Of a stretch of 64,000 nt of DNA, positions 1-64,000 are shown in pieces (position 1 is the first letter of the stretch; every line of letters starts with the position of its first letter). Location: positions 1 to 64,000 of the forward strand of contig NZ_BJDK01000016.1 of NCBI RefSeq assembly GCF_005405105.1. Direction: 5' to 3'. The notes below the pieces were generated by a model. The model did no database searches. It was given only the letters and a program-made list of their open reading frames with translations, and was not told where the DNA came from. The translations under genes were made by a program, and so were the position numbers. Origin of the DNA: Lactiplantibacillus dongliensis (GTDB lineage: Bacteria > Bacillota > Bacilli > Lactobacillales > Lactobacillaceae).

Positions 1-3
1 TAT

Positions 4-76
4 GACCCCTTGGTCAAGTGGTTTAAGACACTGCCCTTTCACGGCAGTAACATGGGTTCGAATCCCGTAGGGGTCA
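4..76 (+). tRNA. tRNA-Glu (TTC)
   Basis: Cloverleaf with acceptor GACCCCT/AGGGGTC, anticodon loop CTTTCAC (anticodon TTC) and T-arm GGTTCGAATCC. No CCA is encoded. It is the first member visible of a nine-gene tRNA cluster that probably continues to the left of the window. Confidence 0.95.
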
Positions 77-80
77 TCAT

Positions 81-153
81 GGAGGATTAGCTCAGTTGGG
101 AGAGCGTCTGCCTTACAAGCAGAGGGTCACAGGTTCGAGCCCTGTATCCTCCA
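81..153 (+). tRNA. tRNA-Val (TAC)
   Basis: Acceptor GGAGGAT/ATCCTCC, anticodon loop CTTACAA (anticodon TAC) and T-arm GGTTCGAGCC. It lies 4 nt after tRNA-Glu, so the two are surely cotranscribed. Confidence 0.95.
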
Positions 154-209
154 TATGATGAGTTTACTCATCACTAATTTAATAGACTTCATCATGAAAA
201 ATGTAATTT

Positions 210-282
210 GGCTCGGTAGCTCAGTCGGTAGAGCAATGGATTGAAGCTCCATGTGTCGGCGGTTCGATTCCGTCCCGCGCCA
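210..282 (+). tRNA. tRNA-Phe (GAA) with an acceptor-stem mismatch
   Basis: Anticodon stem ATGGA/TCCAT encloses loop TTGAAGC (anticodon GAA). The acceptor stem reads GGCTCGG on the 5' side and CCGCGCC on the 3' side. This leaves T213 opposite C278, the fourth base pair, unpaired, while the other six pairs are intact. The rest of the cloverleaf is normal, so the gene is probably functional. Confidence 0.93.
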
Positions 283-287
283 TTTAT

Positions 288-370
288 GGAGGGGTAGCGA
301 AGTCTGGCTAAACGCGGCGGACTGTAAATCCGCTCCTTCGGGTTCGGTGGTTCGAATCCACTCCCCTCCA
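288..370 (+). tRNA. tRNA-Tyr (GTA)
   Basis: Class II tRNA of 83 nt with a long variable arm, acceptor GGAGGGG/CCCCTCC, and anticodon GTA within ACTGTAAAT. Its charging level is what the aro leader peptide at 3758-3814 would sense most strongly. Confidence 0.95.
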
Positions 371-378
371 TTTTTCAT

Positions 379-452
379 AGGGATATAGTTCAATGGTAGA
401 ACAATGGTCTCCAAAACCATCGATGTGGGTTCAACTCCTACTATCCCTGCCA
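379..452 (+). tRNA. tRNA-Trp (CCA)
   Basis: Acceptor AGGGATA/TATCCCT and anticodon loop CTCCAAA (anticodon CCA). The sequence after the discriminator G449 reads CCA, so the 3' end appears to be encoded. Confidence 0.94.
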
Positions 453-456
453 TGAT

Positions 457-531
457 GGCGGTATTGGCGAAGTGGTTAACGCACCGGATTGTGGCTCCGG
501 CACGCGTGGGTTCGATTCCCACATACCGCCC
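457..531 (+). tRNA. tRNA-His (GTG)
   Basis: Acceptor GGCGGTA/TACCGCC, anticodon loop TTGTGGC (anticodon GTG) and discriminator C531. The base before the acceptor (456) is T, so the G-1 opposite C73 that histidyl-tRNA synthetases use is not obvious in this reading of the stem. Confidence 0.93.
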
Positions 532-537
532 TTTGAT

Positions 538-609
538 TGGGTTATAGCCAAGTGGTAAGGCAATGGACTTTGACTCCATCATGCGCTGGTTCGAATCCAG
601 CTAACCCAA
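538..609 (+). tRNA. tRNA-Gln (TTG)
   Basis: Acceptor TGGGTTA/TAACCCA, anticodon stem ATGGA/TCCAT around loop CTTTGAC (anticodon TTG). It starts with T1-A72, as is usual for tRNA-Gln. Confidence 0.94.
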
Positions 610-630
610 TTGGGTTTGGGCAAAAATGAT

Positions 631-701
<71 letters not shown>

Positions 702-759
702 TTCCTGAAAGGGTTGTAAACCTGATCAGCAAATAGCATTAAGTCCAATTCTTTTTTAT

Positions 760-844
760 GCCGGCGTGGCGGAATTGGCAGACGCGCTGGACTCAAAATC
801 CAGTTCCCGTTGAGGGAGTATCGGTTCGACCCCGATCGCCGGTA
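760..844 (+). tRNA. tRNA-Leu (CAA)
   Basis: Class II tRNA of 85 nt with a long variable arm, acceptor GCCGGCG/CGCCGGT (G1-T72 wobble) and anticodon loop CTCAAAA (anticodon CAA). It is the last tRNA of the cluster and is followed by a terminator. Confidence 0.94.
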
Positions 845-876
845 TCATTGCTACATACGTAGTTACGATATGAAGA

Positions 877-909
877 GACATCATACTTTAAGTGTGGTGT
901 CTTTTTTTT
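877..909 (+). terminator. tRNA-cluster terminator
   Basis: A 12-bp stem with GT pairs (GACATCATACTT with AAGTGTGGTGTC) is followed by eight T. It lies 32 nt after tRNA-Leu. Confidence 0.85.
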
Positions 910-1330
910 ACCGTTGCAACAGAGCATATCAACGATATAATAATCAGTTTTTGAAAGCTGATTTTTTAGATTTGGAAACGAGGCTGTCGTCGAAAGGGTT
1001 CGATACCGGCGATCGGGGTCGAACTCGGTTATGCTGAAGCTGCCCCATATAAGCCGGTAAAGTCCATTTTATCGGCTTATATAATTCAAGGCTAGGGCGT
1101 CTATACTGCATTTGAAAGGGACTTGGCATGAAAGTTATTCGCTTTGTCATTGTTTTTACTAATGGTTGGAACTATAGCGACGTTTCCGGCTAAGGACGGA
1201 AGATCAAACAAAAGTGGTATAGGGTAATCCGAGACTTTCAAGACAGTTACTGATTTGATTTTTGTAAGTTACACCAGCTAAACCATGATTACTCAGATCG
1301 AGCTAATGGCAAGTATTGATTAACAGAATA
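910..1330. other. Intergenic stretch with no intact gene
   Basis: Contains a hairpin TATAAGCCG/CGGCTTATA near 1049-1083. Contains also a 21-codon ORF at 1128-1193 behind a GAAAGGGA ribosome binding site. Read with one base removed near 1131, the ORF gives a hydrophobic signal-peptide-like segment. Nothing else coding was recognised. Confidence 0.4.
1128..1290 (+). pseudogene. Possible frameshifted small hydrophobic peptide gene
   Basis: ATG 1128 follows GAAAGGGA at 1113-1120. The reading frame closes after 21 codons. The adjacent frame, joined by loss of one A in the ATGAAAG start region, reads MKLFALSLFLLMVGTIATF and then a short polar tail ending in GIG. This pattern resembles a signal peptide or a small membrane peptide whose gene has taken a frameshift. 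A terminator at 1331-1369 closes the transcript. No function can be assigned and the reconstruction is tentative. Confidence 0.25.
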
Positions 1331-1369
1331 AAGATTGATAGACTAATTTTTAACGTATCAATCTTTTTG
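1331..1369 (+). terminator. Terminator before the ASCH-like gene
   Basis: A 10-bp perfect stem AAGATTGATA/TATCAATCTT (1331-1340 with 1356-1365) is followed by a T-rich run. Confidence 0.7.
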
Positions 1370-1386
1370 TCAAATGAGGACCTAAA

Positions 1387-1869
1387 ATGACCCTAGTTAA
1401 AACAGTTTACGATTCAGCTTTACCGACAGTATTACTGTCTTTACATCCAGAAAACACGCAAGCGATTGTCGCGCAGACCAAAGTCGTTGAATATCGACAT
1501 CGCTTTTTAATGCAGCCATTTCAAGCGTTTGTCTATACGACTGGTCCGCAAGGTGGTGTCAATCTGTTTATGAAGTGTGCCCAACCCGTTCGAGTTAACG
1601 TGTTAGCACAAATGGGTTGGCAACTTCAAAATGAGAATAGCGAAAAGCCTGATGCTTATTTTGAGGCCCATAGAAGCGATTTGGCGATTCCAATTACTGA
1701 GTGGGTACAAATTCCCCTGATTGGGTTAAAAACGCTTAGAATGAACTTTGATAATTTTGTAACCCCGCGTAGTTATGTCTTTTTAGATCGACCGGCGCGC
1801 CAGGCTCAATTGGCTTATTTTTTACAGCAATCGATTTTGAAGCGGGGGTTAAATGAGTGGCCTTTCTGA
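1387..1869 (+). CDS. ASCH/PUA-like small protein
   Basis: 160 aa soluble protein. Residues about 15-40 (VLLSLHPENTQAIVAQTKVV then EYRHRF) match the opening of ASCH/PUA-like domains, which typically read 'LLSIKPE..E.I..G.K..EFR', a fold associated with RNA binding or translation control. The following strand FVYTTGPQGGVNLFMKC fits the beta barrel. A GAGGA ribosome binding site lies just before ATG 1387. It is monocistronic, between terminators at 1331 and 1919. The substrate is unknown and the family call is by motif only. Confidence 0.6.
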   Translation: MTLVKTVYDSALPTVLLSLHPENTQAIVAQTKVVEYRHRFLMQPFQAFVYTTGPQGGVNLFMKCAQPVRVNVLAQMGWQLQNENSEKPDAYFEAHRSDLAIPITEWVQIPLIGLKTLRMNFDNFVTPRSYVFLDRPARQAQLAYFLQQSILKRGLNEWPF

Positions 1870-1918
1870 AGGGCGGTAACCCCAATTTTATGGCCTGTTT
1901 TAATAAACGTAATTAAAA

Positions 1919-1965
1919 AAGCCTGTTTAACTAATCACAGCACGTGATTTAAGCTAAACAGGCTT
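1919..1965. terminator. Bidirectional terminator (ASCH-like gene / GNAT gene)
   Basis: AAGCCTGTTTA at 1919 pairs with TAAACAGGCTT ending at 1965. A second hairpin (AATCAC/GTGATT) sits in the loop. It lies between two convergent genes. Confidence 0.85.
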
Positions 1966-1972
1966 CTTGACT

Positions 1973-2494
1973 TTACTTAATTAACTTTTCATAAACATAG
2001 CAAACGTCATCTTGGTGATAAACGCCGACCATTTCGCCGACTCGTTCAAAGCCCATCTTAGCAATCAAATGTTGCATGGGTAAGTTATCAGCATGGGTGT
2101 CAATCCGGATGCTTTTAATATCGGGATGACGGCGGATAATGTGATCAATCATTTTTTCAAAGAGTTGGGTGGCGTAACCATGACCAGCTTTACTGGAATG
2201 AATGGCCACACGGTGGATGACCCGGTATGGTTCGGTCGTGTTCAGCCAAGTGGCTTTGGCCGTATCATAGGTCGTGTCGGGTGACGGCACGACGGCAACA
2301 GCGCCAACAGTCGCATTATCGTCTTCATTGAAGAGATAGGCCGATCCACCCATAATATCTTCGGTAATCTGATTACGTGATGGGTAGTCGCCTTGCCATT
2401 GGTTCACGCCGGCTTCGGCCAATTGGTTACGGCCGTCGCTTAAAATGTCGATGATTGTATCAATATCATCGAGGGTTGCTTTCTTGAAATACAT
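1973..2494 (-). CDS. GNAT family N-acetyltransferase
   Basis: 173 aa. The acetyl-CoA binding motif A is seen at about residues 91-110 (IHRVAIHSSKAGHGYATQLF; the R/Q-x-x-G-x-G/A loop appears as SKAGHGYA). The motif B region follows as NLPMQHLIAKMGFERVGEMVGVY. The N-terminal YFKKATLDDIDTIIDIL is the usual first beta-alpha unit. A GGAGAGGAGC ribosome binding site precedes ATG 2494. The acceptor substrate (amino acid, peptide N-terminus or small amine) cannot be told from sequence. It is a single gene, convergent with the ASCH-like gene. Confidence 0.88.
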   Translation of the reverse strand: MYFKKATLDDIDTIIDILSDGRNQLAEAGVNQWQGDYPSRNQITEDIMGGSAYLFNEDDNATVGAVAVVPSPDTTYDTAKATWLNTTEPYRVIHRVAIHSSKAGHGYATQLFEKMIDHIIRRHPDIKSIRIDTHADNLPMQHLIAKMGFERVGEMVGVYHQDDVCYVYEKLIK

Positions 2495-2578
2495 GTTGCA
2501 GTGCTCCTCTCCTGTTACATCGGCGCGGATTCACGCTGACTTAAACAGTATACAGAAATCTGGTCAGATTGAAAGGAT

Positions 2579-3442
2579 TTACTTCTGATTTTCATTAATT
2601 TTTCCATTTTGCAAATCGGTCAAAATCTGCGCTGCCTGACTAGCTAGCTGATGCTCCTCATTATAGGCGGCGACGGCACTGGGGGCGTACTGATATGCTC
2701 CCGTTACTAAGGTTTGTTCGTAGAATGGTAAGTAGGGGAGCTGGTGATCACGAGCGATTCGAATCGCGGCTTGCCAGTCGAACGGGACTTGGCGATAACC
2801 AATATCTAGGAGGCCGTGATCGTCGAACGTCAATAGTAAATACATCGCGCGCTGTTGCCGGAGCTGCGGATGAACGGCGGTTGGTAGGCCGACCGTGCCC
2901 GCATTTAAAATTACCTGGCCATTAGTTGAGTAACGCATCAATGGTTGGTGTGTGTGCGCGTAAATCACGATATCCGGATCACCCGTAGCAGCCTGGTCAA
3001 AATTAACTTGGGCTTCAGTTGGCGCTAACGTATGTCCGCTGGCGAAGTTTGGCAAGACGTGTTGCAAGCGAATCTTTAGGCCGCCGACTTGTTTGGTCAC
3101 AGTGAGCGGGAGGTGGACTAATTGCTCAAAATGGGCGGTTGATAATTGGGCGCGGTCATAAGCCGTTAAAATCGTGGCCATAATTTGTTTCGGCTGGTTA
3201 AACGTAGCAGGGGTCGCAGTTAAAACTTTACGATAGTTCTGTTCATGATTGCCTAGCACGTAAGCGGTGGGGGCAACTTGATCCAGTAAGGTCATGCAGC
3301 GTTCAGCTTCCGGGCCGCGCACGGTAATATCGCCGACTGTCCAAAACTCGGTCGCCGCTTGTTGTTTGGCATCCGCTAGCACCGCAGCTAGGGCAGTGGC
3401 GTTGCCATGAATATCCGATAGTACGGCAATTTTATGTAACAT
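2579..3442 (-). CDS. Calcineurin-like metallophosphoesterase
   Basis: 287 aa, within the size range of YfcE/MJ0936-like phosphodiesterases. Metal ligands are visible in order: DIHGN near residue 10 (D-x-H), GDI near 38, GNHEQ near 65, the later AHTHQPLMR, and NAGTVGLP. This is the dinuclear metal centre of class-III phosphoesterases. A CGGAGG ribosome binding site lies before ATG 3442. The natural substrate is unknown. It probably has its own promoter in the gap shared with the aro leader, from which it diverges. Confidence 0.88.
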   Translation of the reverse strand: MLHKIAVLSDIHGNATALAAVLADAKQQAATEFWTVGDITVRGPEAERCMTLLDQVAPTAYVLGNHEQNYRKVLTATPATFNQPKQIMATILTAYDRAQLSTAHFEQLVHLPLTVTKQVGGLKIRLQHVLPNFASGHTLAPTEAQVNFDQAATGDPDIVIYAHTHQPLMRYSTNGQVILNAGTVGLPTAVHPQLRQQRAMYLLLTFDDHGLLDIGYRQVPFDWQAAIRIARDHQLPYLPFYEQTLVTGAYQYAPSAVAAYNEEHQLASQAAQILTDLQNGKINENQK

Positions 3443-3617
3443 GAGTGATAGCCTCCGTAAGTAAGATTAAAGTCTTTGATTCCCTTAATGGTTTCTTTGA
3501 GCTTTTGTTAACTGACTGTAACGCGGTTGCAATTGTGACGCAACTTGGTTCTGGTAAACTTGGTCATTGGAACGAAGTAAACTATCAGCACGTATATTCA
3601 AGCCAATTCGTTTCATG

Positions 3618-3652
3618 TCGCCGTAGTCGTACTGATTACGACGGCTTTTATT
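3618..3652 (+). terminator. Hairpin with T-rich tail upstream of the aro promoter
   Basis: GCCGTAGTCGT at about 3620 pairs with ACGACGGC (three bases bulged) and is followed by TTTTATTTTACTTTTTTT. It may isolate the aro promoter from upstream transcription. No gene was found feeding it on the + strand. Confidence 0.4.
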
Positions 3653-3694
3653 TTACTTTTTTTAATGATGAATAAAATTAAAATGAAATTAGTA

Positions 3695-3723
3695 TTGACA
3701 GTTATAAATGAGAATGTTTTAAT
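3695..3723 (+). promoter_or_regulatory. Promoter of the aromatic amino acid operon
   Basis: A consensus -35 TTGACA (3695-3700), a 17-bp spacer, and a -10 TTTAAT (3718-3723). Transcription would begin near 3730, about 28 nt before the leader peptide. Confidence 0.7.
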
Positions 3724-3757
3724 ATAAATATCAACTTAACGGAAAGGAAAGATAATT

Positions 3758-3814
3758 ATGACACAACTTTGGTCAACTAACGCGTATTATTATGGCTTTT
3801 ATTACTTTAGGTAG
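3758..3814 (+). CDS. Aromatic leader peptide of the aro attenuator
   Basis: 18 codons: MTQLWSTNAYYYGFYYFR then TAG. Eight of the eighteen residues are aromatic: one Trp, a run of three Tyr, then Phe-Tyr-Tyr-Phe. A strong ribosome binding site (GGAAAGGAAAG, 3741-3751) lies 6 nt before ATG 3758. It sits between a consensus promoter and a Rho-independent terminator preceding the aro genes. This is the design of a ribosome-stalling attenuator that senses charged tRNA-Tyr, tRNA-Phe and tRNA-Trp. The composition and RNA folds are seen directly. The regulatory role is inferred. Confidence 0.88.
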   Translation: MTQLWSTNAYYYGFYYFR

Positions 3815-3990
3815 CGTCCGCATTAGTTTCTTAGATGCGGGCGGTAAACACGCCCGTGTCTAAGGTGAGCAAAGTCATTTTTGTCTTTGACCAGCTAGAC
3901 ACGTGAAGGTCTAGCTGGGAATAAACGTCATTTATTCCTGCATGGTTTTTTAAGCCAGCTAGATTTTCTAAATCTAGCTGGCTTTTTTTA
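3815..3990 (+). promoter_or_regulatory. aro attenuator: relay of competing hairpins ending in a terminator
   Basis: Five helices can be drawn. A: 3815-3823 with 3835-3843. B: 3829-3843 with 3851-3865 (15 bp). C: 3891-3900 with 3909-3918 (10 bp). D: 3909-3918 with 3955-3964 (antiterminator, enclosing a small hairpin 3918-3925/3931-3938). E: 3952-3966 with 3970-3984, followed by seven T (terminator). A fits only if B is absent, C and D share a strand, and D and E share a strand. In addition 3855-3862, the 3' strand of B, matches 3896-3903 in the 5' strand of C perfectly (8 bp). A ribosome at the leader stop codon would mask A and favour B, then C, then E, giving termination. A ribosome stalled on Tyr or Trp would allow A, free the 3' strand of B to block C, and so favour D, giving readthrough. 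Confidence 0.8.
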
Positions 3991-4025
3991 TTCTAATTCG
4001 TTTTTAATTTTAAGGAGTGGTTAAC

Positions 4026-5504
4026 ATGCATAAGAGAGCATTATCGTTGAGTTTATACCTGAATTACTTTGTTCATGGGATTGGGTTAATTATTTTAACG
4101 CAAAACATGCAGGCCCTGAGTCAGCACTGGCAAACACCAATTGCCACCGTTTCTTACGTGGTTTCGGGGATTGGGATGGGGCGTTTGTTCGCTTATTTCC
4201 TATTCGGCAAATTGTCCGATCGTTATGGTCGTAAGTTATTTATTAATATTGGGATGCTGAGTTACTTAGTCTTCTTCTTAGGGATGGCAGTGGTCACCAA
4301 CATTCAAGTGGCTTATGCCTTAGCAATTCTAGCCGGCATTGCCAACTCGGCGTTAGATTCCGGAACGTACACGACCTTCATCGAAATGGGCGGTCGGCAA
4401 GGGTCCGCTAACGTGTTGATCAAAGCCTTCATGTCCGCTGGTGAATTCATCTTACCGTTATTGATTGCCAGCCTAGAAACAACGCGTCAGTGGTACGGCT
4501 GGTCCTTTATGTTAGCGGCCGTCGTTTTGATCGTCAATGTGGTCTTACTGAATCGGCAAAAGTTTCCAGTGCGTAATCAAGTCGATGCGAGCGCCCAAGC
4601 TGCGGGTCAACAATTATCCAAAGCCCGTCGCTGGTTAGCCAGTGCTAGCTTAGCTGGTTACGGCTACACGTCAATGGCTGTGATGATCTTATACACGCAA
4701 TGGATCAGCTTATTCGTGACCAGCGAGTTGAACTACTCGCGAGTATTGGCGCACTTACTATTATCGCTGTACAGTATCGGTTCGATTACTGGTGTGTTAG
4801 TCACCTTCTGGTTGTTGCATCGCGGGGCGGCGGAAAATAAAGTATTGCTGACGATGAACTTGAGCTCATTAGTCGCATTGCTGGTGGTGTGTTACACGAG
4901 TTGGCCGTGGTTATCGATCGTCGCATCATTCGTCTTTGGATTTACTGCCGCTGGGGGCATGATGCAAGTTGGATTGAACTTATTTATCCGGCTTTACCCT
5001 CAAGCTAAAGGAACCGTGACCGGCGTCTTCTTCACATTCGGCAGTATCGCGGCGTTCACAATTCCGTTGATTACCGGCTGGTTGTCGAAGCAAAGTATTG
5101 GTGCGGCGATGCGGTTTGACTTAGTGATTGGCTTAGCTGGCGTGGCTTTAGTGGCCTTGGCAGTCTGGGCATTAGGACCAACGAAATCCTTGGCTCACGA
5201 ACGTCAACACATTAATCAGATTGACCAACAAATCGTCCGGCTACTCAATCAGCGCTTTGATACGGTCACCACGATTGGCGACTTAAAACAAGCTGAACAA
5301 TTACCAGTCTTAGATCAGCAACGTGAAGATCGCGTTTTAGATCAAGTTGCACAAAAGAGTCAAACGGCTGCCCATACGCCATATTTACAAGCAATTTACC
5401 AAGCGATTATGTTAAATTCGCGGGCCTACCAAAGTGCGCGGCAAACGACGACGACCATGACGACTAGCACCACTCAGCATAAGGAGGAATTGACACATGA
5501 TTAA
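4026..5504 (+). CDS. MFS transporter fused to a C-terminal chorismate mutase (AroQ) domain
   Basis: 492 aa from ATG 4026; AAGGAG at 4012-4017 gives 8-nt spacing, so the GTG at 4017 inside that site is unlikely. Residues about 1-385 form a 12-helix major facilitator with the loop motif GKLSDRYGRK near residue 60. Residues about 395-470 are an AroQ-type chorismate mutase: the core IDQQIVRLLNQRF, then IGDLKQ and PVLDQQREDRVLDQV, then a third helix with LNSRAY, carrying the arginine, lysine and RE positions of the family. Chorismate mutase makes prephenate from chorismate in the cytosol. The gene is first in the aro operon, directly behind the attenuator, and overlaps aroC by 8 nt. The transported substrate is unknown. 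A shikimate-pathway or aromatic compound is a reasonable guess. Confidence 0.87.
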   Translation: MHKRALSLSLYLNYFVHGIGLIILTQNMQALSQHWQTPIATVSYVVSGIGMGRLFAYFLFGKLSDRYGRKLFINIGMLSYLVFFLGMAVVTNIQVAYALAILAGIANSALDSGTYTTFIEMGGRQGSANVLIKAFMSAGEFILPLLIASLETTRQWYGWSFMLAAVVLIVNVVLLNRQKFPVRNQVDASAQAAGQQLSKARRWLASASLAGYGYTSMAVMILYTQWISLFVTSELNYSRVLAHLLLSLYSIGSITGVLVTFWLLHRGAAENKVLLTMNLSSLVALLVVCYTSWPWLSIVASFVFGFTAAGGMMQVGLNLFIRLYPQAKGTVTGVFFTFGSIAAFTIPLITGWLSKQSIGAAMRFDLVIGLAGVALVALAVWALGPTKSLAHERQHINQIDQQIVRLLNQRFDTVTTIGDLKQAEQLPVLDQQREDRVLDQVAQKSQTAAHTPYLQAIYQAIMLNSRAYQSARQTTTTMTTSTTQHKEELTHD

Positions 5505-6666
5505 TTACGTGACGGCCGGTGAATCACATGGCCCCCAATTGACTGGCATTTTAACCGGCATTCCAGCCGGATTAACCCTAGATATCGCGGCTATCAATGC
5601 CGGCTTAGCTGCGCGGCAAGGTGGCTTTGGCCGCGGTAATCGGCAACAGATCGAGCACGATACGGTCACCGTTACTGGTGGCTTGCGGCATGGCGTGACT
5701 CTGGGCTCACCGATTGCGTTAACCATTCAAAATCGCGATCATGCACATTGGCACGCGATTATGAACCCAACTAGTCCCGCAACCGCAGATAACACTTTGC
5801 GGCAAGTGACTCGGCCCCGACCTGGTCATGCGGATCTCGTTGGCGGCATGAAGTACGGTCACCGTGATTTACGCAATGTTTTAGAACGGTCATCTGCTCG
5901 TGAAACGGCGATGCGGGTGGCGATTGGTCAGATTTGTAAGCAATTATTAGCGCAACTCGGCATCGACTTAGTCGGCTATGTGCAACAGATTGGTCAAATT
6001 CAAGTTGATTCCCAAGCGAGCTTGTCAGTCGCTGAATTGACCCAAGCCATTGCCCAAAATGATCTACGGATTACCGATAATGCGCAAGTGGCTGATATTC
6101 ATGACCTCATTACGGCCACTAAAAAAGCTGGTGATACGCTAGGTGGCGTGATTCGCGTCGTTGCCACCAATGTCCCCGCGGGCTTAGGCAGTTACACCAA
6201 CTGGGATACGAAGTTGGATGGGCAATTGGCTGCCGCTGTGATGGGCGTCAATGCGATGAAGGGCGTTGAGATTGGCGATGGCTTTGCGGCGGCCGCCAGT
6301 TACGGCAGTCAAGTGATGGATGAGATCGATTGGGACGCTGAAAACGGGTGGTCCCGGTTGACGAATCATCTGGGCGGCTTTGAAGGTGGGATGACCAATG
6401 GGATGCCCATCATTATTAAGGCGGCGATGAAGCCAATCCCGACCCTCTACAAACCGTTACAAAGTGTTGATATTCAGACAAAGGCGATTCAAAAGGCTAG
6501 TGTTGAACGCTCAGATACGACCGCCATCGTGCCCGCGTCAATCGTTGTCGAAAGCGTGGTGGCGATTGAACTGGCGCGCGCCATTACAGCAACCTTTGAT
6601 GGCAGTAAGTTGAGTCGGTTACAGGCGATGGTACAAGCTTACCGCGCTGAATTACAAGCGTACTAG
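5497..6666 (+). CDS. aroC: Chorismate synthase
   Basis: 389 aa, full length. It converts EPSP to chorismate using reduced FMN. Family signatures are visible: GESHGPQLTGILTGIPAGL near the N-terminus, RPRPGHADLVGGMKYGHRDLRN, the RSSARETAMRVAIGQ signature near residue 130, and the late SDTTAIVPASIVVESVV segment. The ribosome binding site AAGGAGG (5481-5487) lies inside the end of the preceding gene, so translation is probably coupled. In Bacillus naming this gene is aroF. Confidence 0.97.
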   Translation: MINYVTAGESHGPQLTGILTGIPAGLTLDIAAINAGLAARQGGFGRGNRQQIEHDTVTVTGGLRHGVTLGSPIALTIQNRDHAHWHAIMNPTSPATADNTLRQVTRPRPGHADLVGGMKYGHRDLRNVLERSSARETAMRVAIGQICKQLLAQLGIDLVGYVQQIGQIQVDSQASLSVAELTQAIAQNDLRITDNAQVADIHDLITATKKAGDTLGGVIRVVATNVPAGLGSYTNWDTKLDGQLAAAVMGVNAMKGVEIGDGFAAAASYGSQVMDEIDWDAENGWSRLTNHLGGFEGGMTNGMPIIIKAAMKPIPTLYKPLQSVDIQTKAIQKASVERSDTTAIVPASIVVESVVAIELARAITATFDGSKLSRLQAMVQAYRAELQAY

Positions 6667-6669
6667 CCA

Positions 6670-7209
6670 ATGCGGATGCATACGTTAGGTCCTGCCGCCA
6701 CTGATAGCTATGCGGCGGCGCAAACTTATAATCAGTTGCCTCAGGTGACACCAATGACCATTGTTGGCCACCCGAGCTTTGAAGCGATCTTGACCCATTT
6801 GGAACGTTACAGTGGCGACTACTTGCTGCTACCGGCCGCGTTTAAGTCGCCGGCGTTACAGGCAAGTTGGGGAGATGTCCACTATGCGTTACTTGATAAG
6901 ATGACGTTGACGCGTTGCTTCATGACCCAATTGAACCCGTTAGTGGTCGTACAACGGTTGGATGCGGATAATCGCATCGGCTATACGCATGCCGCGACGG
7001 CCCAACTCTTACAACGGATTGTCAGTCATGTCGACGTGCAAACGGCGCCAAGTAAGGTGGCGGCTTATCAACTTTATCAAACCAATCAAGCCGGCTACGT
7101 TTTAACGAATGAAAAAAATGTCACACTAACGGCCAATGAACGGGTAGTTAAACGCTTAACTCCCGCGATGGTCTGGTGTTTATATCATATTAAGGATGAC
7201 GATGAATGA
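6670..7209 (+). CDS. Prephenate dehydratase-like protein lacking the catalytic TRF motif
   Basis: 179 aa. The N-terminus LGPAATDSYAAAQ resembles the LGP-x-G-T-x-S-x-x-A opening of prephenate dehydratases. The pattern FEAILTHLERYSGDYLLLP followed later by IGYTHAATAQLLQRI follows the dehydratase fold order. However, the C-terminal Thr-Arg-Phe catalytic triplet is not at the expected place (the region reads PAMVWCLYHI) and no ACT domain follows. It could be a divergent dehydratase, a BacA-type prephenate decarboxylase relative, or a regulatory subunit. It starts 3 nt after aroC and overlaps aroA by 4 nt, so it is certainly part of the operon. No clear ribosome binding site is seen; coupling is likely. 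Confidence 0.6.
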   Translation: MRMHTLGPAATDSYAAAQTYNQLPQVTPMTIVGHPSFEAILTHLERYSGDYLLLPAAFKSPALQASWGDVHYALLDKMTLTRCFMTQLNPLVVVQRLDADNRIGYTHAATAQLLQRIVSHVDVQTAPSKVAAYQLYQTNQAGYVLTNEKNVTLTANERVVKRLTPAMVWCLYHIKDDDE

Positions 7210-8513
7210 AAAAATTAAGCAGTCAACCCGCTAATGGCCTTCATGGGACATTGACGGTTCCAGGCGACAAAAGTATTTCCCACCGTGGCCTGATCTTGGG
7301 TGCGATTAGCCAAGGGACGACCACGTTAACCAACTTTTTACCCGCGGACGATTGTCTGTCAACGTTAGGCGCTATGCGAGCGCTTGGCGTGCAAATTAAC
7401 CGGGAGTCAACGACCGTGCAGATTACTGGTCGCGGGATTCACGGCTTGACGGCGCCCAAGCAAGCGTTAGATATGGGGAATGCAGGTACAGCGACGCGCT
7501 TACTAGCAGGTTTGCTGGCTGGGCAACCGTTTGACAGCACGCTTGTTGGCGATGACTCGCTTAGTCAGCGGCCGATGGAACGGGTCCGGCAGCCACTAGC
7601 CACAATGGGTGCCAAATTAGCACTAGTTAACGGTCATTTACCAATGACGATTCACGGCCAGCACCTACACGCCGCTAATTACCAAATGACAGTTGCCAGT
7701 GCCCAAGTCAAAAGTGCGTTAATCTTGGCGGCGCTGCAAGCCGATCAGCCAAGTACGATTATTGAAAAATTACCGACGCGTGATCATACCGAGCGCTTAC
7801 TGCAAGCCTTTGGTGGCGAGATTGCGACGGCCGCGGATGGCAAGACGATTACGGTTCAGCCGCAACCGAATTTGCGGGGACAAAATGTGACCGTGCCGGG
7901 GGACTTATCGTCAGCCGCTTTCTTCTTAACGGCGGCTAGTATCGTACCCGGTTCACGCGTGCGATTGCATAATGTTGGTCTAAATCCCACACGAACTGGA
8001 TTATTAACGGTGTTACAACGCATGGGTGGGGATGTCACAATTACGCCGACTGCTAGTACGGGTGAACCCTTCGGTGATGTGACGGTAGCCGCGACTGAGT
8101 TACAGCCGCTTGACTTAACGGCCGCCGATATTCCAGCGGTAATCGATGAATTACCGTTGGTGGCACTATTGGCAGCAACCGCCAATGGGGTGAGTCGGAT
8201 TAGCGGTGCTGGTGAATTGCGGGTCAAGGAAACGGATCGCATTGCGACGATTGTGACGGAATTGCGTAAGTTGGGGGTGGCGATTGAAGAACGGCCCGAT
8301 GGTTTCGTGATTGATGGGCGGCGGGCTTGGCAGGTGCAAACGTCGCAATTAGACAGCCATGGCGATCACCGCATTGGGATGATGATGGCCATTGCAGCGT
8401 TGCGGCTGAAGACACCGTTAACTTTGGCAAATGCCGCTGCCATTAGCATTTCGTACCCGAACTTCTTCCATGATCTACAACAATTATTACCGTCAACGGA
8501 GGTGTTGGTATGA
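7206..8513 (+). CDS. aroA: 3-phosphoshikimate 1-carboxyvinyltransferase (EPSP synthase)
   Basis: 435 aa. It condenses shikimate-3-phosphate with PEP. Motifs: PGDKSISHRGLILGA near residue 20 (substrate-binding Lys-Ser), GNAGTATRLLAGLLAG near 91 (PEP site), RDHTERLL, and the late SHGDHRIGMMMAIAAL signature. The start overlaps the stop of the upstream gene (ATGA), and the end overlaps tyrA by 4 nt, indicating tight translational coupling. Called aroE in Bacillus nomenclature. Confidence 0.97.
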   Translation: MKKLSSQPANGLHGTLTVPGDKSISHRGLILGAISQGTTTLTNFLPADDCLSTLGAMRALGVQINRESTTVQITGRGIHGLTAPKQALDMGNAGTATRLLAGLLAGQPFDSTLVGDDSLSQRPMERVRQPLATMGAKLALVNGHLPMTIHGQHLHAANYQMTVASAQVKSALILAALQADQPSTIIEKLPTRDHTERLLQAFGGEIATAADGKTITVQPQPNLRGQNVTVPGDLSSAAFFLTAASIVPGSRVRLHNVGLNPTRTGLLTVLQRMGGDVTITPTASTGEPFGDVTVAATELQPLDLTAADIPAVIDELPLVALLAATANGVSRISGAGELRVKETDRIATIVTELRKLGVAIEERPDGFVIDGRRAWQVQTSQLDSHGDHRIGMMMAIAALRLKTPLTLANAAAISISYPNFFHDLQQLLPSTEVLV

Positions 8514-9607
8514 TGCAAGTACTGATTAAAGGGCTCGGCCTGATTGGCAGTTCGCTGGCCTTAGCGATTCGCCAAGCGCATCCAGACGTCACGATTGTGG
8601 GCAGTGACGTGGTGCCAGCAACACTTGACTATGCGCAACAAAGTCAGCTCGTTGATGACGTGACAACTGATTTCTCAACTGCAGCGGTGACGGCTGATGT
8701 GATTATTCTAGCTGGACCAGTGGCTGTGATTTGTGATGACTTAGCGACTTTAGCGACCTTGTCGTTAAAACCACAAGTGGTGATCACTGATGTCGGCAGT
8801 ACGAAGCAGACCGTCTTAGCCGCCGCGCGACCGTTACAACAACGGGGGTTAGCCTTTGTGGGTGGGCATCCAATGGCTGGCTCGCATAAGTCGGGCGTGA
8901 TGGCGGGCCGCGCGGATTTATTTGAAAATGCATACTACTTCTTAGTTCCCGGTTTGGCGCCTAAAGCCGCCGTCCAGCAGTTGCAAGCTTTATTAGTGGG
9001 CACACATGTTAAATGGCTCACGGTGACGCCGAAACAACATGATCGCTTAGTCGGTCAACTCAGTCATTTGCCACATGTGGTGGCCGCGGCGTTAGTGAAT
9101 CAAACGCAACAGGCGTTGGCTGATTCACCGCTAGGGCTACGGTTAGCGGCGGGGGGCTTTAAAAGCATTACCCGAATCGCCTCAGCTGATCCGACCATGT
9201 GGCAGTCGATTTTATTGAACAACGGGCAAGTCGTAACCAGCCAATTACAGGCTTATATTGACCAATTAGCTGCCATTAAAGCCGCGATTGAACAGCAAGA
9301 TGCGCCTCAAATTAATGCGTTTTTCGCTGCCGCCAAGACGACTCGTGATCATTTAGGTCCGGAACATCTGGGCAGTCTACCTAACTTCTTTGATTTATTT
9401 TTAAATATTCCGGATCAGACCGGTGCGATTGCTGATGTGACCCAACGCTTGGCTGCCGCAGGGTTAAGTTTAGTGAATATTCATATTTTAGAGATTCGAG
9501 AAGAAGTCGATGGTGTCTTACAAGTTACGTTTGGTGATGCCGCTACGCGTGATCAAGCGGCGTCGGTATTACAACAAGCAGATTATCAGATTGTGAGGAG
9601 AAATTAA
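8510..9607 (+). CDS. tyrA: Prephenate dehydrogenase with C-terminal ACT domain
   Basis: 365 aa. It oxidises prephenate to 4-hydroxyphenylpyruvate, the tyrosine branch. The Rossmann motif IKGLGLIGSSLALAIR is at the N-terminus. The catalytic His region GGHPMAGSHKSG and the segment GQLSHLPHVVAAAL follow. Residues about 295-360 (LNIPDQTGAIADVTQRLAAA and the following strand) form an ACT domain, which normally carries feedback inhibition by tyrosine. It starts by a 4-nt overlap with aroA and ends 1 nt before aroK. Confidence 0.95.
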   Translation: MMQVLIKGLGLIGSSLALAIRQAHPDVTIVGSDVVPATLDYAQQSQLVDDVTTDFSTAAVTADVIILAGPVAVICDDLATLATLSLKPQVVITDVGSTKQTVLAAARPLQQRGLAFVGGHPMAGSHKSGVMAGRADLFENAYYFLVPGLAPKAAVQQLQALLVGTHVKWLTVTPKQHDRLVGQLSHLPHVVAAALVNQTQQALADSPLGLRLAAGGFKSITRIASADPTMWQSILLNNGQVVTSQLQAYIDQLAAIKAAIEQQDAPQINAFFAAAKTTRDHLGPEHLGSLPNFFDLFLNIPDQTGAIADVTQRLAAAGLSLVNIHILEIREEVDGVLQVTFGDAATRDQAASVLQQADYQIVRRN

Positions 9608-9608
9608 T

Positions 9609-10133
9609 ATGGAAGCAATTTTAATTGGATTTATGGGTAGTGGCAAAACTACGGTCGGTCGGCTATTGGCGGATCAACTTACCACGCAGCATGCCGACTT
9701 GGATGACATGATTGTTGAACGGGCCGGTCAAGCGATTACGGCGATTTTTGAGCAGCATGGGGAAGGGTACTTCCGGCAGTTGGAACAACAAACCTTGCGT
9801 GGCGCTTTAGCGCAACCCGGCGTCCTTTCAACGGGTGGGGGGACGCCGACGATTCCGGCTAATGCGGCAATTTTGACAGCTAGTCCGGTGCCCGTGATTT
9901 GTTTAGCGGCGGACGACACCACGATTCTTGACCGTGTCGCCCATGATACTAGTCGGCCGTTGGTTAATGACCTAGACACGGCGGCTTTATTAGCGTTAAA
10001 GCACCAGCGCGCACCTTTATACGAAGCCGCGGCGGACTTGGTGATTCAAACCGATCAATTAGCGCCAACTGAAATTGTGGCCACGATTCAAGACTGGTTA
10101 AGTCAGCCTGCCCGCCGGAGCGCTCAAGCTTAA
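9609..10133 (+). CDS. aroK: Shikimate kinase
   Basis: 174 aa, usual length. It phosphorylates shikimate at the 3-hydroxyl with ATP. Walker A is GFMGSGKTTVGR (residues about 7-18). The shikimate-binding Asp is in HADLDDMI, and STGGGTPTI is the GGG motif near residue 75. The lid Arg lies in HDTSRPL. It is the last gene of the aro operon, with ribosome binding site GAGGAG before ATG 9609. aroB, aroD and a shikimate dehydrogenase are not in this window. Confidence 0.96.
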   Translation: MEAILIGFMGSGKTTVGRLLADQLTTQHADLDDMIVERAGQAITAIFEQHGEGYFRQLEQQTLRGALAQPGVLSTGGGTPTIPANAAILTASPVPVICLAADDTTILDRVAHDTSRPLVNDLDTAALLALKHQRAPLYEAAADLVIQTDQLAPTEIVATIQDWLSQPARRSAQA

Positions 10134-10146
10134 GTGTGGTGGTATG

Positions 10147-10306
10147 TTGCCGCTACGGTTGGCCTGGATTGACGCTGGAACGTGGTGGCCACGTTTGCAA
10201 GCCGAAAAGCGGTCTTGCAAATCGGGCTTTGACTAAGGTCGGGAAAGACCACCCGGCCTAAGTCAAACGACACCACTGAGCGTCATCCAGTCCGCCCTGC
10301 GCTGAA
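10147..10306 (+). repeat. Type I structured intergenic repeat, orientation A
   Basis: Immediately after aroK. It shares the core of CTGGAACGTGGTGGCCACGTTT, the arm CGGTCTTGCAAATCGGGCTTTG, and CGACACCACTGAGC with five other copies in the window. Outer arms are imperfectly complementary, and two internal hairpins are present. Together with the next copy (10392-10546) it forms an inverted pair. Confidence 0.8.
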
Positions 10307-10391
10307 TAAGTGCTATTGTTGGGTGGTCCTGCAAGATTGTGTGACTGTTCGAATTGATTATATTAAGCAGTTATTTATAGATACCTGATGA

Positions 10392-10546
10392 TTAACGTCG
10401 GGCGGTCCAGAATTGGCTCAGTGGTGTCGTTGATCTTAGTGGCCCGGTTTTGGGGCACTTAGATCAAGCCCGGCTTGCGAGACCGTCCTTGGCTCGCAAA
10501 CGTGGCCACCACGTTCCAGCCGATTCTGGGCCAACCAGAGTGACAA
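10392..10546 (-). repeat. Type I structured intergenic repeat, orientation B
   Basis: Reverse orientation copy: GGCTCAGTGGTGTCGTTGAT, then AGCCCGGCTTGCGAGACCG, then GTGGCCACCACGTTCCAGCC. It is separated by about 85 bp from the opposite copy and followed by the bidirectional terminator at 10566. Confidence 0.8.
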
Positions 10547-10565
10547 GTTTAGCCAACTAATACAT

Positions 10566-10599
10566 AAAGCCCTCGCTAACATTTGCTAGCGGGGGCTTT
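10566..10599. terminator. Bidirectional terminator between aroK and the GDPD gene
   Basis: AAAGCCCTCGCTA pairs with TAGCGGGGGCTTT around a 7-nt loop. It is A-rich before and T-rich after, and serves the convergent transcripts. Confidence 0.85.
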
Positions 10600-10605
10600 G
10601 AGGTG

Positions 10606-12399
10606 CTATTCATTAGAGGTTAAGCTCAATTCATTCATAAAAGTTAAGAGTAGTTTCGAATAACCGGGATGATTGGTATTAGCCTTGGCTTCGACTTGCA
10701 TCTCATGTAGATTGTCGGTGATGATGCCGTTGACGCCCATGAACATCATCTGATCCATCAAGTCGGTGTCGTCGATATCCCACGCGTAAACTTTTTGATG
10801 ATTGCGGTCGGCTTTGTTGACGAATTGATCGTTCAGCGTGGTCGCTTCCATCGTATAGCCATTAGCGCTCGTGTAGGGGAAAGTCAGATTGTAGGGCAAG
10901 ATGTAATTGACGAATTGATGCGGGTCTTGCGTTTTTAGATCCGTCATGACGTTGTAGCTGAGGGTATGCACTTGATCATGATTTTTGCGTAGTGTTTTCC
11001 CATATTGTTTAATGAAGCGCGTTGTGTCTTGACGGGTGTACGCTGACGTCGGTTTGATTTCGACTAATAGTTTTTGATGGTGCTGATGAGCGACGGTTAG
11101 ATAGTGGTCGAAGCTAGGAATTTTAGCTTGGTAGCCGTTTTCGTGGACCGTTAATTTAGTCAACTGCTGCAAGGTTAACTGTGCGGGCTTTTTCTTAATG
11201 CCCGCTAATTTTTTTAAATTAGTATCGTGCATCACGACAAATTGGTGGTCTTTAGTGACTTGCACGTCCATTTCGATGTAGTCGGGATGCTCGCGACTGG
11301 TCTTAAGTAGCGAGGGGATCGTATTTTGAACCCCATTACCATTATCGACGCCACGATGGGCAATCATCAACGGTTGGGTGATGGCAAGACCGTTTAGATA
11401 GATTAAGTTAAACGCAACTAGCAGACCGCTTGCTAACGTTAAACCGATGATGACGGTCGTACGAGTCAGTCGTTTAAGACGTGGCGCCTCGTTGAACCGG
11501 AGCTGGTTTTGCATGGGCAAGGTTAAATCTTGTCGGTAACAGGCAATGATGAGCATCATAAATAACACGGTCGTGTAGCAGATGATGATTTCCGTGACGA
11601 CTTCCATGATGAATAAGTTAACGGTGGCGGCGGCCATCCCCCAGTGGGTGCGGTCGAAACCGAGCTGAGCGGCGTAGATGACACTATAAATGACCGATAC
11701 CGTCAGCGTGATCATACCCAAAATGACGAGCATGTGCCAGAGATACCGCCAGATACGATGCTGCGTCTGGTGCCAGCTCCGTTTAACCGCTTGTCGCCAC
11801 GGCAATTGGTCGATAATCATGAGTGGCAATAGGCTGATTAAGCGGACCCCCAGATAGCCAGCGCCGAGATAGAAGACGGCCAAGGCCACGGCTAACCACG
11901 GATTATCAAGTAAATAACTGACGATAAAAGCTGGAATCTGCGCTTTATTTAGGAGCGGTGTGGTAAAAAGATAACTCCCAAATGGCAAAATCACGATAAA
12001 GTAACCGATAAAGAATAGGAAGGTCCCGATTGATGTGTGATTCAAGCTGCGAACCGTGTCATACAACACGTCACGGACCGTTGCTGGCCGCCCATTAAGA
12101 ATATTGATGATGCCCAAAAGTAGAAAGGCGAATTGCCAGTAAACTAAAATGATCACTGCTAGTAGTAACCCTAGCATACCAATAAAGGCTAATGGTTCCT
12201 TAACGATAATCTGGCCAAAATTGGTATAGGAAACGTAGGCCACGCCTTGCCACTTCAATAACTGTTCCAAAGCCCAGTTAAAGAATGGAATCGCCAGGTA
12301 ACTAATGGCTAAGTTAGTGCCAAAAACTAGTGCCACGTAACTACCCCAGTGCTGATAAAAACGGCGAGTCCCAGCCCGCCAAAAATGCCATGCCCCCAT
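10606..12399 (-). CDS. Membrane-anchored glycerophosphodiester phosphodiesterase
   Basis: 597 aa. The N-terminal half (about residues 1-330) has eight or so hydrophobic segments typical of the GDPD membrane domain. The C-terminal half begins with MIAHRGVDNGNGVQNTIPSL and DYIEMDVQVTKDHQFVVMHD, the HR...E...D...H catalytic and calcium-binding pattern of GDPD. Such enzymes hydrolyse glycerophosphodiesters, or polyglycerophosphate of teichoic acids, outside the membrane. An AGGGGG ribosome binding site precedes ATG 12399. It is a single gene. A second, soluble GDPD is at 37890. Confidence 0.93.
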   Translation of the reverse strand: MGAWHFWRAGTRRFYQHWGSYVALVFGTNLAISYLAIPFFNWALEQLLKWQGVAYVSYTNFGQIIVKEPLAFIGMLGLLLAVIILVYWQFAFLLLGIINILNGRPATVRDVLYDTVRSLNHTSIGTFLFFIGYFIVILPFGSYLFTTPLLNKAQIPAFIVSYLLDNPWLAVALAVFYLGAGYLGVRLISLLPLMIIDQLPWRQAVKRSWHQTQHRIWRYLWHMLVILGMITLTVSVIYSVIYAAQLGFDRTHWGMAAATVNLFIMEVVTEIIICYTTVLFMMLIIACYRQDLTLPMQNQLRFNEAPRLKRLTRTTVIIGLTLASGLLVAFNLIYLNGLAITQPLMIAHRGVDNGNGVQNTIPSLLKTSREHPDYIEMDVQVTKDHQFVVMHDTNLKKLAGIKKKPAQLTLQQLTKLTVHENGYQAKIPSFDHYLTVAHQHHQKLLVEIKPTSAYTRQDTTRFIKQYGKTLRKNHDQVHTLSYNVMTDLKTQDPHQFVNYILPYNLTFPYTSANGYTMEATTLNDQFVNKADRNHQKVYAWDIDDTDLMDQMMFMGVNGIITDNLHEMQVEAKANTNHPGYSKLLLTFMNELSLTSNE

Positions 12400-12716
12400 G
12401 TTGCAGGCCCCCTAAAATTAATTTAGTTATAGTTTAGCATATGTGGTTGATGGCGGGGGCGCAATCAGGGAATTCCTGATGAGGGCAATCAGCAACAGTC
12501 GTGTAACTGATTGGCTCGGTTAAGCCTAATCGTTGCCACAATGATAGTCGGATATGTAGGTAGCAGGCCATCACGATGTCACCTGCGAGGATACTCGTCT
12601 GGAACCGGGGTAGGCCCTTTTGACGCGCTATGAACAGGACAATGAAAGGCTGGCTAATAAGCTGGCAACTGACTGTTACCAGCCGGTTACTGAGCTCGAC
12701 TCATTCAACCGCAACG
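12400..12716. other. Intergenic stretch between the GDPD and hemH genes
   Basis: Holds the GDPD promoter region and, near 12670-12694, a hairpin (read on the minus strand GCTGGTAAC/GTTGCCAGC) that could stop hemH transcription, though without a clear T-run. I see no ORF worth calling. Confidence 0.4.
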
Positions 12717-13673
12717 TTAGGCGTCATGGATTTGTGCTGCCCACCAGCGTGTGGCCAAGTCCGCTAAAAATTGACTAAAGCGCGGATTATCATTCATTGG
12801 TGGCACTAGGTCAAAGCGATTGCCGCCACTGGCACGAAAAGTCTGGTAGTTTTGAATATGGTCTTCTTCGATCGTTGCTAGGCAGTCGACAACAACCGAA
12901 GGGGTCACAATGAGAACATTGCGCTGTCCTTTTTCAACGAGGGTCATTAGCTCAGTCTTTAGGGCCGGTTTCAACCATGGCAATGGGCCAAAGTTGGATT
13001 GGAACGCAGTGCTGACACGCTCCGCTGGTAAATCAGGCAACCGTTGTAGGACGGCTTTAGTGGTCGCCAAGCATTCTTGCAAATAGGGATCACCATGGCG
13101 CACCATCGCCGTGGGAATGCTATGATAACTGAAAATGACCCGGTCATAATTATGTTGGTCATAGCTAGCTTGCACTTGGTCGGCCAACAGTTGTAGATAG
13201 TCGGGTTCATCGTAAAAGTGTTTGATGAATGTGATGGGCACGTCACTGGCTTCGGCTTGGGTCAAAATGGACTGATGGGTCCTTTGGGTGTATTGCGGAA
13301 AGAGTGGTAAGACGATTACTTGCGGACACCCCGCGGCGGCCATGTGTTTTAATGTCTGACCGATGGCGGGTTCACCATAAGTCATGGCTAAGCTAACTTT
13401 CCAATGTGGTAAGTTAGCTTGCACTAAATCACGGATTTGCCGCGACCGGATAACTAGTGGCGAACCAGCTGCCAGCCAACTATCACGATAGCAGGCGGCT
13501 GAATGCCAAGTGCGTAGTGGCAAAATCAAACCGCGCAATAAGGGCTGCCACAATGCTGGTGGCAGTGTGGTGATATTGGGATCACTTAAAGAACGCGTTA
13601 AATATTGTTTGACGTCGGCAGTTTGCGGCGATGCGGGTGAACCGGTATTTACAAGTAATAAGCCTGGTCGCAT
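12717..13673 (-). CDS. hemH: Ferrochelatase (HemH family)
   Basis: 318 aa, the usual length for Gram-positive ferrochelatases. The family inserts Fe2+ into a porphyrin ring (protoporphyrin IX or coproporphyrin III). The opening GLLLVNTGSPASPQ is characteristic. The conserved metal-site His is in FSYHSIPTAMVRHGDPY and the Glu in EEDHIQNY. An AAAGGAGTGG ribosome binding site precedes ATG 13673. No other heme gene is nearby, so it may act on imported porphyrin, as is typical for lactobacilli that use exogenous heme. Confidence 0.93.
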   Translation of the reverse strand: MRPGLLLVNTGSPASPQTADVKQYLTRSLSDPNITTLPPALWQPLLRGLILPLRTWHSAACYRDSWLAAGSPLVIRSRQIRDLVQANLPHWKVSLAMTYGEPAIGQTLKHMAAAGCPQVIVLPLFPQYTQRTHQSILTQAEASDVPITFIKHFYDEPDYLQLLADQVQASYDQHNYDRVIFSYHSIPTAMVRHGDPYLQECLATTKAVLQRLPDLPAERVSTAFQSNFGPLPWLKPALKTELMTLVEKGQRNVLIVTPSVVVDCLATIEEDHIQNYQTFRASGGNRFDLVPPMNDNPRFSQFLADLATRWWAAQIHDA

Positions 13674-13866
13674 AGTTGACCACTCCTTTCAACTGATATC
13701 GGGTTCATTATGCCATAAAATCAGCTGTAAAAATGGATTAACGCCTTGAATTGTTGCGGTTATCAAGCGATAAGCACGGGATTAGTTTGGTAAGTCAATA
13801 TACAAAGTGACACTGGGTTAATGATAAAAGTGGGGTAGCTATTGAAGACTAGTCAAGTAAGTCTAA

Positions 13867-13916
13867 AAAATGATCGCTAACGACTTGCCATCTAACAAGT
13901 TGTTAGCGATCATTTT
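13867..13916. terminator. Strong terminator of the acetolactate synthase-like operon
   Basis: A 21-bp stem (AAAATGATCGCTAACGACTTG at 13867 with its complement ending at 13916, one GT pair) around an 8-nt loop. It lies just after the minus-strand gene at 13946. Confidence 0.88.
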
Positions 13917-13945
13917 AAGCTGTACTGGTATTTAGAAGTTAGCGG

Positions 13946-15616
13946 TTAAATTCGAATCGTCGTATTTCCAAGTTTTTCAATTAACTTCAAGTTTTCACGA
14001 TAGTCAACCGGCACCGTAATAATATGCACGCCAGTCTTAGCGGCAACGGCTTGTTTCAGCATTGGTTCGAACTCGCTGGCTTTTGTTACGCGGTAACCCA
14101 CGGCACCGAAACTTTCAGCGTATTTGACGAAGTCTGGATTACTGAAGTCGACTTCATCATGGTGTTCGAGCTCCATGTCCATCTTCCACTTGATCAAGCC
14201 ATATGAAGCATCTTCCCAAATGACGATGACCAGGTGTAGCTTTTCGCGCATTGCGGTTTCGATCTCTTGGGAATTCATCATAAAGCTCCCATCGCCCATC
14301 ACGGCGACCACCGTGCGGTCTGGGTAGGCGAGTTTAGCGCCTAATGCTCCGGGCAATGTCCAGGACATCGTTGACAGGCCGTTGTCAATTAAGCAAGTGT
14401 TGGGTAGGTAAGTCTGATACAGCCGCGCCATCCACATCTTAACGGCCCCGGTATCGACTAGTACGATGTCATCATCGGCTAGCGCAGCGCGGGTGTCGTT
14501 AACGATTTTTTGCGGCAACATTGGGAATGCGTCACTGGCGGCTCCCGTGGCAAGTTCTTTTTGAATCATTTCGCGAATGACTGGTTTGCGATTAGCGTAG
14601 TGAATATCCTGTTCTCTTAGTGCAGCGATTAAGGCGGCTAAGCTTGGTCGGATGTTGGCGATAATGTTGAGTGTGACATCGTAATGACTATCGGTATCTT
14701 GACGGAACATGTTGATATGGATAATCTGCTTGTCACCCCGCGGATTGATCTTCTTTGGATCGAATTGCTGAATCGAAAAGCCAATCGCGATAATTAAGTC
14801 AGCATCATCAAAGGCAAAGTTTTCATAGTCTTTGCGCATGAAGCCCACGACCCCGAGAGCATTTTTATGCCGGTCGGACAAGACCCCCTTACTCATAAAG
14901 GTAGTGGCAACGGGAATATCTAAGAGTTCACTTAGTTGTTGGACGTATTGTTCCGCGTGTTTCCAAGTGACCCCATCGCCAGCCAAAATAATCGGGTGTT
15001 TGGCACCGGCGATTAACTTAACGGCCTTGTCGATATCACTGGCGGTCGGTTGGGTGACGGAAATTGGGGCAATCGGTAAGGGCTTGCTATCAGCATCAGC
15101 TGGCGCCATCTCAACGTCTTGGGGGATTGACAGGTACGTTGCGCCCGGCTTGTCGCGTTTGGAAATCGAGAATGCTTTGCGGACCATTTCGGGCACCGCG
15201 TGAGACGTCAGTACCATGTTGGCGTATTGGGTCACCGGCTTAAACATGGAGACGAGGTCGATGACTTGGTGGGACTCTTTATGCAACCGATCCAAGCCGC
15301 CTTGCGCGCTAATGGCAACGAGGGGGGTGGAGTTGGTTTCGGCATCCGCGACGCCTAACAATAAATTAATGGCGCCGGGACCTAGGGTGGCTACACAAAC
15401 GCCGGGATTACCGGTTAAGCGGCCATAAACACTGGCCATAAAGGAAGCCCCTTGTTCATGCCGCGTTAAAATGAATTTGATTTTTGTCGATTTATTAATC
15501 GCATCGACTAAGTGAATATTTTCTTCGCCAGGAATACCAAAGACGTACTGGACGCCTTCATTTTCGAGACATGCAACTAATAATTGGGCGGTGTTTTGAG
15601 TCATTGGGACCGTCAT
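13946..15616 (-). CDS. Acetolactate synthase-like thiamine diphosphate enzyme
   Basis: 556 aa. It shows the three-domain order of TPP enzymes. The N-terminal region has YVFGIPGEENIHLVDAI and the catalytic Glu in TRHEQGASFMASVYGRLTG. The central FAD/nucleotide-like domain has HPIILAGDGVTWK. The C-terminal TPP-binding motif is VMGDGSFMMNSQEIETA, with the loop ending WEDASYGLIKWK. The best match is the catabolic acetolactate synthase group (pyruvate to alpha-acetolactate). A related carboligase cannot be excluded because the GIPGEEN segment differs from classical AlsS. ATG 15616 lies 2 nt after the permease stop, so the two genes form one operon. Confidence 0.8.
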   Translation of the reverse strand: MTVPMTQNTAQLLVACLENEGVQYVFGIPGEENIHLVDAINKSTKIKFILTRHEQGASFMASVYGRLTGNPGVCVATLGPGAINLLLGVADAETNSTPLVAISAQGGLDRLHKESHQVIDLVSMFKPVTQYANMVLTSHAVPEMVRKAFSISKRDKPGATYLSIPQDVEMAPADADSKPLPIAPISVTQPTASDIDKAVKLIAGAKHPIILAGDGVTWKHAEQYVQQLSELLDIPVATTFMSKGVLSDRHKNALGVVGFMRKDYENFAFDDADLIIAIGFSIQQFDPKKINPRGDKQIIHINMFRQDTDSHYDVTLNIIANIRPSLAALIAALREQDIHYANRKPVIREMIQKELATGAASDAFPMLPQKIVNDTRAALADDDIVLVDTGAVKMWMARLYQTYLPNTCLIDNGLSTMSWTLPGALGAKLAYPDRTVVAVMGDGSFMMNSQEIETAMREKLHLVIVIWEDASYGLIKWKMDMELEHHDEVDFSNPDFVKYAESFGAVGYRVTKASEFEPMLKQAVAAKTGVHIITVPVDYRENLKLIEKLGNTTIRI

Positions 15617-15618
15617 AA

Positions 15619-16998
15619 TTAACCTTCCTTACTGTGAGTAAATTTTTGATGAGCATAATAACCTAAATAGCAAATTGCGACAAATGGCAAAGTGTAATAA
15701 AGGGCGATACGTTGATTAGGATCAAACCAGATCAACAGACAGGATAAGCCGCTCAAAATAAACGCTAGCCAAGGGACGACTGGGTAGCCCGGTGTTTGAT
15801 AGACTAAATCTTCAAGTTTGTGGCCGGCTTTCAAGTAAGCTTTGCGAAAGTTGAGCTCCGATAGGGCGATGGCCATCCAAACGAGTACGACGGCTAATCC
15901 TGAGATTGAGACTAACACGAGATAAACGGAGCCCGCAGCATAAACACTTGATAATAAGGCGAGAATCCCGCCTAACATGCTGGTAATCAGCGCCGGTAAT
16001 GGCACATCGCGTTTGGTTGTTCGCTTAAAAATCTTTGGAATCGTGCCTTCATTAGCGAGTGACCACAGCATCCGTGTTGACGCGTATAAGCCGGAGTTAG
16101 CGGCTGACATGATCGCGGTTAAGACGACGAAGTTCATGATGTCCGCGGCATAGGGAATCCCGATGGCTTTAAAGACCAGCACGAAGGGACTTTGGGTGAC
16201 ACCGGCTTGTTGGTACGGAATCAGGGCGGCCATCACGAACATGCTGCCGACAAAGAAGATAATCAAACGCCACAGGGTGGTCCGAATCGCCGTGGGAATC
16301 GTGTGGGCGGGATCTTTAGTTTCGCCCGCAGTAATCCCGATGAGTTCGGTTCCTGAAAAGGCAAAGTTCACCGTCAACATGGTGGTAAAGACGCCGCCAA
16401 AGCCATTCGGGAACCAGCCGTTTTTGTAATAATTGCTAAGAAATGGGGCGTGGGCATGGCCTTGTAGATGTAGGACACCGACCATTGCCAAGCCGCCTAG
16501 AATAATGAAGGCAATAATTGCGACGACTTTGATACTAGCGAACCAAAATTCAGCTTCCGCAAACCAGCGCACAGACATCGCGTTGACGGTAAAAATCACG
16601 ACCATAAAGACTAAACTCCAGATCCAAGTGGCGACATGTGGAAACCAGTGTTGCATAATTAAGCCGGCTGCTGTGAATTCTGAACCAAGGGCAATCGTCC
16701 ACGTTAGCCAATATAAGATTGCCACGGTAAAGCCGGTTCCTGGGCCGATGTACTTTTTCGCGTAGACATGAAACGCGCCGGTGTAGGGCATGGCAACGGC
16801 CAGTTCGCCAAGGCACAGCATGACTAAATAGACTAGGACAGCCCCAATGGTGTACGCCAAGAGGGTGCCGATGGGTCCTGCTTCGTGAATTGTATAGCCG
16901 GAACTTAAAAAGAGCCCGGTCCCGATGACCCCGCCGAGCGAGATCATCAAGACGTGCCGGGACTCCATTTGCCGGTTGAGATGGGTCTGTTTTGCCAT
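15619..16998 (-). CDS. APC-family amino acid permease (possible S-methylmethionine permease)
   Basis: 459 aa with about 12 membrane helices. The N-terminal signature is [20 protein letters not shown], followed by [20 protein letters not shown], typical of the AAT group of amino acid permeases. The divergent neighbour is a homocysteine S-methyltransferase. MmuP-type permeases import S-methylmethionine for that enzyme, so that substrate is likely but inferred. It is the first gene of an operon with the acetolactate synthase-like gene. Confidence 0.82.
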
Positions 16999-17104
16999 AA
17001 AGAATATCCGCCTACCTTGTCAGTTTGAATTAATTAGAATAAAATGAGTAAACTCACCAGTGTCATTAGAATACCATAACTTGATGGTCGAAAGGGAACT
17101 GATT

Positions 17105-18034
17105 ATGTCAATAAATACATTGAAAACGCTATTACAAAAAGGAATCGTCATTACGGATGGGGCGATGGCGACGGAACTCGAAAAACGTGGGGTGGCAACG
17201 GATAGTGCGCTATGGTCGGCCACGGCGATGCAAAGTCAGCCGGCAGCGATTACGGCCGTCCATCAAAGTTATTTTGCGGCCGGTGCGCAGATTGCCACGA
17301 CGAATACCTATCAAGCCAATGTCCCGGCATTCGTACAAGCCGGAATTCCGGCTGTTCAGGCGCGGCAACTCATTCAAAAAGCGGTGATGTTAGCGAATCA
17401 AGCCAGAGATGACTATGCGGCTCACCATGCTGATTTTCAAGGCGTGGTCGCTGGTAGTATTGGCCCATACGGCGCGTACTTGGCCGATGGTAGTGAGTAT
17501 ACGGGCAAGTATCAGCTAGATGCCGTAGCGTATCAAGCTTTTCATCGTGAACGGCTACAGTTGATCACCCAAGTGGGCGTCGATGTGTTGGCCTTAGAAA
17601 CGATGCCCAACTTTGAAGAAGTTCAAGCGCTCGTTAACTTAGTGACGACGGAATTCCCGGCTCAGCCATATTGGGTTAGCTTTAGTATTGAGAATCCCAC
17701 CACGTTATGTGATGGAACCGCACTGGCGGCTGCAGCACGTTGGGTTGCCCAACAGCCAAATGTGGTAGCGGTCGGGGTTAACTGTACCCGCTTAGAAAAC
17801 ATTGAACCAGCCTTAAAAACATTGCGGGCTGCCGTCAGAATCCCGTTGATTGTTTATCCTAATTCTGGCGATGAATATGATCCAATCACGAAAACGTGGC
17901 AACCAAAGGCGGATAGCCAGCCTTATGCGTCATTTGTGCCTAGCTGGGTCGCAGCTGGGGCGGGCGTGATTGGTGGGTGTTGTCGGACAACGCCCGCGGA
18001 TATTGCGGCCGCGGCTAAGCTCGTTGCGGGGTAA
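17105..18034 (+). CDS. mmuM: Homocysteine S-methyltransferase
   Basis: 309 aa from ATG 17105, chosen because GAAAGGGA lies just upstream and homologues begin near ITDGAMATELEKRG. The earlier in-frame start at 17060 lies inside the likely promoter. The enzyme moves a methyl group from S-methylmethionine or SAM to homocysteine, giving methionine. Zinc ligands are the Cys in GVNCTRLEN and the pair in GGCCRTTP near the C-terminus. It is divergent from the permease and followed after 5 nt by a small membrane ORF. Confidence 0.93.
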   Translation: MSINTLKTLLQKGIVITDGAMATELEKRGVATDSALWSATAMQSQPAAITAVHQSYFAAGAQIATTNTYQANVPAFVQAGIPAVQARQLIQKAVMLANQARDDYAAHHADFQGVVAGSIGPYGAYLADGSEYTGKYQLDAVAYQAFHRERLQLITQVGVDVLALETMPNFEEVQALVNLVTTEFPAQPYWVSFSIENPTTLCDGTALAAAARWVAQQPNVVAVGVNCTRLENIEPALKTLRAAVRIPLIVYPNSGDEYDPITKTWQPKADSQPYASFVPSWVAAGAGVIGGCCRTTPADIAAAAKLVAG

Positions 18035-18039
18035 GTGCG

Positions 18040-18216
18040 ATGATTCCAATTGGCTTATTGGTCGTCATCGTAACCTTGATGAGTTGGTGGTTGGTGCATC
18101 TTTATTGGCATCGGCGTAGCTGGCGCATATTTTGGGCAACTTTAGCAGTTCTATTAACCGTGATCGATATTGCTTGGATTGTATTCATGATTAGAATGGC
18201 AACCGTGGTCGATTAA
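18040..18216 (+). CDS. Small membrane protein coupled to mmuM
   Basis: 58 aa from ATG 18040 to TAA 18216, 5 nt after the mmuM stop. Two hydrophobic helices are visible (IPIGLLVVIVTLMSWWLV, then IFWATLAVLLTVIDIAWIVF), separated by a basic loop rich in His, Arg and Trp (HLYWHRRSWR). This gives a hairpin topology. No family was recognised. The position ahead of the operon terminator supports a real gene. Confidence 0.6.
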   Translation: MIPIGLLVVIVTLMSWWLVHLYWHRRSWRIFWATLAVLLTVIDIAWIVFMIRMATVVD

Positions 18217-18254
18217 AAAAACACCAACTCAGCTAAATGGGTTGGTGTTTTTGT
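18216..18254 (+). terminator. Terminator of the mmuM operon
   Basis: AAAAACACCAAC pairs with GTTGGTGTTTTT, with a loop of about 14 nt. Confidence 0.85.
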
Positions 18255-18266
18255 GTGTCTGAGATG

Positions 18267-18470
18267 ACGCTTGGTGAAAGTTAGCTTAAATAGCCACTCT
18301 GGTCCGCTCAGCGTTAGTTAATGGGAATTGAAAAGTTAACGATTGATTATTTTAAGGTCAGTTATTTATTTGACAGCTTTGAAGACTGTTCTTTGGCTTC
18401 AAAATGGCCCATGGCGTTCCAGTATTTTAGGAACTAACCGGCAGGCGACAATTTCAACTAACACCGAGCG
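18267..18470 (+). repeat. Composite remnant of type I and type II intergenic repeats
   Basis: The left part (to about 18325) joins the two ends of a type I element with its hairpin core missing (CCACTCTGG directly followed by TCCGCTCAGCGTTAGTTA). The right part, from 18371, is the 3' half of a type II element: GCTTTGAAGACTGTTCTTTG, then CTTCAAAATGGCCCATGGCG, then AACCGGCAGGCGACAATTT. Between them lies TTAACGATTGATTATTT, which also occurs at 35335-35352. Confidence 0.65.
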
Positions 18471-18472
18471 TC

Positions 18473-19192
18473 TTAATATAGTAAAAACATAAAAATCAAT
18501 TGCAATAACGCGTTGAGCATCAAATGTAGCCGAATCCGCCCAAATGACTGCTGTGTAAACCAAACTGCCACGGTCAAAATAATTGCAACGATGGTTTGCC
18601 AGGTCATCGGTTGTAAGAAAATGGTGATAACTAATAAGAGCCCACTTAAAGCCGAAACCAGTTGATTGATTTGGCGTTGTTTACTGAACGTCGGGACGTA
18701 TAAAAAGACATAGCTGGCAGCCAAAGGAGCTAGTTTCCATAAAAAGGTCGTTGACAAGTAGTTATTCTGCAAAAAAAAGACGGCGACCGGGATGGTAAAG
18801 GTCATCACGATGCCAAAGACGACGAGCCCAAAATAGTTTTGCATGCCAAAACGTGGAATGGCCATCACGAACAACCAAACACTGCACGTTAAGAGTAGAT
18901 ATAATAGTTCCGATTCACGGGCGATGATATTGGTAAAGGCTAGCGCGATTGAAATGCCAATCGCAATCAGGCTCCACTGGGCGCGAATTCGTCGATCTAA
19001 AATAATAAAGACAGTGGCGGCAATTGCTAAGGTGTAGCCGATTAGCGGTAATTGTGAACTTGAAAATTGTGCCGTTTGGAACGATCGGCCATAATCAAGG
19101 GCCGCCCACCAACAAATAATGCTTTGGATGATCGTGAAAAGGCCTAATTGGACGTAATCACGGTTGAGTTTAAGTTTTCCGATTCGAATCAT
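18473..19192 (-). CDS. Multi-pass membrane protein of unknown function
   Basis: 239 aa with about eight hydrophobic segments through its length (for example LGLFTIIQSIICWWAAL, LPLIGYTLAIAATVFIIL, YFGLVVFGIVMTFTIPVAVF). There is no recognisable soluble domain, charged pore motif or signature. Basic residues near the N-terminus (RIGKLKLNR) suggest an inside start. It is a monocistronic gene between the mmuM and metK units. The family is not recognised. Confidence 0.7.
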   Translation of the reverse strand: MIRIGKLKLNRDYVQLGLFTIIQSIICWWAALDYGRSFQTAQFSSSQLPLIGYTLAIAATVFIILDRRIRAQWSLIAIGISIALAFTNIIARESELLYLLLTCSVWLFVMAIPRFGMQNYFGLVVFGIVMTFTIPVAVFFLQNNYLSTTFLWKLAPLAASYVFLYVPTFSKQRQINQLVSALSGLLLVITIFLQPMTWQTIVAIILTVAVWFTQQSFGRIRLHLMLNALLQLIFMFLLY

Positions 19193-19239
19193 TGGTCACA
19201 GCTCTTTCTGGTTAATACGATTGATGCTAATTGAATTGA

Positions 19240-19309
19240 GGGCCGCCCGTCGTTAACGATTTACTTTAGGAACCAACCGACAGGCGACCATTTTAACTAG
19301 CAACAAAAG
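19240..19309 (+). repeat. Fused ends of type I and type II repeats
   Basis: GGGCCGCCCGTCGTTAACGA (type I right end) is followed directly by CTTTAGGAACCAACCGACAGGCGACC and TTTTAACTAGCAACA (type II right end). Both hairpin cores are absent. Confidence 0.55.
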
Positions 19310-19409
19310 TTGTTTAATATTTTAATCGTACCATAGGGCGCGTGTCCGTCAATCATTTGGAAAGAATCTTTAATAATTTACTAAATTGTGGTAGAGTGGT
19401 ACAGTTATG

Positions 19410-19605
19410 AGCCGTTCCCGAAAGGATAAGAGAGCGTTTGGGCTGAGTGGCCGAAACGTGCTCTGACAAGCTGATGGCTCCGCTTGGCTACACTAATCAA
19501 CCACTGCCAAACCCGCAGTAATTGATTAGTTAGGCCATGCTCACCATCAACCCGCTTGTCAGACCACTCTTAGATGCCTTGTAACCGAAATATCAAAGGG
19601 GGAAT
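19410..19605 (+). promoter_or_regulatory. SMK-box (SAM-III) riboswitch of metK with a long structured insertion
   Basis: The 5' part GTTCCCGAAAGGAT (from 19414) and the 3' part AGATGCCTTGTAACCGAAA with AAAGGGGGA (to about 19605) match the two conserved halves of the SMK box, in which SAM binding pairs the Shine-Dalgarno with an anti-SD strand. In the minimal SMK box the halves are joined by a short hairpin. Here about 140 nt separate them, with helices such as CTGACAAGC/GCTTGTCAG and CTAATCAA/TTGATTAG. The riboswitch would repress metK translation when SAM is plentiful. Confidence 0.88.
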
Positions 19606-19611
19606 TATAAA

Positions 19612-20811
19612 ATGAGTGAAAGACACCTTTTTACATCTGAATCAGTTTCTGAGGGCCATCCAGATAAAATCGCGGATCAAATCAGTGATTCGATTTTAGA
19701 TGCAATGTTGGAACAAGATCCAAAAGCGCGGGTTGCCGTGGAAACGTCCGTTACGACTGGCTTAGTGTTAGTTTTCGGTGAAGTTTCAACGACTGCTTAC
19801 GTTGACATTCAAAAAGTCGTCCGCAATACGATTAAGTCAATCGGATATACGGATGGCCAATACGGGTTTGATGGTGACAACTGTGCTGTTCTAGTTGCAT
19901 TAGACGAACAGTCACCAGATATTGCCCAAGGGGTCGATGACTCCTTGGAAAACCGGGAAGGTGACGGTGATCCGCTCGATCAAATCGGGGCCGGTGATCA
20001 AGGGATGATGTTTGGCTATGCCATTAACGAAACGCCTGAATACATGCCGTTACCAATCTCATTGAGCCATCGTTTGATGCGCAAGATTGCGGCACTCCGC
20101 AAGGCTGGCACTATCAAATGGTTACGGCCCGATGCTAAATCTCAAGTGACGGTTGAATACGATGACGCTGGGCAACCACAACGGGTTGATACAGTCGTTG
20201 TGTCAACGCAACATGATCCTGATGTTGACTTAGCCACGATTCGCCAAACGGTGATTGACCAAGTCATCAAGGCCGTGATTCCTGCTAACTTGTTAGATGA
20301 TCAAACTAAGTATCTCGTGAACCCAACCGGTCGTTTCGTGATTGGCGGGCCACAAGGTGATGCTGGTTTGACTGGTCGGAAGATTATCGTGGATACTTAC
20401 GGTGGTTTCGCTCATCATGGTGGTGGTGCGTTCTCCGGTAAGGATGCGACGAAGGTTGACCGTTCTGCAAGTTACGCCGCGCGTTACATTGCGAAGAACA
20501 TTGTCGCAGCCGGCTTAGCTGACCAGATTGAAGTCCAATTAGCGTATGCGATTGGGGTTGCCAAACCAGTTTCAATCGCCGTTGATACGGCTGGTACTGG
20601 TAAGGTGAGCGATGATGCTTTAATTGAAGCTATTCGCAAAAACTTTGATTTACGTCCAGCTGGGATTATTCAAATGTTAGACTTGCAACGGCCAATTTAC
20701 CGTCAAACGGCGGCTTATGGTCATTTCGGTCGGACTGACATTGACTTACCTTGGGAACATACTGATAAAGTTGACGCCTTAAAAGCTGAATTTGAAGAAC
20801 TTAATAAATAA
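19612..20811 (+). CDS. metK: S-adenosylmethionine synthetase
   Basis: 399 aa, full length. It makes SAM from methionine and ATP. Signatures: [17 protein letters not shown] near the N-terminus, [12 protein letters not shown] near residue 122, and [20 protein letters not shown] near residue 263, which is the P-loop-like phosphate-binding segment. The ribosome binding site AAAGGGGGA forms part of the SMK riboswitch directly upstream. It is monocistronic, with a terminator at 20861. Confidence 0.98.
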
Positions 20812-20860
20812 AACGGTGACGATTCCAACAGATCGTGACGGTCTGTAGGTACTCGACGCT

Positions 20861-20891
20861 AAAAGCGACCTCTTTTTGGGGTTGCTTTTTT
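20861..20891 (+). terminator. metK terminator
   Basis: AAAGCGACCTC pairs with GGGGTTGCTTT (one GT pair) and is followed by a T-run. Confidence 0.85.
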
Positions 20892-20903
20892 ATTATGGTC
20901 AGA

Positions 20904-21012
20904 GTGTTCAGGCCAACGGGTTGCCAATGAGCATTGCCTAGCCTAAGACTGAAGGTGGGCTTTACCTTTAGTCTTGGGCGTAGCAAGCGGAGTTGGCAGT
21001 TGGCCTGAACAC
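20904..21012. repeat. Type IV palindromic intergenic element
   Basis: Outer arms GTGTTCAGGCCAAC (20904-20917) and GTTGGCCTGAACAC (20999-21012) are perfectly complementary over 14 bp. An inner hairpin pairs AAGACTGAAGGT with ACCTTTAGTCTT. The overall design resembles the type I-III elements, but the sequence is different. Confidence 0.7.
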
Positions 21013-21099
21013 GTTTCGGCAAATTAGTAAAAGCGGTAGGTAGTAACTTGGCCATGCCTGATTGAAATAATAAGTATGCTTAGTATTAGTGAGATTAAG

Positions 21100-21250
21100 T
21101 TGCCACTCTGGTTGGTCCAGCATCGGCTGGAACGTGGTGGCCGCGTTTTCGAGCCGAAGGGCGGTCTCGAAAGCCGGGCTTTATCTAAGTCGAAACCCAC
21201 GACTAAGATAAATGACACCACTGAGCCAATGCTGGACCGCCCGGCGTTAA
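21100..21250 (+). repeat. Type I structured intergenic repeat, orientation A
   Basis: The clearest copy. GGTCCAGCATCGGCT at the left pairs with GAGCCAATGCTGGACC at the right. Inside are the arms TTTCGAG/CTCGAAA and TTATCTAAGTCG/CGACTAAGATAA. The left flank carries CTTAGTATTAGT, the complement of the ACTAGCACTAAG flank seen at other copies. Confidence 0.85.
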
Positions 21251-21485
21251 TGAACGGGTGGCTATGAATGAACGTTGATTTTTTATCAGGTCTCTTAGCT
21301 GAGTGGTCGACGGTAATTCTGACTAGTACCAAGGGTATTACAAGCATACTTGTTACAATTAAAAACGGTGCATGTTGATTGAATAGGTCAGTATGCGAAG
21401 ACTATTGATTTTGGGACATATTTCAACGGTATTACTTGGCTAAAAATGAATTTGTCCTAAACCATAATCACAACAAAGCACTTAA

Positions 21486-21645
21486 TTAGCGCAGGGCGGG
21501 CTGGATTGATGCTCAGTGGTGTCGTTTGACTTAGAGCGGGTGACTTTCCCGGTCTTAGTCAAAGCCCGGCTTGTGAGACCGAACTGTGGCTCACAAACGC
21601 GGCCACCACGTTCCAGCGTCAAGCCAGCCCAACCACAGCGGCAAG
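21486..21645 (-). repeat. Type I structured intergenic repeat, orientation B
   Basis: Reverse orientation copy (GCTCAGTGGTGTCGTTTGAC, AAGCCCGGCTTGTGAGACCG, GCGGCCACCACGTTCCAGCG). It ends 50 bp before the DHA2 transporter gene and so may lie in its 5' untranslated region. Confidence 0.82.
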
Positions 21646-21695
21646 TAACACTAAACTAACGAGACTTAACTAAAGAAAAAGAGAAGGAGAAACAC

Positions 21696-23213
21696 ATGCA
21701 GCAACGTAAAACCAACGTGATGGCAGTCACAATTGCTATCTACGTGGCCACGTTCATGAGTGCGATTGAAGGGACGATTGTCTCAACCGCGTTGCCGACT
21801 ATTGTCGGCGACTTGCACGGGGTCGCATTAATGAACTGGGTCTTTTCGATTTATTTATTGACTAACGCCATGATGACGCCGATTTACGGTAAGTTGACGG
21901 ATTTAGTCGGCCGTAAACCCGTCATGCAAGCGGGGTTATTGATTTTTATTATTGGGTCTATGATGAGTGGTCTATCTGACTCGATGCCCACGCTGATTTT
22001 TTGGCGGGCGATTCAAGGGATTGGGGCCGGGGCGTTGATGCCAGTCTCCATGACGATTATTGCCGATATTTATTCGTTCGAACGACGGGCAAAAGTTCTC
22101 GGATTTAACAGTTCTGCGTGGGGGATTGCTTCCGTGCTGGCGCCGTTAATCGGGGGCCTGATCGTGGATAAGTTAAGCTGGCATTGGATTTTCTTCATTA
22201 ACGTGCCAGTCGGATTGATTACGTTAGTCCTATTCCAAGTTTATTTGCGTGAACCGAAGCGACATAATGACGTTAAAGTCGATTATCTGGGCAGTTTTTG
22301 GTTAATGCTATTCTTACTTTGCTTGATGCTCAGCTTCCAATTATTAGGGAATGCGACAATTAGTTGGCCAGCCGTTATTGGGGCATGGGTCATCAGTGCG
22401 TTAAGCTTGTGGCTCTTTATCCGACGCGAAAGTCGAACTCCTGAACCGGTTATTTCACTGAAGTTGTTTAAAAACCATACTTTTGTGATTCAAAATGCGG
22501 TTGCGGCTTTAATTAGTGGGTTTTTGATGGGGGTAGAAGTGTACATTCCAACTTGGACGCAAGGTATCCTGGGTGTGCCGGCTTCCCTAGCTGGTTTCGC
22601 AGTGACACCGAGTTCACTGATGTGGATTATCGGGTCGTTTGTGACCGGTCGTTTATTGGCCAAATGGGCGCCGCGCCGCATTATCTATTTGAGTTTAGCC
22701 TTTATTGCGGTGACCGGGATTTGCTTAGCAGTGATTCCGGTTTCAACGGCGTTTGCTTGGTTCTTCTTGATTACTGCCGTTGGTGGGGTTGGTTTCGGGA
22801 TCGTGATTACGGCGACGACCGTGACCTCACAGCATTTAGTGTCACCCAAAACAGTCGGGGTCGCAACATCGTTTAATACGTTGAGTCGAACGATTGGCCA
22901 AACATTGATGATCTCAGTCTTTGGGATTGCGTTAAACGTGGGGATGAATCAGGGGATTCAAAGCCATCCAGGGACGAATATGGCAATGATGAACAAGCTG
23001 ATCAATCCACAAACAGCGACTGAATTACCCGCTAAGTTATTACCAACGTTGCGCGGTATTTTGTATACCGGTCTCCATTGGGTCTACCTAATTGGACTTG
23101 GGTTGATTCTCCTAGCCGCCCTAGTGAATAGTCTAGATCGTGGCCCTCAACTGACCGCGGCACAACACGCTGAAAAATTACATCGAGCTGAACATGATGA
23201 AGCGACGGACTAA
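21696..23213 (+). CDS. DHA2-family (EmrB/QacA-like) multidrug efflux transporter
   Basis: 505 aa with about 14 membrane helices, the DHA2 drug:H+ antiporter size. The N-terminal pattern FMSAIEGTIVSTALPTIVGD is typical of the family. The cytoplasmic loop motif A is YGKLTDLVGRKPVM, and motif C is WGIASVLAPLIGGLIVDKLSW. The ribosome binding site AGAAGGAGA lies before ATG 21696. The substrate is unknown. It overlaps the downstream hydrolase gene by 20 nt, so the two are cotranslated. Confidence 0.93.
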   Translation: MQQRKTNVMAVTIAIYVATFMSAIEGTIVSTALPTIVGDLHGVALMNWVFSIYLLTNAMMTPIYGKLTDLVGRKPVMQAGLLIFIIGSMMSGLSDSMPTLIFWRAIQGIGAGALMPVSMTIIADIYSFERRAKVLGFNSSAWGIASVLAPLIGGLIVDKLSWHWIFFINVPVGLITLVLFQVYLREPKRHNDVKVDYLGSFWLMLFLLCLMLSFQLLGNATISWPAVIGAWVISALSLWLFIRRESRTPEPVISLKLFKNHTFVIQNAVAALISGFLMGVEVYIPTWTQGILGVPASLAGFAVTPSSLMWIIGSFVTGRLLAKWAPRRIIYLSLAFIAVTGICLAVIPVSTAFAWFFLITAVGGVGFGIVITATTVTSQHLVSPKTVGVATSFNTLSRTIGQTLMISVFGIALNVGMNQGIQSHPGTNMAMMNKLINPQTATELPAKLLPTLRGILYTGLHWVYLIGLGLILLAALVNSLDRGPQLTAAQHAEKLHRAEHDEATD

Positions 23214-23916
23214 GGTTGTATGGGCCATCCTAATCGGGCTGCTGGTTAGTTTAGCCGCTGGTTACGGGGTCGTCAAAGCCAAAACGTATGGTCCTAGTCA
23301 AGCGGCCCAAACTGCAGTCAAAACGGCAACGGTCACGTCCAATTATACTGAATTTAAAGGTCAGGCATCGAAAACGGCCATTGTTTTTTATCCCGGGGCT
23401 CTTGTTGACCCAGCGAGTTATAGTAGCTGGGCCAAGCGGGTGGCTCAACAAGGTCACAGTGTCTACCTGATGCATTTTCCGCTGGATCTAGCGGTGTTGG
23501 CCGGTAATCGAGCAGATAAAGTGCCAAGTAAAGTCCGCCGCAACTATGTCATTGGCGGTCATTCATTAGGTGGCGTGATGGCGAGTCGCTATGCCGTCAA
23601 GCATCCTCGTGGTCTCAAAGGGGTCTTTTATCTCGCCAGTTATCCGGATAAGAAGGGCCGGCTTGACCAGACAACTTTACCGGCGCTTTCAATGACTGCC
23701 AGTCGTGATGGCGTGCTGAATTGGTCGCATTATCGGCAGAGCAAGGTTTATTTACCGGCGCACACCACCTTGGTTAAGATAATGGGTGGTAACCATGCTG
23801 GTTTCGGCAGCTATGGTCCGCAAAAAGGGGACCGGCCTGCAACTTTGACTAATGCGCAGCAGCAAGTTAAAGTGAGCCAGTATTTAACACGGTGGTTAAC
23901 TAAAATAACTGAATAA
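23194..23916 (+). CDS. Membrane-anchored alpha/beta hydrolase
   Basis: 240 aa. An N-terminal helix (KVVWAILIGLLVSLAAGYGV) looks like a signal anchor, so the domain probably faces outside. The catalytic triad candidates are the Ser in VIGGHSLGGVMASR (nucleophile elbow G-x-S-x-G), the Asp in MTASRDGVL and the His in GGNHAGFGSYG. This is the alpha/beta-hydrolase 5 type arrangement. It is encoded with the DHA2 pump (20-nt overlap), suggesting a joint role in export or detoxification, which is inference. Confidence 0.85.
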   Translation: MMKRRTKVVWAILIGLLVSLAAGYGVVKAKTYGPSQAAQTAVKTATVTSNYTEFKGQASKTAIVFYPGALVDPASYSSWAKRVAQQGHSVYLMHFPLDLAVLAGNRADKVPSKVRRNYVIGGHSLGGVMASRYAVKHPRGLKGVFYLASYPDKKGRLDQTTLPALSMTASRDGVLNWSHYRQSKVYLPAHTTLVKIMGGNHAGFGSYGPQKGDRPATLTNAQQQVKVSQYLTRWLTKITE

Positions 23917-23924
23917 TGAGTCAC

Positions 23925-23960
23925 AAAAACGCGCTTACAAATTGAAGTAGGCGCGTTTTT
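23925..23960 (+). terminator. Terminator of the DHA2/hydrolase operon
   Basis: AAAAACGCGCTTAC pairs with GTAGGCGCGTTTTT. Confidence 0.87.
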
Positions 23961-24073
23961 AATGGTGTGCTGCTTTCAAAGCGCGGTTAATTGGTTCGTC
24001 TCCGTTGACCAGTACGTTTTAACAGTCCAGTCCAGCCGGAGCGATGATAGCCGCAACTTAATCAATCAGCACA

Positions 24074-24757
24074 CTAATAGTCGCCTGGCAGGCTTAAAAG
24101 CTGTGGCCGACTGAAATAATAGCCCTGTTTGAATTTAATGCCCAGTTCTTTACTGAGCTGATTGTCGGCGTGATCTTCAATACCTTCCAAGACGAGTCGG
24201 ATGCCATATTCAATGCTAATGGCATGCCAAAAATGAATCTTTTGCTGAATATTCGGGTCTTTGAACTGCTGATTGAAATTTTGTAAGGCAAATTTGATTT
24301 CGGACACAAATGGCAGTAGATCCTGAATTTCGGTGAAGTAATTGTCACCGGTGCCAACGTCATCGAGTGAGAGCTGCATGCCGTACTTGAGGAAGCGCTT
24401 TAATTGCGGGACTATGTCAGCGACCGGATACTTTTTAGGCGCATCTTCTTCGGTCAATTCGATGACGAGTTTGGTTGGATAAAGCTGCTCCTGACTTTTA
24501 ATCAAGGCGTGCGCAATCGGTGTGGTCATCAGTTGCTCACGACTGACATTCACTGAACAGTAGCGGACTTTAACCGATAGGACTTTCGTAGTGGCAATTA
24601 AGAGGTCGGCAATAATTTGCGGATCAATGGCGGCAAAGGACTCTGGCAGCCGCCAGCCATCGCGGGTGAGTTGTTTCATCAATAGTTCATAACCAAAAAT
24701 AGTCTTGGTCGCTGTATTGATTTGTGGTTGGACAAAATAGCGATAAATTGGTTTCAA
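24074..24757 (-). CDS. Stand-alone EAL-domain protein (c-di-GMP phosphodiesterase family)
   Basis: 227 aa, an EAL domain only. The first motif reads FGYELLMK (Glu kept, EAL changed to ELL). The metal and catalytic positions that can be read are the Asn in CSVNVSREQL, the Glu in VIELTEED, the Asp pair in LSLDDVGTGDNY, the Lys in VSEIKFAL, the Glu in LVLEGIEDH and the Gln in KQGYYFSRPQ. All are present, so activity on cyclic di-GMP is possible. It starts at TTG 24757 behind GGGAGG. No GGDEF partner lies in the window. Confidence 0.85.
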   Translation of the reverse strand: MKPIYRYFVQPQINTATKTIFGYELLMKQLTRDGWRLPESFAAIDPQIIADLLIATTKVLSVKVRYCSVNVSREQLMTTPIAHALIKSQEQLYPTKLVIELTEEDAPKKYPVADIVPQLKRFLKYGMQLSLDDVGTGDNYFTEIQDLLPFVSEIKFALQNFNQQFKDPNIQQKIHFWHAISIEYGIRLVLEGIEDHADNQLSKELGIKFKQGYYFSRPQLLSLPGDY

Positions 24758-24936
24758 ATGAGGGGCCTCCCTAGCGGACTATTATGTCAATTACAATTAA
24801 AGTATACTATAATTAATTGTGAATGAATAAAAGAAAGCCTAAATTTGGCTAAGAATGGTTAAAAATATCGGCGACATGAGCGGTTGTGTCGTCATCTGGC
24901 CGATGAATTGGGTTTCGAATGAGGAAGGATGATTTG

Positions 24937-26292
24937 ATGAAAGTCGTTGTCATTGGGTGTACCCATGCCGGTATTGCGGCCGTTAAACAAATTTTGAAAG
25001 TGTATCCAACGGCGGAGATTACGGTGTACGAACGGCAGGCCAACATTGCCTATTTGTCTTGTGCCACGTACTTACATATTGAAGGCACGGTGCAGCATTT
25101 GTCCGATGCAGTTTATGCCGAACCGGAAGAATTCACCAAGCAAGGGGTGCGGATGCAGCTCAAGCATGATGTCGTTCAAGTGAACGCGGCCGCCCACCAA
25201 CTATTGGTACAAAATCTAGTCACGAAGCACTTGACGACCGATCATTATGATCGCTTAATCATGGCGACCGGTTCAATCACGGCCATTCCCGCGATTACAG
25301 GTATTGAGAATCCTAAGGTCATGTTGTGCAAGACTTATGATCAGGCGCATGATTTATGTCAAAATGCCGAAAGCTTTGACCGGGTCGCCGTGTTAGGTGG
25401 TGGCTATGTTGGCATTGAATTGGCAGAAGGGTATGTCAATTCCGGCCATCAAGTGACGCTGATTCAGCGCCCCAAGAGCTTATTGAACGCTTATGTTGAA
25501 CCGGCGATTAGCGATGCGGTGGCGGCTGTTTTGAAGACACATGGCGTCACCGTCGTGCTAGGGACAGAAGTGACGGCCTTTGAAAATACGGCTGACGGCG
25601 ATCTCCTGGTTAAAACGAGTCGTGGCGATTATCAAGTGGATATGGCCGCGATTAGTACCGGAATGTTGCCACAGACGGATCTGTTGGAAGGTCAAGTGAA
25701 GATGGCGGACAATGGCGCCATTATCACGGATGATTACATGCAGACATCGGATCCGGATATTTTTGCGGCGGGCGATGCGGCGCTCAGTCATAGTAACCCC
25801 GCGCATCAACTAATGTATGCCCCGTTAGTCTCCCATGCAATTCGCCAGGGTGCTTTAGCCGGAATCAATGTCTTTGACCGGCGCTTACGGACGATTGGGA
25901 CGCAGAAGACGACCGGCATGCAAGTCTTTGACCAAACGGTGGTCGCGACCGGCTTAACACTGGCAGCTGCGCAAGCCGCGAATCTAAATGCGGCCCAAGT
26001 GGTTTACCGCGGGGCCTATCGCCCAGAATTTATGCCGGCCACGCCGATGGTCACAGTACATCTGATCTATGATCGTAATAATCGCAAGATTTTAGGTGCG
26101 CAACTAATGAGCGGTCATGATGTCTCCCAAGCGGCGAACACGGTGTCAGCCTTAATTCAAAATGGCGGAACGATTGATCAGTTAGCCTTTTTGGATACGC
26201 TATTTTCGCCGAACTTCAATGATTTATACAATTATTTGAACTTAGCGGGTCAGCTGGCTGTTGATCAGGAACAAGGGTATTTACGGACTTGA
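24937..26292 (+). CDS. FAD-dependent NADH oxidase / CoA-disulfide reductase family protein
   Basis: 451 aa from ATG 24937; the upstream in-frame ATG 24919 overlaps the ribosome binding site GAGGAAGGA. An FAD-binding start VVVIGCTHAGIAAVKQIL, an NAD-binding GGGYVGIELAEGY near residue 155, and a second FAD motif DIFAAGDAALS near 275 are visible. The redox-active Cys is in IAYLSCATYLHIEG near residue 42, as in water-forming NADH oxidases. It probably regenerates NAD+ with oxygen. Monocistronic. Confidence 0.9.
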   Translation: MKVVVIGCTHAGIAAVKQILKVYPTAEITVYERQANIAYLSCATYLHIEGTVQHLSDAVYAEPEEFTKQGVRMQLKHDVVQVNAAAHQLLVQNLVTKHLTTDHYDRLIMATGSITAIPAITGIENPKVMLCKTYDQAHDLCQNAESFDRVAVLGGGYVGIELAEGYVNSGHQVTLIQRPKSLLNAYVEPAISDAVAAVLKTHGVTVVLGTEVTAFENTADGDLLVKTSRGDYQVDMAAISTGMLPQTDLLEGQVKMADNGAIITDDYMQTSDPDIFAAGDAALSHSNPAHQLMYAPLVSHAIRQGALAGINVFDRRLRTIGTQKTTGMQVFDQTVVATGLTLAAAQAANLNAAQVVYRGAYRPEFMPATPMVTVHLIYDRNNRKILGAQLMSGHDVSQAANTVSALIQNGGTIDQLAFLDTLFSPNFNDLYNYLNLAGQLAVDQEQGYLRT

Positions 26293-26293
26293 A

Positions 26294-26330
26294 AAATAAG
26301 CGTCTCAGAAATTTCTGAGACGCTTATTTT
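26294..26330. terminator. Perfect palindromic terminator
   Basis: AATAAGCGTCTCAGAAAT is followed at once by its complement, ending in TTATTTT. It can act in both directions. Confidence 0.9.
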
Positions 26331-26348
26331 ATACATGTTAGTTGAACT

Positions 26349-26420
26349 TGCCATCTGCCGGTTGGTTCCGAAAACGCCATGGGCCAACAGCGTGGCGTTT
26401 TAAGCTAACTAGCACCAAGC
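26349..26420 (-). repeat. Type II repeat remnant
   Basis: GCCATCTGCCGGTTGGTTCC and GAAAACGCCATGGGCC are the reverse of the type II right end. A flank ACTAGCACCAAGC follows. Most of the core is deleted. Confidence 0.55.
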
Positions 26421-26425
26421 ATCTA

Positions 26426-26992
26426 TTAACGTTTTTGAATGGCAATTAAATAGGGTGGTTGATGAACTTGGTTAATAAAGCCATACTGTAAGACTTGAAA
26501 AGTTTGTTGGTCAAGTTGTGTCACGTGATCGTGAAGGGCTTGGGCCTCGGCCTGACCACCCGGATGTCCGGCGTAGACCATTAAAATGATGAGGCCATTC
26601 GTTGCTAAACGGTTTTCCAAAGCGGTCACCGCCGTTAAGGTCGTGGCAGCATGGGTAATAATGGTTTTGTCACCACCAGGTAAATAACCGAGGTTGAAAA
26701 TGGCGCATTTGATGGGTTGGTCAGCTGGTAACACGGTGGCCAAAGTTTCATGACCAGCGTGAGTCAAGGTCACTGATGGTTGCAAGTGCGCATTTTCTAA
26801 GGCCGTGGCGGTATGCTCAATTGCTGCTTTTTGGATATCAAAGCCGTAGACATGGCCTTGGGGGCCGACTAATTTGGCTAGGTAAACGGTATCGTGGCCG
26901 TTACCAACCGTTGCATCTACCACGACATCACCGGGATCGACGACTTGATTGATTAACGTATGACTATAAGTTAAAGCTGAACTAAGTTGGAT
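26426..26992 (-). CDS. mnmM: Class I SAM-dependent methyltransferase, MnmM/YtqB family
   Basis: The SAM site is DATVGNGHDTVYLA, followed by VYGFDIQKAAIEHT and the NLGYLPGGDK catalytic loop. This matches YtqB/MnmM, which methylates the wobble uridine modification (nm5s2U to mnm5s2U) in tRNA. An ATG/GTG/TTG-only reading would start at GTG 26923 (165 aa). However, 23 further codons upstream continue the conserved helix (QLSSALTYSHTLINQVVDPG) with no such start codon. An ATC at 26990-26992 aligns with the family's initiator position, 9 nt after AAGGAAG. I therefore set the start there. It lies 25 nt after the PAP2 gene, an operon. Confidence 0.8.
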   Translation of the reverse strand: MQLSSALTYSHTLINQVVDPGDVVVDATVGNGHDTVYLAKLVGPQGHVYGFDIQKAAIEHTATALENAHLQPSVTLTHAGHETLATVLPADQPIKCAIFNLGYLPGGDKTIITHAATTLTAVTALENRLATNGLIILMVYAGHPGGQAEAQALHDHVTQLDQQTFQVLQYGFINQVHQPPYLIAIQKR

Positions 26993-27017
26993 GAGGTTTC
27001 ACTTCCTTACAAGCTGA

Positions 27018-27674
27018 TTATGACCGGGACTTAAGTCGAATAGGGCCAGTCCGGTGGCCGGTCGTTAAGCGGGTACTGAGATATAGTAAATAACTGCCGA
27101 GCATGAGGCCGCCTAAGGTATCACTAGGATAATGGACGCCTACGATAATGCGGCTGACCATCATCAGTAAGATCATTAGGATGCCAAGTCCCAGCAGACT
27201 TCTTTTGAGAGTAGACTTTTTAAGTAAGTCCCAAGCAATGACGAGTAAACTACCAATTAAAAGCGTCGTGGTGGTCGAATGGCCGCTGGGGTAACTATAG
27301 CCGCCGATTTGAACCAGTCGCCAGGCGGTTGGACGCGGTCGTTGGATCAATTGTTTAATGAAGTAGTTGCCATAACCGCCTAAGACCCAGACGTTGATCC
27401 AGAAAAATAAAGTCGCCCGCGGTTGCCGCAGCAACAACAAAATCACACCCACAACGAGCGTGATGATGGTAATCATGTGTGGATTGCCCAGTTGGGTATA
27501 GCTGGTCATGAGTTGTTGGAACCATTGCGAACTGTGGTGCAGTGGGATTGCAATCGCTTGATCAAAGCGACTAATCATCGTCGCTGATTGCGCCACTGCG
27601 ATGGTCCAGCCGAACCATAGGATTAATAACCCACTCATTAGGGTATCTTGGGTGCGCCATCTTTTATTGACCAT
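27018..27674 (-). CDS. PAP2-family membrane phosphatase
   Basis: 218 aa with about six membrane helices. The three PAP2 motifs are seen: KQLIQRPRP (K-x6-RP), YPSGHSTTT (PSGH) and SRIIVGVHYPSD (SR-x5-H-x3-D). Such enzymes act on lipid phosphates such as undecaprenyl pyrophosphate or phosphatidate at the outer face. A GGAGGTGGGG ribosome binding site precedes ATG 27674. It is the first gene of the operon with mnmM. Confidence 0.92.
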   Translation of the reverse strand: MVNKRWRTQDTLMSGLLILWFGWTIAVAQSATMISRFDQAIAIPLHHSSQWFQQLMTSYTQLGNPHMITIITLVVGVILLLLRQPRATLFFWINVWVLGGYGNYFIKQLIQRPRPTAWRLVQIGGYSYPSGHSTTTTLLIGSLLVIAWDLLKKSTLKRSLLGLGILMILLMMVSRIIVGVHYPSDTLGGLMLGSYLLYLSTRLTTGHRTGPIRLKSRS

Positions 27675-27972
27675 TGCCCCACCTCCGTTAATTATCTCTA
27701 ATCATTATAGCATTGTATTATTTTAGCGTTAACGAAATAATAATGAAATTAATTGCTGGCAACAAGATTAGCGGTCATTTATAGATCCTTGGACATTAAC
27801 GGCGGCCGGATTAGCGTTAGTTCCTTTAGGTGTGGGGTTCGGTAGCAAGTTTTGACTTGAAAACATATTCATCCCATTTTAGTCGATGCCGAGCCAATCA
27901 GAGTTGCAAGTTGAAGTTAACGATTACTGGACAGTGTTTAACGATTATTTTGGTTGACAAGGTTAATAGTGC

Positions 27973-28001
27973 TTGAAAATCAGCACGGGGTTTGCTAGTA
28001 T
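27973..28001 (+). promoter_or_regulatory. leuS promoter
   Basis: -35 TTGAAA (27973-27978), 17-bp spacer, -10 TAGTAT (27996-28001). Transcription would start near 28008, at the base of the T-box. Confidence 0.6.
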
Positions 28002-28007
28002 GGTAGT

Positions 28008-28253
28008 CAATAACTTTGCGACTCTGACAAGGACTAGTAGTCGCTGCTGCTTTTCAGAAACTCCGTGGTCGTTGCAAACGGGGATGCAGTGGTGGCGAAC
28101 TCACCTTCGAGTCTTCCGGCTGAAGTCAGTTGTAGGTACGGACGTGGTTTCGCGTTAAGAAAACTCAAGAGGCCACGCTAGTCGTGGAATCATAGGTGGT
28201 ACCGCGGAACCTCGTTTCGTCCTATAAGCGCTTTTTGCTTATAGGATTTTTTT
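28008..28253 (+). promoter_or_regulatory. Leucine T-box leader of leuS
   Basis: The T-box sequence AGGTGGTACCGCGG lies at 28194-28207. The specifier loop shows GAACTCACC, giving the Leu codon CTC at the place expected in Stem I. The distal stem region GACAAGGACTAG begins near 28026. The leader ends with terminator CCTATAAGC/GCTTATAGG plus seven T (28221-28252). Uncharged tRNA-Leu (GAG) would stabilise the antiterminator. Confidence 0.94.
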
Positions 28254-28378
28254 GTAGCGTGCGAAGTTCCAGGCTACCGGAGTACGTTTCAACCCCAACA
28301 CTGCAGCCAAACTCACTAAATCCAAAGTCATCAACCGCAATGCTAGCTACATAGCAGGCACAAGAAAGGGGCACAATT

Positions 28379-30802
28379 ATGGCATACAACCATAAAGTCA
28401 TTGAACGTAAATGGCAACATTATTGGAAGGTTAATAAGACCTTCAAGGCACAAGACACAACCGATAAACCTAAGTACTATGCATTGGATATGTTCCCTTA
28501 TCCATCTGGTCAAGGGCTACACGTTGGGCATCCAGAAGGTTACACCGCCACGGATATTATGTCGCGGATGAAGCGGATGCAAGGGTTTAACGTCTTACAT
28601 CCAATGGGGTGGGACGCTTTTGGCTTGCCAGCTGAACAATATGCTTTAAAGACGGGTCATAACCCGAAAGACTTTACGGCTAAAAATATCAAGAACTTTA
28701 AACGCCAAATCCGGTCATTGGGCTTTTCATATGACTGGGATCGCGAAGTTAATACGACTGATCCTAGTTATTACAAATGGACCCAATGGATCTTCGAACA
28801 ATTATACAAGCGCGGTTTAGCGTATGAATCTGAAACGTTGGTTAACTGGGCCCCTGATATGATGGGTGGGACTGTGGTTTCTAACGAAGAAGTGGTTGAT
28901 GGTAAGACGGAACGCGGTGGTTATCCAGTTTACCGGGTCCCAATGAAGCAATGGAGTCTTAAGATTACCGCTTATGCTGACCGTTTAATCGATGATTTGG
29001 ATGATATCGATTGGCCAGAAAGCATTAAAGAACAACAACGTAACTGGATTGGTCGTTCAGTGGGGGCTTCGATTCGCTTCAACATTGAAAACCATCCTGA
29101 TCAACAGATCGAAGTCTTTTCAACCCGTCCAGATACCTTGTATGGTGCTAGTTACATGGTCTTAGCCCCTGAACTAGACTTGGTCAATGAGGTCACGACA
29201 CCTGAACAAGCTGAAGCGGTTAAAGCTTATAAAGCGAAGATTGCCAGCAAGTCTGACTTGGAACGGACTGACTTAAACAAGGATAAGACCGGGGTCTTCA
29301 CTGGGAGTTACGCGATTAACCCAATTAATGGCGAAAAATTACCAATCTGGATCGCCGATTATGTCTTAGCATCATACGGGACTGGGGAAGTCATGGGTGT
29401 GCCGGCTCATGATGACCGCGATTTCGAATTTGCCCAAAAGTTTGGTCTCGATATCAAGCCTGTCATTGCTGGTGAAAATGATTATAGCAAGCAAGCTTAC
29501 ACCGAAGATGGCGAACATATTAACTCTGAATTGGTTAATGGGTTAACAAAACAACCGGCTATCGATAAAATGATCGACTGGTTAGTTGAACACGATGCCG
29601 GTGAAAAGAAAGTCAACTTCCGCTTACGGGATTGGATCTTCTCACGGCAACGTTATTGGGGCGAACCAATCCCAGTGATCCATTGGGAAGATGGCGAAAC
29701 CACGTTGGTACCGGAAGATGAATTACCACTCCGTTTACCAGCCACGAAGAACCTTGAACCTTCTGGGACTGGTGAAAGTCCGTTAGCTAATATCGATGAT
29801 TGGGTCAACGTTGTCGATAAAAACGGCCGTAAAGGGAAACGTGAAACGAACACGATGCCACAATGGGCCGGGAGTTCATGGTACTTCTTGCGTTACGTTG
29901 ATCCACACAATGCCGAAGCTTTAGCTGACTATGATAAGTTGAAGTACTGGTCACCAGTTGATTTATACGTGGGTGGCGCAGAACATGCCGTCTTACATTT
30001 ATTGTATGCCCGTTTCTGGCACAAGTTCTTGTATGACCTCGGCGTAGTGCCATTTAAGGAACCATTCCAGAAGTTAGTCAACCAAGGGATGATCTTGGGC
30101 GATAACCATGAAAAAATGTCCAAGTCCCGTGGCAACGTGGTCAACCCTGACGATATCGTGGAACAATACGGAGCCGATACGTTGCGGCTATACGAAATGT
30201 TCATGGGGCCATTGGAAGCTTCAATTCCATGGAGTACGGAAGGTTTGCACGGCGCTAACAAGTGGATCGAACGGGTTTGGCGATTGATTATTGATGAAAA
30301 TAATCACGTGCGCGATCGGGTGACGACCTTTAACGATGGTAAGTTGACGAAAGTCTATAACCAAACTGTTAAAAAGGTTACTGAAGATTACGAAGCGATG
30401 CGCTTTAACATTGCCATCTCACAGATGATGGTCTTTGTTAACGAAGCGTACAAAGTTGATGATTTACCAATCGTCTACATTGAAGGCTTAGTGAAGTTAT
30501 TGGCGCCAATTACGCCACACTTATCAGAAGAACTCTGGTCATTACTTGGTCATGAAAAGACGATTACGTATGCTACTTGGCCAACTTATGATGAATCTAA
30601 GTTGGTTGAAAGTACGGTCCAGATTGTCTTACAAGTTAACGGTAAAGTCCGGTCACATGCCGAAGTTGCTAAAGACATGGGTAAAGACGAACTTGAAAAG
30701 TTAGCCTTGGCCGACGAAAAAGTTAAAGAATTTACTGACGGGAAGACGATTCGCAAAGTCATCGCTATTCCTGGCAAATTAGTGAACATTGTCGCTAACT
30801 AA
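28379..30802 (+). CDS. leuS: Leucyl-tRNA synthetase
   Basis: 807 aa, full length for bacterial LeuRS. The class I HIGH motif is [17 protein letters not shown] (residues about 40-56), the KMSKS motif is [12 protein letters not shown] near residue 578, and the CP1 editing region has the segment [13 protein letters not shown]. The anticodon-binding region is C-terminal. It is preceded by its own T-box and closed by a terminator, so it is autonomously regulated by leucine starvation. Confidence 0.98.
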
Positions 30803-30814
30803 AATTAGGTTAAT

Positions 30815-30848
30815 GAAGTTGTCATCAATTATGGTGGCAACTTTTTTT
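30815..30848 (+). terminator. leuS terminator
   Basis: AAGTTGTCA pairs with TGGCAACTT (one GT pair) and is followed by seven T. Confidence 0.82.
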
Positions 30849-30872
30849 GTGTTGGGGTTTAGCTACACCTCC

Positions 30873-31029
30873 GCTGACCAGGTTGTACGCGGTGGGGCAG
30901 ACCTGAAGCCTTAGGAACGGTCTTCAGGGCACTTTTTAGCCGAAAAACACGTCTAAAAAGCTGGCCCAGTCACTAAGACTGGCAGAGCACCAGTCAAAGT
31001 GACTCGACACGGCGTACAACCTGGTCAGC
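30873..31029. repeat. Type III palindromic intergenic element
   Basis: GCTGACCAGGTTGTACGC (30873-30890) is perfectly complementary to 31012-31029 (18 bp). Inner hairpins: CTGAAG/CTTCAG near 30903-30927, CTTTTTAG/CTAAAAAG near 30932-30960, and CCAGT/ACTGG near 30966-30982. It would form a closed multi-branched RNA or DNA structure. Confidence 0.75.
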
Positions 31030-31065
31030 TCCGGTTTCGCAGCAAGTTTGAGTTGATTGGCAGAG

Positions 31066-31209
31066 TTGCCAATTGTCGATCGGTTGGCTTATAAAATGCT
31101 GGAATGCTGTGGATCGTTTTGAAGCCAAGTACGGTCCTTAAAACTGGCCTTGGCTATTCCTGAAAATCTCACCCATGCGGCAGAGTACTTTAGAAACCAA
31201 CTTCTCGGC
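31066..31209 (+). repeat. Decayed type II repeat
   Basis: GGTTGGCTTATAAAATGCTGG at the left, ATCGTTTTGAAGCCAAGTAC in the middle and CTTTAGAAACCAAC at the right keep the type II order. Many bases are changed, so the stems no longer close fully. Confidence 0.45.
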
Positions 31210-31231
31210 TAAAATTATTGATTGCAACGAA

Positions 31232-31384
31232 TTAACGCCGGGCGGACCAGAATTGGCTCAGTGGTGTCGTTTATCTTAGTCGTGGGTTTCGACTTAGATA
31301 AAGCCCGGCTTTCGAGACCGGTCTATGGCTCGAAAACGTGGCCACCACGTTCCAGCCGATGCTGGGCCGACCAGAGTGGCAATT
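31232..31384 (-). repeat. Type I structured intergenic repeat, orientation B
   Basis: GGCTCAGTGGTGTCGTTTAT, AAGCCCGGCTTTCGAGACCG and GTGGCCACCACGTTCCAGCC are in family order. The flank ACTAGCACTAAGCGTA follows. Confidence 0.85.
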
Positions 31385-31808
31385 TAAGCCTACTAGCACT
31401 AAGCGTACTATTCTATAACTCATGTCACTTTTGAGATGAGTTGAGTAAACCGATAACTGTATTCGGTAAGTCATTTAAACAAGTTGTCGATTGAGTTGTC
31501 TAAAGTTCTTCAGCTGCGTTATATTTTAAGCAAAATTGGTAATCAATGTCTCAAATTTAGTGGTTGGGCCGACTTGATAGATGTGAGTTTTCGCGACTGC
31601 CAAGTGCCTTGAGAACTGGTGGTTAGGCTTCAGGTCTGTCCCGCAGTACACCAATGGGCGTAATTTACTGTTAATCAGGTCTTGAACCTGCGATGTCTAA
31701 AATCTTAAACGTTGCTTAAACTCCCCACGAACACCAGAATTGAATTGCAACTGTGCGATATTTCATCTAAAATGGTTAAGATTGAACTAAGAAAGTGGGT
31801 TACGAAAC
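31385..31808. other. Intergenic region upstream of the flippase gene
   Basis: No gene is visible. It should hold the promoter for the flippase gene at 31809. I could not single out a convincing -35/-10 pair. Confidence 0.3.
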
Positions 31809-33479
31809 ATGTCTGAGGAATCAAAAGCAAATCAGCCGCAAAATCCGCATATGAATTCGGAAGCTGACGCGCATCAAAAGATGGTGCGGGGATCGGCTTG
31901 GATGACGGCCGGCAGTCTCTTTTCACGGGTTCTTGGGGCCGTTTATATTATTCCCTGGGTGGCGTGGCTCGGTAGCAATTACGCGCAAGGTAACGCGTTG
32001 TTTGCGAAGGGCTATAATATTTACAGTTTCTTCCTATTAGTAGCGATTGGTGGGATTCCTTCTGCCATCTCGAAGCAAGTTTCAGAATATAATGCACAAA
32101 ATGAATATGGCGTTGGTCAACGGTTGTTTAAGCGGGGCTTATTGTTGACGACGGCGATGGGAATTGTGGCTGGCTGTATCTTGTGGTTCGGTGCGAAACC
32201 GATTGGCTTTATTTTCGGTGGTAGTGATCCGAATATGATTCCGGTATTGCGGGCCTTAGCGATTGCCCTAGTAATTATTCCGTCGATGTCATTGACCCGT
32301 GGCTTTTTCCAAGGGTACCAACAGATGGCGCCGTCCGCAGTGTCCCAATTCGTTGAACAAGTCTTTCGCGTGGTCTATCTGTTAGGTGCGACCTACTTTA
32401 TTATGCGGGTCCAGCGTGGGGATTGGGTCAATGCGATTACGCAGTCGACCTTTGCGGCGTTTATTGGGGCGGCCGCCAGTTTTTTGTTACTAGGGTGGTA
32501 TTATTACCGGCAACGGCCGGAACTGAATCGTTTAGCCGCGCAAAGTAACGCGAAGCTGGTCATTCCAGTCTGGCAGTTGTTTAAAGATATTATTATCCAA
32601 GCGATTCCGTTTATCGTGATTGACACTGCGACGACGGTCTTTAACTTATTTGACCAAGCAACTTTCCAGCCAATTATGCAGCACGCTTTCCATATGAAAG
32701 TGTCCGTTATCAACACGTTGTATGCCTTATTTGCGTTCAACTCTAATAAACTAGTCATGATTATCGTCTCGTTGGCGGCCGCTATTGCGATTACGGTAGT
32801 GCCGTTATTATCTGAATCATTGGCGGCGCATAACTTACGGCAGATTCGAAAGCAACTGGAAGATGCGCTTATCTTGTTTTTGTTTATTATGATTCCAGGT
32901 TCTTTAGGGATGGCGGCGGTTGCTTATCCGTTAAATACGTTGTTTTATGGGTATGACGAATTAGGATCGTTGATTTTGCAGATTGCTTCATTTACGGCCA
33001 TTTTACTAGGGCTGTTTACGGTGGTAACTGGCTTAATGCAAGGCTTGTCACGGAACAAAGATGTGATTCGATATTATCTGATTGGTTTAGTCGTCAAATT
33101 AGTGGTGCAGGTACCGTGTGTCATCTTTTTGTCGGCAGCGGGTCCGTTAGTTGCCACGGCGATTGGGATGGCTGTGGCCAGCATGCTTGTTTTATACGAC
33201 CTCGAAGTTAACTTTGGCGTTCGATATGCAAAATTATTGCCCAAGGTAAATCGGATTTTGATTTACTCGATTTTTACTTATTTAGCGGCGACTTTGGTGG
33301 TTCATGGCTTGAATCTGGTCTTGAACGAGCAGAGTAAATTACAAGCGATGATTATTCTAATCTTAGCCGTAGCTGCTGGTGGGGTCGTTTATGGTTATTT
33401 TGCCTTGAAGTCCCATCTTGCTGATTTGATGATTGGTTCCCGGGCGGCCGGTTTACGGCGCAAGCTCCGGATTAAGTAG
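31809..33479 (+). CDS. murJ: MOP-superfamily flippase, YtgP/MurJ-like
   Basis: 556 aa with about 14 membrane helices after a polar N-terminus of some 28 residues. The start of the membrane domain, GSAWMTAGSLFSRVLGAVYI, and the segment GIPSAISKQVSEYNAQNEY match the YtgP group of Gram-positive lipid II flippases. These move the lipid-linked peptidoglycan precursor to the outer face. The C-terminus runs 8 nt from the next gene start, indicating an operon. The exact substrate is assigned by family only. Confidence 0.85.
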   Translation: MSEESKANQPQNPHMNSEADAHQKMVRGSAWMTAGSLFSRVLGAVYIIPWVAWLGSNYAQGNALFAKGYNIYSFFLLVAIGGIPSAISKQVSEYNAQNEYGVGQRLFKRGLLLTTAMGIVAGCILWFGAKPIGFIFGGSDPNMIPVLRALAIALVIIPSMSLTRGFFQGYQQMAPSAVSQFVEQVFRVVYLLGATYFIMRVQRGDWVNAITQSTFAAFIGAAASFLLLGWYYYRQRPELNRLAAQSNAKLVIPVWQLFKDIIIQAIPFIVIDTATTVFNLFDQATFQPIMQHAFHMKVSVINTLYALFAFNSNKLVMIIVSLAAAIAITVVPLLSESLAAHNLRQIRKQLEDALILFLFIMIPGSLGMAAVAYPLNTLFYGYDELGSLILQIASFTAILLGLFTVVTGLMQGLSRNKDVIRYYLIGLVVKLVVQVPCVIFLSAAGPLVATAIGMAVASMLVLYDLEVNFGVRYAKLLPKVNRILIYSIFTYLAATLVVHGLNLVLNEQSKLQAMIILILAVAAGGVVYGYFALKSHLADLMIGSRAAGLRRKLRIK

Positions 33480-33486
33480 GTGTAGA

Positions 33487-34224
33487 ATGCGAATAGATAA
33501 ATTTTTACATGCGATGCGAATTGGCACGCGGACGCAAGTGCGTCGGTTGATCAAGGACGGGCACATTACCGCCAATGGTGAACGCGTGCTTTCTGGCAAG
33601 CAACAAGTTAATCCCAGTAGCGACGTGGTTTACTTGGATGAAGAGCCGGTACGCTACCAACAGTACTTTTATTATGTGATGAATAAACCCGTCGGTGCCA
33701 TTACAGCGACAGTTGATGCGCAGGCGAAAACGGTGCTAGATCTCTTCAATACAACCGACTACCGGGATGATTTGTTCCCGGTCGGGCGGCTGGATAAAGA
33801 TACGGAAGGCATCTTATTGATTACTAATGACGGTGCGTTGTCACATGCTTTGTTGGCCCCCGCTCACCACGTGACGAAAGTCTATGAGGCGGAAGTCACT
33901 GGTGAGATTACCGCCGATCAAGTGGCGGGATTTAATGATGGGGTCACGTTAAAAGACGGCACCCAGCTGCAGCCAGCTCAAGCTGAGATTGTCGCGTTTC
34001 ATGAGATTGAGAACTTTACAACGTTACGGATTCAGATCCATGAAGGCAAGTATCATCAAGTTAAACGGATGATTGGGACGTTAGGCGAACGGGTGGTGCA
34101 ATTAAAGCGCATCAAGTTTGGCTCCTTAACGTTGCCTGTCGGTTTGTTAGCGGGCAATTATCGCGCGTTAACGGATGATGAGCTGGTCGCTTTAAAAGCG
34201 GATGCCGGTCAAACTGAAAATTAA
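33487..34224 (+). CDS. 16S rRNA pseudouridine synthase, RsuA family
   Basis: 245 aa from ATG 33487, chosen because the protein then opens with the S4 domain MRIDKFLHAMRIGTRTQVRR; the earlier GTG start lies inside the flippase gene. The catalytic Asp is in FPVGRLDKDTEGILLITNDG near residue 103. The RsuA group modifies U516 of 16S rRNA. It follows the flippase gene by 7 nt, and a terminator follows. Confidence 0.9.
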   Translation: MRIDKFLHAMRIGTRTQVRRLIKDGHITANGERVLSGKQQVNPSSDVVYLDEEPVRYQQYFYYVMNKPVGAITATVDAQAKTVLDLFNTTDYRDDLFPVGRLDKDTEGILLITNDGALSHALLAPAHHVTKVYEAEVTGEITADQVAGFNDGVTLKDGTQLQPAQAEIVAFHEIENFTTLRIQIHEGKYHQVKRMIGTLGERVVQLKRIKFGSLTLPVGLLAGNYRALTDDELVALKADAGQTEN

Positions 34225-34230
34225 AATGAA

Positions 34231-34272
34231 GCACCGTTATCCGAGAACTGACTGGGTAACGGTGTTTTTTTG
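34231..34272. terminator. Terminator after the pseudouridine synthase gene
   Basis: CACCGTTA pairs with TAACGGTG with a long loop, followed by seven T. It sits between convergent genes. Confidence 0.8.
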
Positions 34273-34277
34273 TAGGC

Positions 34278-35105
34278 CTAGACTTGACTGTAAGTGTGCA
34301 TGTACTGCGGTAGTTGCGCGCTGATTTGATGGGGTAGCACCACGTATTGGGTCTGGGCTAAGTCATCGGCAATCGCGCTGTGTAAGTAGACTGCGCTTAA
34401 AATAGCCTTTGTGAAGTCATCGAATTGGGCTAAAAAGCCACCAACCATGCCGGCTAAGGTATCGCCCATACCACCGGTTGCCATCGCGGGGGTGCCACCG
34501 GGATTAATCCAAGCCTTTTTGCCACTGTAAACAGTCGTATGATGGGCTTTAACAACGGCCGTGACGTTGAGCCGTTGTGCGGCCAGCTGATTAGCAGCCG
34601 GGGTTTGGTCAGCAATTTTGAGACCACTGACCCGTTGCCATTCCATCTGATGGGGGGTTAGGACAACTTGACCGGTTAAGGCTGGTTGTCTGGTTGTGGC
34701 CAGTAGGGTTAAGGCAGAGCCGTCAATTACTAGGCGTTGCTTTGGCGTGACTGTTTTTAAGACTTGGGTCAAGAGCTTTGGGGCAACCACTTCGGTACCT
34801 AAGCCGGGGCCAATCACGATCACATCCATAGTCGCCAACAGGTCGTTGATTCGCTCGAAATCCGTATAGTCGACCACCATCGCTTCGGGTAATTGGGCAT
34901 GCAGACTAGTGAAGTTGATGGGGTCAGTCGCGACCGTCACTAGGCCCGCACCGCTATATGTCGCGGCGGTGGCAGCCATGATAATGGCCCCACCAAAGTT
35001 CTGATTGCCGCCAATCAACATGATGCGGCCATAGGTGCCCTTATATGATTCGGCGGGGCGCTTAATAATGGTTTGACGGACTAACGCCGGCGTAATTGTT
35101 TGCAA
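34278..35105 (-). CDS. nnrD: ADP-dependent NAD(P)H-hydrate dehydratase
   Basis: 275 aa, the C-terminal (YjeF/CARKD) domain alone, without the epimerase domain. It repairs hydrated NAD(P)H. Motifs: KGTYGRIMLIGGNQNFGGA near residue 20, the GPGLG loop, and the catalytic GGMGDTLAGMVGGF near residue 215 (the usual G-x-GD signature). It starts at TTG 35105 behind a weak AGCAGG site. It has its own unit. Confidence 0.92.
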   Translation of the reverse strand: MQTITPALVRQTIIKRPAESYKGTYGRIMLIGGNQNFGGAIIMAATAATYSGAGLVTVATDPINFTSLHAQLPEAMVVDYTDFERINDLLATMDVIVIGPGLGTEVVAPKLLTQVLKTVTPKQRLVIDGSALTLLATTRQPALTGQVVLTPHQMEWQRVSGLKIADQTPAANQLAAQRLNVTAVVKAHHTTVYSGKKAWINPGGTPAMATGGMGDTLAGMVGGFLAQFDDFTKAILSAVYLHSAIADDLAQTQYVVLPHQISAQLPQYMHTYSQV

Positions 35106-35162
35106 AATAAGACCTGCTTTCTTGAATTTACTCTCAGTACGTTTGGTGTTAGTTGGTTTAAA

Positions 35163-35314
35163 TTGTCACTCTGGTTGGTCCAGAATCGGCTGGAACGTGG
35201 TGGCCGCGTTTTCGAGCCACAGTGCGGTCTCGAAAGCCGGGTTTTATCTAAGTCGGAAAATCACCGACTAAGATAAACGACATCACTGAGCCAACTCTGG
35301 CCCGCCCGACGTTA
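35163..35314 (+). repeat. Type I structured intergenic repeat, orientation A
   Basis: TGGTCCAGAATCGGCTGGAA, GTGGTGGCCGCGTTTTCGAG, GCGGTCTCGAAAGCCGGGTT and CGACATCACTGAGCC. It lies upstream of nnrD (divergent side) and next to a type II copy. Confidence 0.85.
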
Positions 35315-35363
35315 ACTAACGGATATTAAAAAATTAACGATTGATTATTTCAGTTTAGTCATT

Positions 35364-35540
35364 AGCCGAGAGGTTGATTCCTAAAATGCTCAGCCGTGTC
35401 GTTGGCCTTAGTGCGAGTGGTCTGCTCGGACTTAGGCCAAGGCCAATTTTGAAGACCGTGCTTTGGCTTCAAAATGGCCCATGGCGTTCCAGCGTTTTAG
35501 GAACCAACCGGCAGGCGGCAATTTCAACTAGCATCGAGCG
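35364..35540 (+). repeat. Type II structured intergenic repeat, complete copy
   Basis: The outer stem GGTTGATTCCTAAAATGCT pairs with AGCGTTTTAGGAACCAACC (two mismatches). Inner arms: GGCCTTAGT/ACTTAGGCC and GGCCAATTTTGAAG/CTTCAAAATGGCC. The flank ACTAGCATCGAGCG follows. It has the same branch plan as type I with different sequence. Confidence 0.82.
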
Positions 35541-35643
35541 TATTCTCAGTATAACATGCAGGTGGTGAGCGGTTGCTTAAGATTATTAAGTTGGCGTCAC
35601 CTATGCTAAAATTAAGTAAACCAAATATTGGAGGAATTTATTA

Positions 35644-37047
35644 ATGACAATTGATTGGCAAGCAGAAGCGGCTAAGCGCCAGGACGATTACTTAGCAGAT
35701 TTAACCACGATGTTGCGGGTACCGAGTTTTCGAGATGACAGTCAGGCAACGGCCGATGCACCGTTAGGCCCCGGTCCGAAGCAAGCGTTAACGACGTTCT
35801 TAGCAATTGCCAAACGTGATGGCTTCAAAACCAAGAACATTGATAACTTAGTCGGCTATGCCGAATACGGCGAGGGTGACGAGACATTAGCCGTCTTAGC
35901 CCATGTCGATGAGATGCCCGCTGGTAACGGTTGGGATACCGATCCATTTGAACCGACCATTAAAGCGGGTAAGTTGTATGCTCGCGGTGCCTCAGATGAT
36001 AAAGGCCCCGGGATGGCCGCCTATTACGGCTTGAAGATGGTCAAAGAACTTGGCCTGAAATTAAATAAAAAGATTCGGTTTATTGTTGGGACCGATGAAG
36101 AGAGTAACTGGACGGGGATGAAGCGGTACTTTGAAGTTGAACCGGCGCCAACCTTGGGCTTTTCACCCGATGCTGAATTCCCATTAATTAACGGCGAAAA
36201 AGGGAATGTCAGCTTACAAGTCCACTTTGGTGCGACTGATACCGGGGCAGTCAGCTTAATCAGCTTTGATTCCGGCTTGCGGGAAAACATGGTGCCCCGT
36301 GAAGCCGAAGCTATCATTGCCAATGCCGATGTTGACCAAGTGACGGCTGATTTTAAAACGTTCTTGGCTGACCAACCAGTGACGGGTACGGTAACTAATG
36401 ATGCGCAAGGTCTTAAATTAGCCATCGTCGGAAAAGCGGCTCATGGGATGGAACCACGCAATGGGATTAATGCGGGGACTTACTTAGCCACTTTCTTAAA
36501 CAACTATGCGTTTGCTGGGGATGCCCAAGCGTTCTTAAACTTTATTGCGACTAAATTACACAAGGATTCGCGGGTCAACCAATTAGGCTTAGCCTTTACT
36601 GATGAAGTGATGGGCGACTTAACGATGAACGTGGGCTTATTGCACTTTGATCATCAACAGGGCGGGGATTTGACCTTGAACTTCCGTTATCCAAAGGGAA
36701 TCGAACCCGCTGATCTGACGAACGGCGTCACTGCACAATTACCAGCTGGGGCGACGGTCAGTCAAGATGACTTTATGGTGCCACATTATGTGGACCCTGA
36801 AGATCCAATCGTTAAGGATTTGATGGATGTGTATCGACGCCAAACTGGTGACAGTGCCTCACAACCAGAAATCGTTGGTGGTGGGACTTATGGTCGAATG
36901 ATGAAGCGCGGTGTTGCTTTTGGGGCTTTATTCCCACATACTGAAGATACGATGCACCAAGCCAATGAATTCCAACCAGTTGCCGACTTAATGGCGGCGA
37001 TGGCAATTTATGGCGAATCGATTGCGGTTTTAGCAACTGATCACTAA
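35644..37047 (+). CDS. pepV: Dipeptidase PepV (M20 family)
   Basis: 467 aa, the typical PepV length. It cleaves dipeptides in the cytosol, the last step of peptide use in lactic acid bacteria. Metal ligands are visible: His in VLAHVDEMPAG near residue 86, the bridging Asp in ASDDKGPGMAA near 120, the general base Glu in VGTDEESNW near 153, Asp in FSPDAEFP, and the C-terminal His in FPHTEDTMHQANE. A GGAGGAA ribosome binding site lies before ATG 35644. Confidence 0.96.
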   Translation: MTIDWQAEAAKRQDDYLADLTTMLRVPSFRDDSQATADAPLGPGPKQALTTFLAIAKRDGFKTKNIDNLVGYAEYGEGDETLAVLAHVDEMPAGNGWDTDPFEPTIKAGKLYARGASDDKGPGMAAYYGLKMVKELGLKLNKKIRFIVGTDEESNWTGMKRYFEVEPAPTLGFSPDAEFPLINGEKGNVSLQVHFGATDTGAVSLISFDSGLRENMVPREAEAIIANADVDQVTADFKTFLADQPVTGTVTNDAQGLKLAIVGKAAHGMEPRNGINAGTYLATFLNNYAFAGDAQAFLNFIATKLHKDSRVNQLGLAFTDEVMGDLTMNVGLLHFDHQQGGDLTLNFRYPKGIEPADLTNGVTAQLPAGATVSQDDFMVPHYVDPEDPIVKDLMDVYRRQTGDSASQPEIVGGGTYGRMMKRGVAFGALFPHTEDTMHQANEFQPVADLMAAMAIYGESIAVLATDH

Positions 37048-37071
37048 TTAACTTGAAGGAGGAAACGCGTC

Positions 37072-37578
37072 ATGACGCTCTACCAGAAGATTCTCGTCGG
37101 AATTGATACGTCGTTGCAATCAGAATTGGCTTTAAATAAGGCCATTACGATTGCCAGTAAGAATCAAGCGACTTTAGATATCGTCACCGTGATTAATACG
37201 GAAAAGTTTATCGGTGTTACGCAAGGACCAATGGGGTTTGGCGCGGCGACTCCACAAGTATTGCAGGAATTGACTAAGCAGTTAAAAGCCACTTTGGCGC
37301 AGGCCCGGCGTAAAGCTGTTGAAGCTGGCGTGCCTGATGTGCAGGTTCATTTACATTCTGGGAACTCCAAGACTTTATTGGCAACGACGTTACCGGCGCG
37401 CTATGGAACGGACTTAATTGTCATTGGGGCGACTGGTCTGAACGCGGTCTCACGTTTCTTGATTGGCTCCAATGCGGCCTACGTTACGCGTCGGGCTGTT
37501 TGCGATATCTTAGTGGTGCGGACGGATTTAGCACATCAATTGGTTGAACATCCGACGCGCTTAACGCGTAAATTATAA
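37072..37578 (+). CDS. Universal stress protein (UspA family)
   Basis: 168 aa. The start YQKILVGIDTSLQSELALNKAI is the UspA fold opening. The ATP-binding signature GATGLNAVSRFLIGSNAAYV (G-x2-G-x9-G-S) near residue 125 places it in the nucleotide-binding subgroup. It lies 24 nt behind pepV with its own AAGGAGGA site, so probably cotranscribed. Its partner and role are unknown. Confidence 0.93.
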   Translation: MTLYQKILVGIDTSLQSELALNKAITIASKNQATLDIVTVINTEKFIGVTQGPMGFGAATPQVLQELTKQLKATLAQARRKAVEAGVPDVQVHLHSGNSKTLLATTLPARYGTDLIVIGATGLNAVSRFLIGSNAAYVTRRAVCDILVVRTDLAHQLVEHPTRLTRKL

Positions 37579-37587
37579 GTTAACGAA

Positions 37588-37626
37588 GAACGGTCTTGGC
37601 GGTACGTGCTGTCAAGACCGTTTTTA
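37588..37626 (+). terminator. pepV-uspA terminator
   Basis: AACGGTCTTG pairs with CAAGACCGTT and is followed by a T-run. Confidence 0.87.
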
Positions 37627-37889
37627 TAGGCTTAAATATTGATCGACTTGATTCTTAACCGAACTCATACGTAATCTTTACAACAAGTCGACAATTTTGC
37701 AACGTTGTTCTGGCATGATTTAGGGTGTAAGCGTAGACGGTAATTGTCACTAACACCAAACGTCAAGCGACTGATTTGATGATAGTCATGATAAAAGCTT
37801 GAGAATACCTGAAACCAGTTACCGATAACATGTTAAAATTAAAACACTTGGCCAAATACCTGTGGTTGAGAGAAAAGAGTTGAAATTTG
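37627..37889. other. Intergenic region before the soluble GDPD gene
   Basis: Contains a short scar related to the repeat flanks (AATTGTCACTAACACCAAACG near 37741) and an extended -10-like TGTTAAAAT near 37830. No gene is seen. Confidence 0.35.
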
Positions 37890-38576
37890 ATGACAAGTAA
37901 TTCCTTAATCTATGGTCATCGCGGGGTGCCAGTGAAGTTTCCAGAAAATTCATTGGCCGGTTTTGCCTATGCGATTGGTCATCAGATCGATGGTTTAGAA
38001 TTTGATGTGCATCTGACGAAAGATCGGGTACCAGTCATTATGCATGATGAAGAGATTAATCGGACAACTGATGGCATGGGGCGTATCGCCGACTACACGT
38101 ATGCTGAGTTGCGGCAATTCACGTTGGCCAACGGTGAACCAGTGCCATCTCTAAAAGAATTATTAGATTTAGTGAGTGGCGAACCAGTGCATCTGAACTT
38201 GGAATTTAAGACCGATAAGCATTATTATCAGGGGATTGAACGGATTGTGCTGCAGCTTGTTCAACAAGCCGACTTAGTCTATCCGGTAGTCTTCTCGTCA
38301 TTTAACTTACGTAGTTTAGAACGGAGTCATGCGATTGACCCACGTCAAAAGTATGCGTTCTTAACGTCGGCCAAGCTTGGTGATCCAGAAGGTTTTGCAG
38401 TTGCGGAACATTTGGAAGGCTTGCACCTGGAACATTATCAAGACGTGCAGCACGTATCAGAACGGGTCTGGACGGTCGATGATCCCGATGATCTGCGGGA
38501 TCTATTTAGTAAGCAGGTTAGTGCCGTGATTACTGATAATTTCGAATTGGCGCGTGAGGTGCGCGCCGCTGTTTAA
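37890..38576 (+). CDS. Soluble glycerophosphodiester phosphodiesterase
   Basis: 228 aa, usual for bacterial GDPDs, from ATG 37890; a TTG one codon earlier is also open. The catalytic pattern is IYGHRGVPVKFPENSLAGF, then GLEFDVHLTKDRVPVIMHDE (His-Arg, Glu-Asp, His). It hydrolyses deacylated phospholipid to glycerol-3-phosphate and an alcohol. There is no signal peptide, so it is cytosolic, unlike the membrane paralogue at 10606. Confidence 0.93.
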   Translation: MTSNSLIYGHRGVPVKFPENSLAGFAYAIGHQIDGLEFDVHLTKDRVPVIMHDEEINRTTDGMGRIADYTYAELRQFTLANGEPVPSLKELLDLVSGEPVHLNLEFKTDKHYYQGIERIVLQLVQQADLVYPVVFSSFNLRSLERSHAIDPRQKYAFLTSAKLGDPEGFAVAEHLEGLHLEHYQDVQHVSERVWTVDDPDDLRDLFSKQVSAVITDNFELAREVRAAV

Positions 38577-38586
38577 GTAAACCGCT

Positions 38587-38631
38587 AAAAAAACAGCTAC
38601 TCAGAAATTTTTTCTGAGTAGCTGTTTTTTA
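38587..38631. terminator. Bidirectional terminator (GDPD / deoxynucleoside kinase)
   Basis: AAAAAACAGCTACTCAGAAA pairs with its complement ending in CTGTTTTTT. The two flanking genes converge on it. Confidence 0.9.
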
Positions 38632-38641
38632 AAAGCTGATA

Positions 38642-39289
38642 TTAGACGTTCGCTGGTTTGCGAATTTTAGCCAATTCGGTATCAATTTGAGCCAAAACGG
38701 CTTGTTGATTTTCAACTTTTTCCAAGTTGTATTTTTGTAAGTCGATCTTCATCTTAGGACTAGCATCGTATTCGTCGAACCACTTCCGATAAGCGGTCCA
38801 CATCTTGAAGTAATAAGATTCCAATTCAGGATTGTTATCGAATTGTTCGTAATCACGACCACGTTTTTTGATCCGGTATAAGATCGTATCAAAATCAGTT
38901 TCTGAATAGACCATCAAATCTGGTGCTTTTTTAGGTAATTCAGTTAATTCAGTCATCATATTATCGAGCAATTGCAAATAAACTTTTAATTCCGTGTTGG
39001 AAATATTGCCTTCCGCGTTGTTTTCCTTGGTGAATAGGGCATCTTCATAGATTGAACGGTCGAGGACGTTGTTGTCATCGGCCAATGCCTTTTTGATCAT
39101 TCCAAAACGTTTGTTAAGGAAGTAAATTTGTAATAAGAAACCGTAATTTTTAGGATCTGAATAGTATAGTGGCAATACTGGATTGTCGCCAACTGGTTCG
39201 TAGAAAGCCTTAGTTCCAAGGTGGTCAGCGATTAAACCTGTTAACGTGGTTTTACCGACACCAATCATTCCTGCTGTTATTATCACCAT
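38642..39289 (-). CDS. Deoxynucleoside kinase (dAdo/dGuo kinase family)
   Basis: 215 aa. The P-loop is AGMIGVGKTTLT (residues about 6-17). The ERS/DRS-type motif appears as LDRSIYEDALF near residue 80, and the lid is RIKKRGRDYEQFD near 148. The family phosphorylates deoxyadenosine, deoxyguanosine or deoxycytidine for salvage, important in lactobacilli that scavenge deoxynucleosides. A GAGGGG ribosome binding site precedes ATG 39289. Only one kinase is present here, although in some relatives two are in tandem. Confidence 0.92.
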   Translation of the reverse strand: MVIITAGMIGVGKTTLTGLIADHLGTKAFYEPVGDNPVLPLYYSDPKNYGFLLQIYFLNKRFGMIKKALADDNNVLDRSIYEDALFTKENNAEGNISNTELKVYLQLLDNMMTELTELPKKAPDLMVYSETDFDTILYRIKKRGRDYEQFDNNPELESYYFKMWTAYRKWFDEYDASPKMKIDLQKYNLEKVENQQAVLAQIDTELAKIRKPANV

Positions 39290-39330
39290 GATAGCCCCTC
39301 TTTATAGAAAATTGCACTACATATTGTATA

Positions 39331-39375
39331 ACAAAAAAAGTTTCAATACCATATAGACATTTGGCAGAAACTTTG
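39331..39375 (-). terminator. mscL terminator
   Basis: Read on the minus strand: AAAGTTTC, loop of about 22 nt, GAAACTTT, then a run of T. Confidence 0.65.
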
Positions 39376-39393
39376 CTTTGGGGTGATTTTTAA

Positions 39394-39771
39394 TTATTTT
39401 TTAACCTGTTCTTTCATTAAATCACGGATTTCACTTAAGTATTGTTCGGATAGATCTGGTTCATCTGGCGTTTCTTCAGGGGCCGTCTTAACGACTTTAT
39501 TGATAACTTTAACGAGTAAGAAGACGACTAGCGCAATGATAAAGAAATTAATAATTGAGTTGAGAAAGGCGCCATATTTAAAGGTTGCTTCCCCAATAGT
39601 GACTTTTAAGTTAGACAGATCGATCCGCCCGAGAAAGATTCCAATCAAAGGATTAATTAAATTGTTGGTGAGAGATTTGACGATGCCGGTAAAAGCCGAC
39701 CCAATAATGACCCCGACGGCCAGATCAATCACGTTACCACGGGCAATAAATTGTTTGAATTCTTCAATCAT
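39394..39771 (-). CDS. mscL: Large-conductance mechanosensitive channel
   Basis: 125 aa, usual length. The N-terminal helix FKQFIARGNVIDLAVGVIIG and the first membrane helix with GSAFTGIVKSL, then a second helix FIIALVVFLLVKVINKV and a charged C-terminal helix, are the MscL layout. It opens under membrane tension on hypo-osmotic shock. An AGGAGGAA ribosome binding site precedes ATG 39771. Confidence 0.97.
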   Translation of the reverse strand: MIEEFKQFIARGNVIDLAVGVIIGSAFTGIVKSLTNNLINPLIGIFLGRIDLSNLKVTIGEATFKYGAFLNSIINFFIIALVVFLLVKVINKVVKTAPEETPDEPDLSEQYLSEIRDLMKEQVKK

Positions 39772-39956
39772 AATGAAATTCCTCCTAGTATTAATCTAAG
39801 CTAGCATAGCAAAAAATGAAACCGGCGACAATTCAGACGCTCATTAAACGGCTTATTGATAGGTCAACGGCCAAATTAACTGGTAAAGCGGTTGCATTCC
39901 GTTGCGGATTTCGATAGAGTGGAGTGTAAACTTTAATTTAAGAGGGTAGTTTAAGC

Positions 39957-40778
39957 ATGTATAAAATGATTGTCTGTGACCTCGACGAAACGTTAATGAA
40001 CGATGATGGGACTTTATCGGAAAAAAATGCGGCCGCCATTCAGGCTGCAACTAAAAAAGGGGTCTACTTTGTTGCCAATTCTGGCCGCAGTTACACGTCT
40101 TTTCAAGACAATCTCGCGCAAATGAACTTACGGGATCAACCAAATCAATATTCGATCTCGTATAACGGTGGCCTGATTTTAGAGAATGCCGGGAATCGGC
40201 CGATTGCAGTTAATGCGATGCCATTTGAGTTGGCACGCGCTATCTTTGAGGTGGGCACAGCTGATCCGGAGGCGGCCACGCATGTTTATACGCAAGACCA
40301 GTTATTTATCTATCATCCCACGCCAGATGATTCAGCCTACTTGACCAATCGCGGGGCAGCATTCACACCGGTGACTAGTGCTGATTTTAGCCAATTTAAG
40401 ACTTTTAATGTGATGAAGATTATTATGGCCTTGCCAACCGTTGCTAAGCGCCAGGCGATGCGTAAAGCGGTCGAAGCGGTGGTTGATCCCGCTCAGTTAG
40501 CGGTGACCTTCTCATCCGGTCGTTACGTGGAATTTAACCAAGCCGGTGTTGATAAAGGGTCGGCTGCTGTTCAATTAGGACAACTATTAGGGATTAAGCC
40601 AGCTGAAATTATCGCGGCCGGCGATAATAGTAATGATTTGCCGATGCTGAACGCAGTTGGCTTGCCCGTCAGTGTGGCGAATGGAATCGATGACGTGAAA
40701 GCGGCCGCGAAATACGTCACTCAGGCGGATAATAATCATGATGCGATTGCGGAAGTTATTAATAAGTTTGTTTTGTAA
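39957..40778 (+). CDS. Cof-type HAD-superfamily phosphatase
   Basis: 273 aa, a C2-cap HAD (Cof/YidA) enzyme. Motif I is CDLDETLMNDDG (nucleophile Asp 8 and acid Asp 10), motif II is the NSGRSY region, and motif IV is AAGDNSNDLPML near residue 220. It hydrolyses sugar phosphates or similar metabolites; the specific substrate is unknown. The ribosome binding site AAGAGGG lies before ATG 39957. Monocistronic. Confidence 0.93.
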   Translation: MYKMIVCDLDETLMNDDGTLSEKNAAAIQAATKKGVYFVANSGRSYTSFQDNLAQMNLRDQPNQYSISYNGGLILENAGNRPIAVNAMPFELARAIFEVGTADPEAATHVYTQDQLFIYHPTPDDSAYLTNRGAAFTPVTSADFSQFKTFNVMKIIMALPTVAKRQAMRKAVEAVVDPAQLAVTFSSGRYVEFNQAGVDKGSAAVQLGQLLGIKPAEIIAAGDNSNDLPMLNAVGLPVSVANGIDDVKAAAKYVTQADNNHDAIAEVINKFVL

Positions 40779-40920
40779 TCAAAGCTATCTTAATATTACA
40801 GTCGAATTGGTTTGAACTGAGCCTGAGCCTAGTGGTATGATGTTAATTGGAATGTAGTGGACGCTACAAGTTATTTGCCAGTGAAGACTCACTGGACATC
40901 AGTGAATGGGGGAACGCGCA

Positions 40921-41526
40921 ATGAGTGCGATTCGAGACGATTTAGCGAAGGCAATTAAGAATAAACATCTCGTTGAAATCTATTCCAAAGGAACCAACGA
41001 GCAGTTTAGTGTCGGCTATATATTACAACAAGACGAAAAGTTCGTCTTAGTCGAAGCCATCAATGTTGACGGTGAGTTGGATGGCTTAGTAGTTTTCCGT
41101 AAGGCGTCACTGGCAAAAGTGGTGACGGGGACCGATTATTTGAAGAGTATGGCGACCATCGTCAGCCTCGCTCAACAACGCGGTTACTTCGATATTTGGA
41201 ACACAGAACGGTTGGCAGCTAAGTTCTTGAAGAAGGATAACCAGAAACATTCCTTATTGAAGACTTTATTAAAGCAAGCATTCAAACGTGATCAAGTCAT
41301 TCAGCTATCCGGTCGCATCAAAAAGCATGGTGACAGTTATACTGGGTTTATTCATAGTGAACATAAAAAGTATCTTGAATTTAACTATGTTGATACGTTT
41401 GAACTAGAAAAACGGCCCCAGATTGCCGTGCGGTATGCGGAGATTGACGAAGCAAGTTGGCATAGCTTTGAAACCTTTAATATTACCGCGGTGATTGAGA
41501 GTTACATGCCCGGCGATTTCCATTAA
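40921..41526 (+). CDS. Hypothetical cytosolic protein with two similar halves
   Basis: 201 aa from ATG 40921; GAATGGGGGAA at 40904-40914 is its ribosome binding site. I do not recognise the family. Two beta-rich stretches (HLVEIYSKGTNEQFSVGYIL and VIQLSGRIKKHGDSYTGFIH) look alike and may be two small barrel domains joined by a helical linker (LLKTLLKQAFKRDQ). There is no signal or membrane segment. It has its own transcript, with a terminator at 41543. Confidence 0.75.
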   Translation: MSAIRDDLAKAIKNKHLVEIYSKGTNEQFSVGYILQQDEKFVLVEAINVDGELDGLVVFRKASLAKVVTGTDYLKSMATIVSLAQQRGYFDIWNTERLAAKFLKKDNQKHSLLKTLLKQAFKRDQVIQLSGRIKKHGDSYTGFIHSEHKKYLEFNYVDTFELEKRPQIAVRYAEIDEASWHSFETFNITAVIESYMPGDFH

Positions 41527-41542
41527 AATAGACTAATGATGG

Positions 41543-41576
41543 GTCAGTTATCTTACGAGATGACTGACTTTTTTTA
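41543..41576 (+). terminator. Terminator of the hypothetical gene
   Basis: GTCAGTTATC pairs with GATGACTGAC (one GT pair) and is followed by seven T. Confidence 0.8.
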
Positions 41577-41703
41577 GAAATTTGACAGGGATCAAGCTGT
41601 GTGAGAGCCTGTTTTTATTCTATATTTAGGAAAAACTTCAGTGTGTTTAAAGTCAATAATGGTGATATAGTTAAGTTGAGAGCCCTAAGCTAATCGTTAT
41701 GAT

Positions 41704-41732
41704 TGGACTTCCGTAATTTTCATTAATATAAA
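41704..41732 (+). promoter_or_regulatory. Promoter of the first surface-protein gene
   Basis: -35 TTGGAC (41704-41709), 17-bp spacer, -10 TATAAA (41727-41732). Confidence 0.6.
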
Positions 41733-41765
41733 TTAGGTTAATTAAGAATTTTAGGGGGCTACGCA

Positions 41766-44700
41766 ATGAGTAGCAAAAATTTGATGCAGGCTTCAAAACC
41801 AAACAAAGTTCATTATCGGATGTATAAGTCGGGTCGTCACTGGCTATTTGCTAGCATAACGGTTGTGACTGTTGGGAGCAGTTTATTGTGGGGCAACCAA
41901 GTACGTGCAGCCACGACTACGCCAACTAACGATGAGTCAGCTGACCAAACCGCTGTGAGCGGTACCGCGTCGGTTAGTTCAACGGTGACGTTACATGAGT
42001 CGACTTCACAAGGGTCGTCTTCCGGCGCTGCTAGTGGTGATCAGCAAAGTAGAACTAGTGACACGAGCCAAGTTAGTCAGGCCAGCCAAACGAGTCAAGT
42101 AACTAGTGGGTCGAGCAGTGCTAGTCAACCGCCTGTTAGTGATGAGCAATCATCACAGTCATCAGCTAATACGGCAAGTCAAATGAGTCAAGCGACTAGT
42201 GACCCAAGCAGTGCTGGTCAATCAGCTGTCGGTGTTGGTCAGTTATCACAAGCACCTGCTAATTCAATTGGGGCTACAAGTCAAGCAAAGTCGGTCGCAC
42301 CATCAGAAGCAAGTGTGGTTAATAACCAGAGCCTTGTTGCACAGCCAATTGTTAGTTCAGCAAATGAACAAGCTGATAAGGGAACCTTAACGCATAACTT
42401 AATAATGTCAGACGTCACTGCGGCTAATAAGATGGTCGCAACTCGAGCTAGCTTACTTAGAGATGCAACCCCAGATTCGACATTTACCTGGTCGATTGAT
42501 GACATTGGGACAACATTAACGTTGAATGGCGGGACGCCGACTGAATCGCTATACAATATGCTTACTGATGAGGAACGTGAAAAAGTTAAGAATATCGTCA
42601 TTGCGAGACCTGTTACGATTATCGGTGATGTCGGGGTGAAATTCTTTAATGATTTCGCTAACGCTGCGACAATTACTGGCCTTGAAAATATCAATGTCGA
42701 TCAAGCGACTGACTTAACATCAATGTTCAATAAGTTTGGTTATAATTATTCTGATTATGATAAGTCCATTAAGTTTAGCGGGCTGGCTAACTGGAATGTT
42801 TCAAAAGTGACATCGTTTGATTCTATGTTTTATTTTGCGCAGGTCGCTAATGTCGATGTTAAAAACTGGCAAGTTAGTCAAGTAACTAGTATGAGCAATA
42901 TGTTTAGTAATACCAATAAGTTATCTAGCCTGGACCTTAGTGGTTGGCAGGTTGGTAATATGTTAAAAGATATGTCATATTTTGTTGATAGGTCTAATAT
43001 AAGTAGTTTAGATTTGCAAAATTGGCAAATAGCCCAAGGAATTGCTGCCAGAGGTGCACTTGGTGCGAATAATTTAATTGAGTTTAGATTGAATCCTAGC
43101 TTTCAGAACTTTTCTGATGGTGGTTTACTTGGCCTAAATAGGGCGATACATTATCCATATGATGGTCAATGGATTAATGAAACAACGCAGAAACATTATA
43201 GAACACTGGATCTAGAAGACTTATTCGAATCTGGTAATGGGACAAATGATTTATACAAATATAATACGGTTGCAATCAAGGGCTTAGGCACAAAGACGGT
43301 GACCACCTATCCAAACATGAAGGTTGAGCCAATCCGATTTGTGGATACACTCGTTGATACTGATGGTCAGAACCGAAGCAAGACTGATGTCGGTGTACAA
43401 GCTTCAGATTTTAGTTTTGCAAGTCCAATTGATACGAGTCAGCTGGGAAATTACCAAGTTGAGGTTAATTATACAAATGATCAGGGTAAACTTATTTCAG
43501 GTGAAGCCATTTTACATGTTATTCCCAGTAAGATTAGATACACGATAAAGAATCAAACAGCAATTATTGATGATAATCCCATTGATGCTAGTATAGTTGA
43601 CGATGATACGGGACTCAGTAAACCACAAACATTATTAATGAGCAAGTTGCAGCAGTTGATAGTAGCAGACGATAATGGTCAAACAATCACAGTAGCCAGT
43701 GATCCAATGTTAATGCCCACTGATAATTCGAGTGATTTAGTAATGGCAATTGTACAATTCACACCAGGTGTTTATTCGCTAACATTTACTTGTACGGATC
43801 CAACTGATAACATTACTGTAATATCACCGGTTGCAATATTGACGTTAATTAAGTCAAAAGAGAAGTTAGCGCTCAATTCAACGGCCATTATCCGCCCTGA
43901 TAAATCCATTACGGCGGCTGATCTATTCCAAACCGCTTTAGATGGTTATGGCGATTCTTTGGTTGATGCGGATGGCCAATTAAGTTCGGCAGTGACACTT
44001 GATTTAGGTGGCTTGGATTTATCAAAACCAGTGCCTGGGACGTATCAAATCTCGGCAACTTATACGGATGAGGCCAATAATGTCGTAACGGCGACGCGAT
44101 CCGTTACCGTAGCCGACACCCAGGAAAGTCTGGAGTTGAATAATCATGACCAGCCAGTGTCATTGATTGCTGGTTCAAATGCTCATTTTGATCCAACTAG
44201 TTTGGTAAGTCGTGCTACTGATGGGTTGGGTAATGTTATTGATGCGTCACAGTTACAGTATGATTATTATGACTTGAATCATCAGCCAGTAACTTTGGAC
44301 TTAAAGAATCCTGGTCAGTATCAATTAAAAATTAGCTACCAAGATAGTGTTGGTAATATTACCAGCAAAACAGTCCCAGTTAATCTCAATGCCACCAAGG
44401 CAAAAGTTAAATTGACGACGAATTCAGAGGGCATCGTCATCAACGATGCGGATTTTGACCCGACCGCGTTGATTGAAACTGCCGTTGATGAAAATGGTGA
44501 CCCATTGATTCCAACGGTCGTTAATGCTGTTGCACGCATGGTTCGTTTAGGTGGTAACCAGTTGTTAATTACCAATCATGTGGATGTAACTAAGGCGGGA
44601 ACTTACGCTGTAGATTTTAGTTATACCGATGTTGCCGGCAATAAATTTAATCAGAGTGTAGCTGTCACCGTATATGTACCTGCAACCTTTGCGATTCAGC

Positions 44701-45725
44701 CAACACAAACAATCACTCAAGGCGAGGTGTTTGACCCTCGAAGCCTCTTTGTATCAGGAACCGGTGTTAATGGGGCGAACTTGACTGCGGCTGATTTGAC
44801 GTATAATTTGAGTGGTGTTGATTTTACCAAAGTGGGTGTCTATCAATTACCAGTTAGTTACAAGGATCAATATGGCAGGCTAACGACGGCTAACTCGAAA
44901 TTAACGATCAAAGCACAGCCCGTCGTCGGTCAAGCTAAGATAACGTTAAATTCGGTCGCACCGATTGTGGCAGCGGCTGATCAAACCTTTGATCCGGCTC
45001 AAGTGGTTAACACGATTACGACGGCCACCGGTGAAAAAGTGGCGGTAACCGATCCGGACGTTAAGATTACGAGTAACGTTGATCCAACTAAGCCGGGGAC
45101 GTATCAAGTACGAGTCAGTTACGCTGGTGTTAGCGCCACGGCGACTGTTACAGTTGTCGCAGCGACCAATACAGGTGATGGCGGTAATAGTGGGACGACC
45201 ACCCCGACTGAGCCAGATGGGGACAATCATGGCGGTACAACGACTCCAACTAAGCCGGATACTGGCCACAACGGTGGTACAGCGACCAGCCCAGACACGG
45301 GTCATGGCAACAGTACCACGGTACCAGATAACCACGGCGAGATGCCGTCAGTGCCTAAACCAGGGAAAACTCCGGTAACCGCTAAGCAGCCGAAACCAGT
45401 TGTGACTAAGACACAGGCAATAACTAAACCCGTAACCGGTATTCAGCCAGTGAAAGCATCATTGGTAGCGATCGATGCGCACGTTAAAACGGGCACTTGG
45501 CAGGCTAGTCCGGCTGGCGTCATGTTCACTGAGCCTGAAAGGACGACCGTTGTCGCGCAAAAGGCTAGTTTGAAGCCAACAACGACCAAACAACCCACTG
45601 ATCACCAATTGGCTAGCGGTGAGTTACCACAAACCAATGACCGAATATCGTTTGTAGGTATTGTTGGTGCGGTGCTAGTTGGATTGCTAAGCTGGTTTGG
45701 TTTAGTTAGTCATCGAAAGGATTAA
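41766..45725 (+). CDS. LPxTG-anchored surface protein with BspA-type repeats and Ig-like domains (1)
   Basis: 1319 aa. Order: a KxYKxGK-type signal peptide (MYKSGRHWLFASITV, cleavage after VRAA); a Ser/Thr/Gln-rich stretch of about 180 residues; a region of BspA-type (DUF285) repeats at about 330-430 with units like VSQVTSMSNMFSNTNKLSSL; about seven repeats of some 80-90 residues with Ig-like endings such as PGTYQISATYTDEANN; a Thr/Pro-rich wall-spanning region; and the sortase signal LPQTN followed by a membrane helix and SHRKD. It should be displayed on the cell wall, perhaps in adhesion. It is followed by a paralogue at 46037. Confidence 0.93.
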   Translation: MSSKNLMQASKPNKVHYRMYKSGRHWLFASITVVTVGSSLLWGNQVRAATTTPTNDESADQTAVSGTASVSSTVTLHESTSQGSSSGAASGDQQSRTSDTSQVSQASQTSQVTSGSSSASQPPVSDEQSSQSSANTASQMSQATSDPSSAGQSAVGVGQLSQAPANSIGATSQAKSVAPSEASVVNNQSLVAQPIVSSANEQADKGTLTHNLIMSDVTAANKMVATRASLLRDATPDSTFTWSIDDIGTTLTLNGGTPTESLYNMLTDEEREKVKNIVIARPVTIIGDVGVKFFNDFANAATITGLENINVDQATDLTSMFNKFGYNYSDYDKSIKFSGLANWNVSKVTSFDSMFYFAQVANVDVKNWQVSQVTSMSNMFSNTNKLSSLDLSGWQVGNMLKDMSYFVDRSNISSLDLQNWQIAQGIAARGALGANNLIEFRLNPSFQNFSDGGLLGLNRAIHYPYDGQWINETTQKHYRTLDLEDLFESGNGTNDLYKYNTVAIKGLGTKTVTTYPNMKVEPIRFVDTLVDTDGQNRSKTDVGVQASDFSFASPIDTSQLGNYQVEVNYTNDQGKLISGEAILHVIPSKIRYTIKNQTAIIDDNPIDASIVDDDTGLSKPQTLLMSKLQQLIVADDNGQTITVASDPMLMPTDNSSDLVMAIVQFTPGVYSLTFTCTDPTDNITVISPVAILTLIKSKEKLALNSTAIIRPDKSITAADLFQTALDGYGDSLVDADGQLSSAVTLDLGGLDLSKPVPGTYQISATYTDEANNVVTATRSVTVADTQESLELNNHDQPVSLIAGSNAHFDPTSLVSRATDGLGNVIDASQLQYDYYDLNHQPVTLDLKNPGQYQLKISYQDSVGNITSKTVPVNLNATKAKVKLTTNSEGIVINDADFDPTALIETAVDENGDPLIPTVVNAVARMVRLGGNQLLITNHVDVTKAGTYAVDFSYTDVAGNKFNQSVAVTVYVPATFAIQPTQTITQGEVFDPRSLFVSGTGVNGANLTAADLTYNLSGVDFTKVGVYQLPVSYKDQYGRLTTANSKLTIKAQPVVGQAKITLNSVAPIVAAADQTFDPAQVVNTITTATGEKVAVTDPDVKITSNVDPTKPGTYQVRVSYAGVSATATVTVVAATNTGDGGNSGTTTPTEPDGDNHGGTTTPTKPDTGHNGGTATSPDTGHGNSTTVPDNHGEMPSVPKPGKTPVTAKQPKPVVTKTQAITKPVTGIQPVKASLVAIDAHVKTGTWQASPAGVMFTEPERTTVVAQKASLKPTTTKQPTDHQLASGELPQTNDRISFVGIVGAVLVGLLSWFGLVSHRKD

Positions 45726-45737
45726 ATTGGCTCATTT

Positions 45738-45772
45738 GAGGCCTGAAATTAAGTTTTCAGGCTTTTTATTTT
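45738..45772 (+). terminator. Terminator between the two surface-protein genes
   Basis: GCCTGAAA and TTTCAGGC form the stem around TTAAGT, followed by TTTTTA. Confidence 0.82.
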
Positions 45773-45800
45773 GACTTAATTTGACTTAATTTGACGTAAT
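45771..45800. repeat. Three tandem 10-bp repeats
   Basis: TTGACTTAAT twice, then TTGACGTAAT, exactly head to tail, upstream of the second surface-protein gene. The spacing of one helical turn suits a protein-binding array; no protein is assigned. Confidence 0.7.
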
Positions 45801-46036
45801 GGTCTAGTGAGCAAGCTAGAGTGTTGGTCTAGGTTTAGGAGAAAATGACACCATTGGATTAGGTTCACTTAATCAAGTATCACTTGCAAGTAATGGCTTG
45901 GTTAGATTTAGTGCGTTAAAATAGTTGCTAAGGTAAATAGTTTTTAGACTATTTAATTTATTTTATTAAAATTATTTTATTTATATAGTGGGATTACTTG
46001 ATTAGGTGATAGGTGCAGAAAGGACGCGGGTTAGAG

Positions 46037-49000
46037 ATGTTATATAGGCAGAGTACTAGGATTCAAAAAGCAAAAATACATTATAAAATGTATAAATCTG
46101 GTAATAAATGGCTATTTGCCAGTTTAACAATGTTGACTTTAGGATTAGGCGGGGCGGTAACTGCCCAAGCAGCGGCAGTCCCAGTCGTGACTCCAACGAC
46201 AACTGGGACCGCAACTAGTCAGGGCGAAAAGCCATTGCCCGAAAGTCAATCGATAGCAGTCTCTTCCGGGGCACCAGCTGTGGCAAGTGGTACGTCAGCA
46301 ACAGCTAGTGCTGTCAATTCAGCGGATTCGTCAACATCAGCAAGTTCTGAAGTTGCGAGTTCACAAGCGGTTTCAGGTACTAGTGCAACCAGCCAAGCCA
46401 CGAGGACGGTAGCTAGTCCGGCTGGGACCGATGTCACTAGTGCGTCAACAACCCCAGCACCAGCAGATCCAGCTTCAGTGGCAGCACCAGTTCGGACTAA
46501 GGCAACACCGCGGGCCTTGCCAATTGAAAGATCCTCTGTCGCTAAGCGTGCAAACTTGGAACTTGAAGGGACGAACGGGACCGTTCATTGGCAGTTGTCA
46601 GACGGTGAATTAACGCTCGATGGGGGGACCTTAGCAGAAAATGAATTCAAAGATAGTGCTGGCAAGACTGATTGGAAGTCACGCGTTTATCATGTCATAG
46701 TGAAGGCGCCGGTAAAAGTTATCGGCAAAACTGGGGTTAGCTTGTTTCAAGATTGGAATCAACTAACCACTGTTAAGAATGGTAAAAATTTAGATGTCAG
46801 TGAAGCTACCGATCTGAATCATATGTTTGCTAATGATCCGAATTTGGAAGCGCTAGATGTTAGTCAGTGGCAAGTAGATCATGTGACTGATTTTAGTTGG
46901 TTATTTTCAAATGATTTCAAGTATGGAGAAAATTATGGCTTTGATTATCTTACAGGTGAGGTGTCAGAGGCAATAGATGTTAGCAACTGGCACACCACGG
47001 CGGCAACTAACCTGCAAGGGGTCTTTCAAGGGGTTAATCGCAATGGACTTAATCCGATGAATTTAAATGTGACTAACTGGCAGGTTGATCACGTCACGAA
47101 TATGAGTGAACTTTTTGCGGAGACCACTTTAGGCTCGTTGGATTTATCTAAGTGGCACGTTGATCACGTGACCGATATGAGCGGCATGTTTGCGCGAGTC
47201 GAAAGCCTGGAAAATTTGGATTTAAGTCAGTGGCACGTGGGAAACGTCACTACGATGGCTGAGATGTTTCGTGAGACGACTGATTTGGCGAACTTAAACG
47301 TTGGTAATTGGGATGTCAGTCACGTGACCGATATGCATGCGATGTTTTATGGCACAATGCTGCCTAAGCTCGCTTTAAATCAATGGGACGTTTCAAATGT
47401 TACCAACATGGCGGGCATGTTCAAATGGTCAGCGTTAACGGATTTGCAGATTGGTGATTGGCAGACGGGGCATGTGACCAATATGGGGCATATGTTTGAA
47501 CAGGCCGACTTAGCGAAACTAGATTTAAACCGTTGGGACGTGAGCCAAGTTGTTAATATGACGGGCATGTTTAAAATAATGCCCAATTTACGTGATTTGC
47601 AGATTAGTAATTGGCAGACCCATCAGTTGACTAAAATGGCCGGGATGTTTATGGGGATTCGGGACCTAACGCCACTAACAACGTTAGATATTGCTAATTG
47701 GGATACGTCACACGTGACGAGCTTTGATCAACTCTTCCGAGACCAGAGTCATTTACACAATCTAGACGTTAGTCGGTGGGACGTTCGACAAATTGAGTCA
47801 ATGGATTATGCGTTTGCCGATACCGGTTTGTGGGCGATTGATTTGGGAGACTGGCAGTTACAGCCGTATGTGCATATGACGCGGGCACTTAATTCAACGG
47901 ACTTGGGACGAATTCGAATTAATGGGACTTTTCGACCTTATGACGCTGATATTTTTCCAACACCCAAAGTGATGGACGGTGATAGTGATACCGGCTATTG
48001 GTATAACTTGGCAACCAATCAAAAATATACCTCGAGTGATTTGGTCGATTTGTATCATAAAGTGGACGCTCAAGGTAAACCGATCGAACCTGGCCCACTA
48101 GCTACCTACATTTGGCGACCAGATCGAAGTCTCCTAGAAGTCCAGAATGATGTCAAAGTTTATCAATATACACCGTGGCGGGCCGGATTAGTCATTAGTA
48201 AATTGTTAGGTGATCAAGGTAATCCGCTTGATCCGGCCACGGTACCGGCTGAGAATTTAGTTGTTACGGCGGTCGATACTAGTAAATTGGGTAAGCAGCT
48301 CGTTCATATCAAATATACGTCTAATTATGGGAGAGTCTTAGAACGCGAGACGACTGTCGAAGTTGTTCCGGCTGGTAAGGCCACTTTAACGGGGCGTGAT
48401 GTTCTGCTAATTGCGGGACCAAAGCATACCGCATCGCAGTTGGCTCCCTTATTCAGCGGTACAAATGAGCAGGGTCAACCGTTGACCTTAAATGATGTCA
48501 CAGTGAGTTGGATCGATATGAAGGGTGAGCCGCTTGATCAACCAGACTTAACCCAAGTTGGTCAGTACTGGGGACACTTTACCTATCAGACCGACAATGT
48601 GACGCTTACCCAGGCGAGCCAGTTGACGGTCTTGCCGAGTCGAGCGCTAGTACAGTTGACCCCCGCCACTGTCGTCATTGGACCCAATGCATCCTTCAAT
48701 TTAGATGATCATTTGTTGATTTGGGATGCGTTTGGTCAGCCACTAAGCAGTACGAGTGCCGGGGTTAGTGTGCACTGGGTCACCGGGCCACAATTACGGT
48801 CGACCCAAGCGCCAGGTCGGTATACGGCGACGGTTAGCTATACCGACATTGCGGGTAATCAGTTGACGGATACAGCAACGATGCAACTGCTCAGTAGTCA
48901 GGCGAACATCTTGACGGTACCCAGCTTAAAAGTTCTGCAAGGGACAACCTTTGAGCCAACTCAAACGGTGATTGGGGCTTGGAATGCAGCTGGCCAGCCG

Positions 49001-49963
49001 ATTGCGGCTACCCAATTAACGTATGCCTCAACGGTGGACCCATCGAAGTTGGGCCAATATTGGGTCAAGGTCAGTTATCAAGATACAGTCGGTAACGCAC
49101 CGATTATCAAGTGGGTACCGGTCACGGTGATCCAGCCGGTTAAGATTAGTCTGAAGACGCCACCCGTGTTAATTGCCGGACCCAAAACCACGTTTGACCC
49201 GCAACAACTAATTGATCAGGTACAAGATGAGAATGGTCAGACAGTGCCACTAAGCCAAGTGTCGGTCGTCAGCACCGTGAATCCGCAGCAAGTCGGTACT
49301 TATCCCGTGACGGTTAGCTATGGTGAAGGTAGTGCGCAATTAAAGGTCACGGTACGGGCATCACAAGCCGGCTTGCACGTGAAGACCCCGATTAAATTAG
49401 TGGTTGGTCAAGCTTGGCAACCGCAAGCGGCGTATGTGAGCGGCACCGATGCGACTGGTCACGCCTTGCCATGGTCAGCGGTGACGGTACAGGGCCACGT
49501 TGACGCCCAACAAGTCGGTACGACTGAGCTTTGGTATCAGTACACGGATATCGCTGGTAATTTGTGGCAACAGTCCGTCTGGGTACAAGTCGAACCAGAT
49601 ACCCAGCCAGGTGGTGGTGGCGGGGGGACAGAAACTCCAGGACCAGTGCCGCCAATTACAACACCCGAGCCACCCGTTGAGCCGGGGACCCCAACTGAAC
49701 CAGAACAACCAACGCAACCAGAGCAACCCTTAAAACCGGTTAAGCCGGCTCAGCCAGGCACTGGTGCATCGGCTGGTGGTCAATTGACGGTGAAACCAGT
49801 TACAGCTAAGCCCGTGGTTGCATTGAAACCAAGCGCAAGTTCAGCGAAAGCGCCAGAATTGCCACAAACCGATGAAACGACCACCCTTGCAACAACTTTA
49901 GCTGGTATTGGGCTGTTGATAGTTAGTTTAGGCGGTTTGATTGATTGGCGTCGCTTCTATTAA
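46037..49963 (+). CDS. LPxTG-anchored surface protein with BspA-type repeats and Ig-like domains (2)
   Basis: 1308 aa from ATG 46037, with AGAAAGGA upstream; the GTG at 46013 overlaps that site. It is a paralogue of the preceding gene with the same plan: signal peptide MYKSGNKWLFASLTMLTLG ending AQAA, an Ala/Ser/Thr-rich linker, about a dozen 24-residue BspA/DUF285 units (for example NVTNMAGMFKWSALTDLQIG), several Ig-like repeats (TPWRAGLVISKLLGDQGNPL and later), a Pro/Glu-rich spacer of EQPTQPEQP type, and the anchor LPQTD with a membrane helix ending DWRRFY. The repeat region is longer than in the first protein, whereas the linker is shorter. Confidence 0.93.
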   Translation: MLYRQSTRIQKAKIHYKMYKSGNKWLFASLTMLTLGLGGAVTAQAAAVPVVTPTTTGTATSQGEKPLPESQSIAVSSGAPAVASGTSATASAVNSADSSTSASSEVASSQAVSGTSATSQATRTVASPAGTDVTSASTTPAPADPASVAAPVRTKATPRALPIERSSVAKRANLELEGTNGTVHWQLSDGELTLDGGTLAENEFKDSAGKTDWKSRVYHVIVKAPVKVIGKTGVSLFQDWNQLTTVKNGKNLDVSEATDLNHMFANDPNLEALDVSQWQVDHVTDFSWLFSNDFKYGENYGFDYLTGEVSEAIDVSNWHTTAATNLQGVFQGVNRNGLNPMNLNVTNWQVDHVTNMSELFAETTLGSLDLSKWHVDHVTDMSGMFARVESLENLDLSQWHVGNVTTMAEMFRETTDLANLNVGNWDVSHVTDMHAMFYGTMLPKLALNQWDVSNVTNMAGMFKWSALTDLQIGDWQTGHVTNMGHMFEQADLAKLDLNRWDVSQVVNMTGMFKIMPNLRDLQISNWQTHQLTKMAGMFMGIRDLTPLTTLDIANWDTSHVTSFDQLFRDQSHLHNLDVSRWDVRQIESMDYAFADTGLWAIDLGDWQLQPYVHMTRALNSTDLGRIRINGTFRPYDADIFPTPKVMDGDSDTGYWYNLATNQKYTSSDLVDLYHKVDAQGKPIEPGPLATYIWRPDRSLLEVQNDVKVYQYTPWRAGLVISKLLGDQGNPLDPATVPAENLVVTAVDTSKLGKQLVHIKYTSNYGRVLERETTVEVVPAGKATLTGRDVLLIAGPKHTASQLAPLFSGTNEQGQPLTLNDVTVSWIDMKGEPLDQPDLTQVGQYWGHFTYQTDNVTLTQASQLTVLPSRALVQLTPATVVIGPNASFNLDDHLLIWDAFGQPLSSTSAGVSVHWVTGPQLRSTQAPGRYTATVSYTDIAGNQLTDTATMQLLSSQANILTVPSLKVLQGTTFEPTQTVIGAWNAAGQPIAATQLTYASTVDPSKLGQYWVKVSYQDTVGNAPIIKWVPVTVIQPVKISLKTPPVLIAGPKTTFDPQQLIDQVQDENGQTVPLSQVSVVSTVNPQQVGTYPVTVSYGEGSAQLKVTVRASQAGLHVKTPIKLVVGQAWQPQAAYVSGTDATGHALPWSAVTVQGHVDAQQVGTTELWYQYTDIAGNLWQQSVWVQVEPDTQPGGGGGGTETPGPVPPITTPEPPVEPGTPTEPEQPTQPEQPLKPVKPAQPGTGASAGGQLTVKPVTAKPVVALKPSASSAKAPELPQTDETTTLATTLAGIGLLIVSLGGLIDWRRFY

Positions 49964-50016
49964 ATGAATCACAGTTTTTTAGTCGTACGGTGTGGCTATA
50001 AATATTTAGCATCTCA

Positions 50017-50050
50017 AAAGAGTCTGGGGGTTTTCCAGGCTCTTTTTTGA
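50017..50050 (+). terminator. Terminator of the second surface-protein gene
   Basis: AAGAGTCTGG pairs with CCAGGCTCTT (one GT pair) around GGGTTTT and is followed by a T-run. Confidence 0.83.
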
Positions 50051-50220
50051 GTGATAACGTCAATTGGGATGTGGAGATAAAAGGTTGTTAAAAGTGGGGT
50101 GAAACAGCGAGTTTTGAAAGCTGGTCGGTGATCAAAATCTGATTGACTATCCGGTCAACCCCGTGATAAACTAAATTGAACCTAAAATGGTAACGATTAC
50201 TTCTAGGAGGAAACGCATCA

Positions 50221-50340
50221 TGAAAACAGAAAAATAAGTCAAAATATTCAAGAAATTCAGACGGAGCCGACTATTTTGACAATTAGGACTTAACTGTTAA
50301 GTCGTTAGGATTGCAACGTCACTTTGAGTTTGATTAGGAA
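50221..50340 (+). pseudogene. Possible degraded small gene upstream of an MFS transporter
   Basis: A strong TAGGAGGAA site (50203-50211) precedes ATG 50221, yet the frame stops after five codons (MKTEK). One inserted A would give a frame running MKTEKISQNIQEIQTEPTI. Further on another frame reads LTVKSLGLQRHFEFD. This looks like a short gene broken by several frameshifts. No family is recognised, and it could be a coincidental leader. Confidence 0.25.
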
Positions 50341-50417
50341 AGGAACTAACCAATTTTTCTAGGTGCTGATTCGCAGAGATGTGGTCGCGTCGTTCCGTTT
50401 TTGGTTTAAAGTACAAC

Positions 50418-51671
50418 ATGATGACAGAACAATTAATGCCGCACTGGCGGCGTAATATTTATCTTTTTTTAACCAGTCAGTTTTTGACGGGAATCACCAG
50501 TATGATGGTTCAATACGCCATTATCTGGTATTTGACAAAGCAAACCAATTCCGCGACGGTCTTGAGTTTTGCGACGTTATTGGGCATGTTACCGATGGCC
50601 CTACTGAGTCCGTTTGTTGGGCCATTTGTTGATCGGTATAATAAGAAATTATTGTTGATTGTGCCGGATGTGATTGCCGCTATTTTTGCGATTGCGTTAT
50701 CAATAGTCGGTACACTCGCATCAACTTTTCCGTTATGGTTGGTTTTTATTTCGTTATTAGTCCGTTCGATTGCGCAGACATTTCAAATGCCAACAGTTCA
50801 GTCGATTCTACCGACGATGGTGCCAGCAGATGAGTTAACGAAGATTAATGGTCAGTTGGGGATGATTCAATCCGCTAATCTGATTATCGCGCCAGCTTTG
50901 GGGGCTTTTCTCTTTGCCATTGTTCCCATGAACTGGCTGATTTTACTAGATGTTGTGGGAGCAGTCTTGGGCATCAGCTTGCTATTGTTGGTTAAAATTC
51001 CTGAACACCGCGTGATTGACGAACCGGTCCAAGTCTGGCGTGACGCTAAGTTTGGACTGACACAGTTACGTGCAACTAAAGGGTTGTGGGCGATTACGAT
51101 GATTAGGGCCATCTTTATGTTTCTATATATGCCAGCCGCGAGTTTATATCCGTTGATGACGATGCAGTATTTTCACGGCACTGTTGGGCAAGCTGGCTTA
51201 GTCGAAGTCGTATTCTCAGTTGGCATGCTTGGCGGCGGTGCTATCATTGGGTTCTTTGGTAATTGGCGCGATCGGGTCTTGCCAATGCTTTGGTCGATGG
51301 TCTTGATGGGCATCATGTTTGGGATTAGTGGTTTCTTACCGGGAAATCAGACTGGCTTTTATTGGTTTGCGGGGCTAAATATCTTATCGGGAATTATGGT
51401 GCCTTTTTACAGCACACTTTCGATGACGATGATTCAACAGAGTTATCCGCCAGAACATTTGGGACGGATTTTGGGAATGATTAATTCACTGATGAGTATT
51501 GCATCGCCAATCGGACTGATTTTTGCCGGACCATTAGCAGATCTAATTGGCGTGGAAAAACTCTTCTTAATTGGTGGTTTAGGTGCATTAGCTTGTGGCG
51601 TCGCGATGTGGCTGACGCCTAGCGTGCGGACGTATGATTTGCGGTTGCAACGAGGTCAGTCGCGTAGCTAA
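50418..51671 (+). CDS. MFS efflux transporter (MefA-like, DHA3 group)
   Basis: 417 aa from ATG 50418; an in-frame ATG at 50379 would add 13 residues unlike the family, so I prefer the later start, although neither has a strong ribosome binding site. About 12 membrane helices. The opening WRRNIYLFLTSQFLTGITSM, the pattern AIIWYLTKQTNSATVLSFAT and the loop VGPFVDRYNKKLLL are typical of macrolide-efflux-type transporters. The substrate is unknown, and resistance must not be inferred. Monocistronic; terminator at 51755. Confidence 0.88.
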   Translation: MMTEQLMPHWRRNIYLFLTSQFLTGITSMMVQYAIIWYLTKQTNSATVLSFATLLGMLPMALLSPFVGPFVDRYNKKLLLIVPDVIAAIFAIALSIVGTLASTFPLWLVFISLLVRSIAQTFQMPTVQSILPTMVPADELTKINGQLGMIQSANLIIAPALGAFLFAIVPMNWLILLDVVGAVLGISLLLLVKIPEHRVIDEPVQVWRDAKFGLTQLRATKGLWAITMIRAIFMFLYMPAASLYPLMTMQYFHGTVGQAGLVEVVFSVGMLGGGAIIGFFGNWRDRVLPMLWSMVLMGIMFGISGFLPGNQTGFYWFAGLNILSGIMVPFYSTLSMTMIQQSYPPEHLGRILGMINSLMSIASPIGLIFAGPLADLIGVEKLFLIGGLGALACGVAMWLTPSVRTYDLRLQRGQSRS

Positions 51672-51754
51672 AGCGAGCTGTTCACCGCTATAACTTAGTA
51701 GGCAGTAGTGGTCGGACGACTGGTGGGAAGTAACCTTTAAAACTAATATTCGCT

Positions 51755-51786
51755 GAGACTTGGGATTGAGTCCCAAGTCTTTTTTG
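51755..51786 (+). terminator. MFS gene terminator
   Basis: AGACTTGGGA pairs with TCCCAAGTCT around TTGAG and is followed by six T. Confidence 0.9.
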
Positions 51787-51948
51787 TGCAGGTAGGAGGT
51801 GGGACAATACTCAGGAGCGACCTATTAGTGTTCACACTCTTAGAAATTATTAAGTTTCCCAACATCAAATATACAAACGGACAGCCTTCCGATACAATAG
51901 GACTAATGAACTTTCGGTATCTTGGGGAGGGGCGGCATCATCGTTTAT

Positions 51949-53253
51949 GTGAATTGGTATATCGCCGCGTTTGATCATTGGTATTCAGTTATGCTGGTCT
52001 TTGTGTTACAAATCCTAATTAATCGGGAATTGCAGCATCGCCGGGTCTATCTGACCGTTGTGATGATGGCAGTATTGTTGACCGGATCGTATTTACTTTA
52101 TGATGATTATTCAGACATTGCGACGTTTATTGTGAACTTGGGGTTGCTGGTCTTCGTTAAAGATAAAAAGTATTTTATTGTGACGAGTTTGACGGCGACC
52201 CTCGCTTATATTTTATTTAGTTTCTTTGGGAATTACGCGACAGAAACGATTTTTGATCTTTTTCATTTAGGTATCGGTCGGTGGAGTGGCTGGGCCTTTG
52301 AAATTGTTGGGGAGATCGTGGTGACCGCGTGCATGTTGGTCGTGGCGATTAGCTTTCAACTGTTACACAAGCGGCATGCCAAGCAGTTTAGCGATGATGT
52401 GACGTTAAACGTGATTGCGAGTGCTTTGATTGTGGCGGCGATTGCGTACTTTGCGATTGCATCGGCGGCCGATAATTATAATATCGGGCATGGCTTTTTA
52501 GGTATCTTGATGATTATCTTGGTGGCAATCCTGCTGATCAACGGGGGGACGTTTATTTACTTGTTCTATAGCTATACGATGCGGGTCCAAGCCCATCGGC
52601 AAGCTTTAGAGCGCCAGCAGTATGATATTTATGTTAAAAATTTGGAAAGCAGTTATCAAAACTTGCGCAAATTCCGCCATGATTATCAAAACATTTTGCT
52701 CTCATTGAGTGAGTACGTGCAAGACGCGCATAATGCCGAGCTGCAAACTTATTTTGATGATGTGATCAAGCGGTCGCAAAAGAGCTTGAGTCGCGACTTT
52801 GGGCATTTTGATAATTTGGAACGGATTAAAGACAAATCCCTCAAAGCCATCATTCAAGATAAGTTTTCTGCAGCGCGTCAAGCGGGGGTGCAAGTGCGGC
52901 TAGAAGCGAATGATGACATTCCCACACCACCAATTGATCCAGTGACGTTGGCCCGGGTGAGTGGCATCTTATTAGACAATGCGATTGAAGCTGTCAATGA
53001 CCAAACGGGTGGTGAAATTGCGGTCGCCGTTGTAAAATACGCGAAAATGGTGGAATTGATTTTTGCAAATTCACTCCAAGCGCCAATTGACCGGGTCGAT
53101 GAATTACTGACGCCAGGACATACGTCCAAAGGGGCTGGTCATGGTCAAGGGTTAGCGACGGTGCGAGAATTGCTGGATCCGTTGCCAAACGTGACCTATG
53201 AGATTAGTGCCCGGCAGCGATTTGAATTTATCATTAGTATTGAAAGCGAGTGA
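51949..53253 (+). CDS. Agr-type sensor histidine kinase (HPK10, orphan; LamK-like)
   Basis: 434 aa from GTG 51949. The N-terminal half (to about residue 215) has six or so membrane helices. The dimerisation segment FRHDYQNILLSL (near 245) carries the phospho-acceptor His with the HPK10-type spacing, and the GHKL ATPase has LLDNAIEAVNDQTG (N box) and GHGQGLATVRELL. This is the AgrC/ComD class that senses peptide pheromones. GGGGAGGGG lies at 51924-51932, so the real start may be an unusual codon nearer to it. It stops 6 nt before the response regulator. No pheromone precursor or AgrB-like gene is present, as for the orphan LamK/LamR system of L. plantarum, which it may be. Confidence 0.87.
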   Translation: MNWYIAAFDHWYSVMLVFVLQILINRELQHRRVYLTVVMMAVLLTGSYLLYDDYSDIATFIVNLGLLVFVKDKKYFIVTSLTATLAYILFSFFGNYATETIFDLFHLGIGRWSGWAFEIVGEIVVTACMLVVAISFQLLHKRHAKQFSDDVTLNVIASALIVAAIAYFAIASAADNYNIGHGFLGILMIILVAILLINGGTFIYLFYSYTMRVQAHRQALERQQYDIYVKNLESSYQNLRKFRHDYQNILLSLSEYVQDAHNAELQTYFDDVIKRSQKSLSRDFGHFDNLERIKDKSLKAIIQDKFSAARQAGVQVRLEANDDIPTPPIDPVTLARVSGILLDNAIEAVNDQTGGEIAVAVVKYAKMVELIFANSLQAPIDRVDELLTPGHTSKGAGHGQGLATVRELLDPLPNVTYEISARQRFEFIISIESE

Positions 53254-53259
53254 GGACCT

Positions 53260-54027
53260 TTGTTAAAGACTTTTGTGGTCGAGGATGATCCAGAGCAATT
53301 AGCCACGTTAAAGCAGATCATCGCCAATCATATTATGATTAATGACTTTGATATGCAGTTAACGTTAGCAACCGGCCAGGCGCAGGCGTTATTGGATTAT
53401 TTAACGGCTGAGCCGGTAGTCGAAGGGTTGTACTTTTTGGATATCGAGTATCCTGGTCAGACCTTGAACGGCCTAGAGCTGGCGTCACAGATTCGGGAAC
53501 GGGATGTGAATGCCAAAATCGTCTTTGTCTCAACGCATTCGGAGATGGCTTTTTTGACGTTTGAACGTCGAATTGAACCGCTGGACTTTGTGGTAAAGGA
53601 CTTAGGCGCAGCAGCGGTCAAAGCTAAAGTTGAGAAAGATATCCGCGTTGCCTATGACCGCTATACAAAACAGGGGCTGACGAGTAAAGCCATGTTCTCT
53701 TATTCTAAGGGCGGCGAGTTGTTCAACCTACCATTGTCACAAGTCTTGTTTATCGAAACGGGAACCGCGCGGAATAAGTTAGTCTTACATTTGGCTGACC
53801 GCATGATTCAATATAATGGTAAGATTAGTGACGAAACGGTCGCCCATCCAGAACTTTTTCGGGTGCATAAGAGTTTTCTCGTTAATCCGCAAGCCTTGGT
53901 ACGGGTCAATAAGCAGTCCCAATTGGGCTACTTTGAAAATGGCGAATCAGTCGATATTGCGGTGCGTAAAATGCATGATTTGATTGCGTTGATCAAACAA
54001 TCAGCCTTAACGGTAAAAGTTGATTGA
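53260..54027 (+). CDS. LytTR response regulator (AgrA/ComE type; LamR-like)
   Basis: 255 aa from TTG 53260. Receiver domain: FVVEDDPEQL near residue 5 (acid pair), the phosphorylation Asp in LYFLDIEYPG near 66, and the Thr/Ser in VFVSTHSEMA. Residues about 145-245 form a LytTR DNA-binding domain (FSYSKGGELFNLPLSQVLFI; ELFRVHKSFLVN). It pairs with the preceding kinase, and translation is probably coupled. Regulators of this type bind direct repeats upstream of pheromone-controlled genes; I could not identify such sites with confidence. Confidence 0.92.
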   Translation: MLKTFVVEDDPEQLATLKQIIANHIMINDFDMQLTLATGQAQALLDYLTAEPVVEGLYFLDIEYPGQTLNGLELASQIRERDVNAKIVFVSTHSEMAFLTFERRIEPLDFVVKDLGAAAVKAKVEKDIRVAYDRYTKQGLTSKAMFSYSKGGELFNLPLSQVLFIETGTARNKLVLHLADRMIQYNGKISDETVAHPELFRVHKSFLVNPQALVRVNKQSQLGYFENGESVDIAVRKMHDLIALIKQSALTVKVD

Positions 54028-54074
54028 CTCTGATGTAACATAATCGTTGTGATTTATAAAATAAGGGTAACGTT

Positions 54075-54107
54075 GGTGCAAGCTTATTTAGGCTTTGCAC
54101 CTTTTTT
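54075..54107 (+). terminator. Two-component operon terminator
   Basis: GGTGCAAGC pairs with GCTTTGCACC (one bulge) around TTATTTAG and is followed by six T. Confidence 0.83.
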
Positions 54108-54190
54108 CGTTTTTTAGAGAAAATGCGGGTAAGATAGAGCTATTGAATCGAGCGGTCGTGGGGGCCGGTCAAAAATGGAGGATAAAATCA

Positions 54191-54517
54191 ATGAAGCAGT
54201 TTTGGTCGCTAACATTGATGGTTCTCGCCGGATGCTTATTAATCGTAGGTTCGGAGTATAGTTTGCAAGGTGATTATCGTCATTATCGGCATAAAGTCGT
54301 GGCCAAGGTGGATTATCATGCGGCTAGCCACCATGCGACGATTAAAGGTCGAACAAAACACGGTGTGATCGTGACGTTTCGGACGGGCAAGCGGGTCCAT
54401 CAAGTGATTTCTAATAAGCAAGATGGCCGATTCTATACGAAGTTGGCTGTTAAAGCCAATCAGCGTGTGACGGTACAAGTACCGGGATTAAAACGCACTG
54501 TTTTGACCGTGCAATAG
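54191..54517 (+). CDS. Small predicted lipoprotein behind the LytTR regulator
   Basis: 108 aa from ATG 54191 (GGAGG at 54176-54180). The N-terminal MKQFWSLTLMVLAGCLLIVG carries a lipobox-like LAGC, so Cys14 may be lipidated. A single uncleaved helix is the alternative. The mature part is rich in Lys, His and Arg with beta-strand character (GRTKHGVIVTFRTGKRVHQV). The family is not recognised. It lies 160 nt after the regulator with a terminator of its own, so it may be a target of that system, which is inference from position. Confidence 0.7.
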   Translation: MKQFWSLTLMVLAGCLLIVGSEYSLQGDYRHYRHKVVAKVDYHAASHHATIKGRTKHGVIVTFRTGKRVHQVISNKQDGRFYTKLAVKANQRVTVQVPGLKRTVLTVQ

Positions 54518-54545
54518 TGTCAAAGAGTTAGTATCAGCGATGGGT

Positions 54546-54578
54546 AGATCTGACCAGCAGTGGTGAGGTCTTTTTTGT
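54546..54578 (+). terminator. Terminator after the small lipoprotein gene
   Basis: AGATCTGACCA pairs with TGGTGAGGTCT (two mismatches) and is followed by six T. Confidence 0.7.
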
Positions 54579-54706
54579 TGAATGTTTTTTTGCTACATGG
54601 CGGTGGTTTGCTAAAAAAGCGTTAAGCTTCCTAAAGATTGGTAGGCGCCTTTCACGAATTAGCGTAAGCTGAACTTAATCGAGAAAAGGAGTCGTGAAAC
54701 CACGCT

Positions 54707-55078
54707 ATGCTTGTGATTGGCATTATTTTAATAATTGGAGTTGTGGGAACGGGGATCTTACGGTTTCGCTATCATTATCGGCTCGCTATGGGACCGATGA
54801 CGGAAACGGCTTTTGCATGTTCGTTACTCAATATTGGGGTATTTTTGTTGTTTGTGTTATTGGGGCAACTGTCTGGGGCACTTTTTGCCGCGGGACCGCT
54901 TTATTTGCCACTTTATCGGTTGTTACAAGGTGGGACCATTCCACTTATTGGGATTGGTTTAGCGATTGTGGGGATGGTGTGTGAACGCGGCCTGATGAAT
55001 TGGTGGCTGTTACAATTTAATGTGCTCTTCTTAATCTTTGATATCTTATTAGTCTGGCTGGGAAATTATGCCAGCTGA
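54707..55078 (+). CDS. Small integral membrane protein, unknown family
   Basis: 123 aa with four hydrophobic helices (MLVIGIILIIGVVGTGIL; SLLNIGVFLLFVLLGQL; LIGIGLAIVGMVC; LLQFNVLFLIFDILLVWLGN). AAAGGAG at 54685-54691 is 15 nt from the ATG, longer than usual. It ends one base before the convergent gene at 55079, with no terminator between. Function unknown. Confidence 0.65.
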   Translation: MLVIGIILIIGVVGTGILRFRYHYRLAMGPMTETAFACSLLNIGVFLLFVLLGQLSGALFAAGPLYLPLYRLLQGGTIPLIGIGLAIVGMVCERGLMNWWLLQFNVLFLIFDILLVWLGNYAS

Positions 55079-55558
55079 TTACTTTAAAAAACGTTTGATG
55101 GCAGCATAAAAGTGTTGACCATCCATCACGGCTGTGTGATTAACTTCAATGGCCGTGATTTTTTCGTTGTCGAGAATCGTGGCGTTGGGTTTGTCAGTTC
55201 GCGCTAAAGTAATATCTAATTGCCGGACGCGTTTTTCGCTGAGCGTGACTGAGAGCACAATTTCATTACTGGTCATCGGTTGGGCTTCAACTTGGGTGCC
55301 GAGCAATTCTTGCAAAGCGACTTCTAAATCCATGGCGTCACCAGCTGTAAACTGTGACTTGTGGCCATTATGAATGTCCGCAATGAGGTAATTGATCGTA
55401 TTGACGGCTTTGACGTATTCTTCACCATCTGGTCGGTTAGTCTGGGGCTGATTGCCATTGTTGACTTGTTCGTATGGGCGACGCCGAATCACCCCAATGC
55501 GTACGATGGCAAAGAAGACACTGATGACGATGACACTGACAATGATATGGATTAACAT
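55079..55558 (-). CDS. Hypothetical protein with N-terminal membrane anchor
   Basis: 159 aa. One N-terminal helix (LIHIIVSVIVISVFFAIVRI) is followed by a basic patch (RRRPYEQ) and a soluble domain of about 110 residues with alternating charged and hydrophobic strands. The family is not recognised. AGGGGAG before ATG 55558 is a good ribosome binding site. It converges tail to tail with the preceding gene. Confidence 0.7.
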   Translation of the reverse strand: MLIHIIVSVIVISVFFAIVRIGVIRRRPYEQVNNGNQPQTNRPDGEEYVKAVNTINYLIADIHNGHKSQFTAGDAMDLEVALQELLGTQVEAQPMTSNEIVLSVTLSEKRVRQLDITLARTDKPNATILDNEKITAIEVNHTAVMDGQHFYAAIKRFLK

Positions 55559-55850
55559 TTGGAAAAATCGCTCCCCTTAATGACTGAAATCGGATATCAA
55601 TTGATAATTGGTATACATATAAATGAGTAATCATTTGATAACTGATATCCTTAGTTTAACGCGCAACTATATCCTACCATTATTTCGTGAAAATGCCTAT
55701 GTATCAGTGAAAATTATTTCATTTGAGCGATGACTAGCAACTATGTTTAGTATAATAAACGAAACACATCAGGATATTGGTCTAAACTTACCCCAAAAAA
55801 TTGGGGCTTAGATTTGATTGTAAACCACTGGAAAAATTCGATTTTATGAG
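55559..55850. other. Intergenic region with a palindrome
   Basis: TCTAAACTTACCCCAA and TTGGGGCTTAGA form an imperfect stem at 55781-55812 with an A-rich loop; it could be a terminator or an operator. The promoter of the gene at 55558 lies at the left side. No ORF is supported. Confidence 0.45.
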
Positions 55851-55853
55851 TAA

Positions 55854-55883
55854 CAAAAAAGCGCAATCTTAAAAAAGATGCGC
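55854..55883 (-). terminator. Terminator of the gene at 55929
   Basis: Minus strand: GCGCATCTT, loop, AAGATTGCGC, then six T. Confidence 0.85.
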
Positions 55884-55928
55884 AGGTAATAGTAGTTGTG
55901 ATAATTGTTTAGCTTGGTGTTGATGTTT

Positions 55929-56264
55929 TTAAGCCGTAACCAAACTTTTGTCATTAGTTTCATCATCAGCGACCAACTGATTAATGGTATCGACCATGGT
56001 CTCACGCTGATCTAAATCGTCATCACATTCAAAAAAGGCCCCAAGTTCCATCGCCAGAATATCCTTACCAACATCCATATAGCGACAATCTGGACTAGTT
56101 ATCGTGTAATGTTTAGCATCATTCATCTGAACAATGACACATCCGGTGGCTGATTTACCTTTAGTGGCTTTATCGGTGAATTCAATTGCTAGAATATACG
56201 GATTATCAGAGCTCCGATCCTTGATCGCATGTGCCACATTATGGGCAATCGCAGTTAACTTCAT
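55929..56264 (-). CDS. Hypothetical small acidic cytosolic protein
   Basis: 111 aa from ATG 56264 (GAGAGG upstream); an earlier in-frame start at 56297 would add 11 residues without support. It opens with an amphipathic helix (KLTAIAHNVAHAIKD), then a beta segment (PYILAIEFTDKA; TGCVIVQMND), and ends with an acidic helical tail. No recognisable family and no membrane segment. Monocistronic, with its own terminator. Confidence 0.65.
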   Translation of the reverse strand: MKLTAIAHNVAHAIKDRSSDNPYILAIEFTDKATKGKSATGCVIVQMNDAKHYTITSPDCRYMDVGKDILAMELGAFFECDDDLDQRETMVDTINQLVADDETNDKSLVTA

Positions 56265-56299
56265 TTTTATGCACCTCTCGAAATTTTCAATTAGCACAC

Positions 56300-56390
56300 T
56301 TGCTACTAGTTAGATCAAACTACCACTCTGGTTGGCCCAGCATTTTAGAAACCAACCAGTAAGCGGCAATTTTGACTAGCACCAAGCGTA
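56300..56390 (+). repeat. Fusion scar of type I left end and type II right end
   Basis: CCACTCTGGTTGGCCCAGC (type I start) runs directly into ATTTTAGAAACCAACCAGTA and GCGGCAATTTTGACTAGCAC (type II end with its ACTAGCACCAAGCG flank). Both hairpin cores are missing. Confidence 0.65.
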
Positions 56391-56559
56391 ATTAACATCT
56401 ATTTTACCATGACTACAAAGCGACTGGTGGTGAATTCAGTAGCTGGCCCGCAATACAAATGATTTTATCAATCAACATTATAAATTTGTATAGACATTTA
56501 TAAAATAAATCCAACTTTTTACGTATTTAGGGCAAATCTTCACACTTTCTTCACAATTA

Positions 56560-56565
56560 TATAAT
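56560..56565 (+). promoter_or_regulatory. -10 box of a candidate small RNA
   Basis: Consensus TATAAT at 56560-56565. The -35 region at 17-bp spacing (TCTTCA, 56537-56542) is weak. Confidence 0.5.
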
Positions 56566-56571
56566 ACTATA

Positions 56572-56706
56572 TCCTTGTACCTAATAATTATACACTTGTT
56601 CATTTTACTCCCCCAAAGTGGATGAACAAGTAAGTACAATCCCCCATATTGTACTTAAACCTAACTCTTTGGCCCTACTGCTGTATAGCGGTAGAGTCAT
56701 TTTTTG
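56572..56706 (+). ncRNA. Candidate trans-acting small RNA with C-rich loops
   Basis: About 135 nt between a TATAAT and a terminator. Hairpin 1: ACTTGTTCAT with ATGAACAAGT (56594-56603 with 56622-56631), an 18-nt loop holding CCCCC. Hairpin 2: AAGTACAAT with ATTGTACTT (56632-56640 with 56648-56656), a 7-nt loop CCCCCAT. Hairpin 3: CTACTGCT with AGCGGTAG then a six-T run, a terminator. No ORF of note lies within. C-rich loops of Gram-positive small RNAs usually bind Shine-Dalgarno sequences; here CCCCCAU matches the AUGGGGG of the gene at 40921. The RNA function is inferred. Confidence 0.6.
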
Positions 56707-57023
56707 TTTAGAAATAAATTTATATTCGTTCTACAATCTTAAATACAATGAAATTTATCAATCCTGTTCATTTGATGTCAGTTAAAATTAGGTGTCATTG
56801 ATTAATAGTTATTTGGTCATGACGATGAGCAGATCAGAATTGGCTAAGCGGCGGTCACTGTGCGCCAATCGGATTAGGGTGATTTTTATCGGCGCAGTTG
56901 AGATAAATGTTCGCCGAAGAATGACTGTTTAGCTAAAAAGTACATCTTCTAACAAAACTGACCAGATAAGTCACCAGTAAAACAATTAATACCAAAAAAC
57001 ATTGTGATTTTAAGCCTGCCTTA
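56707..57023. other. AT-rich intergenic region before the sedolisin gene
   Basis: No gene or strong hairpin stands out between the small-RNA candidate and the sedolisin promoter. Confidence 0.4.
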
Positions 57024-57052
57024 TTGACTTTCCGTTCAAAAATCTTGATACT
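57024..57052 (+). promoter_or_regulatory. Sedolisin gene promoter
   Basis: -35 TTGACT (57024-57029), 17-bp spacer, -10 GATACT (57047-57052). Confidence 0.55.
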
Positions 57053-57085
57053 AGGGGTAAGTTAAGCAGAGAGTGGGGGGTAATC

Positions 57086-58981
57086 ATGAAAAAAGAATGG
57101 TTAGTCGCGTTATCGTTAGTTGCCGGATTAAGTGGTAGTTTATTGGTAGCGCAGCCAATGACCAGCCACGCCGCCACGACGGCCTTGTCTGATACGGTCG
57201 CGCCGCGGGTGAAGGTTACAAGTACTAAGAAAAAAGTTAAACCCAGTAAAAAAGAAGTTATTGATATTGTCTTAAAATCCCGTAATAGCAGTGCTTTAAG
57301 CAAATACAGCTATGCAACGGTCAATCCAAAATCAGCAGCGTATCATCAATACTTAACGCCTAGTGCGTTTGGTAAAAAGTATGGCCAATCAACAAAAACA
57401 TTAACAACGATTAAGGCTTATTTAAAGAAGCATCATTTGAGCTACAAAGTCTATGGTGGCAATTTGGTCATCCGTGCCACTGGGACCGTTAATAATATTA
57501 ATAAGGCGTTTGGTGTCACCTTGGTTAAAGTGAAAGTTAAGGGTAAGACTTATCAAACCCATACCCAAAAGGCTAAGTTACCTAGTAGCTTTAAGGGGAA
57601 GATTAATGCCGTGCTGGGACTTTCTAGCTATGGGAAGTACAAGACAAATTTGACGACCACGGCGCATGCCACCAAGGGTCAGTTAAATGTTAATCAAACC
57701 ACACAACCACAAAAATTTGCCAATGCTTATCATTTAGATAAACTGTATGAAAAAGGCTTAACGGGGAAAGGGCAACGCATCGCCATCTTATCATTTGCCA
57801 ATTTCCATCCCGCTGATGCTGCTTACTATTGGAAGCAGGAAGGTATCCCAGCAGCCAAACGTAATATCACGCGTTATAACATTGATGGCGGAGCGAGCTG
57901 GACGGGATATAATGAAACGACTTTAGACGTTGAACAAGCCGGCGCAGTCGCTCCCGATGCAGCGTTAGATGTTTATCTAGCACCACAAACGGACACAGGG
58001 ATGATCAATGCCTTAGCCACAATCATCGGTAAGAATAATGCGTCACAATTGACGACTAGTTGGGGGCAAAGTGAAGGCGCCCTGTTGTCGGCGATGCGCC
58101 AAGGCGCTGAAACGAGTGCATATGCTAAAGCTTTCAATACATTATTCCAACAAGCCGCGGTACAAGGTATTTCAACCTTTGCGGCCACGGGCGATAATGG
58201 TGCTTATGATAGTATCTTAGATAATGCCGGTCGCTATCGAACCGACAAAACCGTTGATTTTCCCGCTAACTCAGCTTATGTGACCGCGCTAGGCGGGACA
58301 ACGTTGCCATTTAGTGCCAGCTATACCGATGGTGGCAACAAAGTCAAAGTTGAAGTTAAGTCGGAACGGGCTTGGGGATCAGATTATCTCTACGGTCGCT
58401 TCGATAAGAGCTACTATTCGAATTATCAAGATCGTCTCGACGACTACTTTGCCGGTGGCGGTGGTGGCTTTAGCCGCTTGAATAAGACCACGCCTGCTTT
58501 CCAACGCGCGTTGATCGGTAATGGGGTCAACACGTATGCCGCCGTCAACTTGTGGCAAGTTAGCAATGGAGCGTTGAACCGAACCCGTTCAACGACTTAT
58601 ACGACTGGGACCGGCGCTGGCCGGAATGTGCCTGACTTGTCGTTTAACGCTGATCCGAATACGGGCTACGACTTATACATGAGTTCAGCTAAGACGGTCG
58701 GTAAGTCACCAAAATGGTACGTTTCCGGCGGGACGAGTGTGGTATCACCACAAGTCGCCGCGGCTAATGCGGTCATGAATAGTGGGCGTAGCAGTCGAAT
58801 CGGCTACTGGAACCCGCAGATTTATCGATTGGCACAGACTAAACAGTCGCCATTTACACCGTTAACAGCTAAGGTCAATAATACGAACTTGTATTACACC
58901 GGCCAACCAGGCAAGTTGTATAATCAAGCAACTGGACTGGGTACGGCGGATTTCGAGACGTTATTCAATCAACTAAAATAA
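57086..58981 (+). CDS. Secreted sedolisin (S53) serine-carboxyl peptidase
   Basis: 631 aa. A signal peptide (WLVALSLVAGLSGSLLVAQP, cut near SHAA) is followed by a propeptide of about 170 residues of the pro-kumamolisin type (YHQYLTPSAFGKKYGQS; GVTLVKVKVKGKTYQTH). The catalytic Glu and Asp are in NETTLDVEQAGAVAPDAALD, the oxyanion Asp in AATGDNGAYDS, and the Ser in SGGTSVVSPQVAAANA. The C-terminal GLGTADFETLF fits the calcium site. Such enzymes are usually acid-active secreted endopeptidases and could supply peptides or act on surface proteins. The ribosome binding site contains GGGGGG. Confidence 0.94.
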   Translation: MKKEWLVALSLVAGLSGSLLVAQPMTSHAATTALSDTVAPRVKVTSTKKKVKPSKKEVIDIVLKSRNSSALSKYSYATVNPKSAAYHQYLTPSAFGKKYGQSTKTLTTIKAYLKKHHLSYKVYGGNLVIRATGTVNNINKAFGVTLVKVKVKGKTYQTHTQKAKLPSSFKGKINAVLGLSSYGKYKTNLTTTAHATKGQLNVNQTTQPQKFANAYHLDKLYEKGLTGKGQRIAILSFANFHPADAAYYWKQEGIPAAKRNITRYNIDGGASWTGYNETTLDVEQAGAVAPDAALDVYLAPQTDTGMINALATIIGKNNASQLTTSWGQSEGALLSAMRQGAETSAYAKAFNTLFQQAAVQGISTFAATGDNGAYDSILDNAGRYRTDKTVDFPANSAYVTALGGTTLPFSASYTDGGNKVKVEVKSERAWGSDYLYGRFDKSYYSNYQDRLDDYFAGGGGGFSRLNKTTPAFQRALIGNGVNTYAAVNLWQVSNGALNRTRSTTYTTGTGAGRNVPDLSFNADPNTGYDLYMSSAKTVGKSPKWYVSGGTSVVSPQVAAANAVMNSGRSSRIGYWNPQIYRLAQTKQSPFTPLTAKVNNTNLYYTGQPGKLYNQATGLGTADFETLFNQLK

Positions 58982-58991
58982 GGGTTCATAT

Positions 58992-59025
58992 AAGCAGCTC
59001 GGCCACATCGGTCGAGCTGCTTTTG
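58992..59025 (+). terminator. Sedolisin gene terminator
   Basis: AAGCAGCTCG pairs with CGAGCTGCTT and is followed by TTG. Confidence 0.78.
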
Positions 59026-59106
59026 CGTATGCGAACGCGTGTAACTCAGTGAGGGCTGCGGTAAACTTAAACTAAGTAAGCGTAATCTTTTTCGAGGTGA
59101 AGGCAG

Positions 59107-59802
59107 ATGCAGGCAGTTGATCGGGGATTAAGTTGGCTTTGGCGATTAACGATTATATTGGGTTTAGTGATTGGCGTGATGATGCCACCACTGTTACTTC
59201 AGTTAGTGAACGAATTAACTGGTGTTAGCGCGTTAGCCGGTTGGCGAGTGACCGCAGTGATCTTGTACTTTGGACTATTCTTGGGTATTAGTGGGATTGC
59301 TTATGCGGTTTATCAGCACTACACCGGTGAGCTAACGCTGAAAAAGTTAGCGTGGTCGGACGTATGGCTGATTGGCGGTGGCTATCTGGTGATTATCGGT
59401 GGTGAAGGGGTTTTCCAGTTCATTAACCAAGTGATCTATCAGCAGAGTGAGACTCAAAATAATGCGGCGATTGAAGACTTAATGAGTGGCAGTTCGATGG
59501 CGATGATCATGATGGCGGTCAGTGCTGTTTTTTTGACGCCAATTATGGAAGAGCTGGTCTTTCGGGCGGTGTTAACGAATCTTTTTTTACGGCAAACAAG
59601 TTTGAAAATCCTACTGAGTGCGGTGGTTTTTGGCAGTATGCATGCCAGCACCACGCTACCGAGTTTCTTGATTTATTTTACGATGGGGTTGATCTTAGCC
59701 AGTGTGTACCGATTTTCTGGAAAGATCCAGGATTCAATTATTCTACACTTTTTGATCAATGCCGGGGCTATGAGCTTGATGCTGCTAAGTTGGCAGGCGT
59801 GA
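59107..59802 (+). CDS. CPBP-family intramembrane metalloprotease
   Basis: 231 aa with about six to seven membrane helices. The signature Glu pair is in IMEELVFRAVLTNLFL (EExxxR, near residue 146) and the His in VFGSMHASTTLPSF. These are the CAAX protease/bacteriocin-processing (Abi) motifs. Members process peptides or confer self-immunity in bacteriocin loci, but no bacteriocin gene is nearby. GAGGTGAAGG is the ribosome binding site. Confidence 0.9.
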   Translation: MQAVDRGLSWLWRLTIILGLVIGVMMPPLLLQLVNELTGVSALAGWRVTAVILYFGLFLGISGIAYAVYQHYTGELTLKKLAWSDVWLIGGGYLVIIGGEGVFQFINQVIYQQSETQNNAAIEDLMSGSSMAMIMMAVSAVFLTPIMEELVFRAVLTNLFLRQTSLKILLSAVVFGSMHASTTLPSFLIYFTMGLILASVYRFSGKIQDSIILHFLINAGAMSLMLLSWQA

Positions 59803-59809
59803 CTTAGAC

Positions 59810-59840
59810 AACAAAAAAGGCGCTCAACGGAGAGCGTCTT
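59810..59840 (-). terminator. Terminator of the ohrR-like gene
   Basis: Minus strand: GACGCTC, loop TCCGTT, GAGCGCC, then six T. Confidence 0.8.
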
Positions 59841-59844
59841 ACGA

Positions 59845-60321
59845 CTAAAACTGTGGCCCATCATAATCAATCTTTTTAGGCTTAGCATGCTTAATTCGTT
59901 CCGAGGCAAAGTTGACCGTGTCGCGAGTGGCGGCATAAGTCTTTTCATCCATCCCCAGTAAGTCCATGCACGTATTAACGTGGGCAAAGACTTCTGGTTT
60001 GGCATCGATTGCTTTTTGTGACAGTGAAATGTTGACTTGGCGTTCATCATTTTCATCACGTTTGCGTTCAACCCAGCCTTGCGTCTGCATCCGCTTTAAA
60101 AGCGGTGTTAACGTCCCACTGTCTAAGTTAACGTGTGAGCCGAGTTCACGAACGGTCATGGGATTGTTTTCCCAAAGCGCTAACAACGTGATGTATTGCG
60201 GATAGGTCAGCTTGAAAGGTGCCAACGCTTCTGCGTAAAAATGATTAAACCGTTTGCTAGCGGTGTATAAGGCGAAACATAATTGTTCGTCGAGTAAAAT
60301 GTTCTTGGTTGGGGTTGCCAT
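59845..60321 (-). CDS. ohrR: MarR-family regulator of OhrR type
   Basis: 158 aa, a winged-helix MarR fold. The N-terminal LDEQLCFALYTASKRF places a Cys at residue 15, exactly where OhrR senses organic hydroperoxides. The recognition region is HVNLDSGTLTPLLKRMQTQG, and the wing is RKRDENDERQVNISL. The usual partner ohr is not adjacent. The divergent AT-rich sequence at 60345-60400 contains TTGTACGCAATTAATTAGAT and may hold its operator. It is preceded by AAGGAG. Confidence 0.85.
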   Translation of the reverse strand: MATPTKNILLDEQLCFALYTASKRFNHFYAEALAPFKLTYPQYITLLALWENNPMTVRELGSHVNLDSGTLTPLLKRMQTQGWVERKRDENDERQVNISLSQKAIDAKPEVFAHVNTCMDLLGMDEKTYAATRDTVNFASERIKHAKPKKIDYDGPQF

Positions 60322-60437
60322 CGAAACCAGCTCCTTTTCATATTCTAGTATATTGTACGCAATTAATTAGATATTTGCAATAATTATTATCGCTAGTTAT
60401 ATAAAAAGTCATCATTAATTATGAAAAAACAGAATAA

Positions 60438-60944
60438 TTAGGCAGCTGGGCCTAAATCTGCCGCCAAAAAGAGCTTAGCCAGAGCGGTTTGATTAATGGC
60501 TAGCTGTTTACTGTCTTTAAAAGCGTAGACAGGAACCGTTGTTGGCAAAGCCGTGGCTTGATGATTCGTAACTGGAACCGTCGCCGCAGCTTGCGACCGG
60601 CGTTGTTTGGGTGCTTGGACGTCTGCCGGTGCATGCTTGATCTTTAAGGTTGTCATCACTTTAAAACCAGCTGTTTCAGTTGGGTGCTTCGCGTGACGAA
60701 TTTTAACCCCGTGTAACCGCGGTTTGAGGGCCAAACCATTTTGGCTAGTCGTTAAGGTTAACTTTTGGTTCAAAGTTAAATCGTAGTAATGTTGATCGTT
60801 GATATTTTTTAAGCGAACTTTGAAGCGGCCTAGTGGAATTAACCGGCTATCATTCTTGACGACCAGACTATGATCGTCAAAAGCTTCCTTAGTGGTTACG
60901 GGTTCAAACGTATATTGTGCTAGAAATTTGTTAACTTGGTTCAA
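60438..60944 (-). CDS. Hypothetical cytosolic basic protein
   Basis: 168 aa starting at TTG 60944 behind AGGGAG. Residues 1-100 look beta-rich (LIPLGRFKVRLKNINDQHYY; LTLNQKLTLTTSQNGLALKP). A low-complexity Ala/Pro/Thr/Gln linker (about 110-140) precedes a short C-terminal helix. There is no signal peptide or membrane segment. The family is not recognised. It lies upstream of the OhrR-type gene on the same strand, 116 nt away, so the two may be transcribed separately. Confidence 0.65.
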   Translation of the reverse strand: MNQVNKFLAQYTFEPVTTKEAFDDHSLVVKNDSRLIPLGRFKVRLKNINDQHYYDLTLNQKLTLTTSQNGLALKPRLHGVKIRHAKHPTETAGFKVMTTLKIKHAPADVQAPKQRRSQAAATVPVTNHQATALPTTVPVYAFKDSKQLAINQTALAKLFLAADLGPAA

Positions 60945-61082
60945 AATATCACTCCCTAATGTCTAACCTAGTCGTCTGACGACAAATGTCAATTAATTTG
61001 CAAAGCTAAATCGGATGATTGCGCTTCCGTGATGCTTCGATTAAACTTAAAGGTAATGAGTAAAAATGAGGGGGATTTTGAG

Positions 61083-61361
61083 ATGTTTATGACGACGGGT
61101 GATCTGCAACGATCACATATGATCAAAACAGTTGTTTCAGCAACCGAACACAGTATGTTTCAGTCGGAAAAGATTGATCAATTTGAAGATTTTGATGGCT
61201 TGATTGAAAAGGTGAAGGCCGATTTGATGCAAAAGGCCGCTGACAACGATGGTGATGGCCTGATTTATGTCACGTTTAATACCCAAGTGGTGCGGATGAG
61301 TGTGGCACCACGATTCTTGGTGGTAACGGGGTATGGGACCGTTGTGAAGTTGGCGGAATAA
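61083..61361 (+). CDS. YbjQ-like (UPF0145) small protein
   Basis: 92 aa from ATG 61083; GAGGGGG lies 8-14 nt upstream. The late part MSVAPRFLVVTGYGTVVKL resembles the end of YbjQ/UPF0145 proteins, which usually reads 'M.MVTASGTAVKL', and the middle helix LIEKVKADLMQKAADNDGDG followed by LIYVTFNTQV keeps the same order. The role of this family is unknown; some members are heavy-metal-binding-like. The N-terminus is shorter than usual. Confidence 0.55.
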   Translation: MFMTTGDLQRSHMIKTVVSATEHSMFQSEKIDQFEDFDGLIEKVKADLMQKAADNDGDGLIYVTFNTQVVRMSVAPRFLVVTGYGTVVKLAE

Positions 61362-61372
61362 GTCAGCCATAA

Positions 61373-61425
61373 AAAAGGGGGACATGATTTAGTTTGCTTA
61401 TCAAGCTAAATCGTGTCCCTTAGTG
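61373..61425 (-). terminator. Terminator of the gene pair 61432-62216
   Basis: Minus strand: AAGGGACACGATTTAGC and GCTAAATCATGTCCCCCTT form a stem of about 16 bp, followed by six T. It can act on both strands. Confidence 0.8.
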
Positions 61426-61431
61426 GTTGTG

Positions 61432-61806
61432 CTAATTGTTTAAAAAATAATCCAAAGCATTGTCAGCGGCATCGGATTGTTTCTGAATGGCATTTTCAAT
61501 TCGATAGAAGTCAGCTTGATCGATGACATAACTGGTAATGAGACTGAAATCTGCTTGGTGATGAAAGGCTAAAATAGCCTGATTAGTTGTTAGGGTTAAG
61601 CTAATACCTTGCTCGGATGAGGCGGAGTAGTAGGATCTAACCAGATCATCAATTAACACCGAGGCATGACGTTTTTTTAAACGACTAAAGATTGCTTGCT
61701 CTTGAAGATTATTGGTTGGTTGCCAGATTAATCGATTAGTTAAAGTGTCGGCAGCTAGCTTAGTCATAGCCTGCGACAATTTTGGTTCATTATTTAGATG
61801 ATTCAT
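61432..61806 (-). CDS. Hypothetical helical protein
   Basis: 124 aa, mostly alpha-helical, with no membrane segment or known motif. The C-terminus (YRIENAIQKQSDAADNALDY) suggests a coiled or helical bundle. It overlaps the upstream gene by 4 nt, so the two products are made together. The pair abuts the integrase end of an integrated element and may be chromosomal accessory genes. Confidence 0.6.
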   Translation of the reverse strand: MNHLNNEPKLSQAMTKLAADTLTNRLIWQPTNNLQEQAIFSRLKKRHASVLIDDLVRSYYSASSEQGISLTLTTNQAILAFHHQADFSLITSYVIDQADFYRIENAIQKQSDAADNALDYFLNN

Positions 61807-62216
61807 TCGCGATGCTCCTTAATAAGACTGGCAATTAAGCTGTCGATTTTTTCAATGAGCTCGGTACGACCATGTAGATGGTTTAAACGAGTATAATCGA
61901 AATCATGAATTGTACGCGTAGCTTTTATCGTCTTGTGTGAGAAAAAAGAATAGTTAGTTTGTAGACGATGTGTTGAAATTTGTAGACGTTGCTGAAGCAA
62001 ATCAATTGAATCAATTTGTTCAAAGGCAATTAAATCCGAGCAACTTTTGAAATCACCAAGGATTTTTTGAAAGTCATGGTAGAAAGCCTGGCGTTCAAAA
62101 GCAGTGCTGATCTGTTTGTTAACTTGAAAAGTAATCATGAATGTTGCTAAAGTGATGATAAATCCGATTGTATCTAAGTAAGGATTAATAATGCTTAGAA
62201 AAAAGTCGATAGTCAT
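61803..62216 (-). CDS. Hypothetical single-pass membrane protein
   Basis: 137 aa with one N-terminal helix (FFLSIINPYLDTIGFIITLATFMITFQVN, about residues 5-33) and a long cytosolic helical part rich in Asp, Gln and His. The helix-rich tail may form a coiled coil. The family is not recognised. It is the first gene of a two-gene operon with a weak ribosome binding site. Confidence 0.6.
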   Translation of the reverse strand: MTIDFFLSIINPYLDTIGFIITLATFMITFQVNKQISTAFERQAFYHDFQKILGDFKSCSDLIAFEQIDSIDLLQQRLQISTHRLQTNYSFFSHKTIKATRTIHDFDYTRLNHLHGRTELIEKIDSLIASLIKEHRE

Positions 62217-62491
62217 AGGTTACGCCTTTCAAGATGACAGTTTTATTATAACTGAAATCAGTGGTGTGGGTTAGCAATTGTGTTTTTGTGAGAAGGATGC
62301 TAAGAGTTGATCTAGAGTAATAATTAGTAGTTTCATGCCTTACTATAGATAAATACGTTGGTTAGACAGAATGTTGTTAATTTTAGAGTTGATTTATGTG
62401 GCTTTAGTAACGGAGCTTGATTATGGATCTTAATGATGATTGAGTGTAAGACAGTTATAGGATTAATGTATGAGTAGGCGTTGTGGGTATA
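62217..62491. other. AT-rich intergenic region beside the integrated element
   Basis: No gene is seen. The left attachment site of the element should lie somewhere between here and the integrase stop at 62672. The right end is outside the window, so the core repeat cannot be found. Confidence 0.35.
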
Positions 62492-62541
62492 CCAAAAATA
62501 GCATCCATTGTAATTTTAATTACGATGGATGCTATTTTCAT
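62492..62541. terminator. Long palindromic terminator downstream of the integrase
   Basis: AATAGCATCCAT, then TGTAATT, pairs with AATTACG, then ATGGATGCTATT (about 19 bp, loop of 2-3 nt). It is flanked by T/A runs and works in both directions. Confidence 0.85.
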
Positions 62542-62671
62542 TTATGCCCCAGGCAGACATAGACAATATTGTTATAATAGCATTTTGAAGACGTCAGCGA
62601 CAAGTAAAGACAAATTTAAAAAAACACGTTTTTTATACTTGCTATTTATGCAATTAAATGAATTTTTATTA

Positions 62672-63808
62672 TCAAAAATGAATACTGGATTTTGCTTCGT
62701 TTTCAGTCTGTGGGCTATTAAAAAGTTTGTCTAAAGAGCCGGAAATTTTTTCATCCGAGCGTGCTTTATACTCATCAATTAGGTATGCGTATATCCGGGA
62801 CGTGGTGCCGATATCAGAATGACCAAGACGTTTCGATATAATGTATAGGTCAATGTTCTGAGAGAGCAGGAACGCAACGTGAGAGTGCCGCAGACTATGA
62901 AAGTGGAATCCTTTTCGTGTGATGCCCAATGCTTTTAAGTCAGAGCGCAGAACTTTATTAACGCCGTTAGAGGTTGGAATGTCATGGGCAACGTTCTCAA
63001 ATACCATTTCTCGGTTATTTACCTTAAGTGCTTTCAGACTATCTAAAAATTGTTTGTTAACACGGATGGTTCTATTTGAGCTTTCGGTTTTAGTTGGCTT
63101 GAATCCACCACCTTCAACATAGTTCCATGATTTATTTATTGAGATAGTATTGAACGTGAAATTAATGTCTTTCCAAGTTAGTGCCATGATTTCTCCTAAT
63201 CGTGCCCCGGTAAAGATGGCAGTCATGATCATGTATTGTGACGTGTAACGAGGATTGAGGTGATTCTGTACATAAGCTGTTAGTTGCTTAATCTCAGCTA
63301 GACTTAGGTAATCAATCTTAAGACTACGATTTTTGTCATAAGTGATAATTACGTTATAAGTGAAGTCAGTTTCAACATCTTTTTCAAAAACAGCATTGCC
63401 AACACAAGCTTTAATTAAATTGTGCAGTTTCTTAACTGAATCTTTCGCATGATTTTTGCCATATTGGTTTATGAATTTTTGGTAATCCTTACGAGTAATA
63501 TCTGCAATACGTGCATGAGCAAAGTAATTTTCTATTTCAGTATGGACTAATTCATATCTACGAGTTGTGATATAGGCGAGATTAGGTTTGCGGTACGTCT
63601 CATACCAAGAATAGAAGTACTTAGAGAACTCGATAGATGGCTTCTTTTCTAGTTCACCAGAAAATTTACTAACTTCGAATGAGTTAGCAAATTCCTCTGC
63701 GTCTCGCTTACGGGTGAATGTTTTTCGTTTACTTAGGTAGCTGCCTGCATGATCTCTATACGAAATTCTTACTAGGTAACCTTTTTTCACACGTTTGATT
63801 TGTGCCAT
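62672..63808 (-). CDS. int: Phage-type tyrosine recombinase (integrase)
   Basis: 378 aa from ATG 63808 with an AGGAGGAATTT ribosome binding site; an earlier start at 63853 is not supported. An N-terminal AP2-like arm-binding domain (YLVRISYRDHAGSYLSKRKT) is followed by a SAM-like core-binding domain and a catalytic domain. The catalytic residues are Arg in GARLGEIMALTW, His-x-x-Arg in HFHSLRHSHVAF, His in KRLGHSDIGTT and the nucleophile Tyr in SRIYAYLIDEY. It catalyses site-specific integration and excision. The element extends to the right of the window. Confidence 0.95.
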   Translation of the reverse strand: MAQIKRVKKGYLVRISYRDHAGSYLSKRKTFTRKRDAEEFANSFEVSKFSGELEKKPSIEFSKYFYSWYETYRKPNLAYITTRRYELVHTEIENYFAHARIADITRKDYQKFINQYGKNHAKDSVKKLHNLIKACVGNAVFEKDVETDFTYNVIITYDKNRSLKIDYLSLAEIKQLTAYVQNHLNPRYTSQYMIMTAIFTGARLGEIMALTWKDINFTFNTISINKSWNYVEGGGFKPTKTESSNRTIRVNKQFLDSLKALKVNNREMVFENVAHDIPTSNGVNKVLRSDLKALGITRKGFHFHSLRHSHVAFLLSQNIDLYIISKRLGHSDIGTTSRIYAYLIDEYKARSDEKISGSLDKLFNSPQTENEAKSSIHF

Positions 63809-63824
63809 AATAAATTCCTCCTTG

Positions 63825-63833
63825 TGATATAAT
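63825..63833 (+). promoter_or_regulatory. Extended -10 promoter diverging from the integrase
   Basis: TGATATAAT (TGn plus consensus TATAAT at 63828-63833). It would start a transcript near 63840. Confidence 0.55.
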
Positions 63834-63839
63834 AGAAGG

Positions 63840-63922
63840 GCAAAAGGGTGCAACGGCCCCGTTAGTATTTATTCAAGTTAAGCACATCCATCTTCTTGGC
63901 GGGAGGGGATGTGCTTTTTTCT
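63840..63922 (+). ncRNA. Candidate short RNA at the element end
   Basis: About 80 nt from an extended -10 to a terminator: AAGCACATCC pairs with GGATGTGCTT (63882-63891 with 63908-63917) and is followed by T. No ORF fits inside. It runs tail to tail towards a partial small membrane-protein gene on the other strand, an arrangement seen in type I toxin-antitoxin loci. Inference only. Confidence 0.4.
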
Positions 63923-63924
63923 GA

Positions 63925-63999
63925 TTATAGATCGTTATTAGCGAATGCATCTCTTAAAAGAACTAATGCCAACAAAGCAATCCATATTAAGGGAGAATG
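63925..63999 (-). CDS. C-terminal part of a small membrane protein (cut by the window edge)
   Basis: The last 24 codons are visible, with hydrophobic helix LIWIALLALVLL and tail RDAFANNDL then TAA at 63925-63927. The 5' part lies beyond position 64000. It may be a short prophage membrane protein or toxin. The family cannot be told. Confidence 0.4.
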   Translation of the reverse strand, partial: HSPLIWIALLALVLLRDAFANNDL

Positions 64000-64000
64000 G

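Follow-up and report, generated by a model that had tools for sequence, protein, structure and literature searches.

The leader of the aro operon in Lactiplantibacillus dongliensis, found within a stretch of 64,000 nucleotides (hereafter the window), is probably a ribosome-mediated transcription attenuator built of seven alternately pairing strands plus a lock helix, Z, a reading to which we give a probability of roughly three in four. From the sequence we infer which state arises when, the positions of the ribosome and the readthrough, as follows. The strands would pair either as 1:2, 3:4 and 5:6 or as 2:3, 4:5 and 6:7. When Tyr or Phe is scarce, a ribosome stalled on the aromatic codons would cover the 5' strand of Z and leave strand 1 free, allowing helix A (1:2) to form and strand 3 to capture strand 4 in helix X; strand 5 would then pair with strand 6 as the antiterminator D, and RNA polymerase would enter the operon. 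When Tyr and Phe are plentiful, a ribosome at the UAG stop codon would mask strand 1, with B (2:3), then C (4:5) and finally the terminator E (6:7) taking shape. If the leader is untranslated or the ribosome has gone, Z would form and X, a would-be pseudoknot, would not, with C and E following. The codons would set the specificity, and relatives in which they have been exchanged would govern other amino acid genes.

We further lean towards the view that the element stands for a class of codon-programmable attenuators, not described before, that spans the order Lactobacillales together with Sporolactobacillus. Such a class would share one inherited RNA architecture, with ribosome position read at the Z codons and at strand 1, a seven-strand chain, and the choice between Z and pseudoknot X as an off-lock, reprogrammed among Tyr, Phe, Trp, Ile and Leu/Ile/Val as a translated counterpart of the T-box. 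If this is true, lactic acid bacteria including Lactiplantibacillus plantarum own such a counterpart for aromatic and branched-chain genes, and codon identity would predict the substrates of transporters (Trp, Tyr/Phe, Phe, Ile). The mutual exclusion of Z and X, like the two-point ribosome sensor, also yields sharp predictions, open to mutation, on how a decision could be relayed across about 170 nt of RNA.

Layout of the leader in the window

The features of the leader are collected in Table 1. An 18-codon leader peptide, helices A to E and a hairpin in the spacer between strands 5 and 6 had been described in an earlier note on this DNA, and all of them were recovered at the same positions; the complementarity X, which that note called perfect, is so. 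What it missed is the conserved helix Z, the putative source of an untranslated state. The window leader contains a short ORF, preceded by GGAAAGGAAAG and with many codons for the amino acids under control, whose translation is predicted. An intrinsic terminator (3952-3984), with which the antiterminator is mutually exclusive, precedes the first structural gene of the aro operon.

Table 1. Positions of the promoter, leader ORF, pairing strands, helices and controlled genes in the window
Feature	Position	Strand	Remarks
Sigma-70 promoter TTGACA-17-TTTAAT	3695..3723	+	no other exact match across the window (expected number 0.01)
Leader ribosome-binding site CGGAAAGGAAAG	3740..3751	+	read in the sequence
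Leader peptide ORF MTQLWSTNAYYYGFYYFR	3758..3814	+	18 codons; ATG 3758-3760, TAG 3812-3814
Z 5' strand ATGGCTTT	3792..3799	+	inside Tyr12-Gly13-Phe14 codons; partner 3871-3878
Strand 1 (5' side of A)	3815..3823	+	begins directly after the stop codon
Strand 2 (5' side of B; 3' side of A at 3835-3843)	3829..3843	+	
Strand 3 (3' side of B; 5' side of X at 3855-3862)	3851..3865	+	
Z 3' strand AAAGTCAT	3871..3878	+	between strands 3 and 4
Strand 4	3891..3903	+	3' side of X at 3896-3903; 5' side of C at 3891-3900
Strand 5 (3' side of C; 5' side of antiterminator D)	3909..3918	+	
Spacer hairpin within D loop	3918..3938	+	3918-3925/3931-3938, 8/8 pairs
Strand 6	3952..3966	+	3' side of D at 3955-3963; 5' side of terminator E
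Strand 7 (3' side of terminator E)	3970..3984	+	T-run after
Helix A	3815-3823/3835-3843		9 pairs, including one G-U
Helix B	3829-3843/3851-3865		15 pairs, including three G-U
Helix Z	3792-3799/3871-3878		8 pairs, including one G-U; regulatory codons form the 5' side
Helix X	3855-3862/3896-3903		8/8 Watson-Crick
Helix C	3891-3900/3909-3918		10/10 pairs
Antiterminator D	3910-3918/3955-3963		9/9 pairs
Terminator E	3952-3966/3970-3984		15 pairs, T-run next
First gene under control, an MFS transporter-chorismate mutase fusion	4026..5504	+	MFS_1 1.2e-31, CM_2 4e-19
Remaining aro operon: aroC, pheA-like gene (6670-7209), aroA, tyrA, aroK	5497..10133	+	

These signals recur among related leaders. A promoter match of at least 9/12 lies upstream of 180/182 leaders, against 95/182 when single bases were shuffled; a loosely defined motif resembling a ribosome-binding site precedes 151/182, the start being misframed in eight of these; and a hairpin-plus-T-run finder reported a terminator in 182/184. 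The gene at 6670-7209 gave no NCBIfam or Pfam match and is called pheA-like by eye, from its likeness to relatives, one of which (L126) has a PDT match of 24.2 bits, just below the Pfam cut-off of 25.2. Elsewhere in the window, nine consecutive tRNA genes occupy 4-844, and a T-box at 28015-28227 stands ahead of an 807-aa ORF (28379-30802) that we take to be leucyl-tRNA synthetase.

Conservation, specificity and distribution

The strands and their complementarities are conserved among relatives. In the swap test, the pairing strength of a leader's own strands was compared with that of strands exchanged between the leaders of different species, the strands being taken from 184 leaders (182 with a terminator, 181 distinct); L232 and L267, which have no terminator, were left out of the swap tests and of folding, and a second match in L267 was dropped. 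Own strands outperformed swapped ones in 171 (A), 175 (B), 164 (X), 178 (C), 162 (D), 177 (E) and 153 (Z) of the 181 distinct leaders, and in 74, 74, 68, 78, 68, 75 and 67, respectively, of 78 dissimilar leaders (one per similarity group). Five controls made of non-adjacent strands paired better with their own partners in 69-99/181, one of them (1:z3) deviating towards worse own pairing at p 0.02, where, as throughout, p-values overstate because the leaders are kin; in the dissimilar leaders, three non-adjacent controls displayed no own-strand advantage (27-46/78). Since B, C and Z were part of the covariance models used for searching, which tilts their counts in their favour, and E was picked as a hairpin, the fair tests are A, X and D, whose pairing entered none of the models.

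Covariation was assessed in 91 Lactobacillaceae leaders. Helix A is paired in 94.1% of cells, compared with 22-49% when slid, and 8/9 of its pairs change on both sides, a level reached by 0/500 shuffles. For X the paired share is 91.7% of cells versus 16-54% when slid by 1-3 columns; the helix has 75 double-change cells versus 25.3 in shuffles, and exceeds shuffles on three of five covariation measures, while its double-change pairs (4) were equalled by 45/500 shuffles and its pair types (11) by 89/500. Since 47/91 leaders lack the outermost pair (3855/3903), the conserved core of X comprises 7 pairs. Z is paired in 92.4% of cells; its 99 double-change cells compare with 22.4 for shuffled data (a comparison in which Z belongs to the model), and the number of its double-change pairs is unremarkable, being reached by 299/500 shuffles. 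Direct reading supplies extreme examples of Z, namely TATAGCAACTA with TAGTTGCTATA in L127 and ACTTTAGTCA with TGATTAAAGT in L126. Because Z encloses strand 3 and not strand 4, X formed alongside it would be a pseudoknot, which makes Z and X mutually exclusive by topology. In an untranslated leader, Z could act to switch the gene off.

Taken with the swap tests, this conservation agrees with the earlier proposal of a leader-peptide attenuator that would relay its decision through A or B, X or C, and D or E; X and the aromatic codons, whose absence from relatives had been named as speaking against that proposal, are clearly conserved. The hairpin said to stack within the antiterminator holds as a general tendency, spacers between strands 5 and 6 forming more stable folds than their shuffled versions (mean z −0.93, n=180), but not as a conserved sequence, which varies among leaders. 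Two further candidates were dropped as weak: a second local hairpin between the Z 3' strand and strand 4 (mean z −0.31), and a helix between the leader tail and strand 3, where own pairing is slightly better in 110/172.

Synonymous codons are constrained where they overlap the RNA structure. Codon and stop counts refer to 174 leaders, without L063, L079, L071, L222, L159, L180, L161 and L257, whose ORFs were misframed, and without L113 and L114, whose ORFs were missed. Gly at −6 is encoded by GGC in 40/42 leaders (background 25%) and Ser at −4 by AGC in 59/62 (background 13%), which indicates selection on the RNA beyond the peptide alone; Phe at −2 is TTT in 134/134, and Arg at −1 is AGA or AGG in 115/116. 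The regulatory residues lie mainly at −9 to −2 before the stop, and the final codon is seldom one of them (Y, F, W, I, L or V at −2 in 93%, at −3 in 89% and at −1 in 9% of 184 leaders), a placement that fits a stalled ribosome having to cover Z yet spare strand 1. TAG is the stop codon in 148/174 leaders versus 36/159 downstream genes, and the commonest leader tail is TTTAGATAG (61/174); the excess of TAG may reflect slow release that keeps strand 1 covered, or a constraint on the RNA.

The identity of the codons follows the gene. The aromatic core of the leader peptide is conserved among relatives, and Tyr/Phe leaders stand ahead of aromatic genes. Ile/Leu/Val leaders precede branched-chain amino acid genes in 13/13 cases and other leaders do so in 0/171, gene classes having been assigned by clustering all 184 downstream proteins with profile searches on representatives only. 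The 13 come from 10 genomes of a single family (f5) and govern ilvA (2), ilvE (2), ilvB (2) and a Liv transporter (7); the leader of one ilvE gene (L155), with Phe at −9, is counted as Ile. The pheA-like genes have Phe-only leaders in 6/6, such leaders also precede 17 TrpX-type transporters, and the sole canonical pheA (L148) has a leader with Tyr besides Phe codons. Two Trp leaders (core NSWQNWRR, both from genus g57) precede TrpX-type SBPs (2/2); the one SBP tested behind a Trp leader scored 478 bits (cut-off 390), compared with 296 and 332 bits for one SBP each behind a Phe leader and a Tyr/Phe leader. The earlier note had counted Trp among the residues sensed in the window. However, W is present in just 2 of the 17 same-genus leaders (L001-L017), namely the window's own and L002, and is not conserved; Trp is therefore unlikely to be sensed here, and the window leader most likely senses Tyr/Phe.

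The leaders MYFSYFR and VYFSYFR (L154, L262, L272) stand ahead of a DASS-family transporter, the family being assigned for L154 only; their codons suggest a link of this transporter to aromatic amino acids. In L223, the Phe leader VFFNSNFR precedes a 2-hydroxyacid dehydrogenase of the D-lactate-dehydrogenase type, perhaps a phenyllactate enzyme.

Sequence search alone gave matches in 30/100 relatives and 13/63 genera, several of them short and not leaders; covariance models were used because it reached only part of the other genera. At E 0.01, model R1 (22 leaders) found the element in 204/397 genomes and 27/40 genera of the family, in 89/246 genomes of the order and in 18/250 of the class. 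Model R2 (96 leaders), built on alignment A4 with a stricter cut-off than A3 (two reverse-strand matches, E 0.03-0.046), found it in 255/395 genomes and 63/80 genera of the order. In a phylum-wide sample, R2 matched 4/299 genomes at E 0.001: the genome of the window itself, two more of the order, and one, in G1043 (L208), taken as a false positive, as it has no leader ORF and apparently lies inside a gene. Among matches in the window's own genome at E 0.02 or worse, L211, L213 and L214 proved unlike leaders on inspection, and L212 is the window's own terminator read on the opposite strand. The same genome carries a second copy (L210, G000:C47:3648-3801), whose leader MSLPLNQKTQTSFYFWYFR has the core SFYFWYFR and which precedes a PLP-dependent aminotransferase gene. 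The aromatic attenuator that had been thought uncommon is hence widespread, and Ile/Leu/Val leaders belong to it as well.

That the order is Lactobacillales follows from named relatives. In a scan of named genomes for relatives of the MFS-chorismate mutase gene, of which the best 80 of 142 places were kept, the R2 element was found at 72, directly upstream of that gene in 64 and about 1.7-1.8 kb further upstream in 8; R2 gave no match at the remaining places (L315, L316, L325, L342, L344, L347, L348 and L352). Carriers include Lactiplantibacillus plantarum (L276), Lentilactobacillus, Levilactobacillus, Liquorilactobacillus, Fructobacillus and Sporolactobacillus, and we only infer that group g43 is Streptococcus. 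Relatives of the MFS-chorismate mutase fusion itself occur in many Lactobacillaceae and in Sporolactobacillus. Three genomes (L070/L071, L073/L074, L075/L076) have the transporter and chorismate mutase-aroC as separate units, each with its own leader, 6.5-8.4 kb apart.

Folding calculations and rival explanations

Folding was calculated at equilibrium for the part of each transcript that lies 3' of the ribosome edge, which was assumed to be at A-site +12 nt, a helix being counted as formed above 4 expected pairs, in 172 of the 184 leaders and in 74 dissimilar ones, without the eight misframed leaders; in the set of 172, stalls were placed 5-8 codons ahead of the stop. With strand 4 just made, X was present in 14 of the 74 dissimilar leaders without a ribosome, 64-68 with a stalled one and 33 with one at the stop (37, 149-159 and 67 of the 172). 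Z fell from 44 without a ribosome to 0-2 under stall (91 and 0-2 of the 172, with 0 at the stop). A formed in 56-61 of the 74 under stall (of the 172, 101 without a ribosome, 137-144 under stall and 0 at the stop). The proposal that completion of the peptide at the stop codon would favour B was borne out by these calculations in 71 of the 74 (of the 172, 72 without a ribosome, 28-33 under stall and 169 at the stop). Once strand 5 was made, C appeared in 60-65 of the 74 under stall and 73 at the stop, leaving X in 15-22 under stall (C in 133-150 and 171, and X in 32-51, of the 172). With strand 6 made, D was found in 34-45 of the 74 under stall, 25 at the stop and 6 without a ribosome (91-109, 66 and 31 of the 172).

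In the window's own leader, a stall at strand 4 gives A and X, and a ribosome at the stop, or none, gives B; folded without a ribosome, the leader adopts B and no Z. The earlier idea that A excludes B does not hold for A by itself, as under stall before strand 4 the two are nearly equal (−26.4 and −26.5 kcal/mol for A and B); with strand 4 made, A+X at −39.1 kcal/mol beats B at −35.2. The sequence of A, X and D that starvation was said to bring about is reproduced for A and X at strand 4, whereas C mostly returns at strand 5. B+C is the calculated minimum at strand 6 at nearly every stall tried and at strand 5 at all three tried there, although at strand 6 the penalty for forcing A+X is small (−60.0 versus −61.4 kcal/mol). 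At strand 4 the calculations agree, though not cleanly, with three states: A-X-D on starvation, B-C-E on completion and Z-C-E in the absence of translation. Equilibrium folding thus supports the switch up to strand 4 and mostly goes back to C at strand 5 under stall. Since B+C is the minimum at later lengths, the antiterminated state would need to be held kinetically, and on these calculations antitermination must draw on kinetics, on pausing by RNA polymerase or on something unseen.

These results can be read in other ways. In one, which we consider unlikely, the choice between Z and X is the main switch and A/B merely tunes its timing. A stall removes Z and raises X from 14 to 64-68 of the 74 leaders at strand 4, and X persists in 33/74 with the ribosome at the stop, both as this reading would have it; yet A covaries strongly, and in the window strand 1 starts directly after the stop codon, a position that sensing through A/B needs and Z does not. 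Nascent-peptide arrest, known from TnaC, which responds to a free amino acid, would have the peptide itself (aromatic run, Arg, UAG) stall the ribosome on the free amino acid while the RNA reads the arrest. The peptide is conserved, and with the prevalent TAG stop (148/174) and common tail (61/174) release may be slow. But the residues follow the gene, Tyr/Phe giving way to Ile, Leu or Trp, the constraint on synonymous codons points to the RNA, and the tail has a slight preference for pairing with its own strand 3 (110/172), and we regard arrest as very improbable.

It is also quite improbable that C, D and E suffice as a plain four-strand attenuator, with A, B, X and Z as bystanders or as RNA polymerase pause elements. 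The set of C, D and E does resemble classical attenuators, the ilv leaders of Staphylococcus aureus (PMC5794164) and Listeria (PMC5864092) are described with simple alternatives in the excerpts of those papers, and for the majority of leaders folding at strand 5 reverts to C despite the stall. However, A, X and Z prefer their own partners over swapped ones much as C does. Moreover, the stop codon in the window lies 76 nt ahead of strand 4, so that without A, B and X nothing would tie the ribosome to the terminator. Least credible, and in our view hardly tenable, is that an RNA-binding protein or a direct ligand, in the manner of TRAP, a T-box or a riboswitch, works the hairpins while the ORF is incidental. 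T-boxes are, by partial accounts in the literature, common on amino acid genes of Firmicutes, and the window holds one at 28015-28227. Nevertheless, codon identity follows the gene, and no Rfam family reached its gathering score over the leader in the window and 20 relatives. The best sub-threshold match at the leader was L20_leader (22.3 bits versus a cut-off of 58.7, E 0.046), the T-box family RF00230 had no match at 3600-4100, and the lone Rfam match in the 20 relatives, Srn266 in L142, covers 2909-3016, outside the leader (1501-1645). The ribosome-mediated relay with lock helix Z remains our preferred reading.

Comparison with known systems

Among the matches listed in a search of open-licence PMC literature, covering titles and the beginnings of abstracts, no description of this element was recognised. 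Leader-peptide attenuation of Firmicute amino acid genes is, as far as the excerpts of the respective papers go, described for the ilv-leu operon in Listeria, where the Rli60 attenuator is drawn with four segments (PMC5864092), and in S. aureus, where the ilvD attenuator is confined to branched-chain amino acids and predicted attenuators in Lactococcus and Streptococcus are cited (PMC5794164). Both share this principle with our leader; they differ in that they are branched-chain only, with no relay in the descriptions excerpted, whereas here there is a relay with several specificities. His leader peptides of Firmicutes, reported in the available portions to replace T-boxes at Bacillus hisS/hisZ (PMC2965389) and his operons (PMC9413887), are similar in kind and differ in serving histidine only; the latter source, in the same portion, assigns its new His attenuators to the B. 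cereus group, Eubacteriales and Erysipelotrichales and names T-boxes as the commonest control in Lactobacillales. A candidate Phe-sensing uORF ahead of a terminator and aroF, uORFC-13-1 (PMC8632094), comes close too. Its excerpted account gives 24 sequences, from Acholeplasma and environmental sources only, with one further base-paired substructure, and specificity switching is absent from that account, unlike here, where codons are exchanged.

Ribosome-mediated attenuation itself is classical; what appears new here is a probable relay attenuator of Lactobacillales. The his operon attenuator of E. coli and Salmonella combines hungry codons with a multi-hairpin relay, and a hairpin overlapping the codons terminates transcription when there is no translation. 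The present leader resembles it in its leader peptide with hungry codons and its alternating hairpin relay to terminator or antiterminator, the chain of alternately pairing strands spanning the codons to the terminator. It differs in having seven strands plus Z, in that completion would be sensed by masking of the strand directly after the stop, in that Z would block the relay topologically, without sharing strands, and in its occurrence in lactic bacteria as a single RNA family that serves several amino acids. T-boxes, which are untranslated, bind tRNA directly. Like them, the element sets one architecture, re-programmed by codon, on the amino acid genes of Firmicutes; in contrast to them, the ribosome would here read an ORF, whose translation is predicted.
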